Positions 1-30,569 of a DNA stretch of 30,569 nt are shown one piece after another. Origin of the DNA: a virus; IMG/VR virus record IMGVR_UViG_3300036760_000267, positions 1-30,569 of that record, one strand, 5' to 3'. The position numbers were made by a program, and so were the translations under genes. Positions within the stretch are counted from its first letter, which is position 1. Every line of letters starts with the position of its first letter. Below the pieces are notes generated by a model. It did no database searches. It was not told the origin of the DNA and saw nothing but the letters and a program-made list of their open reading frames with translations.

Positions 1-1
1 G

Positions 2-796
2 ACTCATGATACGATCAAGATTAAGGGCGACGAAATCAAAGAGATCCGATTCGCCGCGCTCGCGGACAACCACTTGGCATCGAAATATAGTCGGCTGGAT
101 GTTCTTGAAACTCTCTTTGACTATTGGGTAAGCATCGGCATTAAGAACGTCTACCAGATGGGCAATATCATCGACGGTGAGTCCCGCTGGAACCGGAACG
201 ACCTGTACGCGCACGGGATCGAAGATCAGAGTGATTATCTCATTGAACACTGGCCGCAGCGAGCCGGGATGACGACCAGATTCATCACCGGCGACGATCA
301 CGAGGGCTGGTACATCCAGCGCGAGGGAATTAATATCGGCAAATACCTAGAACAGAAAGCGCGGGATGCTGGCCGTACGGAGTTGAAATTCGTTGGGCAC
401 ATGGAGCACAACATTACCCTTGATCGGGTCAGAGGAAAGACGACGCTCCGGCTCGTTCACGGTGGGGGCGGGACGGCATACGCGGTGAGTTACACCGATC
501 AGAAATATGTCGAGAGCTTGCAGGGAGGGGAGAAGCCCCACGTCGTTCTTGTGGGTCATTTCCATAAATGGAATTACGGCTATCCCCGTGAGGTTCACGC
601 CATTCAAGTCGGTTGCGGCCAGGACCAAACTCCGTTTATGCGTAAGAAGCGAATCCAGGCGATGATCGGTGGCTGTACGGTTACGATAAAGCAGGACTTG
701 ACCGGGGTGGTACGTTCCTGCAATGCCGAATGGATTCCGTTCTACGACCGGAGTTTCTATGCCCACGACAAGTTGTGGAAGTATCATTGGAAGTAG
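2..796 (+). CDS. Calcineurin-like metallophosphoesterase, 5' end outside window
   Basis: The reading frame is open to the left edge, so the start lies upstream. Calling a TTG at 74 would cut off the first metal-binding motif. Visible family motifs in order are D-N-H (65-73, the DxH motif), GNIID in place of GDxxD, GDDHE in place of GNH(D/E), a VHGG histidine and GHFHK (the GHxH motif). These are the metal ligands of calcineurin-type phosphoesterases, which hydrolyse phosphomonoesters or diesters, often nucleic acids. In motifs II and III the usual Asp and Asn are exchanged (GN, GDD). The substrate is unknown. A role in phage DNA processing is an inference from context. Confidence 0.85.
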   Translation, partial: THDTIKIKGDEIKEIRFAALADNHLASKYSRLDVLETLFDYWVSIGIKNVYQMGNIIDGESRWNRNDLYAHGIEDQSDYLIEHWPQRAGMTTRFITGDDHEGWYIQREGINIGKYLEQKARDAGRTELKFVGHMEHNITLDRVRGKTTLRLVHGGGGTAYAVSYTDQKYVESLQGGEKPHVVLVGHFHKWNYGYPREVHAIQVGCGQDQTPFMRKKRIQAMIGGCTVTIKQDLTGVVRSCNAEWIPFYDRSFYAHDKLWKYHWK

Positions 797-797
797 G

Positions 798-1160
798 ATG
801 CTTCTCTACGTCAGTGGCGTATATTCCAACGGAGACATTGACCACAACATTGCAGAAGCTCGCAAAATCTCAATCGCATTGTGGGAAGCCAGACATTGGG
901 TATTGTGTCCACATCTAAATACGGCACACTTCGAGATAGACTGTAAGGCAACCTACGAAGATTACGTGATGGGAGATTTGAGAATGCTTGAAAGCTGTGA
1001 CGGCATAGTAATGATTCCAGGGTGGGAAAAATCGGAGGGTGCGAGACGAGAATACCAACACGCGGAGAATCTGAACATTCCAATTTGGGAATGGCCGGAC
1101 TATCCAAGCAGATCGGCAATTGGATTGCCAATGAGTATTTTTACTCAACGAGGTGAGTAA
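798..1160 (+). CDS. DUF4406 family protein
   Basis: 120 aa, starting at an ATG one base after the stop of the phosphoesterase gene. The N-terminus MLLYVSGVY, the CPHLNT segment near residue 37, the DLRMLESCDGIVMIPGW segment and the S-x-GA-x-x-E motif are the signature of DUF4406. This family is related to nucleoside 2-deoxyribosyltransferase-like folds and is common in phages. Its role is unproven; nucleotide or nucleotide-sugar binding is plausible from the fold. An upstream in-frame TTG/ATG would lie inside the previous gene, so the start at 798 is preferred. Confidence 0.85.
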   Translation: MLLYVSGVYSNGDIDHNIAEARKISIALWEARHWVLCPHLNTAHFEIDCKATYEDYVMGDLRMLESCDGIVMIPGWEKSEGARREYQHAENLNIPIWEWPDYPSRSAIGLPMSIFTQRGE

Positions 1161-1502
1161 ATGGACGTTAAACCGAGCAAGTCTGGTTGGTGCAAGATAT
1201 GTGGTCAATCTGTGGATTTATCGTCAGATCATCAATCAGTGGGGGCGAACTCGATAGGGGCACATCAGGAACCTTGTTTGCACGTATTTTGTGCGGCGAT
1301 GTCTGATATGGAGGGGAAGTATCCAGAAACATCTGAGACATTAGAAGAATTGCTTGAAATCGCTAGTTATCATTTGATGAGTCGTCACGAATTGGTTTTA
1401 CCTTACTTTCACTGGATGGTTGAATTGTTTTTTTACCTGAAGAGAAGGCCCGAAGTGCTGAAAGAATTGGAATCAAAATACAGAGCGATAAAAGTGACTT
1501 GA
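1161..1502 (+). CDS. Small hypothetical protein with CxxC
   Basis: 113 aa, starting directly after the stop of the DUF4406 gene (TAA then ATG). No family is recognised. The N-terminal part carries CKIC and two later cysteines, which could form a small zinc site. The C-terminal half is helical, with repeated Leu and Glu around residues 55-110. The abutting spacing suggests translation coupled to the upstream gene. Its place just before the lysozyme does not by itself give it a lysis role. Confidence 0.7.
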   Translation: MDVKPSKSGWCKICGQSVDLSSDHQSVGANSIGAHQEPCLHVFCAAMSDMEGKYPETSETLEELLEIASYHLMSRHELVLPYFHWMVELFFYLKRRPEVLKELESKYRAIKVT

Positions 1503-1510
1503 GGTAAACA

Positions 1511-1930
1511 ATGGACATCAGGCAACAACTCATTAGGGACGAGGATTGTAAACTCTACGCTTATCCCGATAAGTTTGGTTACATCACAATCGGAATCGGC
1601 AGGCTGATTGACAAGCGGAAGGGTGGAGGAATCTCACAAGAAGAAGCGGACTATCTCTTCGAGCACGACATTCAGAAAATCAAGGCTGCGGTCGCGGCGA
1701 ACATCCCGTTCTTCAAGAATCTTAACGATGCACGTCAGGGCGTCTTGCTGAATATGTGTTTCAATATGGGGATCAATGATCTCTTGGGTTTCCCGAAGAT
1801 GTTGGCTGCAATGGAAAGAGAAGACTGGATTGACGCAGGGAAGCATCTACTTGGTTCTCTGTATGCAAAGCAACTGCCAGCGAGAGCGGGAAGACTCGCG
1901 CAACAACTTGTGACAGGAGAATGGCAATGA
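1511..1930 (+). CDS. T4-type lysozyme (GH24 endolysin)
   Basis: 139 aa, preceded by a GAGG site at 1501-1504. The protein starts like T4 lysozyme and has the catalytic triad at the same numbers, E11, D20 and T26, within Y-x-D-x-x-G-Y-x-T-I-G-I-G. A Trp-containing segment (residues 107-109) and the C-terminal helix are also present. The enzyme cuts the MurNAc-GlcNAc bond of peptidoglycan at the end of infection. There is no signal peptide or signal-anchor, so it probably waits in the cytoplasm for a holin. It is slightly shorter than T4 lysozyme (164 aa), as in other compact phage forms. It opens the lysis block. Confidence 0.95.
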   Translation: MDIRQQLIRDEDCKLYAYPDKFGYITIGIGRLIDKRKGGGISQEEADYLFEHDIQKIKAAVAANIPFFKNLNDARQGVLLNMCFNMGINDLLGFPKMLAAMEREDWIDAGKHLLGSLYAKQLPARAGRLAQQLVTGEWQ

Positions 1931-2136
1931 GTAAACGAGTAACTTATATGAAAGTCGTGCCTCAAACCGACGAGGAAAAGTTGAAGATGTATATGAAGCA
2001 GCCCAAGAAGAAGCTTGCTGAGATGCTAGTAAATTGCAACAATACGCTTGAGCAATTCCGAGCGTATGTTGACAACAAGGGAACTGAAGGCACGGGGTTT
2101 CAGCAACAGGTATTCCCAGACTCTATGAATGATTAA
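1927..2136 (+). CDS. Small hypothetical protein in lysis block
   Basis: 69 aa. The ATG at 1927 overlaps the lysozyme stop (ATGA) and lies 6 bases after an AGGAGA. An in-frame ATG at 1921 sits too close to that site. The protein is charged and helical (K/E-rich at residues 15-45), without membrane segments. No family is recognised. The leader CAGGAGAATGGCAATGA recurs before the next small gene at 2170. Position suggests a lysis or late accessory role, but nothing in the sequence proves it. Confidence 0.6.
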   Translation: MSKRVTYMKVVPQTDEEKLKMYMKQPKKKLAEMLVNCNNTLEQFRAYVDNKGTEGTGFQQQVFPDSMND

Positions 2137-2169
2137 GGCTAGCAGACCATCAGAACCAGGAGAATGGCA

Positions 2170-2292
2170 ATGAACTGGCTTAAAACTTCAAACGACCCAG
2201 AAGCACGCGAATGCGCCTTGATTGTGATAGGAACATTCGTCGCATTCGCCGCACTCTTGGTTTTGATTTCTATTCTTTCAGGTAAAATATGA
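2170..2292 (+). CDS. 40-aa single-pass membrane protein, holin candidate
   Basis: This short gene has an AGGAGA site at 2158-2163, then ATG at 2170 (a second ATG at 2164 is too close). Its stop overlaps the next start as ATGA. The protein has a polar N-terminus (about 15 residues) and one hydrophobic stretch at about residues 17-37, rich in Ala, Ile, Leu, Val and Phe, ending Ser-Gly-Lys-Ile. Size, single membrane span and position between lysozyme and a spanin-like gene fit a small holin or pinholin. Inference from context only; it could be another small membrane protein. Confidence 0.55.
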   Translation: MNWLKTSNDPEARECALIVIGTFVAFAALLVLISILSGKI

Positions 2293-2987
2293 AATCCCTT
2301 CTGAAGAAAGTCCTCTCTTACTTCTGGATCATTTTCGGCATCGGAGTCGGCGTTGCCGTGGCCCATATTTTTCTTCCCAGTAAGATCGTGTACGTGGGCA
2401 AACCCTATCCGGTCAAGGATTCCATTGCAATAGACCTAGCCCTTGAGCGCACACAGAAGATCGCAGGCGATTCAATAGCGAGTCTCTGGGACAAGATTTC
2501 GGGGCTTCAAAAGCGAATCCCGCCGACGGGATACTACGGGACTCCGGGGCACGATCCTTACCCGCCGAGGGAATTCAAGATCAACACAAAGGATTCGATG
2601 TTGATTTTGAATGTGATGCCATCGGCGATCGATGCCCCGATTTCTTTGGTGGTGAACAAAACCTCGGTTACAATCACTACAAGGAATGCTTGGAATTTCG
2701 GCAGGGGAGAGCCATACATTAAGGCCTATCGCTGGCCGAGACTGGCGAGGGATTTCTCATTCGGACTCACGGAAACGACGGACTATGGCCAGTTGAATGG
2801 GATCAACCTTTATTTCGACAGGCGTTGGTTTGAGTTTGACAATTTCGGCATATTGGCGGGGGCAGAATTCCCGAGAAGGTGCTATGTGGGTGTGGATGCG
2901 CGATTCATATTCTGGGAGAAGTTAGAGATCAGTCCCCGGCTTACTTCTGTTCCCGCGCTAGCGATTGAGGGGCGGTGGAGGTTCTGA
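2289..2987 (+). CDS. Membrane-anchored protein with beta-rich C-terminus, spanin candidate
   Basis: 232 aa, overlapping the upstream 40-aa gene by ATGA. Residues 12-30 form one hydrophobic helix behind a KKxxxK start, a typical inner-membrane anchor. Residues 45-75 could be a periplasmic helix, followed by a Pro/Gly/Tyr-rich linker at 79-95. The last 80-90 residues alternate aromatic and polar residues and end in Phe, which resembles the end of outer-membrane beta proteins. With the lysozyme and small membrane protein before it, a role in disrupting the envelope (spanin-like) is plausible but not shown. Its last 47 bases overlap the convergent gene on the other strand. Confidence 0.6.
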   Translation: MKSLLKKVLSYFWIIFGIGVGVAVAHIFLPSKIVYVGKPYPVKDSIAIDLALERTQKIAGDSIASLWDKISGLQKRIPPTGYYGTPGHDPYPPREFKINTKDSMLILNVMPSAIDAPISLVVNKTSVTITTRNAWNFGRGEPYIKAYRWPRLARDFSFGLTETTDYGQLNGINLYFDRRWFEFDNFGILAGAEFPRRCYVGVDARFIFWEKLEISPRLTSVPALAIEGRWRF

Positions 2988-3225
2988 ATCGAAGTATCGC
3001 GGCCTGTCCCCGGCCCGGAAGTTGTTTCAGAACATACCTAAGAGCGCAAAGAGGTCGGGCGCGGAGTAGACTTATACTATAGAGAGAGACTTGGTAGGTC
3101 CGGCTGATTTCCCAATTTGACAACTCTTCATCGGCGAGGGAACGAATCACGTCAAGCAGCAGTCTCGGGCCCAAACAGGCCGTAAGTTCACCTATGATCT
3201 TGTCGTCCAGTGGGTCCTTATGCAT
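2941..3225 (-). CDS. Small helix-turn-helix-like protein
   Basis: 94 aa, read leftward. The start at 3225 has an AGGAG site 9 bases upstream on the minus strand; longer versions would run into the upstream gene. Residues 20-60 contain a helix-turn-helix-like pattern (RSLADEEL, then NWEISRTYQVS, then SISLLRARP). It overlaps the upstream minus gene by 8 bases, so the two are probably co-translated. Its 3' end overlaps the convergent spanin-like gene by 47 bases. A regulator is likely; the target is unknown. Confidence 0.55.
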   Translation of the reverse strand: MHKDPLDDKIIGELTACLGPRLLLDVIRSLADEELSNWEISRTYQVSLYSISLLRARPLCALRYVLKQLPGRGQAAILRFRTSTAPQSLAREQK

Positions 3226-3541
3226 TGTGTAACGCTCCTGGGATGAATGTGAGGCTGGATTCTGATAGTGATTCAGATTCTTTTTTCTGAGATTCGATTC
3301 GCCGTTCTTGATTCTGCAAATAGAAGTCAATGAGTTCCTGAGCACCCGGCGAGAAGACATAGCGTTTGCAGAAGATTTGGGATACGATCTGAGAAACCCG
3401 ACTCACGGAGAGATGGAGAGATCCGGCAATAGTTTCCAGGGATTCACCGCCGTTCAACGCTGAACCGAGGATGACCAACGCGTTGTAACCGAACTTCCTG
3501 ACGAAGTTCTCCGCGACTCTATAAGAGGGTCTAAAAGGCAT
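3218..3541 (-). CDS. Helix-turn-helix protein, candidate regulator
   Basis: About 107 aa from the ATG at 3541. A TTG at 3550 with AGGA 5 bases before it is an equally possible start and adds three residues. Residues 40-65 read SLETIAGSLHLSVSRVSQI, a clear helix-turn-helix of sigma region 4 or LuxR type. The C-terminal tail is Glu/Ser-rich and polar. It is transcribed away from the rightward genes beginning at 3965 and sits beside the sigma-54 promoter region, a position typical for a phage switch regulator. The function is inferred. Confidence 0.65.
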   Translation of the reverse strand: MPFRPSYRVAENFVRKFGYNALVILGSALNGGESLETIAGSLHLSVSRVSQIVSQIFCKRYVFSPGAQELIDFYLQNQERRIESQKKESESLSESSLTFIPGALHNA

Positions 3542-3573
3542 GATGTGCAAGTTTATCCTATATGGCAGTTTTC

Positions 3574-3607
3574 TGTGACGGCGTGACCCACATCACGCGC
3601 CGACATT
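3574..3607. promoter_or_regulatory. Imperfect inverted repeat, operator candidate
   Basis: TGTGACGGCGTGA faces TCACGCGCCGACA across six bases. The arms match apart from a two-base insertion in each. It lies between the start of the leftward regulator gene and the sigma-54 promoter at 3617. It could be a binding site for one of the adjacent regulators, or an RNA hairpin in the leftward leader. Confidence 0.4.
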
Positions 3608-3616
3608 AGGAATGGT

Positions 3617-3633
3617 TTGGCACGGACATTGCT
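3617..3633 (+). promoter_or_regulatory. Sigma-54 (RpoN) promoter, exact consensus match
   Basis: TTGGCACG, then GACA, then TTGCT matches the sigma-54 consensus (YTGGCACG-RNNN-TTGCW) at every defined base. GG is at 3619-3620 and GC at 3631-3632, the required 12-base phase. It points rightward, with a start expected near 3643-3645. Such promoters need a bacterial enhancer-binding protein, so this would place phage expression under host RpoN control. It is inferred from sequence; no activator gene is seen in the window. Confidence 0.75.
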
Positions 3634-3643
3634 TACTGGAAGA

Positions 3644-3875
3644 TTCTTCAGATTCCGCTTGACTCTGTTGTTGCGCTTGGCGATCTTTCGTAGGGTCAAT
3701 TGGGTTATGTCACCTCAACAAACATCCTCAGTCCATTGCTCTTTCTGCGCGCGCCCCGCGTTTAGCTGATAATATGTAGTACGCGCGGGTAACTGAGGAA
3801 GTTTAGAGACCGACAGACTGAAATTTTGAAGTGCCGAAAGCCCGATTGACTCGAAAGAGTTGGTCGGGCTTTTTG
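3644..3875 (+). ncRNA. Candidate structured RNA between sigma-54 promoter and terminator
   Basis: About 230 bases with no convincing gene, bounded by the sigma-54 promoter and an intrinsic terminator. CCTCAGT (3726-3732) pairs with ACTGAGG (3792-3798). Inside this, CCCCGCGT (3754-3761) pairs with 3781-3789 with one bulged base. The terminator hairpin follows at 3839-3870. It could be a stand-alone small RNA or a long leader with an attenuator before the downstream genes. No known RNA family is recognised. Confidence 0.45.
3839..3874 (+). terminator. Intrinsic terminator
   Basis: AGCCCGA and TCGGGCT form the lower stem, extended by TTGACTC/GAGTTGG with wobble pairs to about 14 base pairs. A GAAA tetraloop closes it and TTTTT follows at 3870-3874. 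This is a textbook rho-independent terminator on the plus strand. Confidence 0.9.
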
Positions 3876-3881
3876 ATTTCT

Positions 3882-3989
3882 ATGGAAACTTTGAGAGCGC
3901 AAGACTTGAATTCACTCATCGCATCGCAAGATACACCTAAGCGATCACCAGTGCAAGTGCCGAAATGGAACAAGAGAAAGAACCCCTAA
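3882..3989 (+). CDS. Possible 35-aa leader peptide
   Basis: An ATG seven bases after the terminator T-run opens a 35-codon frame starting METLRAQDLN and ending KWNKRKNP. Its stop overlaps an ATG (TAATG at 3987-3991) that is an internal start of the next gene. There is no clear Shine-Dalgarno site, and the start is close to a terminator. It may be a coupling leader or chance. Confidence 0.25.
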   Translation: METLRAQDLNSLIASQDTPKRSPVQVPKWNKRKNP

Positions 3990-4240
3990 TGACCGTTGAG
4001 AACCTGAAAAAAGCATCGGAGGGGGCGCTACTCAGATTCGCGATGCTGCTGTATGAGCTCGACCATCCCCGCGAGTCTGTGACGAAAGCATTTTGTGAAA
4101 TCACGGGGATCACGCAACCGACTTTGAATCAGGCAATCGCCGGACGCGGAAGCATCGGCGGTGAGAACTGGTTGAAGATCCAGAAGGCGATCGGTCGCTC
4201 ACTATATGAATCGTGGTTGAAAGCAAAAAACAATCCCTAG
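3965..4240 (+). CDS. Helix-turn-helix DNA-binding protein
   Basis: 91 aa from the ATG at 3965. A second in-frame ATG at 3989 overlaps the stop of the 35-codon frame and gives 83 aa; neither has a strong Shine-Dalgarno site. Residues 43-75 contain CEITGITQPTLNQAIAGRG, a Cro/CI-like helix-turn-helix, followed by a helix ending at the C-terminus. As the first gene after the sigma-54 region it may regulate the early operon. No specific family is recognised. Confidence 0.65.
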   Translation: MEQEKEPLMTVENLKKASEGALLRFAMLLYELDHPRESVTKAFCEITGITQPTLNQAIAGRGSIGGENWLKIQKAIGRSLYESWLKAKNNP

Positions 4241-4248
4241 GAGGCAAA

Positions 4249-4437
4249 ATGGACACGACCACATACAAGTTAAAAATCTCTTGTTTGAACTGTTTCACTG
4301 TCTGGGAACAGACATTTAAGCGAGGCATCTGTGTGGAGGAATTGAGTGGTTTTACACAGATCGTTTTAGACGAATTGGGCAATCGTATAACCTGTCCGAA
4401 CTGCGGATGTGCTCATTGTTGGAAGGTGCGTCCGTGA
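4249..4437 (+). CDS. Small zinc-ribbon protein
   Basis: 62 aa. The ATG at 4249 follows TAGGAGG with a 4-base gap; a longer frame from 4213 would overlap the upstream gene without a binding site. Cysteine pairs CLNC (residues 12-15) and CPNCGC near residue 50 are spaced like a zinc ribbon, with a final C-x-x-C-W-like segment. It probably binds zinc. Its partner, nucleic acid or protein, is unknown. Confidence 0.65.
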   Translation: MDTTTYKLKISCLNCFTVWEQTFKRGICVEELSGFTQIVLDELGNRITCPNCGCAHCWKVRP

Positions 4438-4484
4438 ATCGCTCGCGTGGCTGTCTCGGATTAGTTAGAGGGTGTTGAAATAGG

Positions 4485-4685
4485 ATGTCCTACTCCAGCG
4501 ACAACGCGAAGAAACTCCGATTCTCTCAATTCAACGAGGCTTACCTACTCGTGTTGAAACAGATCGGTGGGCCGCCCGCGATTGTGTGCGAACGCGTAGA
4601 GAAGTACCGTCCGCTGCGGCCAATGACGATACGCTGCATCATTGCCTTTGAGAAACTGCTCGGTCAAACGGGGCTCCCCAATTGA
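4485..4685 (+). CDS. Small hypothetical protein
   Basis: 66 aa, no recognised family. It is mostly helical, with a central Gly-Pro-Pro turn and a basic, Arg-rich second half. No membrane segment. It overlaps the next gene by three bases (TTGA), so the two are probably translated together. The upstream 47-base gap holds no clear promoter. The binding site is weak, so the exact start is moderately certain. Confidence 0.55.
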   Translation: MSYSSDNAKKLRFSQFNEAYLLVLKQIGGPPAIVCERVEKYRPLRPMTIRCIIAFEKLLGQTGLPN

Positions 4686-4948
4686 ACTGGCGCGCTGAAA
4701 TACTGATCCGCGACTTGAGATTCTTGGAAACCGTGAAAAACCTCACACCCCGAACCCGGGAAGTGATGAGATCTATTGAGCAGAGAGGCGCGGAGAATGC
4801 CAGCCGCAGAGAATTCAACGAGTTACAAATAGCCGTTGAGCGGATCAGTAATGGCCGCCAGCAACGCCGGGGAATGAAGGAATGGGAGCGTAGACGGGAG
4901 GAGAAACTCTTGAAGCAACTTCATAACGCGGAAAGGATAGGGAAATGA
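4682..4948 (+). CDS. Small basic helical protein
   Basis: 88 aa, starting at a TTG that overlaps the previous stop (TTGA). The protein is long-helical and very rich in Arg and Glu from residue 25 onward, suggesting a coiled coil or nucleic-acid contact. No family recognised. It ends in ATGA overlap with the YopX-family gene. It belongs to the same small-gene operon. Confidence 0.55.
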   Translation: MNWRAEILIRDLRFLETVKNLTPRTREVMRSIEQRGAENASRREFNELQIAVERISNGRQQRRGMKEWERRREEKLLKQLHNAERIGK

Positions 4949-5361
4949 CACGAATTAAGTTCCGTGTATTCGATGTAAAAACGGCAACGATGTATCCGGT
5001 TATAGACATTGCTTTTGATGACCGGGGTAACGTCGAAGGCGTTGGTTTTCTCGATGCCAACGGGACTGGCCATTACTGGGAAGTCGCAGACCGGGAATTG
5101 AAATTGATGCAATTCACCAGATTGAAGAACAAGAATGGGAAGGACTTGAACTGGTGGGTGGGAGACATAATTCGAGGCCAACCTCTTATTCCCCTTGAGA
5201 TTATTGAGCACGAATTTGGGGTTGGCATTCGGTACTTCGCAGATGGGGCTTGGCGAAGTGAACAAATGACAGAGGAACTTCACGATCAGTTGATGGAAGA
5301 AAATGCGGTTGTCATCGGCAATGTATGGGAACAACCCGAACTCCTAGAGGCCAAGCAATGA
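4945..5361 (+). CDS. YopX family protein
   Basis: 138 aa. The family signature is visible: K-F-R-V-F-D near the start, then LMQFTRLKNKNGKDLNW, WVGDII, and the C-terminal IGNVWEQPELLE. YopX proteins are widespread in phages of many hosts and form small beta-rich folds; their role is unknown. It overlaps both neighbours by ATGA, so it is translated inside an operon. The second residue of the usual EGD motif region is altered (WWVGD in place of YEGD). Confidence 0.9.
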   Translation: MTRIKFRVFDVKTATMYPVIDIAFDDRGNVEGVGFLDANGTGHYWEVADRELKLMQFTRLKNKNGKDLNWWVGDIIRGQPLIPLEIIEHEFGVGIRYFADGAWRSEQMTEELHDQLMEENAVVIGNVWEQPELLEAKQ

Positions 5362-5639
5362 CTCCGATCTACTCATTCGATGCCAAGTTGAAACGCAATG
5401 GCGACCCCGACTTTGAGGTGATCGTCACGGCAATGTACAGAATCCCCGGCTGGATTCCCATTGATCTCGAAGTCGTTTCAAAGCAAGACCACAAGAGAAA
5501 GATCGAACTCTCTGTAATGGAGAGCGATAAGCTGATTCAACTTGCGGCTGAGAAGTCAGATGAAGCCGAAGCAGAATGGGAAGCATCGCGCTGGCAAGAA
5601 GAATTAGACCAGCGGCGAGAATTAGCACAAGACAGATAG
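5358..5639 (+). CDS. Small hypothetical protein
   Basis: 93 aa starting at the ATG in the ATGA overlap with the YopX gene. The N-terminal 60 residues look like a beta-rich small domain. The last 30 residues are a charged helix rich in Glu, Ala and Arg. No family recognised. It is the last gene before a GC-rich hairpin region, and its function is unknown. Confidence 0.6.
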   Translation: MTPIYSFDAKLKRNGDPDFEVIVTAMYRIPGWIPIDLEVVSKQDHKRKIELSVMESDKLIQLAAEKSDEAEAEWEASRWQEELDQRRELAQDR

Positions 5640-5654
5640 GGGGAAGTCGTGCCT

Positions 5655-5709
5655 GGTTCCGTGGAACCCCGCGTGTGCTGCCCGTCTCCTGCGGTGCAGC
5701 CGCGCGGGG
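5655..5709. other. GC-rich nested hairpins
   Basis: GGTTCC/GGAACC form a tight hairpin at 5655-5668. The alternative larger hairpin pairs CCCCGCG (5667-5673) with CGCGGGG (5703-5709) and GCTGC (5677-5681) with GCAGC (5696-5700). The two share bases, so they are mutually exclusive. The element is far richer in G and C than its flanks. No T-run follows, so it is not a simple terminator. Confidence 0.5.
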
Positions 5710-5734
5710 GGAAGCGGAAGAAAAAGGAGAAAAT

Positions 5735-5905
5735 ATGTATTACCTCTTGAATCCTGAAACCCGACGGGTCCTAAACTCAAAAGAGGACATCGAAGAGTTG
5801 AAGCAATTCGTCAAAGATGCAACCAAAGAAACAGAGGTGAAAGCGGCACTGAAATCACTTGGAGCGGTAATCACAACAGACGTATACCCGTATTTGCTTC
5901 ACTAA
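5735..5905 (+). CDS. 56-aa hypothetical protein
   Basis: The ATG at 5735 follows AAGGAGA with a 5-base gap; longer versions would read through the GC-rich hairpin. The protein starts MYYLLNPETRR and continues as an acidic-basic helix followed by a short beta-like end (VITTDVYPY). No family recognised. It comes just before the recombination module, and the hairpin directly upstream may influence its translation. Confidence 0.55.
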   Translation: MYYLLNPETRRVLNSKEDIEELKQFVKDATKETEVKAALKSLGAVITTDVYPYLLH

Positions 5906-5923
5906 CCGCAGGAGGACAAAGCA

Positions 5924-6988
5924 ATGGAAACCGAGAAAAGAATCGAATCAGGAGAACTTGAGACCGTCGAAGAGGCCGTAAGGCCGCAGGTGCTCGAACA
6001 AGAAGCCTTCTCCATCTCGAAGATCGCCAACGAGAAGGAGTTTGCCGAAGCTCTCACCAAGATCGACAACGCCCTCAAGTTGGTTGACAAGTTGAGGGAG
6101 TTCTGCCTTCAGAGATCCAAGCCGAATGACTGGCTTGATACGGGCGGCAACCCCTACTTCACCGATGCGGGTTGCAATCGGTTCCGGGCCCCATTCGGGA
6201 TGTACGAGCGCGATGTCAAGATGTCCACGGTGGACAGCAATGGGGTGCGGAAGGAAATCAGCGACCGGACCGTCTTCGAGGGTGAGATTGAGTTTGTGTT
6301 CTTCGAGGGCATCATCGGCTCGAAACTGCTCGGGGTCGAGGCCAGCTTTCAGGGTGGCAGTCGTCCGAGCAAGGAGGATGCGTTCCGCTCCAAAGAGGAT
6401 ATGCTCTTCTACATTCAGAAGGGCAAGGCCAACTGGAACGGGCGGGGCTTTCGGAAACTGCTCGGCCTTGAGAACTTGACCTGGGAAATTCTCGACAAGG
6501 CGGGGATCAAACACGATCAGGTGCGCAAGATTGAATTCGTCACAACCGAGAAAGGCGCGGCTGAGGATGTGAAGAAGTTGTGGGACATGCTGCTTGAACT
6601 GAACGACGGCAATCCCGCGAAAGCAGAGGATTATCTCTTCAACCTGACGAACTCCGACCAGTACAAAGGCAAGCGCAAGCCCTCGCAACTCACGGCAAAG
6701 CAAATCCCCTGGATCACCAGGAAAGTGCAGGAAGAACGAGAGAAGCGGTTCCCCGAGAAGGTATCGCAGGAACCCAAAGAAACCGCACCGGCGAATGGGA
6801 ACGGCAAGGTCACGGATGATTCATTCCAGAAGTCCATTCTGAACCTGCGCCAGCACGTCGATGAGAAGGAGTGGTCGAACCTGCTGCAGCGGCATCACGT
6901 CCAGGATGTGGTTGAGATCGCTGTCGACAAGCGCAACCCCTTCCTCTTGGAACTGGGGAAACTCGCGCACAAGAAGGGAGGGAAGTAG
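5924..6988 (+). CDS. Conserved phage protein of the recombination module
   Basis: 354 aa with a perfect AGGAGG site before its ATG. Residues 60-100 contain DWLDTGGNPYFTDAG followed by a Gly-Met-Tyr segment, and residues 175-190 contain RGFRKLLGLENLTWEIL. This layout is known from conserved phage proteins encoded beside exonucleases. The C-terminal third is charged and has a Pro-rich linker. Because RecT, Erf or Rad52-like annealing proteins normally occupy this place before an exonuclease, a single-strand annealing or DNA-binding role is a reasonable guess. No RecT or Erf motif is visible, so this stays an inference. Confidence 0.7.
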   Translation: METEKRIESGELETVEEAVRPQVLEQEAFSISKIANEKEFAEALTKIDNALKLVDKLREFCLQRSKPNDWLDTGGNPYFTDAGCNRFRAPFGMYERDVKMSTVDSNGVRKEISDRTVFEGEIEFVFFEGIIGSKLLGVEASFQGGSRPSKEDAFRSKEDMLFYIQKGKANWNGRGFRKLLGLENLTWEILDKAGIKHDQVRKIEFVTTEKGAAEDVKKLWDMLLELNDGNPAKAEDYLFNLTNSDQYKGKRKPSQLTAKQIPWITRKVQEEREKRFPEKVSQEPKETAPANGNGKVTDDSFQKSILNLRQHVDEKEWSNLLQRHHVQDVVEIAVDKRNPFLLELGKLAHKKGGK

Positions 6989-6990
6989 TT

Positions 6991-8139
6991 ATGATCGAAC
7001 TCACCGAGAAACAACCGACACCCGCATTGCCCGAGGCCAAACAGCTCGAAGCATTGATCGACGAGGCCATCCAGAAGAAGATTCGCGTCTATCCCCGGAA
7101 CTCGCTCTGGGCAAGCCAACTGGATCATCCCTGCGTGAGAGAAAACGAGTACGGTCTGACCCGATGGCAAGACCAGAAGTTGACCCCGGGATGGTTGCAG
7201 GAGATATTTGAAGAGGGCAGGATTCACGAAGATGCAATCATTGAGAAGTTGAAGGACGCGGGCTTCAAAATCCGGCAATCGCAGCGACCTTTGTTCGAGA
7301 AGGTCAGGGTCAACGGGACTGAGTACAAGTACGGGATCTCCGGGCGCTTGGACTTCGAGATCACGCACGAAGCACTTGGCGGCATCTGGTATCCGGTGGA
7401 AGCGAAGTCAATGGAGCCCTTCGCCTGGGATTCGATCAATTCCGTTGAGGATATGAAGAACCACAAGCGGTACTATCTGCGGATGTACATAGGGCAAATC
7501 CAGATGTATCTATATGCGTCCAGCCGCGAGCACGGGCTGATGGTTCTGAAGAACAAGGTCAGCGGTCGGCTCAAGTTCATCTGGATCACGCTTGACCTCG
7601 ACGTTGTGGAGCGGATGCTCAAGAAGGCCGAGCAGATCAACGAAGCCGTCGCCAAAGCCCAGGCAGACCCGCAGAAGGCAGAAGAACTCCTGAGTCCCCG
7701 CATTGAATACAACGAGCAGATTTGTGGGCGCTGTGCGTTTGCCCATATCTGTTTGCCCGATCAGCAATTCGGCCATCAGGAGATCGACCTGGACAGCGAG
7801 ACGGAAGCCAAACTGCGCCGGCGCGAAGAACTGAAAACCGCCAAAGACGAGTTCGAGGATTTGGATGAAGAAGTCAAGGCGGGATTCAAGAAACGCGGCA
7901 AAGGCAAGTATCTGGTGGCGGCATCGTTCAACGTGGATGTGTCCGAGGTATCAACGACCAAGTACGATGTTCCGAAGGAGTTGAAAGAGCAGTACGCGTC
8001 GTCGTCGTCGTACCTGAAGGTCAGCATCAAGGCGTTGAAACCGACCGATGGAAATGCCGAGGAGAAGAAGGCCGAACAGTCTGCCGTGGAAGTTCCAATG
8101 GTCAACAAAGACTTCCTGAAAAAGTCACATAGGAGATAA
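6991..8139 (+). CDS. Cas4/AddB-like PD-(D/E)XK exonuclease with FeS cysteines
   Basis: 382 aa, two bases after the previous stop. Nuclease motifs are in order: H80 (GRIHE), D121 (SGRLD), E137-x-K139 (VEAKS) and Q169-x-x-x-Y173. Four cysteines fit the iron-sulphur site of Cas4 and AddB: C48 alone, then C245-x-x-C248-x5-C254. Such enzymes resect DNA ends and give single strands for annealing. The C-terminal 100 residues are Lys/Glu-rich with a Ser run, probably a partner-binding tail. There is no CRISPR array in the window, so this is a phage recombination nuclease. Its order in the operon supports that. Confidence 0.9.
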   Translation: MIELTEKQPTPALPEAKQLEALIDEAIQKKIRVYPRNSLWASQLDHPCVRENEYGLTRWQDQKLTPGWLQEIFEEGRIHEDAIIEKLKDAGFKIRQSQRPLFEKVRVNGTEYKYGISGRLDFEITHEALGGIWYPVEAKSMEPFAWDSINSVEDMKNHKRYYLRMYIGQIQMYLYASSREHGLMVLKNKVSGRLKFIWITLDLDVVERMLKKAEQINEAVAKAQADPQKAEELLSPRIEYNEQICGRCAFAHICLPDQQFGHQEIDLDSETEAKLRRREELKTAKDEFEDLDEEVKAGFKKRGKGKYLVAASFNVDVSEVSTTKYDVPKELKEQYASSSSYLKVSIKALKPTDGNAEEKKAEQSAVEVPMVNKDFLKKSHRR

Positions 8140-8145
8140 TGAACC

Positions 8146-8778
8146 ATGCCAACCACAGAACTGACTCTTTATCAGAAGGGTGAACTCACCCTGCGCGAGT
8201 TGCAAGAGAAGGCAAAGACCCTTCAAGTCACAGACGACACCATCGACTTTGCCGCTGAGACGCTGGCGATTGCGAAGCGTCTAGTGACCGTCCTCGACGA
8301 GGAGAGAACCGCCGAAACCGATCCGCACTACCGAATCTACAAGGCAATCAATGACAAGTACAGCCTGCTCATCAGGCCCTGCAAGGACATAGCTACAAAG
8401 GTCGAGAATCAGATCGCCGCCTACAACCGGGCGAAGAGGGAAGAGGCGGAGCGCAAACGCCGCGAATACGAGCGAGAACTTGCAGAGGCCGAGAGAAAGC
8501 GCCAGCAGGAATTGAAGAAGGCCGAAAAGAAGGGCATTGAACCGCCGCCCGCAGTGGTTCTTCCGCCACCGCCCCCAGTTGAAGTGCCAAAAGAGAAGAT
8601 CGCCACCACGCTCGGCAACGTGAAGATCAAGGAACGCTGGACGTACGATGTCGTGGCCTTCAACCAAGTCCCACGAGAGTTCTTGATGGTTGACGAGAAG
8701 GGGGTATTGAACGCGATCAACGCAAAGGTAGGGCCGATGCGAAATATCGCTGGCCTGAGAATCTATCCAGAGGCATAG
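8146..8778 (+). CDS. Coiled-coil protein of the recombination module
   Basis: 210 aa with GGAGA before the ATG. Residues 90-130 are a long, highly charged coiled coil rich in Arg, Glu and Lys. Next comes a Pro-rich linker (residues 133-150) and a compact C-terminal domain with KERWTYDVVAFNQVP and an N-AGLRIYPEA end. Proteins of this shape often stand beside phage recombination nucleases; their role is not established. It could be a structural partner of the exonuclease or the 354-aa protein. Confidence 0.7.
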   Translation: MPTTELTLYQKGELTLRELQEKAKTLQVTDDTIDFAAETLAIAKRLVTVLDEERTAETDPHYRIYKAINDKYSLLIRPCKDIATKVENQIAAYNRAKREEAERKRREYERELAEAERKRQQELKKAEKKGIEPPPAVVLPPPPPVEVPKEKIATTLGNVKIKERWTYDVVAFNQVPREFLMVDEKGVLNAINAKVGPMRNIAGLRIYPEA

Positions 8779-8781
8779 TCT

Positions 8782-9168
8782 ATGTCTGACAGCATCTCCA
8801 ACTGTGTCCACGAACTCGAAACCCTGAGAATGAAGTACGGCTATTTCGTCTGGGATTATGCGGTGAAAAAGATAAACCGCAAGAGACTCCAAAACTACGA
8901 CCGGGACAAACGCGAGCGCTTCCCGGCTCGTATGTATCAGCGGCTCTTCGACAAACAGCACGGGGCCTGCGGGATCTGCCTACTGCCCCTAGATGTTCCG
9001 GCGAAATCTCGGGGCAACGTGATCGACCACAAAGACCCGAACGAGGCGAACTTCAACAAGTTCCCGAACCTCCAACTCGTCCATAAGAAGTGCAACGATG
9101 AAAAAGCTGCCAAGTCAATGGTTGAGCAGTCGAAGCATACTGGGCGAACAATAGCAGATTTGGTATGA
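8782..9168 (+). CDS. HNH endonuclease
   Basis: 128 aa. The HNH fold is visible: C63-x-x-C66 (GACGIC), the catalytic VIDHKDPN (D82-H83), N96 and the final LVHKKCNDEKAAKS with H101 and C104. Such nucleases cut DNA with a metal ion. The enzyme may be a free-standing homing-type nuclease, or help replication or packaging. It is the last gene before the cassette block. Its stop overlaps an ATG (ATGA) that opens a 37-codon frame. Confidence 0.9.
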   Translation: MSDSISNCVHELETLRMKYGYFVWDYAVKKINRKRLQNYDRDKRERFPARMYQRLFDKQHGACGICLLPLDVPAKSRGNVIDHKDPNEANFNKFPNLQLVHKKCNDEKAAKSMVEQSKHTGRTIADLV

Positions 9169-9278
9169 ACAATTCAGGCAAGATGCTCTTACCCGTGAGG
9201 ATAGATGAACAAACGTGGGATTCTACCATTGGTAGCGTCGTAGACGGCCTTTCATTGGAATCCCCGACTCTTGCCTGA
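9165..9278 (+). CDS. Possible 37-aa protein coupled to HNH gene
   Basis: The ATG overlaps the HNH stop as ATGA and opens a 37-codon frame starting MNNSGKMLLPVRIDE and ending LESPTLA. It has no family and no own binding site, so it would depend on coupling. The same bases form a strong nested RNA fold (9174-9278), so the reading frame could be incidental. Confidence 0.3.
   Translation: MNNSGKMLLPVRIDEQTWDSTIGSVVDGLSLESPTLA
9174..9278. other. Nested multi-branched palindrome
   Basis: TCAGGCAAGA (9174-9183) is the exact inverted repeat of TCTTGCCTGA (9269-9278). Inside, GGGATTC (9217-9223) pairs with GAATCCC (9258-9264). Within that, two small hairpins follow each other: TACC/GGTA (9224-9234) and CGTC/GACG (9236-9246). 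It lies exactly between the phage HNH gene and the first cassette gene, so it may mark the left border of the inserted block or be a structured RNA. Confidence 0.5.
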
Positions 9279-9299
9279 GTTTGTTTGAAAGGAAAGAAA

Positions 9300-9773
9300 A
9301 TGAATCGTCCTAATGAGATCATCTATTGGTTAGAACGGGGAACGCTATTTCTCAGTGCGGGGGAAACGAAGAGTTTGTGTGACTACATTCACGAACTTGA
9401 GGCGAATCAGAAAGAGAGGGAAATAATGAACGAAAAGCAAGAAAAGACATTTGTAGAATACTGGCAGAATCAAGCCTTCTATCCATCAGTTCAACCGACG
9501 AGACAATGGATTACAAAAGGAATGGCACGAGTTTTAATCGAGCGTGTGTTGGCTTCGCAAACCAATGTAGCGGGCCAGCCAAGAACTTTTATGTGCGAAA
9601 ACTGTGAAAGTGCGATCCAAGATGGAGAGGATTACTCTATGTGGGGTGATGGAATCCGTACTCACATTCATTGTCCATGTCGGGTCGCAAAAGGCAACAT
9701 AGCGAACCAGCCCGATTCAAGTCCGCCGATAGGTGAGAACATCAAGGGGCTTCCAGATATAATTCAAGAATGA
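9300..9773 (+). CDS. Cassette-borne hypothetical protein with zinc-like site
   Basis: 157 aa from the ATG at 9300 after AAAGGA. The first 45 residues form a helical segment. The second half carries CENC (near residue 102) and HIHCPC (near 122), a possible zinc site. The base and codon use is more AT-rich than the recombination genes on the left. The gene stops seven bases before the first attC-like palindrome, as expected for a cassette gene. No family recognised. Confidence 0.65.
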   Translation: MNRPNEIIYWLERGTLFLSAGETKSLCDYIHELEANQKEREIMNEKQEKTFVEYWQNQAFYPSVQPTRQWITKGMARVLIERVLASQTNVAGQPRTFMCENCESAIQDGEDYSMWGDGIRTHIHCPCRVAKGNIANQPDSSPPIGENIKGLPDIIQE

Positions 9774-9781
9774 CGGCATGT

Positions 9782-9868
9782 ACGCTAACGTCCGAGGCAA
9801 AACGCAGCGAAGTTGAGCGACAAGTCCGTGCAAAAACCGAAGAGCGACATTTTGCCGATTGTTAGCCA
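9782..9868 (+). repeat. attC-like site 1 (integron recombination site)
   Basis: GCTAAC (9784-9789) is the inverted repeat of GTTAGC (9861-9866), the outer R arms. Inside, GGCAAAA faces TTTTGCC as the inner L arms, with short unmatched spacers between the arms. The centre is about 45 bases long. About 85 bases, imperfect palindrome, 3' end GTT: this matches attC architecture. Apart from the ends it is nearly identical to site 2. Confidence 0.8.
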
Positions 9869-9895
9869 CCATTGGCGGCAGAAAGGAAACCGGTG

Positions 9896-10099
9896 ATGGA
9901 AGAAAAAAGAGTTAAGATGAAGGTGATCAGAGAGAACGGTGAAATTGTAACGCTTGACTTGGATTACCCCGCATTTATTGGGGCGGGGGATGTGTTGAAT
10001 AAGATGTTCTGCGCTGATTTGACAGAACACTTTTTTACCAAAGACGGTTATTATGATGGTTGGGGGAAAGCAATGCGACCGCCAATTTCAATGCAGTGA
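9896..10099 (+). CDS. 67-aa cassette-borne protein
   Basis: ATG at 9896 after AAAGGA. A TTG at 9872 in the same frame lies within the cassette leader and lacks a site. The protein starts MEEKRVKMKVIRENGEIVTLD, looks beta-rich at first and then has a helix with Tyr/Phe residues. No family recognised. It is the first of two genes in the cassette between attC-like sites 1 and 2. Confidence 0.55.
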   Translation: MEEKRVKMKVIRENGEIVTLDLDYPAFIGAGDVLNKMFCADLTEHFFTKDGYYDGWGKAMRPPISMQ

Positions 10100-10134
10100 G
10101 CCAATCGCGCCTTGTAGCGCAAAGGAGAAACCCA

Positions 10135-10344
10135 ATGAACAAAGAAGGAACAGATTGCAACAGGATGAGAGTAAGCATTGAAGGTTTACGTGAACTTGCA
10201 ATTTACCTTGAAGGCATAAAACAAGGGCGCGGCGGAAGTCTTGAACCGCTTGGAACAATAGCTATTGATAATTTATGGGAAGCTATTCGAGAGTTGCAAC
10301 AAAGCCGCGTACCACAAGGCGCTACAAGAAGCACTGACGCCTAA
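10135..10344 (+). CDS. 69-aa cassette-borne protein
   Basis: ATG at 10135 behind AAAGGAG. The protein is helical, with a Gly-rich turn (KQGRGGSLEPLG) near the middle and an amphipathic end. No family recognised. Its stop codon TAA (10342-10344) lies inside the outer arm GCCTAAC of attC-like site 2. Genes running into the attC are common in integron cassettes. Confidence 0.6.
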   Translation: MNKEGTDCNRMRVSIEGLRELAIYLEGIKQGRGGSLEPLGTIAIDNLWEAIRELQQSRVPQGATRSTDA

Positions 10345-10425
10345 CGGTCGAGGCAAAACGCAGCGAGGTTGAGCGACAAGCCCGTGCAAAAACCGTTGAG
10401 CGACGTTTTGCCGATTGTTAGGCGT
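10337..10425 (+). repeat. attC-like site 2 (integron recombination site)
   Basis: ACGCCTAAC (10337-10345) is the exact inverted repeat of GTTAGGCGT (10417-10425). The cores GCCTAAC and GTTAGGC fit the R consensus RYYYAAC/GTTRRRY fully. The inner arms GGCAAAACG and CGTTTTGCC are also exact complements, separated from the R arms by unequal unpaired spacers. The body differs from site 1 at about seven of 79 positions by direct reading. This is the best attC in the window. Confidence 0.9.
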
Positions 10426-10453
10426 TCGTTACTCAACTGATTCGGGAGGTCGC

Positions 10454-10615
10454 ATGGGAACATATACCTATGGATTTGAAGAACTTCGCAATGAAATAAA
10501 TGGAAGACTTGAAGAACTTGAGGGCGATTTCGACCTAAAAGAACTTCGTCTTGCTCTCAAGTTAGTTGAGAAAGATTGGATCAGGAGATTGGGTGTGTTG
10601 GCTAAGAAAAAGTAA
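10454..10615 (+). CDS. 53-aa cassette-borne protein
   Basis: ATG at 10454 after GGGAGGT. The protein is one long amphipathic helix or helical hairpin rich in Leu and Glu with a basic end (LAKKK). No family recognised. It is the single gene of the cassette between attC-like sites 2 and 3. Confidence 0.6.
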   Translation: MGTYTYGFEELRNEINGRLEELEGDFDLKELRLALKLVEKDWIRRLGVLAKKK

Positions 10616-10617
10616 TG

Positions 10618-10749
10618 ACGCATAACGGTAAAGCACAACGCAGGCCCGAAAGGCTTGAGGCGGCAATGTTTCAAACGTCCGTGAATTGTCCGTGCAAAAT
10701 GAGCCATAACAACTCGATTGCCGCCGTCGTTGTGCGGATTGTTAAGTGC
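10618..10749 (+). repeat. attC-like site 3 (longer, diverged)
   Basis: The outer arms ACGCATAAC (10618-10626) and GTTAAGTGC (10741-10749) pair with a bulge. The inner arms GCACAACG and CGTTGTGC are exact complements, and a second inner pair GGCGGCAAT/ATTGCCGCC extends the fold. At about 132 bases it lies within the length range of attC sites. Its left arm nearly complements the 5' end of the preceding cassette (TTAGGCGT) and its right arm fits the end of the following cassette, as cassette biology predicts. Confidence 0.8.
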
Positions 10750-10771
10750 CGTTGCTCAAATGAAAGAAACG

Positions 10772-11494
10772 ATGACTCATATTGATCTCTTTACGGGTTT
10801 TGGCGGGTGGCCACTTGCGGCACATACGGTTTGGAGAGAAAAATACTTGCCACTCGCATTCTGCGAATTGGATGAGAGTGCAAGGCGTGAACTGCGTAGG
10901 TGTTGGCCCAGTGTGTGCATTCACCAAGACGTGCGGAGGCTGAATGGCAAGAAATACCGAGGCGTTGACATACTCACTGGCTCTCCACCATGCCAACCCT
11001 TCAGCCGCGCCGGGAGGCGACTTGGCCGCGCTGATGACCGCGCGCTCTGGTCGGAGATGTTTCGCGTTATCAAAGAAGCAAGGCCCGATTGGATTTGTTA
11101 CGAAAACGTTGATCGAGTCGTGCCAGTGGAGATCAACAATGTCATTGATGACTTGGAGAGTGAGGGCTTTGAAGCGCAACCGTTTATTATTCCAGCTGCG
11201 GCTGTCGGAGCGAACCATATCAGGTACCGATGCTGGATTGTTGCCCACGCCAACGGCGCATCTAAGCAAGTTGCAACATGCACACCGCTCAAGAACCAGG
11301 CAGCGCGACGGCAAGTCTGGCCCATCGTTGAAAGAAATCCTTGGCAAAGTCCCTTCGCCGGCTTACGTGCGTTGGATGATGGGCTTCCCGAATGGAGCGC
11401 AGAATTGAAGGGTTTGGGAAATGCGATAGTGCCGCAAGTGGCGATGAGGGTTCTTGATGCGATACGGCTATACCAACAAAGCAATGGCACTTAA
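10772..11494 (+). CDS. C5-cytosine DNA methyltransferase in a cassette
   Basis: 240 aa from the ATG at 10772, which has GAAAG before it. An in-frame ATG at 10760 adds four residues; earlier starts would lie in the attC. Motifs: DLFTGFGG (residues 5-12, SAM binding), SPPCQ with catalytic C74, ENV (111-113), R-x-R near 151-153, and GLGNAIVPQVA near the end. The recognition domain is short, as in many phage enzymes, so the target cannot be read. It probably protects DNA from restriction. The stop codon lies in GGCACTTAAC, the exact complement of the cassette's 5' end GTTAAGTGCC. Confidence 0.9.
   Translation: MTHIDLFTGFGGWPLAAHTVWREKYLPLAFCELDESARRELRRCWPSVCIHQDVRRLNGKKYRGVDILTGSPPCQPFSRAGRRLGRADDRALWSEMFRVIKEARPDWICYENVDRVVPVEINNVIDDLESEGFEAQPFIIPAAAVGANHIRYRCWIVAHANGASKQVATCTPLKNQAARRQVWPIVERNPWQSPFAGLRALDDGLPEWSAELKGLGNAIVPQVAMRVLDAIRLYQQSNGT
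11485..11494 (+). other. Outer arm of a truncated attC, right edge of cassette block
   Basis: GGCACTTAAC is the exact inverted repeat of GTTAAGTGCC at 10741-10750. In a complete cassette this arm would be followed by about 60-100 bases of palindrome and a GTT end. Here ordinary phage sequence follows at once. The array therefore stops inside the attC of its last cassette. Confidence 0.7.
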
Positions 11495-11527
11495 CTCACG
11501 CATTAACGACACTCAGTAGGAGAGGAC

Positions 11528-11710
11528 ATGCCAAACATCAGACCGTTACTGACGTTCCTCGAAATTCAAGACCCGCTCGCTCGTGAAAAAATCTACGCAT
11601 ATTCAGACCGGCTCTTAGAGTGTGGGTATGAAGTCCCCTCCGGTGAACGACTGAGGGCCGCTTTTGAGAGACGGCAGAAACAGGAGCGAGAGGATTCAAA
11701 CGGGTGGTAA
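11528..11710 (+). CDS. 60-aa hypothetical protein
   Basis: The ATG follows TAGGAGAGG with a suitable gap. The protein is helical, with an Arg/Glu-rich second half (ERLRAAFERRQKQERE). No family recognised. It is the first gene after the cassette block and overlaps the next gene by seven bases, so it probably belongs to the phage's own small-gene operon. Confidence 0.55.
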   Translation: MPNIRPLLTFLEIQDPLAREKIYAYSDRLLECGYEVPSGERLRAAFERRQKQEREDSNGW

Positions 11711-12003
11711 ACGCTGGAAATAACTGCCTAGGCCGTGTTGTACCGCGTGAACTTAGGGTGATCCATGCAGTATATCGTCGGAGGGTGCGGCTCGTCCTAC
11801 GGCGTTTTAAGCGAGGGACTTCGATTAGGAAGATTGCCAAGAGCCTGAGACTCAGTCATCCGACGATCAGAACGATCATTTCAAATCCACAAAAAGCGGT
11901 GTCCCGCAAGACGATGATAAGGGTCATTCAAGGCACGGGGATTGGGAAGAAGAAAACAATCACGCGGCCTGTCGTTGGACGATGGTGCAGCGATGCAGTC
12001 TAG
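11704..12003 (+). CDS. Helix-turn-helix protein
   Basis: 99 aa from a GTG at 11704, overlapping the previous gene by seven bases. Residues 38-62 read TSIRKIAKSLRLSHPTIRTI, a resolvase/transposase-type helix-turn-helix, and the flanks are strongly basic. No catalytic domain follows. It could be a small DNA-binding regulator, or a remnant of the N-terminal domain of a transposase-like protein. No inverted repeats of an insertion sequence are seen around it. Confidence 0.6.
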   Translation: MVNAGNNCLGRVVPRELRVIHAVYRRRVRLVLRRFKRGTSIRKIAKSLRLSHPTIRTIISNPQKAVSRKTMIRVIQGTGIGKKKTITRPVVGRWCSDAV

Positions 12004-12039
12004 GTGGAGCGCAAATAAGTCAAACAAGAAAGGCAACCG

Positions 12040-12294
12040 ATGAGCAAGGAAACCTTTAAGCCGACGGTGAGATTTGCCGCGACGAGAAAGCAACTGAAGA
12101 GACTTCAACCGCTGAAGAGGGCACTCTTGAAACATCGCGGCTACATTCTCGGTGAGGTATATTTGACATCGAATGATAAGGCCGAACGGATCGGAACGAT
12201 GAGGTTCCATTACATTCCGACCGAGGCGGCAGACGTTATTCAGGAGGGGATAAAAAAGGCGGCAATAATAGTGATTAAAGAGGGCAGGGAGTAA
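12040..12294 (+). CDS. Small basic hypothetical protein
   Basis: 84 aa with AAAGG before the ATG. The first 35 residues are very basic (Lys/Arg clusters), followed by a short beta-helix domain ending KAAIIVIKEGRE. No family recognised. It may contact nucleic acid because of its charge. It sits in a run of small genes before the DPPY methyltransferase. Confidence 0.55.
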   Translation: MSKETFKPTVRFAATRKQLKRLQPLKRALLKHRGYILGEVYLTSNDKAERIGTMRFHYIPTEAADVIQEGIKKAAIIVIKEGRE

Positions 12295-12300
12295 CCTCAA

Positions 12301-12660
12301 ATGAACCGCGCTGGAATCTCAAATGAGCAATACCTGGAAAAAGCGGCAGACGTGTTCTCTCTTGTGATTCGCCGGACCAAGCAAGATCCCATCAAAGCTG
12401 AGACGATTCAGGGGCTCACCGGCGTGGACACAAGGATTGTGGCTGATATGTTGCGACAGTTTGAAATACGCGGGATCGGGATTTGCTCGGGGCCGTTCGG
12501 TTATTATCTCGCAAGGGACAGGCGCGAATGGGAAGGCCACATCAACAAAGAGCGCGACCGCGGAATCAAGATCATTAAGAAAACAGTTCAGGCGAAGAAG
12601 AGTTATGTAGTGGGCCCGACATTGTTCGATCAACCGGAACAAGCGAGGAAGGTCGGCTGA
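12301..12660 (+). CDS. Winged-helix-like protein
   Basis: 119 aa. GGGAG lies about ten bases upstream. Residues 25-75 (IKAETIQGLTGVDTRIVADMLRQFEIRGIGIC followed by a beta turn) look like a winged helix: helix, helix, recognition helix and wing. The C-terminal third is basic with a TLFDQP end. Probably DNA-binding, perhaps linked to replication or regulation. No specific family recognised. Confidence 0.6.
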   Translation: MNRAGISNEQYLEKAADVFSLVIRRTKQDPIKAETIQGLTGVDTRIVADMLRQFEIRGIGICSGPFGYYLARDRREWEGHINKERDRGIKIIKKTVQAKKSYVVGPTLFDQPEQARKVG

Positions 12661-12675
12661 CTGTGCATCGAGTAA

Positions 12676-12687
12676 TCAATCCGCAAG
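12676..12687 (+). repeat. Repeated leader TCAATCCGCAAG, copy 1
   Basis: Twelve bases directly before the methyltransferase start at 12691. The same bases recur at 13373 and 13861, so the two-gene unit 12691-13844 is flanked and divided by copies. In this copy the following GGAGA is lost (AAGCAAATG), leaving a weak Shine-Dalgarno site. Confidence 0.6.
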
Positions 12688-12690
12688 CAA

Positions 12691-13395
12691 ATGATTGAGC
12701 CTTATTATTCTGAGAATGGAATCACCCTATACAACACGAGATGTGAAGATGTGCTGCCACAACTCATAGAACAGGTGGATTTAGTGCTGACTGACCCACC
12801 GTATGGAAGTGGAGGTCGGGACGGTTCTACTCACCTCAGTGATGATGCGATAACGGGGAATCGAATGTTGAGCGATAGTCACATCTGGTTAATGCGTACT
12901 GTTGGTGCTCAATGTTGTGGAATAACTAAGGATGATTCGCATTGTTACGTTTTCTCGGATTGGCGAAAATGGAGGGAAACACAGATAGCATTTGAGACGG
13001 TCGGTTGGGAATTGCGCTCATTGATTGTATGGGACAAAGGAAATGGAATGGGTGAGTTTTGGCGAAGTAGTTATGAACTAATCCTCTTTCTGACAAAGCG
13101 AAAACCGCGCAAACTAAACAGTGGAAATTGTTACAATGTTGTAAAATATCCATCCGTGAAAAATGGCACTCATCCGACAGAAAAACCAGTTGACCTATGT
13201 ATATTCTTAATGGGTGCGAGTTCTAACAAGGGCGAAATCGTCCTTGATCCATTCGCGGGCAGCGGTACAACCCTCGTCGCCGCAAAGAGACTTGGACGTA
13301 AAGCCATCGGCATTGAAATCTCAGAGAAGTATTGTGAAATCGCCGTGAATAGACTCAGACAGATGGAACTTTTCAATCCGCAAGGAGAGCAATGA
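12691..13395 (+). CDS. DNA adenine-type methyltransferase (DPPY, beta class)
   Basis: 234 aa. Motif IV TDPPYG is near the N-terminus (residues 34-39) and motif I LDPFAGSGTT near the C-terminus (185-194), preceded by HPTEKP (161-166). This IV-then-I order is the beta class, and DPPY favours N6-adenine, though N4-cytosine is not excluded. No restriction enzyme is next to it, so it is an orphan enzyme, probably protecting phage DNA. Its stop overlaps the next start (ATGA), and its last codons contain copy 2 of the leader repeat. Confidence 0.92.
   Translation: MIEPYYSENGITLYNTRCEDVLPQLIEQVDLVLTDPPYGSGGRDGSTHLSDDAITGNRMLSDSHIWLMRTVGAQCCGITKDDSHCYVFSDWRKWRETQIAFETVGWELRSLIVWDKGNGMGEFWRSSYELILFLTKRKPRKLNSGNCYNVVKYPSVKNGTHPTEKPVDLCIFLMGASSNKGEIVLDPFAGSGTTLVAAKRLGRKAIGIEISEKYCEIAVNRLRQMELFNPQGEQ
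13373..13388 (+). repeat. Repeated leader TCAATCCGCAAGGAGA, copy 2
   Basis: Lies in the last codons of the methyltransferase gene (Phe-Asn-Pro-Gln-Gly-Glu) and supplies the Shine-Dalgarno site of the gene at 13392. It is identical over 16 bases to copy 3 at 13861. Confidence 0.65.
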
Positions 13396-13844
13396 AAACG
13401 AAGAGAGTTCTCCGATACTACTGTGATTTTTGCAAGAAGTCGGGATGTTCAAGGTATGCTATAGAAAAGCACGAAAAGCATTGCACGATGAACCCGCAAC
13501 GAGCATGCCGAATGTGCGGTTTAATGGAGGGCAACCAGAACGAGATGAAGGATTTGCTCGCCTTACTACCAGACCCGAAAGAATTCGAGCATGTTAGCCA
13601 TCGAGAATCATTTATTGGTGGATTTGAGGAGAAAACTTGGCCGGGATTTGATGAGATGGTGAAGCCAGCGATCCTCAAGTTGAGAGAAGCGACGGATGGC
13701 TGCCCAGCCTGCATCCTTGCCGCTCTACGCCAGAAAGGAATCATAATTGGAATGGTTGCAGAGTACTTCGATTATGGGAAGGAATGTGCGGAATTTTGGA
13801 AGGATGTTAATGCCGATAAGACAGTTTATGACGGTTCATTTTAG
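13392..13844 (+). CDS. Zinc-finger-like protein
   Basis: 150 aa, overlapping the methyltransferase stop as ATGA. Residues 11-31 carry CDFCKKSGC and then H-x-x-x-H-C, and residues 40-43 CRMC, together enough for one or two zinc sites. A later CPAC lies near residue 110. The rest is helical. Its coupling to the methyltransferase gene suggests a partner or a jointly acquired gene. No family recognised. Confidence 0.7.
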   Translation: MKTKRVLRYYCDFCKKSGCSRYAIEKHEKHCTMNPQRACRMCGLMEGNQNEMKDLLALLPDPKEFEHVSHRESFIGGFEEKTWPGFDEMVKPAILKLREATDGCPACILAALRQKGIIIGMVAEYFDYGKECAEFWKDVNADKTVYDGSF

Positions 13845-13860
13845 AGAAACAATAAGTTGC

Positions 13861-13876
13861 TCAATCCGCAAGGAGA
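13861..13876 (+). repeat. Repeated leader TCAATCCGCAAGGAGA, copy 3
   Basis: The same 16 bases as copy 2, but no gene starts after it; the next bases run into a structured region. It may be the leader of a lost gene, or the repeat end of a two-gene module. Confidence 0.6.
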
Positions 13877-13889
13877 ATAAATACTAACT

Positions 13890-14003
13890 GGGCCGCGGTT
13901 GCTGTGGCGGGGTAGCCTAACGTGAGGTAGTCAGTCTCGATAAGCAGCCCGACGAATACCGGACACCGTTGCAGACCAACTGCCAGCAACCAACGCCCAA
14001 TGT
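13890..14003 (+). other. Structured non-coding stretch
   Basis: The region between 13845 and 14015 holds no gene. GGTTGCTG (13897-13904) pairs exactly with CAGCAACC (13984-13991). Between them are shorter pairings such as GCAG/CTGC. It could be a folded leader of the replication gene at 14016. I do not recognise a riboswitch or ribozyme. Confidence 0.35.
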
Positions 14004-14015
14004 TAAGGAGAATGA

Positions 14016-14594
14016 GTGGCCAAGCGTTTCACTGATACTGACAAATGGAAAAAGGAATGGTTTGTGGAGATTCGAGGTCGTGATAAACTCCTTTGGCAGT
14101 ATCTATGCGACAACTGCGATCACGCGGGTATCTGGGATGTCAACCTAGTATTGGCATCCAGGTTGTGTGGTTTCAAATACGTTCGTGAGGATGTAAAACA
14201 GATTTTCGGCAAACAAATCAAGGAATTTGACAATGGGAAACGATGGTGGATACCCTCGTTCATCAAATTCCAATATGACTGTGCGGTGGAGCGACTAAAC
14301 CCAAAGAATATAGTTCATCGAAGCGTACTGAGAACTCTTGTTCGGTACGATCTTTACTCCCTATCGGTTGAGCAGCAAGGGGCTTTCAAGGAGCTTCCGA
14401 GGGGCTTCGAAGCCCCTAAAGATAAAGATAAGGATAAGGAAAAGGATAAAGAAAAAGCTGTTAGTACAGGTGTGATTGTCAAAAAAAAGAAAGTATGTAC
14501 ACTTCACGACAATGGGAAGCCATTTTACTACGAAGGACAGTTTTGCCCTAGATGTTTCACGCCAATAGGAGAACCCCAAAATGTCGACTTCTAA
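14016..14594 (+). CDS. Phage replication protein, DnaD/replisome-organiser-like
   Basis: 192 aa, starting at a GTG a few bases after AAGGAG. The N-terminus (KRFTDTDKWKKEWF, then LLWQYLCDNCDHAGIWDVN) is typical of a phage winged-helix protein family placed at the start of replication modules, related to replisome-organiser domains. A highly charged linker made of alternating K, D and E follows at residues 134-147. The end carries C-x-H and CPRC cysteines, a possible zinc site. It probably binds the phage origin or loads helicase, inferred from family resemblance. No helicase or loader is next to it. Confidence 0.75.
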   Translation: MAKRFTDTDKWKKEWFVEIRGRDKLLWQYLCDNCDHAGIWDVNLVLASRLCGFKYVREDVKQIFGKQIKEFDNGKRWWIPSFIKFQYDCAVERLNPKNIVHRSVLRTLVRYDLYSLSVEQQGAFKELPRGFEAPKDKDKDKEKDKEKAVSTGVIVKKKKVCTLHDNGKPFYYEGQFCPRCFTPIGEPQNVDF

Positions 14595-14724
14595 TAGGTG
14601 TCTAGGTTTGATTTTCTTGGGCATCGCGGTTGTTGCCGCGGTTGCAATCATCTTGTGTCGGAGAGTTGGTGATGATCTCGCTTGCGGCTTCGATTTCCGA
14701 GACGGCGAACCCATATTTCTCTAA
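14581..14724 (+). CDS. 47-aa single-pass membrane protein
   Basis: The ATG at 14581 lies inside the end of the replication gene and follows AGGAGA with an 8-base gap. Residues 8-26 are a hydrophobic segment (CLGLIFLGIAVVAAVAIIL), preceded by a short polar start and followed by an acidic tail. The overlap of 14 bases and the good binding site support real translation. Function unknown. Confidence 0.55.
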   Translation: MSTSNRCLGLIFLGIAVVAAVAIILCRRVGDDLACGFDFRDGEPIFL

Positions 14725-14737
14725 CACTGGAGGCGTT

Positions 14738-14902
14738 ATGTTTATCAAGGTCTGTTTGTTTGTGTTCGCGATTCTGTTGTTACTGGGATTTGTGGGTTAT
14801 CACGACTGGGGCGGCGGCCTGACTGTCCAGGCTCTGGTGTGCCTGATTGGAGCGGGCATCTTTGGCGCGCTATACCGAATAATCCAGCTTCTGGAGAAGT
14901 GA
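14738..14902 (+). CDS. 54-aa two-pass membrane protein
   Basis: GGAGG precedes the ATG at 14738. Two hydrophobic stretches (about residues 3-19 and 28-46) are separated by a short Gly-rich turn (YHDWGGG). This is the shape of a small holin or an exclusion-type membrane protein. It is distant from the lysozyme gene and lies among other small membrane proteins. It overlaps the next gene by one base (TGATG). Confidence 0.65.
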   Translation: MFIKVCLFVFAILLLLGFVGYHDWGGGLTVQALVCLIGAGIFGALYRIIQLLEK

Positions 14903-15117
14903 TGGACAGACTCATCATCCAATGTTGTTGCGGCTATTCGTTCTCGGTGGCGCGCAAGCAGCTCAAAGAAAATCCAAACGGTGTAGTCGAGTGTCCAGGC
15001 CGGGGCATGAAGTCCTGTAGGCGGGTATTTCGGGCGAGCGACTTGTTGAAGATGATCGGTGTGCAGGCGGTCTACTACGTCGAAAACAAGCAAGAAAATC
15101 TAGGACTGAAAGGATAG
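14902..15117 (+). CDS. Small cysteine-rich zinc-binding-like protein
   Basis: 71 aa, coupled to the upstream gene by TGATG. The CQCxxCGYSF-like start (CCCG, residues 8-11) and CPGRGMKSC near 31-39 could hold a zinc ion. The remainder is helical with Lys/Glu at the end. No membrane segment. No family recognised. Confidence 0.6.
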   Translation: MDRLIIQCCCGYSFSVARKQLKENPNGVVECPGRGMKSCRRVFRASDLLKMIGVQAVYYVENKQENLGLKG

Positions 15118-15121
15118 GACT

Positions 15122-15709
15122 ATGAAACGCGTACTGATTTTTGTTGGACTCAAGATTGTGGAATTGGCGGGATTAGCCCTCATGCTGTTGATCGCGTGGG
15201 ATATTGTGGTAATTGCGGGCAGGTACGAGGAGATTGTGAATATTGTCGCTCTTGTCGTACTCGTTCTTATCGGGACCGTCTCAATTGTGGCGGCGATTCG
15301 ACACAACTGGGTGAAGGCTGGGAAACTCGCCGACAAATGGAAAGGCAAGAAGTTCTTCGGATTGTTTCTGTTGCTCGCCCTGGCATTTTGCCAGGCGAGA
15401 GCACAAGAGACGATTGGATGGGTAAGAATCCATCCCGATACGGTGACTTACACACCAGCAAGTGATTTGCAAATTATGGCTGCAGGCAACATCGGTGCGT
15501 TTCTCGAACTCTATTCCCGTTACGAACGCGACTGCTGGAATGATTCGACTTCTTTGGGGCGCGGAATGTGGTTGTCTGATATGGGTCACAAATGGTGGTT
15601 TCCGCTGGAAAGAAACTTATTGGACACGTCAAAATTTATGCCTGAAGGATGGGAACATCGGCAAGCGACATTTGAAGGCTTCATCTCTTGGTTGCGGAAA
15701 CGAAAATAA
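15122..15709 (+). CDS. Membrane protein with internal signal-like segment
   Basis: 195 aa; ATG after AAAGGA. Residues 4-32 and 38-60 are two hydrophobic helices. A third hydrophobic segment at residues 77-92, preceded by KGKKFF and followed by ARAQE, looks like a signal peptide with a cleavage site. The last 100 residues are soluble, with several Trp and Tyr. The protein reads like a small membrane protein fused in front of an exported one. No internal in-frame start was seen at the joint. Function unknown. Confidence 0.6.
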   Translation: MKRVLIFVGLKIVELAGLALMLLIAWDIVVIAGRYEEIVNIVALVVLVLIGTVSIVAAIRHNWVKAGKLADKWKGKKFFGLFLLLALAFCQARAQETIGWVRIHPDTVTYTPASDLQIMAAGNIGAFLELYSRYERDCWNDSTSLGRGMWLSDMGHKWWFPLERNLLDTSKFMPEGWEHRQATFEGFISWLRKRK

Positions 15710-15730
15710 CAACGCGAACAAAGGGGACAA

Positions 15731-16222
15731 ATGGTGATCTCTGACAGGCTTAACTTGGGCTCCGGCTTCGATTTTCAAAGCGATTGTTTGAATGTCGATT
15801 GCATCCGCCACACAGGACATGAGTTCATCTGGGATCTAAACAACAGGCCCTGGCCGTGGAGGGACGGCAAGATCGAGTATGTAAAAGCCTTTGACGTGAT
15901 CGAACATCTGGGGAAGCTCACGAAGATTGAAATTGTCGCCGAACTCGCGAGAATCACTTGTCCCGGGGCCGTCGTTCGGGTGCGGGTCCCAAACACCTCT
16001 CACCCGTGGTCGAGTTCGCCCCTAGGTCACGAACACGATTTCGGCTACAATAGTTTTGAAGAGGGTTACGATCAACCGTATTTCAAATGCAGAATCGTAG
16101 GCGTGCAAATCGGAGATCAGGGCAAGTGCTGGAAGTGGAACCGATTCTGGAGATTGCTTTGTAAATGGACAAGATTTGTCCAGACGATTGAGTTTGAACT
16201 CACAAAGAAAGGAGAATCGTAA
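15731..16222 (+). CDS. SAM-dependent methyltransferase (class I, small)
   Basis: 163 aa; ATG after AAGGGGA. The SAM site LNLGSG is at residues 7-12, an acidic residue ends the second strand (LNVDC), and AFDVIEHL gives the fourth-strand motif of this superfamily (Methyltransf_11-like, often in sugar clusters). A catalytic signature for the substrate is not visible. It begins the sugar-gene region, so a sugar O- or N-methyl transfer is possible. It is shorter than usual (about 200 aa or more). Confidence 0.8.
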   Translation: MVISDRLNLGSGFDFQSDCLNVDCIRHTGHEFIWDLNNRPWPWRDGKIEYVKAFDVIEHLGKLTKIEIVAELARITCPGAVVRVRVPNTSHPWSSSPLGHEHDFGYNSFEEGYDQPYFKCRIVGVQIGDQGKCWKWNRFWRLLCKWTRFVQTIEFELTKKGES

Positions 16223-16223
16223 A

Positions 16224-16520
16224 ATGGAAACAGCATTAGTTGTGATCGGGATGGTACTCGCGATGGTGGGATTTTTTCTCCTAACGGTTCTGGCCGAGAA
16301 GGTTCAAGATAGGTCAATGTTGCGAAAGGAAGAGAAACGCGAACGCGAGCAACTTACCCGTCGGGGCATTGAACCGAAATGCGGTCATTGCGGTTCCCGC
16401 AATGTTCAACTGGCGACGCAGTATATTAGCCTGTTTGGTGAGACAACGGTTCATCCACACGAAAACCATTGGTTGTGCGCGGACTGCAAGGCGGTTTCTG
16501 AAATCTCAGTTTCAGTGTGA
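16224..16520 (+). CDS. Membrane-anchored zinc-ribbon protein
   Basis: 98 aa; ATG two bases after the previous stop, with GGAGA upstream. Residues 4-26 form one membrane helix, followed by a basic stretch rich in Arg/Lys/Glu. Cysteines CGHC (residues 53-56) and CADC (88-91) make a zinc ribbon on the cytoplasmic side. The gene ends in overlap with the next. No family recognised. Confidence 0.65.
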   Translation: METALVVIGMVLAMVGFFLLTVLAEKVQDRSMLRKEEKREREQLTRRGIEPKCGHCGSRNVQLATQYISLFGETTVHPHENHWLCADCKAVSEISVSV

Positions 16521-16747
16521 CGACAATGCAATGGAAATTCTGGAAGCACGATGCTGGTCCGCTGACGCGGTTGGCAATTTTCGCGTTGGACTGGATTCTC
16601 TTACCGGCAGATTTTCTTGAGATGGGCAGATGGTGGCATTGGGTACTGTGTGGAATGTGGATCGGGAGTTTCGGATTGATCGGGATTGGCCTGGGGACGA
16701 TCTGTGTTACCGGGTCACTTATTGCATTTCTACTGAGGGGAGACTAA
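16517..16747 (+). CDS. Small two-pass membrane protein
   Basis: 76 aa from GTG 16517, with an ATG at 16526 as the alternative start. It is rich in Trp and has two hydrophobic segments (residues 18-34 and 40-72, the latter Gly-rich). The stop overlaps the next ATG by one base (TAATG), so it is coupled to the epimerase gene. It may have a role in the membrane steps of the sugar pathway, but this is speculative. Confidence 0.55.
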   Translation: MTTMQWKFWKHDAGPLTRLAIFALDWILLPADFLEMGRWWHWVLCGMWIGSFGLIGIGLGTICVTGSLIAFLLRGD

Positions 16748-17676
16748 TGACGAAAGTTCTTGTCACAGGCGGTGGGGGTTACATTGGGACTACCCTCGTT
16801 TCTCTCTTGCTCAAGAAGGGCTACAGAGTCCGAGTACTGGACAACCTGAGTCACGGCGGCGATCAGTTGATTCCGTTCTTCAGGGAGCCGAACTTTGAAT
16901 TTCAGTTGGGGGATGTTAGAAACTGGCGCGATGTTGCTCAAGCCGTCTCGCGTCAAGACGCTATCGTTCACCTAGCAGCGATCGTGGGCTATCCGGCGTG
17001 CAAAAAAAATCCCGACGCGGCTAAGACTACAAACATTGGCGGGACGATTGTACTCAACCAGTTGCGGTCAAAGAACCAGTTGATTCTCTTTGGCTCAACA
17101 AGTAGTGTCTATGGCCACACGGAAGAACCGGTAGACGAGGCGTGCTACGTCTCGCCCATTAGTCTCTACGCGGAGACAAAGTTCCGGGCCGAGAATGAAC
17201 TCATCCAAAAAGACTCCGCTATCATCTATCGCTTGGCTGGCGGCTTCGGTGTTTCGCCCCGGATGAGACTTGATTTGCTCTTAAACGATTGGGTCTATCA
17301 GGCAGTCACAAAAGGCAAACTAACGATCTACGAACCCAGGTTTGTCAGGACGTTTCTGCATGTTCACGACATTGCCAGAGTATTTCTCTTTGGCATCGAC
17401 AACGCGTCCAAGATGACGGGTCAGATTTTCAACGTGGGCTCCGACAAGATGAATCTAACAAAGCAAGAACTCAGCCGAAAAATCCAGCGGCGAACGGCTT
17501 GCCACTTGATATTTACAACAGACAAATCAGATGCCGACAAGCGATCATACACCGTGATTTACAAGAAGATCGCGGCGCTGGGATTTCACGCGCGCGTGAC
17601 GCTCGAACAGGGCATTGACGAGATAATCAAAGCAGTGCCAGCGATTTCAAAGGAACGAAACTACACAAACCAATGA
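16747..17676 (+). CDS. NAD-dependent nucleotide-sugar epimerase/dehydratase (extended SDR)
   Basis: 309 aa. The Rossmann motif TGGGGYIG is at residues 7-14, HLAA at 75-78, a Ser-Thr-Ser region at 117-120 and the catalytic Y141-x-x-x-K145. This is the extended short-chain dehydrogenase family acting on UDP- or dTDP-linked sugars. Substrate residues are not decisive. Together with the glycosyltransferase and aminotransferase it suggests synthesis of a modified deoxy-sugar. The start at 16747 puts the Rossmann motif at the usual distance; a longer frame would add a foreign extension. Confidence 0.92.
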   Translation: MTKVLVTGGGGYIGTTLVSLLLKKGYRVRVLDNLSHGGDQLIPFFREPNFEFQLGDVRNWRDVAQAVSRQDAIVHLAAIVGYPACKKNPDAAKTTNIGGTIVLNQLRSKNQLILFGSTSSVYGHTEEPVDEACYVSPISLYAETKFRAENELIQKDSAIIYRLAGGFGVSPRMRLDLLLNDWVYQAVTKGKLTIYEPRFVRTFLHVHDIARVFLFGIDNASKMTGQIFNVGSDKMNLTKQELSRKIQRRTACHLIFTTDKSDADKRSYTVIYKKIAALGFHARVTLEQGIDEIIKAVPAISKERNYTNQ

Positions 17677-17688
17677 TGGGAGGCACAG

Positions 17689-17922
17689 ATGAAACTCTTC
17701 GTTTACGAATACGATGGGAAGCCGCATTTCAGGTTCGCGCGAATTGTGATGAATCCGCCCGGGGAATTCGTCGGTACTATCCCGATAGAAGAGCCGAAGA
17801 AGACGGTAACGCGGGAATCTTGTCTTCACCCAAGCAGAGATGAATTGGGGAATCTATATGGTGAATATACGATTCCTGGGAATGCGAAGAACGTCAGATT
17901 GGTCTTCGACATCGACGAATGA
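17689..17922 (+). CDS. 77-aa hypothetical protein
   Basis: ATG after GGGAGG. Beta-rich and acidic, with segments KLFVYEYDGKPHF and NVRLVFDID at the ends. No membrane helix. No family recognised. It overlaps the next gene by ATGA and belongs to the operon between epimerase and glycosyltransferase. Confidence 0.6.
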   Translation: MKLFVYEYDGKPHFRFARIVMNPPGEFVGTIPIEEPKKTVTRESCLHPSRDELGNLYGEYTIPGNAKNVRLVFDIDE

Positions 17923-18236
17923 AACTCTCATTCTCCTGGTTCCGCCCCTTTTTCTGGCGACAGAAGTATAGGTTCGATCTTGGCTACCAGTTTATGACGT
18001 TCGTGAACTTCATCTTGCTCGTAGTCGTGACTGCGAAGTCACTTGGATTCCAGGCATTGCCGGTGTTGATTCTTGCGATCCCACTTGCTTTCGTCGGGGT
18101 CTGGTGCTGGGGGTATTTCCTAGACAGAGTAATGAACGCGCAGCAGACCAACGAGAAGATTTGGTTTGACCGTTCGCCGATCAATAAAGAGCACATCCGA
18201 AAGACAGAAGAAATACACAAGGCTATAATCAAATGA
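17919..18236 (+). CDS. Small membrane protein
   Basis: 105 aa. An aromatic, basic start (FSWFRPFFWRQKYRF) is followed by two hydrophobic helices at about residues 25-43 and 47-69, then a charged soluble tail of about 35 residues. It overlaps the previous and next genes by ATGA. Its position directly before a glycosyltransferase would suit a membrane partner, but no family is recognised. Confidence 0.65.
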   Translation: MKLSFSWFRPFFWRQKYRFDLGYQFMTFVNFILLVVVTAKSLGFQALPVLILAIPLAFVGVWCWGYFLDRVMNAQQTNEKIWFDRSPINKEHIRKTEEIHKAIIK

Positions 18237-19267
18237 ACAACATCCTCTTCCTCGGTTCGATCGCACCCCCACACGGCGGTATTGCCGAACATCTTAAATG
18301 GGAGATAGGCAAATACCACCAGCCGATGCTCGTCTTCGACTACGCCAAAGAAACAGGCGAGATGAAATTCTACCTGCCCCGACTGCCGTGGCGAAAGCTG
18401 AGGTATTTGCCCGCGCTGTTCAGGATTCACAAACTCGTGGTCGACAACAAGATCAATGTTCTGGCCGCGTATCATACCTACCCCGAAGGGTATCTGGCCT
18501 ATCTCTACAAAAAATCCTTCCCGCACATCAGAGTCGCGGTGACAATTTTCGGGGAACTCCATACAAACCCGAAGAGGTGGTACAGGAAAATCCTCGCCGG
18601 TGTGAACGCGATCTTGGCGACAAGCCATTATTGTGCGAAGGGACTGGAGAACATCGGAATCCCGCCGAGGTGGGCGGAGATCATCCACCACGGCGTAGAT
18701 TTGGAGAAGTTTCATCCGGCACGAAACAAGTTTGAGCCGCCGATGATCTTATACGTCGGTTATCTGCATCCGAGGGCGGGCTTGGAATGCCTGATAGACG
18801 CGACGCAAGGACTGAATCTGCGGGTCGCTCTTGCCGGGGAAGATTACGGCATTCGCAAAGACCTTGAGAAAAGGATTCGTGAAAGCGGACAGAATGCCAA
18901 CTACTACTTCACTGGTCCTCTTTGCCACGACGAGGTGATTCTATTTTTCAAGTACGCGAGTATCTACGTGTGCCCGATGAATACGAAGGCTCCGTGCATG
19001 GGAGCTTCGATCAAGCACGCGATGGCCTGCGGCCTTCCGGTGGTAGCATCGAATGTAGGGGGAATTCCAGAGGCGGTTGTTCACGGCGTAACAGGGTTCA
19101 TCTTTGAAGTTGACGACGCGGGTGAGTTGCGGAATATGCTGTGCACTTTGCTATATCAACCCGGGCTTCCAGAAAAAATGGGCAAAGCAGCTCGCAAGCG
19201 CGCCGAGGAACTATTCGATGCGGCGAAAACAAGTAGAGAGATTTTGGACACGCTGAACAAACTGTAA
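18233..19267 (+). CDS. GT4 family glycosyltransferase (GT-B fold)
   Basis: 344 aa, overlapping the upstream gene as ATGA. Residues 4-20 (ILFLGSIAPPHGGIAEH) are the N-terminal domain start. The junction HHGVDLEKFHP precedes the C-terminal domain. Next come MILYVGYLHPRAGLECLI, then AMACGLPVVASNVGGIPEAV with the E near the nucleotide site. This is the retaining GT4 pattern. It probably adds a sugar to a surface polysaccharide or to phage DNA or protein; the acceptor cannot be told. It belongs with the epimerase and aminotransferase. Confidence 0.92.
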   Translation: MNNILFLGSIAPPHGGIAEHLKWEIGKYHQPMLVFDYAKETGEMKFYLPRLPWRKLRYLPALFRIHKLVVDNKINVLAAYHTYPEGYLAYLYKKSFPHIRVAVTIFGELHTNPKRWYRKILAGVNAILATSHYCAKGLENIGIPPRWAEIIHHGVDLEKFHPARNKFEPPMILYVGYLHPRAGLECLIDATQGLNLRVALAGEDYGIRKDLEKRIRESGQNANYYFTGPLCHDEVILFFKYASIYVCPMNTKAPCMGASIKHAMACGLPVVASNVGGIPEAVVHGVTGFIFEVDDAGELRNMLCTLLYQPGLPEKMGKAARKRAEELFDAAKTSREILDTLNKL

Positions 19268-19321
19268 GGGGGAAATCCCCACACAGACTGTAGCACACCA
19301 CAATAACCAGATGGAGGCAAT

Positions 19322-19588
19322 ATGGAGAGCATAGGAGGAAAAGTTCCACAGGTTCACGAATCATTTGCGAGGTTATGCAAAGCCATCGAAGAATTGTCGG
19401 TAGTTGTAAACGCGGTACGCGATGGCATCAGCCCCGTGCTCCACCCAGAACCACCAGTACCACTAAAGGGAGAAGAAAAGGTGAAAACGGCGAAAGCCCC
19501 GTTTGCACATCAGATTGATGAGCAAAGGGTACAGGTAGAACTCGTGATTGAGAATCTGAAGGGGATTCAATCACGCGTGGAGATTTAG
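19322..19588 (+). CDS. 88-aa hypothetical protein
   Basis: GGAGG lies four bases before the ATG. The protein has a helical start, a Pro-rich middle (HPEPPVPLKGEEK) and a helical end. No family recognised. It ends where the aminotransferase begins (stop, then GTG without a gap). It has the look of a two-helix adaptor with flexible linker. Confidence 0.55.
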   Translation: MESIGGKVPQVHESFARLCKAIEELSVVVNAVRDGISPVLHPEPPVPLKGEEKVKTAKAPFAHQIDEQRVQVELVIENLKGIQSRVEI

Positions 19589-20617
19589 GTGGTCACTGGC
19601 GGCAGATTCTCAAAACTCTGTGAAGAGTACCTAGCCAAAGAGACCGGATCGGCCCGGGCCCTGTTGGTTCCGTCCTGCACGGCGGCGCTAGAGATGTCGG
19701 TGATGCTCTCCGGGGTGGGTCCTGGTGACGAGGTGATACTTCCCTCGTTCACGTTTTCTTCCTGCGCCAATGCGGTGATTCTCAGGGGAGGAACTCCCGT
19801 ATTTGTAGACAGCAGGATGGACACGCTGAACATCGACGAGACCAAGATTGAAGAACTCATCGGGGCGAAGACGGAGGCCATTATGGCCGTTCATTACGCT
19901 GGTGTTGCCGCAGATATGGATTCCATCGGCAGGATAGCCAGGGATTATCAGCTTTTTGTCATTGAGGATGGGGCACAAGCGATCGGCAATTTGAGGCTCA
20001 CAGGCGAGTTTGGCGGCATCTCATTCAACACGGTAAAGAACATTGAGTGCGGTGAGGGCGGGGTATTGCTCTTGAGAGACCAGGAGTTTGTTGAGCGCGC
20101 GGAAACGATTCGTGATTGCGGAACCACGAGAGAGAAATTCAAGCGCGGCGACATCAATGACTGGGATTGGGTAGACATCGGAAGCCAATATCTGATGACT
20201 GAAATGACCGCCGAGGTCTTGTGGAGAAACCTTCAACGAATCAAGGAAATAACTGAGGGGAGGAAGGTTATCTGGAGGATCTACGCCGGGGAGATCAAAG
20301 CCGAGCACAAGTCAACTCAAATCGGCAACGGCCATTGTTTCTGGGTGATGGTTGAGAAGAGGGACGAGGCGATTGTGTGGCTCAAAGAGAAAGGCATCAC
20401 AGCCAAATCTCATTATACGCCGTTACACAGTCGGCCTCCGGGAATGAAGTATGGGCGAGCTGGAACGATTGTCAACGCGGGCTACATCTCCGAGCACCTA
20501 TTGAGACTGCCGCTAAACGTGTACGACCACGAAGCCTATGCGATTGCCGCAGAGGTGAACAAACTATGCAAGCAAGAAAAGGAGTATCGAAGTGGCAAGA
20601 CTAACTGGTCGATATAA
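19589..20617 (+). CDS. DegT/DnrJ/EryC1/StrS sugar aminotransferase, WecE/RffA-like
   Basis: 342 aa from GTG 19589. It aligns well by eye to RffA/WecE (dTDP-4-amino-4,6-dideoxygalactose transaminase): PSCTAALEM, GDEVILPSFTF, DTLNIDET, VHYAGVA, IEDGAQ, and KNIECGEGG with the PLP lysine K150, then YTPLH and RLPLNVY. The first 30 or so residues of the family are missing, as a stop codon stands directly before the GTG. The enzyme makes an amino-deoxy-sugar from a keto-sugar nucleotide and glutamate. Whether the shortened start is active is open. Confidence 0.9.
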   Translation: MVTGGRFSKLCEEYLAKETGSARALLVPSCTAALEMSVMLSGVGPGDEVILPSFTFSSCANAVILRGGTPVFVDSRMDTLNIDETKIEELIGAKTEAIMAVHYAGVAADMDSIGRIARDYQLFVIEDGAQAIGNLRLTGEFGGISFNTVKNIECGEGGVLLLRDQEFVERAETIRDCGTTREKFKRGDINDWDWVDIGSQYLMTEMTAEVLWRNLQRIKEITEGRKVIWRIYAGEIKAEHKSTQIGNGHCFWVMVEKRDEAIVWLKEKGITAKSHYTPLHSRPPGMKYGRAGTIVNAGYISEHLLRLPLNVYDHEAYAIAAEVNKLCKQEKEYRSGKTNWSI

Positions 20618-20828
20618 CATCCGGAATCGGTTGGCCGAAGACACCTTGTATGATATGTTTGAACTCTATTATGAGGTCCGAACTATCTTTGGCAACTTGC
20701 GATGGAACCGAGGGGCCTGCTATTCGGCCCCAGAAGCCGCAAAGAACGATTTTCGGAAAATGGTCGGCATAATCAAGAACAAAACGATTGTCGCTGGAGA
20801 CATCTTTGATGAACCTCGATCACTTTGA
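20592..20828 (+). CDS. 78-aa hypothetical protein
   Basis: GTG at 20592 inside the end of the aminotransferase gene (26-base overlap) with AAGGAG just before. Helical, with Tyr- and Arg-rich parts and an acidic end. No family recognised. Its end overlaps the start of the methyltransferase by 20 bases. The double overlap supports real translation. Confidence 0.55.
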   Translation: MARLTGRYNIRNRLAEDTLYDMFELYYEVRTIFGNLRWNRGACYSAPEAAKNDFRKMVGIIKNKTIVAGDIFDEPRSL

Positions 20829-21579
20829 CACCCGCGCCCGCAGGTTCGGCACAACGGGCTTCATTGATTTCTCAATGGCCTTCTTCGACCAGCGGATGAG
20901 ATTGCTCTCGGTCGAGAAGTTGCTGGACAAGTACAACATCCGGGGTGGGACTCTTTACGATTTCGGTTGCGGTCGCGGGGATTTTCTCACTCACCTAGCA
21001 AATCGCTTTGACAATCTGTGGGGTTATGATCCTTGTGTGCCGATTGCCGAGAATGCTGCACGGCGAGCGCACGATCTTCTCAATATCGACGTAGGAAGCA
21101 GGCCGTTAATGGGATTCGAGTCTCTTGACGTTATTCTCTCCATCACCGTATTCCAACACATCCACGACTCGGTTGAACTCGCCACAGAATTACGTCGGCT
21201 CTACCAGATGTTGAAGCCCGGGGGTCTGGTGATTGCGCTTGAAAGCATTACGATCGGCGACTACTTCTACCCCGAGCAAGTGAGAGCCCGCCCGAGGTCT
21301 GAGTGGGTTCGCCATTTCCGGGATGCAGGGTTCAAGATCTTTGAGCAGATACCTTTCTTCAATGCGATCTACGCCCCGACAGAATCATATCGGCTGTACA
21401 GGCGCAAGACGAGGCTGGTCTCATTCATCTACGGCCTCTGGTGTCGCTGGTTCGGCAATACGACGATTTTCAACAGCTACTTCGAGCGCAAGGCCAGAGA
21501 AGTTCTCCCCGATAAGGATGCGGCCAACGGTTTTGCGCCGCTGGGATCTATCAACGACTTTTTCATACTGACGAAGTGA
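20809..21579 (+). CDS. SAM-dependent methyltransferase
   Basis: 256 aa from ATG 20809. An in-frame TTG at 20788 adds seven residues. The SAM motif DFGCGRG is at residues 51-57, WGYDP gives the second acidic residue, and LKPGGLVIA is the strand-six motif common in Methyltransf_11/25. The C-terminal 90 residues hold basic and aromatic patches. Substrate unknown. Its place after the aminotransferase fits N- or O-methylation of a sugar. It overlaps the next gene by one base. Confidence 0.88.
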   Translation: MNLDHFDTRARRFGTTGFIDFSMAFFDQRMRLLSVEKLLDKYNIRGGTLYDFGCGRGDFLTHLANRFDNLWGYDPCVPIAENAARRAHDLLNIDVGSRPLMGFESLDVILSITVFQHIHDSVELATELRRLYQMLKPGGLVIALESITIGDYFYPEQVRARPRSEWVRHFRDAGFKIFEQIPFFNAIYAPTESYRLYRRKTRLVSFIYGLWCRWFGNTTIFNSYFERKAREVLPDKDAANGFAPLGSINDFFILTK

Positions 21580-21794
21580 TGTGGTTCTCTTGGCTGGTTC
21601 TCGGAATAGGCGTGTTTTTAATCCTTTGGGCACTGGCAATCTTCGGCCTGATTCTTCTCAACTACAAAGCCAAGAAACTCGGAATCTGGGCAGAGAACAG
21701 AACGCTGAAAGCGAATGAAACGTCGGGTGCGGAAAAACAAGAACTGCCTCAGATGCGGCAGGAAACTCCAAGGCAGCCAGAGCAAATGGTGTAG
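21579..21794 (+). CDS. Small single-pass membrane protein
   Basis: 71 aa from ATG 21579 (TGATG coupling). Residues 4-26 form a hydrophobic helix, then a basic stretch KAKKLG, then a polar Gln/Pro/Glu-rich tail. The last 80 bases also code, in another frame, for the start of the next protein. No family recognised. Confidence 0.55.
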   Translation: MWFSWLVLGIGVFLILWALAIFGLILLNYKAKKLGIWAENRTLKANETSGAEKQELPQMRQETPRQPEQMV

Positions 21795-21954
21795 GGTCTG
21801 TGGCCCGATCGTGAACTACGAAAACACGCGCCGAGACAATGAAAAGAGCCGACCCTACAAGAAAGAGAAGCCCGTGCCGTTCTGGACGTGGATGGAAAAC
21901 TATCTCCGGCAGTGGAATACAGATGTCAACAAAGAACCTAAGTCGGGGAGCTGA
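21715..21954 (+). CDS. Small zinc-ribbon protein
   Basis: 79 aa. It starts 80 bases inside the membrane protein gene in a different frame. CLRC (residues 11-14) and CRVC (26-29) make a small zinc ribbon, then a basic, Tyr/Trp-containing tail. The motif spacing is convincing, so the overlap is likely genuine. Its stop overlaps the next ATG by one base. Confidence 0.65.
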   Translation: MKRRVRKNKNCLRCGRKLQGSQSKWCRVCGPIVNYENTRRDNEKSRPYKKEKPVPFWTWMENYLRQWNTDVNKEPKSGS

Positions 21955-22199
21955 TGAAGGGGAACGGGAAACTGTATAGGCCGATTGAGCCTATTTACAC
22001 GATGGTCGGGGACAAAATCCGCGACCGCCGCAAGTCGTTGAAGTTGGGTCTGCGCGATGTAGCGAAGGCAAGCGGAGTGGATTTCCGTTACATCTTCCGC
22101 GTCGAAAACGCGAATATCAGAGGGTCACTGAGCGCGCTGAGGAAGATCGCAAAGGGACTCGAGACGACGGTTTCAGAACTGTTGCAAGGGATCGGATAG
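21954..22199 (+). CDS. XRE-family helix-turn-helix regulator
   Basis: 81 aa. Residues 21-75 match Cro/CI-type folds: KIRDRRKSLKLGLRDVAKAS, then GVDFRYIFRVEN, and LRKIAKGLETTVSELL. Probably a DNA-binding repressor or activator. A leader of 20 residues precedes the domain, and an ATG at 22002 could be an alternative start. It is part of the same rightward operon. Confidence 0.85.
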   Translation: MKGNGKLYRPIEPIYTMVGDKIRDRRKSLKLGLRDVAKASGVDFRYIFRVENANIRGSLSALRKIAKGLETTVSELLQGIG

Positions 22200-22202
22200 C
22201 GA

Positions 22203-22406
22203 ATGACCTCCGCCCGCGAAAGAAGGAACAAGCGTATCGGCGATCTGTACCTGCGATTCCGCAAGGACGGATTATCAGACAAAGACGCGGTATGGAAAAT
22301 CTACGAGTCCCTGGAGAATCACGACGGCTGGTGTTTGTCCGAGGGCACAATCAGAGTCATAGCGACATTCAAGGATTACGGGAAGAAGAAGAATGAAGTG
22401 GCTTGA
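22203..22406 (+). CDS. Small hypothetical protein
   Basis: 67 aa; starts three bases after the XRE gene. Helical and charged, with a Trp-containing middle (AVWKIYESLE) resembling a small helix-turn-helix-like protein. No family firmly recognised. It overlaps the large methyltransferase gene by 14 bases. Confidence 0.55.
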   Translation: MTSARERRNKRIGDLYLRFRKDGLSDKDAVWKIYESLENHDGWCLSEGTIRVIATFKDYGKKKNEVA

Positions 22407-23994
22407 CTGGTATGGTTGTTATAAGACAAGCTCCAAGCCCTGGCTGGTCCCGGAGGCATTTTCTCATCCGGCGAAGATGTCCATTGGCCTGTGTCAAAGG
22501 ATCTTTGAGTTTATGGAAGACAAGGGGATGATTCACAGGGGCGACGTCATCGTTGACCCGTTCGGCGGTATCGGGACAACTGCACTGGTGGGAGCGACGA
22601 AGGGCTATCAAGTCATCTGTGTTGAGTTGGAGGAGCGATTCATTCGGATGAGTAACAAGTACGAGTGCCCTGGCATCTCGAAGGAAGAATGGCTCCGGTG
22701 GTTCAACCGTTTCGGGAAAAACATTGTTCTCTGTCCGAGTTGTCAAGGGAAATTGCAGGGAGCGTACGAAGGCAATGGAGTCATTCCATCGAAGAGCGCG
22801 CACCTTTTTGTCGGCAACGTGGAGAAGCACCGCGAACTCTGGGAGCGATTGAACAAGCCCATCCCGATAGTGATTCAAGGCGACAGCCGGAAGTTGTCGG
22901 AGATTCTTGCCACGGTAGACGCAGCGGTGATGAGTCCGCCCTATAATCTTCCAATGTCCCAAGACCATCCGGGAAGGTCGGGCGGGAAGCGGGGTATTGA
23001 GCCATCAGAAAAGGGGGCTTTCGTTCGCTATGGCGATACCGATGGACAAATTGAGTCGCTTCCTCAAGGCTCCATCTCTGCTGTTATCTCAAGTCCGCCG
23101 TACGCAGAAAGCTTGAAGCAGGAATCCGAAGAGCAAACGGCGCGGAAACAAAGACGGATCGCTCGGTCCAAAAGCATTTATGATGGCCGAAAAATTGAAA
23201 CTGATTCACCTGGGAAAGCTGGCCTGGGCGGGGGTTATGGCGAATCAGACGGTCAAATCGCTTCTCTCAAAGACCGAGGCATCGAAGCGGTCATTACCTC
23301 GCCGCCCTACGCAGAGATCCGCCAAGACGGTGGTTCAACGCGACCCGGGTACACCGGAATGACTCCTTACAGCGGTGAATCCCGAAATGCTTGGCGCACC
23401 ACCCGGGACCAGAAGAACATCGGCAACGTCCCCGAGGGCAACATCGCCAGCGTCATAACGAGTCCGCCGTACGAAAGTGCTGGGACGAAAGCAGATGAGA
23501 ACCCAGAGAATTACATACGACGTGACCAAGAACGATACGAGTTGATGAAAAGTAGGGGGATAGGTAGGCCCAAACAATCCCCGGGCCGATACTCTGGGAA
23601 CCGTGACAATATCGGGAACCAAAATGCCGAGACGTACTGGTCTGCGATGTTGACCGTTTTTTCCGAGTGCCATAAAATTCTCAAGGCTGGTGGCTATATG
23701 GCTGTGGTAGTAAAGGATTTCGTCCGCGACAAGCAGCGCGTACCCCTGTGCGACAATACGGTGCAGCTTCTCGAACATTTGGGCTTCAAAGTCAAGTACC
23801 GGGTACGGGCCTGGCTCGTCGAGGACCAAGGTGTTGCCGATATGTTTCACGGCAAGACAACGCTCAAGCAGCGAAAGTCTTTTTTTCGCCGATTGTGTGA
23901 GTCCAAAGGCAGTCCGAGGATTGATTTTGAGCAGGTAATTATATGCCAAAAAGTGTCAGGATTACAAGTCAATCAAACAGAGGGAAAGAAATGA
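22393..23994 (+). CDS. DNA methyltransferase with four SPPY motifs
   Basis: 533 aa. N-terminal part: HPAKMS (25-30) and motif I VDPFGGIGTT (54-63), then a zinc-like CPSC (114-117). Four catalytic-type SPPY motifs follow at residues 181, 234, 303 and 357. Motifs two to four each stand behind a similar lead-in (Gly-Gln-Ile or Asn-Ile-Gly, then five to eight residues, then AVI(T/S)SPPY). The C-terminal part (YWSAMLTVFSECHKILKAGGYM, VVVKDF) resembles the last strands of N4/N6 DNA methylases. SPPY favours N4-cytosine. Why four are kept is unknown: repeat expansion or decoy loops are possible. No restriction partner is seen. Confidence 0.88.
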   Translation: MKWLDWYGCYKTSSKPWLVPEAFSHPAKMSIGLCQRIFEFMEDKGMIHRGDVIVDPFGGIGTTALVGATKGYQVICVELEERFIRMSNKYECPGISKEEWLRWFNRFGKNIVLCPSCQGKLQGAYEGNGVIPSKSAHLFVGNVEKHRELWERLNKPIPIVIQGDSRKLSEILATVDAAVMSPPYNLPMSQDHPGRSGGKRGIEPSEKGAFVRYGDTDGQIESLPQGSISAVISSPPYAESLKQESEEQTARKQRRIARSKSIYDGRKIETDSPGKAGLGGGYGESDGQIASLKDRGIEAVITSPPYAEIRQDGGSTRPGYTGMTPYSGESRNAWRTTRDQKNIGNVPEGNIASVITSPPYESAGTKADENPENYIRRDQERYELMKSRGIGRPKQSPGRYSGNRDNIGNQNAETYWSAMLTVFSECHKILKAGGYMAVVVKDFVRDKQRVPLCDNTVQLLEHLGFKVKYRVRAWLVEDQGVADMFHGKTTLKQRKSFFRRLCESKGSPRIDFEQVIICQKVSGLQVNQTEGKK

Positions 23995-24272
23995 CAAAGC
24001 CCAAATGGAAAGACCGTCTTTTGGTTTCTTGGAGCAAGCTGGCTGGTGAATGTCTTGATGAAAATATCCGGCAAGTTGAAAAGTGGGGACGGCAACGACG
24101 AAGGGGTTTTGAGTGGCTTGGATTCCTGACAGAAGAAGTCGGTGAACTCTCACAGGCAATCAGCGAGAACGAATTTCGCCAGGGGCCGAGAGAAAACATC
24201 AGGAAGGAAGCCATTCAGGTTGCCACGCTTGCGTTAAAGATTGCAGAAATGAACCCGCCGATCAAAAAATAG
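23991..24272 (+). CDS. MazG-like nucleotide pyrophosphohydrolase-related protein
   Basis: 93 aa; ATGA overlap with the methyltransferase. Residues 47-56 (TEEVGELSQA) and 69-86 (NIRKEAIQVATLALKIAE) fit the MazG-like helices. The usual E-x-x-D second metal site is E-x-x-Q here, as in many phage MazG-like proteins. Family members cleave nucleoside triphosphates or lower ppGpp in the infected cell; activity here is uncertain. The start follows a leader AATCAAACAGAGGG shared with the next three genes. Confidence 0.8.
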   Translation: MTKPKWKDRLLVSWSKLAGECLDENIRQVEKWGRQRRRGFEWLGFLTEEVGELSQAISENEFRQGPRENIRKEAIQVATLALKIAEMNPPIKK

Positions 24273-24276
24273 ATGG

Positions 24277-24290
24277 GTCAAACGGAAGGA
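24277..24290 (+). promoter_or_regulatory. Repeated start leader GTCAAACGGA-GG (family B)
   Basis: GTCAAACGGAAGGAAAGGAATGA here, with close copies before the starts at 23991 (TCAAACAGAGGGAAAGAA), 24509 (GTCAAACGGAGGTAAAGAA) and 24961 (GTCAAACGGAGGGAAA). Each carries the Shine-Dalgarno site. Confidence 0.6.
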
Positions 24291-24295
24291 AAGGA

Positions 24296-24487
24296 ATGAC
24301 AAAGCTAAAACCGTCTGTTAGCCGCCCTAGCAAAATGGGAAAGTGGCTAGAAGAATATGAACACTGTTCCTGCACATTTGTTGCACGGTCAAAGCGTGAC
24401 CTTTTAGGATATTGTCCGGTGCACGGCAATGATCGGCGGAGGATTTACAGATTACCTAAAGCAACGCCAATCGGGTATAGTGGATAA
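24296..24487 (+). CDS. 63-aa hypothetical protein with CSC/CPVH
   Basis: ATG behind the repeated leader. C-S-C near residues 24-26 and CPVHG near 40-44 could bind a metal; the rest is basic. No family recognised. It sits between the MazG-like and ASCH genes. Confidence 0.55.
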   Translation: MTKLKPSVSRPSKMGKWLEEYEHCSCTFVARSKRDLLGYCPVHGNDRRRIYRLPKATPIGYSG

Positions 24488-24508
24488 GAGTCAAACGGAG
24501 GTAAAGAA

Positions 24509-24931
24509 ATGAGTGAACAACTTCCAGTGATAACGCTGTGGCAACCCTGGGCAACTTGGGTGATGGCCGGATGGAAAACTATTGAGACTCGAACGCACCC
24601 GCGATTTGCGTGTCTTGTAGGACAAAGAATCGGGATACACGCAGGTCTTCACTGGGATCAGGATGCGATTCGTTTAGCCCAGCCATATTTGACCAATGAA
24701 CAGGTTGATGTCACAAAAAAATATCTCAGAATCGGAGGGGGGATTATTGGAACGGTGAAAGTTACGATGCACAGAGAACTACACGCGGAAGATTCACCAG
24801 CAGCGTTGATTAATTGTGAACACACGCGGCGGTGGGGACTATTTCTCGTAGAACCAAGAATTATTGAGGCGATTCCCGTGCGTGGGAAACAGGGGATTTG
24901 GATATATAAAGCAACTGCTGTTGATGAGTAG
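24509..24931 (+). CDS. ASCH domain protein
   Basis: 140 aa. The ASCH signature TLWQPWATWVMAGWKTIETRTH opens the domain (residues 8-30), followed by IGIHAG, IIGTVKV and the end LVEPRIIEAIPVRGKQGIW. ASCH domains are RNA-binding folds related to PUA; some members are amidohydrolases acting on modified nucleosides such as N4-acetylcytidine. The conserved Lys and Glu of the pocket appear as K23 and E26. In phage this may act on modified nucleotides or host RNA. The role is inferred. Confidence 0.88.
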   Translation: MSEQLPVITLWQPWATWVMAGWKTIETRTHPRFACLVGQRIGIHAGLHWDQDAIRLAQPYLTNEQVDVTKKYLRIGGGIIGTVKVTMHRELHAEDSPAALINCEHTRRWGLFLVEPRIIEAIPVRGKQGIWIYKATAVDE

Positions 24932-24960
24932 TTGTGCCCACTCAGTCAAACGGAGGGAAA

Positions 24961-25158
24961 ATGAACCAGTTTGAGGTACGAAAAGACGACTATGGTTATC
25001 CCGCTGCAATCGCGGCAGACGGGATAGATTGGGTACACCTCACACCATCGCAGAGGACGATGGAAAGGATTGACGATTTATTATACATTTTGAATCTGGG
25101 TTTGGATGTCAAAAGCAAGAAGTTAGATGCCCGAGATCAAGCCCTCCTGAGCGGTTAA
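24961..25158 (+). CDS. 65-aa hypothetical protein
   Basis: ATG behind the repeated GTCAAACGGAGGG leader. Short beta segment at the start (FEVRKDDYGYPAAIAADG) and a helical second half. No family recognised. It is the last gene of the leader-family-B block; after it come 160 bases with a promoter. Confidence 0.55.
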   Translation: MNQFEVRKDDYGYPAAIAADGIDWVHLTPSQRTMERIDDLLYILNLGLDVKSKKLDARDQALLSG

Positions 25159-25233
25159 TCACGCCTATCGCATCCTAGAGCGTTTCCCAAGTTTGACAAA
25201 GCGACATTTTTAATCTAGCGATGCCGATTTCGC

Positions 25234-25262
25234 TTGACTTTGAGTTATCAATATGCTAACAT
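25234..25262 (+). promoter_or_regulatory. Strong sigma-70-type promoter
   Basis: TTGACT (25234-25239), 17 bases, then TAACAT (25257-25262), with an extended -10 TGC directly before it. A further TTGACA lies upstream near 25195 without a good -10. The start is expected near 25269, about 50 bases before the first gene of the tiny-gene run. The stretch 25159-25318 holds no gene besides this. Confidence 0.75.
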
Positions 25263-25290
25263 AGATATAGACGATTGGGAGAGATCCGGT

Positions 25291-25321
25291 CACACACAAA
25301 CCACAAAGGAGCACAACAATG
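25291..25321 (+). promoter_or_regulatory. Repeated start leader ACAAACCACAAAGGAG (family C)
   Basis: The leader ACAAACCACAAAGGAGCACAACAATGAC occurs before the gene at 25319. Close copies stand before 25578, 25740 and 25969, and looser ones before 26130 and 26499. All contain the Shine-Dalgarno AAAGGAG or a near form. Confidence 0.65.
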
Positions 25322-25549
25322 ACAGACAATCAAACTGGCACATGCTATTGCGAGCACTGCCGGGCCATTGTATCACCTAATAGCACCTGGCAGAGTCACC
25401 CATGTAGTTGCTCCGAATCCGGCTCACACCGCATCCGGACAGCTGGGACTGTGGCGTATCGCGTCCGCAAAATTGGCGGCGACGGATATGTTTACCGTTT
25501 TACCAACGTCCCCGTGGGCTGGGAAATCGTAGAAACGATTGTCTACTAA
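25319..25549 (+). CDS. 76-aa hypothetical protein with Cys motifs
   Basis: ATG eight bases after AAAGGAG. Cysteines CYCEHC (residues 9-14) and CSCS (29-32) suggest a zinc site; the second half is beta-rich (VAYRVRKIGGDGYVYRF). No family recognised. It is the first gene of the promoter-driven run. Confidence 0.65.
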   Translation: MTDNQTGTCYCEHCRAIVSPNSTWQSHPCSCSESGSHRIRTAGTVAYRVRKIGGDGYVYRFTNVPVGWEIVETIVY

Positions 25550-25577
25550 TAGACACACAAACCACAAAGGAGCGAAA

Positions 25578-25712
25578 ATGACAATCAGCAGGAAAAATAT
25601 CGAAATCATTTACGATCCGTTAAACTGGCAACGATGCAGAGCAGGCAGGCTGTTTAATTTTAGCAGCCATCGAACGTGGCGCATTTTTTTGTGGACGGTA
25701 TACATAGATTGA
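25578..25712 (+). CDS. 44-aa hypothetical protein
   Basis: ATG at 25578 behind ACAAAGGAGCGAAA. The protein starts MTISRKNIEII and ends WTVYID; basic and aromatic. No family recognised. The leader and the MT-start shared with its neighbours support translation although the gene is very short. Confidence 0.5.
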   Translation: MTISRKNIEIIYDPLNWQRCRAGRLFNFSSHRTWRIFLWTVYID

Positions 25713-25739
25713 CACTCCAACCACATAAGGAACACAACA

Positions 25740-25946
25740 ATGACGGCACTATCTGGCACTCTCTGGGTCGCACCTGGCACGGGGGCGACGTACCGGGATC
25801 TAGCGGTCGCTTATCAACAACTGCGCGGTTACATCAAACCGCGCTTGAATGATCTAGCTAATACACGAGGAGACGAACACAGTCAGCTTGCTTTAACAGA
25901 CAGACCACTCCGAGAGTACGACCTGCAACGCATTGATGCACTGTAA
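25740..25946 (+). CDS. 68-aa hypothetical protein
   Basis: Starts MTALSG behind CCACATAAGGAACACAACA, a slightly altered copy of the shared leader. Mostly helical, with Arg/Asp/Leu in the second half (DLANTRGDE, LTDRPLREYDLQRI). No family recognised. Confidence 0.55.
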   Translation: MTALSGTLWVAPGTGATYRDLAVAYQQLRGYIKPRLNDLANTRGDEHSQLALTDRPLREYDLQRIDAL

Positions 25947-25968
25947 CAACCCACAAAGGAGTACAAAA

Positions 25969-26133
25969 ATGACCCTCACTGTCACACAGCAACGGAAGCT
26001 CTGCCGTCCCTGCAAACGCCAGCTAGCCTGGCTCAAACGCCGGAATGAGGCAGGCGGATCTCTCTGCTCCGTCTGCGGATTCTGGCGGTGGGAACCAAAC
26101 AATCTCAAACCAACAGAAGGAGCACGAAAATGA
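25969..26133 (+). CDS. 54-aa zinc-ribbon-like protein
   Basis: ATG at 25969 behind CACAAAGGAGTACAAAA. CRPC (residues 12-15) and CSVC (33-36) form two cysteine pairs, and the protein is basic between them. Probably a tiny zinc-binding protein. Its stop overlaps the next start as ATGA. Confidence 0.6.
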   Translation: MTLTVTQQRKLCRPCKRQLAWLKRRNEAGGSLCSVCGFWRWEPNNLKPTEGARK

Positions 26134-26411
26134 AACCAGTATTAGCAACTGTATACGGCAATCGAAACGGTACGTGGATCATACCGAATACCCGCGATCA
26201 ATCCGGGTTTCAGGGCGACTGTGAAAACGAGGGCGCGGCGTATATTTGTGGCCGTACCGTCTATCATGCGGTCACTGTGTACGGATCATATCGCAGCCAC
26301 CGGCGGGAGATATTGTACCGGGGTAAAATCAATGTCTCAGGAGGGCTGCTAGGCCAGTGGGTTGAAATTGAACACGATGAACTGCCAAAAATCGTGTCCA
26401 AGCTAATCTGA
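26130..26411 (+). CDS. 93-aa hypothetical protein
   Basis: ATG at 26130 behind AGAAGGAGCACGAAA, another form of the shared leader. The protein is beta-rich with many Gly and Tyr, and contains CENEGAAYICG near the middle. No family recognised. Confidence 0.6.
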   Translation: MKPVLATVYGNRNGTWIIPNTRDQSGFQGDCENEGAAYICGRTVYHAVTVYGSYRSHRREILYRGKINVSGGLLGQWVEIEHDELPKIVSKLI

Positions 26412-26415
26412 CCGC

Positions 26416-26449
26416 CCCTCCTCGTGCGCTCGCAGATCGACGGGGAGGG
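26416..26449 (+). other. Stable hairpin without T-run
   Basis: CCCTCCTCGT (26416-26425) pairs with ACGGGGAGGG (26440-26449) in a 10-pair stem with one wobble pair and a 14-base loop. No run of T follows. It may stabilise or separate transcripts between the genes at 26130 and 26499. Confidence 0.5.
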
Positions 26450-26498
26450 CTAATTCAAGTTTGTCTAGCCACAATACAACCAACAAAAGGTGAGAGCA

Positions 26499-26720
26499 AT
26501 GAAAACAGATAAACACGGCTGTTCGACCTGTCCCATAGGTGAAGAACACTATGAATTTTTTAGCGATAATCTAGCACGCGCGAATGTGCAATACGATTAT
26601 CGTGCATCCAATGGAGAATTGTTCTCCTGCGTTCGTAGAGGCTGGTCAAACGAACAGGTTCTGCGACTCGCAAAATCAACGCGAGACAAATGGCTCGAAG
26701 AACGTGGACTTGTGGCATGA
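26499..26720 (+). CDS. 73-aa hypothetical protein
   Basis: ATG at 26499 behind ACAAAAGG; a GTG at 26490 is too near that site. Begins MKTDKHGCSTCPIG with a Cys pair; the second half is helical and charged. No family recognised. Confidence 0.6.
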   Translation: MKTDKHGCSTCPIGEEHYEFFSDNLARANVQYDYRASNGELFSCVRRGWSNEQVLRLAKSTRDKWLEERGLVA

Positions 26721-26792
26721 ATCAAACGAACTCTAAGGCAATGTCTTGTTAGCGTCAACAAAACATCGAACTCACTGAAAGGAGAATAAACA

Positions 26793-26966
26793 ATGACTGG
26801 TAACGATCTCAAACGCCTGCGCAATCAGGCGGGGAAAACTCAAACGGAGTTTGCGAAGCTGCTCAACTATCAAAGCAAAGTCCATATTTCACGGCTTGAA
26901 GCGCGTGGCAGACGAAGGTTACCCGATGGAGCGATTGCGCGTATCAAAGCGGCTGGTCTGGCCTGA
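26793..26966 (+). CDS. 57-aa XRE-like regulator
   Basis: ATG at 26793 behind AAAGGAGAATAAACA. The protein is essentially one Cro/CI helix-turn-helix: NDLKRLRNQAGKTQTEFAKL, then SKVHISRLEARG, then a short final helix. Being last in the promoter-driven run and directly before a terminator, it could control that run. Confidence 0.7.
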   Translation: MTGNDLKRLRNQAGKTQTEFAKLLNYQSKVHISRLEARGRRRLPDGAIARIKAAGLA

Positions 26967-26989
26967 AATTCTGTTCATCGATCGAACCG

Positions 26990-27021
26990 ACCCGACTGAG
27001 TGAACCTCAGCCGGGTTTTTT
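26990..27021 (+). terminator. Intrinsic terminator
   Basis: ACCCGACTGAG (26990-27000) pairs with CTCAGCCGGGT (27006-27016) with one mismatch and a five-base loop, followed by a run of T to 27021. It closes the run of tiny genes. Confidence 0.9.
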
Positions 27022-27043
27022 GTGCTAAAATTTAGCAAACCCT

Positions 27044-27185
27044 CTTGACTCGTCGTTTTATTTTTTGCGTATTAACACTGTAACCCAACGGACAAGGCTC
27101 GACAGGGCATTTGTCCACCGTGCTCTACCGCATTAGCACGGCATGACCAAGGGCCCGGTCACAAGGTGGGTGATCGGGTCTTTTT
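27044..27185 (+). ncRNA. Candidate small RNA with three hairpins and terminator
   Basis: A TTGACT near 27044 and a weak TATTAA 19 bases later could start a transcript near 27080. It would contain three consecutive hairpins: GGACAA/TTGTCC (27090-27116), CCGTGCT/AGCACGG (27118-27141) and GCCCGGTCAC/GTGATCGGGT (27153-27179). The last is followed by CTTTTT and acts as an intrinsic terminator. No gene fits in this stretch. The promoter spacing is poor, so start and length are uncertain. Confidence 0.45.
27153..27185 (+). terminator. Intrinsic terminator before terminase genes
   Basis: A ten-pair stem (27153-27162 with 27170-27179, including wobble pairs) with a seven-base loop and TTTTT at 27181-27185. 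It isolates the terminase operon from upstream transcription. Confidence 0.85.
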
Positions 27186-27249
27186 ATTTCCCGAGCACAG
27201 ACTCGGGCGTCGAACACAGTTTCGATTGGAAAGGTAGCAAAGAGTAGCA

Positions 27250-27591
27250 ATGGGACGGGGTTCAAAAAAGGGCGAACATCGTGGTGGGCGGAAGAAGGGA
27301 ATACTGAACAAATCAACCGCCGAAGTAAAGGCATTGATCGACCAAGCGGGGAAAAGTCGTGGCGGGATGGAGATGGTGTTGAAGCGTCTCTTTGAGTTAG
27401 CCGATGGCATCACAGTTGTAGAGAAAAACGGCAATGGCAACGAGAGGATATACACCAAACCACCAGATGGATTTGCAGCAAGGACTCTTCTTGAGCATCG
27501 TTTTGGGAGACCAGCACAGAGTATTGAGATGAGCACACCCGAAGGTCAGCCATTTCCATTTTGCATAGTTCCGACGCAACGAAATAAATGA
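27250..27591 (+). CDS. Terminase small subunit candidate
   Basis: 113 aa. The basic, Gly-rich start (GRGSKKGEHRGGRKKG) followed by NKSTAEVKALIDQAG and a central helical part is typical of phage small terminase-like proteins placed just before the large subunit. Residues 75-92 (AARTLLEHRFGRPAQSIE) also occur in that family. It would bind the packaging site. Its stop overlaps the large-subunit start (ATGA). Family assignment rests on context and general pattern. Confidence 0.7.
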   Translation: MGRGSKKGEHRGGRKKGILNKSTAEVKALIDQAGKSRGGMEMVLKRLFELADGITVVEKNGNGNERIYTKPPDGFAARTLLEHRFGRPAQSIEMSTPEGQPFPFCIVPTQRNK

Positions 27592-29147
27592 ACGTCCTAA
27601 GTCCCGCCGACATCAAACAACATCCAGCGAGTTATCAGCTCGTTTGGCAACCAGACGCGTTACCAGATGAGCGACCGATTCAGGGCAAACAATACGAGTT
27701 TCTATTGGCAGGTGAAGACTATGTCGGACTCGACGGGGGTAAGGGGTCCGGCAAGTCAGACCTGCTGATATTCGATTGCCTGCGCGCCCAAAAACTCTCA
27801 AGTCCGAAGTGGCACGGCGTTATCTTCCGCAGAGAGTACAAACGTCTCACCGAAATCATCGACCGAGCAAAGTATTGGTTGGGGAGGCTCCCACAACTCG
27901 GTGCGCACTGGCAAGGCAATGACTCAAGGTTTATATTCCCATCGGGTGCGTGGCTGGCATTTCATAACGTCGAGCACGTGGGCGACGAGCAGAAGTATCA
28001 GGGCTGGGAGATCACAGACTTGAAGTTCGACCAGCTCGAAGAGTTCGATGAAGCGATGTTCGATTTCCTTGTCCTGCAGAATCGCACCACCGACGCGAAC
28101 CTCAAAGCAACAGTAAGGTGGACAGCCAACCCAGGTGGAGTCGGTCACGCGTGGGTTAAGCGTAGGTTCGTGGATTTCAAGGAACCAGGCAAGGTTCATA
28201 CCTTCACCGCCGATTTCAAGGGCGAGAGATATGTCTTGACCTATCGCCGGATCTTCGCCACGGTGTTCGATAACCCCTACTACCGCAACGACAACAAATA
28301 TCTAGCGCGCCTCTTCAACGACCCCAATCCATACAGGCGCAAGGCGTTGGCAGAAGGGGATTGGAGCACAGTCTTTGGCCAGTTCTTCTCTGAGTTCTCC
28401 AGCCCGGTCCACGTATTCAAAAAAGACAGAGTGTTGCCCAAGGAATGGCGGCGACTCGCCGGCCTGGACTGGGGCAACGTGAAGACGATGGAGTTCCTGG
28501 CATCAGACTACGAGGCCAATGTATTCATCGAGTATGAGTTCCACACGGAGCCGACCGATCAGAAACCGTCGGGCCTGACGGCATCGGAATTCGCCGAGCA
28601 GTCTGCGGACTGGATGGTTGAGCGCGAAATCGGCGAGAACCTAGCGATCATCGGCGATACCAATATGTGGTCTGCAACGGGGAAAGACGTGGGAAGCACG
28701 AAGACCCCGTATGTGATCGTTCAGGGGATTTGGAGCAAGAAGTTCAAAGATAAGGGACTCAAGCCACCGATTCTATTCCCGGCATCAAAGAAAGCGACGG
28801 AAGAATATCGGTTCCGGTTGGCGTGCAATTCGGCGACACAAGACTACCTGCACTTTGAGGCGACCCCGGCGGGGACGATCACACGCCCGCCGAGGTTGTT
28901 TTTCCTGCCGCGATGCAAGTCAATCATTCAAACATTACCAGCTCTAGTGGTAGATCCCAATGACCCCAACGACATCAAAGACGGACAGGATGACCACGAC
29001 TATGACGGGTTCAAGTACGCGTTTATGCGGCTGATCGCGACACCGCCGAAGGCAAAACAGCGTGAGCAGGAGTGGTACGAGATCGTGGCCGAGTCTCACA
29101 CGCCTCCGAGCAAGAAGAGGAAGAGCTGGAAAGATGTCACCCTGTAA
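27588..29147 (+). CDS. Terminase large subunit
   Basis: 519 aa. ATPase: Walker A GGKGSGKS (50-57), Walker B-like DLKFDQLEE (144-152) and coupling motif TANPGG (179-184). RNase H-like nuclease: GLDWGN with D294, then IIGDTNMW and the final DDHDYDGFKYAF. The enzyme cuts concatemeric DNA and pumps it into the prohead. The full length and all key residues are present. It identifies the window as a tailed phage. Confidence 0.95.
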   Translation: MNVLSPADIKQHPASYQLVWQPDALPDERPIQGKQYEFLLAGEDYVGLDGGKGSGKSDLLIFDCLRAQKLSSPKWHGVIFRREYKRLTEIIDRAKYWLGRLPQLGAHWQGNDSRFIFPSGAWLAFHNVEHVGDEQKYQGWEITDLKFDQLEEFDEAMFDFLVLQNRTTDANLKATVRWTANPGGVGHAWVKRRFVDFKEPGKVHTFTADFKGERYVLTYRRIFATVFDNPYYRNDNKYLARLFNDPNPYRRKALAEGDWSTVFGQFFSEFSSPVHVFKKDRVLPKEWRRLAGLDWGNVKTMEFLASDYEANVFIEYEFHTEPTDQKPSGLTASEFAEQSADWMVEREIGENLAIIGDTNMWSATGKDVGSTKTPYVIVQGIWSKKFKDKGLKPPILFPASKKATEEYRFRLACNSATQDYLHFEATPAGTITRPPRLFFLPRCKSIIQTLPALVVDPNDPNDIKDGQDDHDYDGFKYAFMRLIATPPKAKQREQEWYEIVAESHTPPSKKRKSWKDVTL

Positions 29148-29310
29148 GGATCTGAAAGTAGTATCGTGGGATTTCATCGCCGGGCCCGATGCAGGTGATA
29201 ATATGGGCCAGGTCGTTCGTATTTCAAAGCCGATGCCTGGCCATTGGCAGATTGAAACCATCACGCGGTTGACGGTAAGCCTGGGAGTGATTGAGTTGCA
29301 TCCGAACTGA
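29134..29310 (+). CDS. 58-aa hypothetical protein
   Basis: ATG at 29134 within the end of the terminase gene (14-base overlap). Beta-rich (DLKVVSWDFIAGPDAGDN, IETITRLTVS). No family recognised. A longer frame from 29062 would overlap the terminase strongly and is less likely. Confidence 0.5.
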   Translation: MSPCKDLKVVSWDFIAGPDAGDNMGQVVRISKPMPGHWQIETITRLTVSLGVIELHPN

Positions 29311-29320
29311 GGAGGAAAGA

Positions 29321-29458
29321 ATGCTTGTCAAGAGAGTCTGGGTCAGACAGAGAGATGAGGACGATTTTTATGATGTTTGGACTGGCTATTTCCTACTCGG
29401 GTTCATACCGTTGTATCTCAAGAGAGAGATTCGCGATTGGACTAGCATTGCGAAGTGA
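29321..29458 (+). CDS. 45-aa hypothetical protein
   Basis: ATG at 29321 with a perfect AGGAGG five bases before. The protein begins MLVKRVWVRQRDEDDF and has a short hydrophobic middle (GYFLLGFIPLYL), perhaps a membrane-touching helix. No family recognised. It is missed if only longer frames are considered; an overlapping longer frame from 29325 lacks a binding site. Confidence 0.55.
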   Translation: MLVKRVWVRQRDEDDFYDVWTGYFLLGFIPLYLKREIRDWTSIAK

Positions 29459-29475
29459 AAAACTGAGGAGGGAGC

Positions 29476-29664
29476 ATGGACGAACTGATCGGACGCTTAA
29501 TGATCCTGATGGAATGGTATGGTGGCGATTGTTATGTCCAAAACCAACAACCGACATTCCAGGGATTTTTTTTCTTCCTCAATGAGCGGGTGGGAGACCG
29601 CAAAATTGATATGAACAAGTTGCGAGACCAAGTGACGAGTGAGACCGTCAGACCAAACCAGTGA
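29476..29664 (+). CDS. 62-aa hypothetical protein
   Basis: ATG at 29476 behind GAGGAGGGAGC. An aromatic middle with five consecutive Phe residues and a basic end. No family recognised. It shares the 11-base leader AACTGAGGAGG with the gene at 29321. Confidence 0.55.
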   Translation: MDELIGRLMILMEWYGGDCYVQNQQPTFQGFFFFLNERVGDRKIDMNKLRDQVTSETVRPNQ

Positions 29665-29671
29665 GGTCGTT

Positions 29672-29848
29672 ATGCGTTGGACGTTGAGGGTTTCTTGTCG
29701 GGATGCGGCAGTCACAATTTGCGATATGGGTTGCGTTTCGATGTCGTTTGAGGGGGATGAGTTAATTGTGTCTGCAGAGATATCAGAAGAGCAATGGAAA
29801 AGGTTCAAACAATTGCTTAAAAGGTGCGAACCAACACCGAGCAAGTGA
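29672..29848 (+). CDS. 58-aa hypothetical protein
   Basis: ATG at 29672 behind GTGAGGT. Small beta-rich protein with Cys residues (SCRDAAVTICDMGC) and a helical end. No family recognised. Confidence 0.5.
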   Translation: MRWTLRVSCRDAAVTICDMGCVSMSFEGDELIVSAEISEEQWKRFKQLLKRCEPTPSK

Positions 29849-29849
29849 T

Positions 29850-30215
29850 ATGAGCAACCGTGAAATTTCTCTTGACGAGGCAAAGCAGGCTGACGGCGTT
29901 TGGGAAGACACACCCGATGCTTGGCGGCGCAAAGAAGACAGCCCGCTCTACAAGGACCTGAGCGGCCTGAATGCGGAATCCGATGAATTCGGCATCATCA
30001 CGACGTACCCGATGCACAGAGTTTTTCACGGCCATTCAAGCAGATCTGCAATAGTGCATCTCCTGGTTGGTGCGGCCAAATGCAAGGTCATCGGTCACGC
30101 CGTCGCCGGATTGGAAAGCGACAACAAGTGCGGCGAATGCGGAAGGACAAGGAAAGAACTTGAGATGACGGGCCAGATTTGGGACGGCAAGAGCGCAATC
30201 GCGGTGGGGAAATGA
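29850..30215 (+). CDS. 121-aa hypothetical protein with CxxC
   Basis: ATG at 29850 just after the upstream stop. An acidic start (SLDEAKQADGVWEDTPDAW), a His-rich centre (HRVFHGHSSR) and CGECGRT near residue 95 that could bind zinc. No family recognised. Its end overlaps the next gene as ATGA. Confidence 0.6.
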   Translation: MSNREISLDEAKQADGVWEDTPDAWRRKEDSPLYKDLSGLNAESDEFGIITTYPMHRVFHGHSSRSAIVHLLVGAAKCKVIGHAVAGLESDNKCGECGRTRKELEMTGQIWDGKSAIAVGK

Positions 30216-30569
30216 CTATCAAAATCCCCGATCTGAACGACGACAACGAGAAAGCTGTCTTCGACGCGATGATCCGGCGCTGGATTCAGGAAGATAACGC
30301 TGTCCTAACAACGCGCATCAGCGCCTTCAACAAGATCGACGACAGGTTGACATCGAACATATCGGTGACGGGCTTCTCGCAGGATTATCTCGGGGATCTG
30401 GCGACCGCGAACAACCCTGCGACTGAAGACGACGCCAAGAAACCACAACTGGTGAGTTTGAACCGGGCGCGGATAAACCACGAGGCAATGCTCGGCGATT
30501 TCCTGGGTATCAAACGCAAACTCTCAATTCAAGCCCGCCGCAAACGAAAAGAGAAGATGGCGCAGATTC
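30212..30569 (+). CDS. Phage protein, 3' end outside window
   Basis: ATG at 30212 overlaps the previous stop (ATGA). 119 codons are open to the window edge, with no stop. The visible part is helical and charged, including DDNEKAVFDAMIRRW and a basic stretch AQARRKRKEK-like near the end. No family recognised from this fragment. Position after the terminase suggests a head or packaging protein, by inference only. Confidence 0.6.
   Translation, partial: MTIKIPDLNDDNEKAVFDAMIRRWIQEDNAVLTTRISAFNKIDDRLTSNISVTGFSQDYLGDLATANNPATEDDAKKPQLVSLNRARINHEAMLGDFLGIKRKLSIQARRKRKEKMAQI

Follow-up and report, generated by a model that had tools for sequence, protein, structure and literature searches.

A tailed phage genome carries an integrase-less array of attC-type sites in inverted polarity

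The stretch of viral DNA analysed here, a single IMG/VR record of 30,569 bp (hereafter the window), encodes a tailed phage and carries an array of three cassettes, each with an attC-type site, in which the sites point against the polarity seen in most bacterial arrays. No integrase accompanies the array, and arrays of the same attC family recur in a divergent phage, where a duplicated junction element adjoins them. We consider it probable, at roughly 0.6, that the phage array is a cluster of attC sites lacking an integrase (CALIN) that serves, in inverted polarity, as a dock for the integron integrase (IntI) of its host. At least two neighbouring attC sites with no intI nearby, the usual definition of a CALIN, are present in the window, on contigs that may be fragments; intI beside attI, which defines a complete integron, was found in none of the three contigs studied.

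All recognisable genes of the window lie on the + strand, and they include the terminase large subunit gene of a tailed phage (27588-29147) as well as genes for a Cas4-type exonuclease (6991-8139), an HNH protein and methyltransferases. A second viral contig contains the same stretch at 99.95% identity over 13.5 kb, and a more distant relative, L084, comes from a 58.5-kb contig whose best-conserved genes in common with the window share 57-76% amino acid identity, with the terminase and other common genes at lower identity. A search for further phage relatives returned only these two contigs. We judged an assembly artefact unlikely, since the same kind of array occurs both in the near-identical contig and in the divergent L084.

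Three imperfect palindromes with outer and inner arms, reported in an original prediction made from the sequence alone, are present essentially where it placed them: attC1 (9783..9867, +; CGCTAAC...GTTAGCC), attC2 (10339..10423, +; GCCTAAC...GTTAGGC) and the longer, divergent attC3 (10620..10747, +; GCATAAC...GTTAAGT), with presumed crossover points at 9788/9789, 10344/10345 and 10625/10626, respectively. attC1 and attC2 are 91% identical across 81 nt without a gap. The core boxes, RYYYAAC/GTTRRRY, are perfectly complementary in attC2 (7/7), while attC1 and attC3 keep AAC/GTT and have mismatched outer bases. Inner arms are present in attC2 (GGCAAAACG/CGTTTTGCC, with unequal spacers of 6 and 4 nt) and in attC3 (GCACAACG/CGTTGTGC). 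When the whole window was shuffled as a first-order Markov sequence, the best site reached the palindrome score of attC2 (18.4) in 0 of 60 shuffles and equalled that of attC3 (16.1) in 10% of shuffled windows; the score of attC1 (13.3) is not significant alone. Folded as DNA, attC2 gave z -3.9 on + and z -2.6 on -. An Rfam scan yielded no credible match and a tRNA search none. In IMG/VR, the site motif is confined to these phages.

The extrahelical bases that the prediction suggested looking for did not appear in their canonical form: the L box of the phage sites forms a fully paired 9-bp stem that lacks the one-base extrahelical bulge of bacterial sites, for which a 2-nt bulge beside the L box may stand in. 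Because this base is missing we call the sites attC-type, a variant, and its absence, together with the 6/4 spacers, makes recombination by known IntI proteins uncertain.

As a yardstick for attC, we located integron integrase genes in 58 of 299 genomes of one phylum, plus plasmids, took their arrays, and aligned 51 bacterial attC sites to build two covariance models, R1 and R2, which differ only in the structure given. Searching the window and four pieces of the L084 contig (89 kb in all, scanned on both strands with filters off) with R2 returned exactly three matches at E<5, all on +: attC2 (24.6 bits, E 0.0034), attC1 (22.1 bits, E 0.012) and L084 14289-14409 (18.4 bits, E 0.08). The covariance search advised by the prediction therefore recovered attC1 and attC2 as the top matches in 89 kb and missed attC3, which the models left undetected and whose attC-type architecture is assigned by palindrome and cassette-end logic. 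Three L084 sites did not rise above chance in the models, two L084 sites are degenerate, and single-stranded DNA folding of three L084 sites gave no signal beyond shuffles. Two phages left out of model training served as controls: the sites of TJE1, two of them IntI1-validated (PMC9892861), scored 19.7-20.2 bits on the strand opposite its genes, and in MW202573.1 (2069-3738) four sites scored 24-39 bits on +, the strand that also carries its genes, including its methyltransferase gene. With scores at or above those of TJE1, attC1 and attC2 resemble attC at least as well as validated phage sites do. The model gave no convincing match in P12002L or in the scanned parts of PH101, and so overlooks some published phage sites. 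At 79 viral loci encoding relatives of this C5 methyltransferase it produced one weak extra match (locus L004, 1493-1569; 16.8 bits), which argues that this methyltransferase family is not generally cassette-borne.

The usual gene cassette, common though not universal, holds a sense-oriented gene with attC at its 3' end. Judged by class 1 cassettes, the bottom strand that folds and recombines in bacterial arrays is the one that reads TAACG...TTGTTA; the longest ORF lies opposite to it in 50 of 53 bacterial intervals, the remaining 3 being inverted. In the phage array, attC2 scores 20.0 bits under R1 on + versus 8.3 on -, and in the window, L084 and MW202573 the gene strand is the recombinogenic strand, whereas TJE1 has normal polarity. 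The relation of polarity to gene direction is secure for the methyltransferase genes only. G.T wobble asymmetry in cassette ends, tried as an indicator of the folding strand, came to 8 versus 5. Since the sites point opposite to the usual arrangement, each cassette reads on + as a site followed by its gene, and not, as had been supposed, as a gene followed by its site. We found no description of this inversion in the literature searched, which took in few subscription titles, and the inversion in MW202573 is not remarked on in those parts of Qi et al. (2023; PMC9892861) available to us.

Inverted polarity explains the cassette boundaries, including one at 11494/11495 that the original inventory, correct in its three palindromes, had overlooked along with the direction of the sites. 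Cassette 1 (10626..11494, +) comprises attC3 and a C5 cytosine DNA methyltransferase gene at about 10760-11494 (PF00145, E 5.6e-31; phrog_363); cassette 2 (10345..10625, +), whose ends are complementary, comprises attC2 and a gene for 53 aa (10454-10615); and cassette 3 (9789..10344, +) comprises attC1 and two small genes, 9896-10099 (67 aa) and 10135-10344 (69 aa). Shine-Dalgarno-like sequences stand in front of the three small genes, whose short ORFs had no family matches, and the 69-aa protein had no match among phages. The end of the methyltransferase gene, AGCAATGGCACTTAAC (11494/11495), is 94% complementary over 16 nt to GTTAAGTGCCGTTGCT at 10741, which supports the proposal that the methyltransferase is a cassette, and its stop codon sits within the R box. 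Followed along the minus strand, the array begins at 11494/11495 with TTAAGTGCC and proceeds from the methyltransferase cassette (gene antisense) to attC3, from the next cassette to attC2 and from the third to attC1; under the usual orientation the methyltransferase cassette would be without its site. The array head (11480..11530), which consists of the R box GGCACTTAAC at 11486-11495 and the junction sequence that follows, is a candidate attI-like insertion point.

Complementarity between the two ends of a cassette extends further in these phages than the core boxes. Among 8 phage cassettes (3 from the window, 5 from L084) the core is complementary at 6-7 of 7 positions, and beyond this 7-nt core the mean local score is 7.25 for a cassette's own ends and 4.3 when ends are swapped (p about 2e-4 by permutation, an optimistic value, as the L084 boundaries were picked by eye, which favours complementarity). 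The longest such stretch reaches about 23 nt. By comparison, 58 bacterial cassettes scored 4.57 for their own ends versus 4.07 for swapped ends, and long end repeats are absent from the cassettes of TJE1 and MW202573. The long inverted repeats on these cassettes may be relevant to the question, still open, of how integron cassettes are formed.

L084 carries two arrays of the same attC family as the window, with other cassette genes and in a different gene neighbourhood. On +, both arrays end at an R box (15067 and 16941) followed by the same element, TAACTACGGTAACTACGCACTTTTTGTTYGTAGTACTGTCCTATGGACG, in two copies that are 90% identical over 80 bp; there is no further copy in that contig, and the 21-base core of the element occurs in no other IMG/VR contig. 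The simplest reading, which we offer as a proposal from the sequence, is that the element would be an attI-like insertion point of which L084 has two copies. No convincing resemblance links the window junction to this element. A Shewanella prophage is known to have a pair of attI sites, one belonging to an integron and the other to a CALIN (PMC9892861). Two more DNA methyltransferase genes lie outside the window array, at 12691-13395 and 22393-23994; the former, just downstream of the array, is the homologue (36% identity) of an N6/N4 methyltransferase gene that L084 carries in a cassette (14431-15066). L084 also contains a piece of the exonuclease gene repeated in inverted orientation, at 8459-8644 (+) and 11330-11692 (-); the piece spans about 45 codons with 58% identity to the window protein, and the copy lies inside a long methyltransferase gene (11149-13062).

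Neither a tyrosine recombinase nor an integron integrase turned up when the window, the near-identical contig and L084, all linear records that are perhaps incomplete, were searched for integrase families. The prediction of attC sites clustered without an integrase thus holds, as does its observation that the 30.6-kb fragment has no integrase gene, which extends to the other two contigs. With no tyrosine recombinase in the three contigs, movement of the cassettes would require a host IntI. The further claim that the array was acquired from a host integron is unsupported as stated: the 5' arm pattern TAACGN{3,7}GGCAAAACGCAGCG, sought as an exact match in 84,980 genomes, gave 19 matches, none of them an attC, and no DNA similarity to the array was found among 50,697 phages and 72,556 plasmids. 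These searches neither show nor exclude such an acquisition. Because a phage only 57-76% identical has arrays of the same attC family, such arrays appear to reside in the phage lineage.

In our preferred reading, the IntI of an integron-bearing host would, during infection or lysogeny, fold each attC from the phage + strand and recombine it with the attI-like junction, with another attC or with the host array, so that cassettes would be gained, lost and swapped. The cargo includes a DNA methyltransferase, which could blunt restriction. Inverted polarity would keep the cassette genes co-directional with phage transcription while making the coding strand the recombinogenic one. Provided that replication proceeds in the direction of transcription, this strand would also serve as the lagging-strand template. 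Nowhere in the window does GC skew fall below zero, which suggests, though it does not prove, that the lagging-strand template is +. Inversion of the superintegron in Vibrio cholerae, which places the attC bottom strands on the lagging template, sharply increases excision (PMC11023631). A fuller version of this reading, in which the array is a phage-resident, integrase-less platform with an attI-like dock, repeated capture through host integrases, inverted cassettes whose recombinogenic strand lies on the lagging-strand template, and exchangeable anti-restriction genes, is one that we put forward tentatively.

A rather unlikely alternative is that an ancestor of the phage acquired a piece of integron array once and that this piece has since decayed as an inert relic that no longer recombines. 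The lack of an integrase in every contig, the degenerate L084 sites and the missing canonical extrahelical base would all fit such a history. It accounts less well for the fact that the window and L084 share an attC family yet differ in cassette genes and gene neighbourhoods, for the intact arms of attC1 and attC2, and for cassette ends that remain complementary, as would be the case were cassettes still moving in circular form. The palindromes could also be something other than attC, such as RNA-structure hairpins, terminators or another dispersed phage palindrome, and here attC2 does fold better on + (z -3.9), the transcribed sense, than on - (z -2.6). We regard this as highly improbable, the least likely of the explanations: models built independently from bacterial sites pick out attC1 and attC2 at or above the scores of validated phage attC sites, integrons are characterised by core boxes and by cassettes whose two ends complement each other, and the motif occurs nowhere else in IMG/VR and has no Rfam match.

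Another explanation retains attC sites and dispenses with the inversion, placing each site after its gene in the ordinary orientation and supposing that the methyltransferase cassette's own attC has been deleted. Genes and phage transcription do run on +, class 1 cassettes with truncated attC sites in which only R'' remains are known (PMC12901181), and attC3, unscored by the model, has no measured polarity. We nevertheless find this account unlikely, as both detectable window sites and the L084 site score only, or far better, on +, the strand to which bacterial genes are antisense in 50 of 53 intervals. Moreover, in three places (window 11495, L084 15067 and L084 16941) the deletion would have had to halt at an R box, and the two L084 positions adjoin the same element.

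Phage-borne CALINs with methyltransferases are a known kind of array, published for TJE1, PH101, P12002L and MW202573 by Qi et al. (2023; PMC9892861), who report that 5 of 6 tested sites were recombined by IntI1. The present array resembles those described there in its integrase-less attC sites in a tailed phage and in its short cassette genes alongside a DNA methyltransferase. Relative to that study, it belongs to a new phage family and adds inverted polarity (normal in TJE1, inverted in MW202573 on our reanalysis), the array start, with one repeated attI-like element heading the two L084 arrays, and inverted repeats at cassette ends, which in their long form distinguish these cassettes from those of TJE1 and MW202573. 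Like sedentary chromosomal integrons, the array consists of tandem cassettes with related attC sites between them; unlike them, it lacks intI, has only a handful of cassettes with genes on the recombinogenic strand, and resides in a phage genome. Treponema-type integrons (PMC3607928) likewise depart from the usual orientation, but in them it is intI that runs against the cassettes, whereas here there is no intI and attC is reversed relative to the cassette genes. If active, such arrays would make phages users of host gene-capture machinery, beyond carrying pieces of integrons, and inverted polarity would offer a testable reason why cassette turnover could be fast in phages and slow in chromosomes. 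Inverted cassettes could give a phage co-directional genes and exposed attC strands together.

Two features elsewhere in the window deserve mention. A strong, long hairpin directly after the HNH gene (9164..9289), not detected by the attC covariance models, folds as DNA with z -3.0 on one strand and -3.7 on the other; its arms are CAGGCAAGA/TCTTGCCTG with an inner arm GGGATTC/GAATCCC, and its AACAATTC...GTT arms make it possibly an attC-like site of opposite polarity. Between 16630 and 20617 lie genes resembling those for a nucleotide-sugar epimerase, a glycosyltransferase and an aminotransferase, a cluster that, going by these resemblances, suggests a sugar modification made by the phage.
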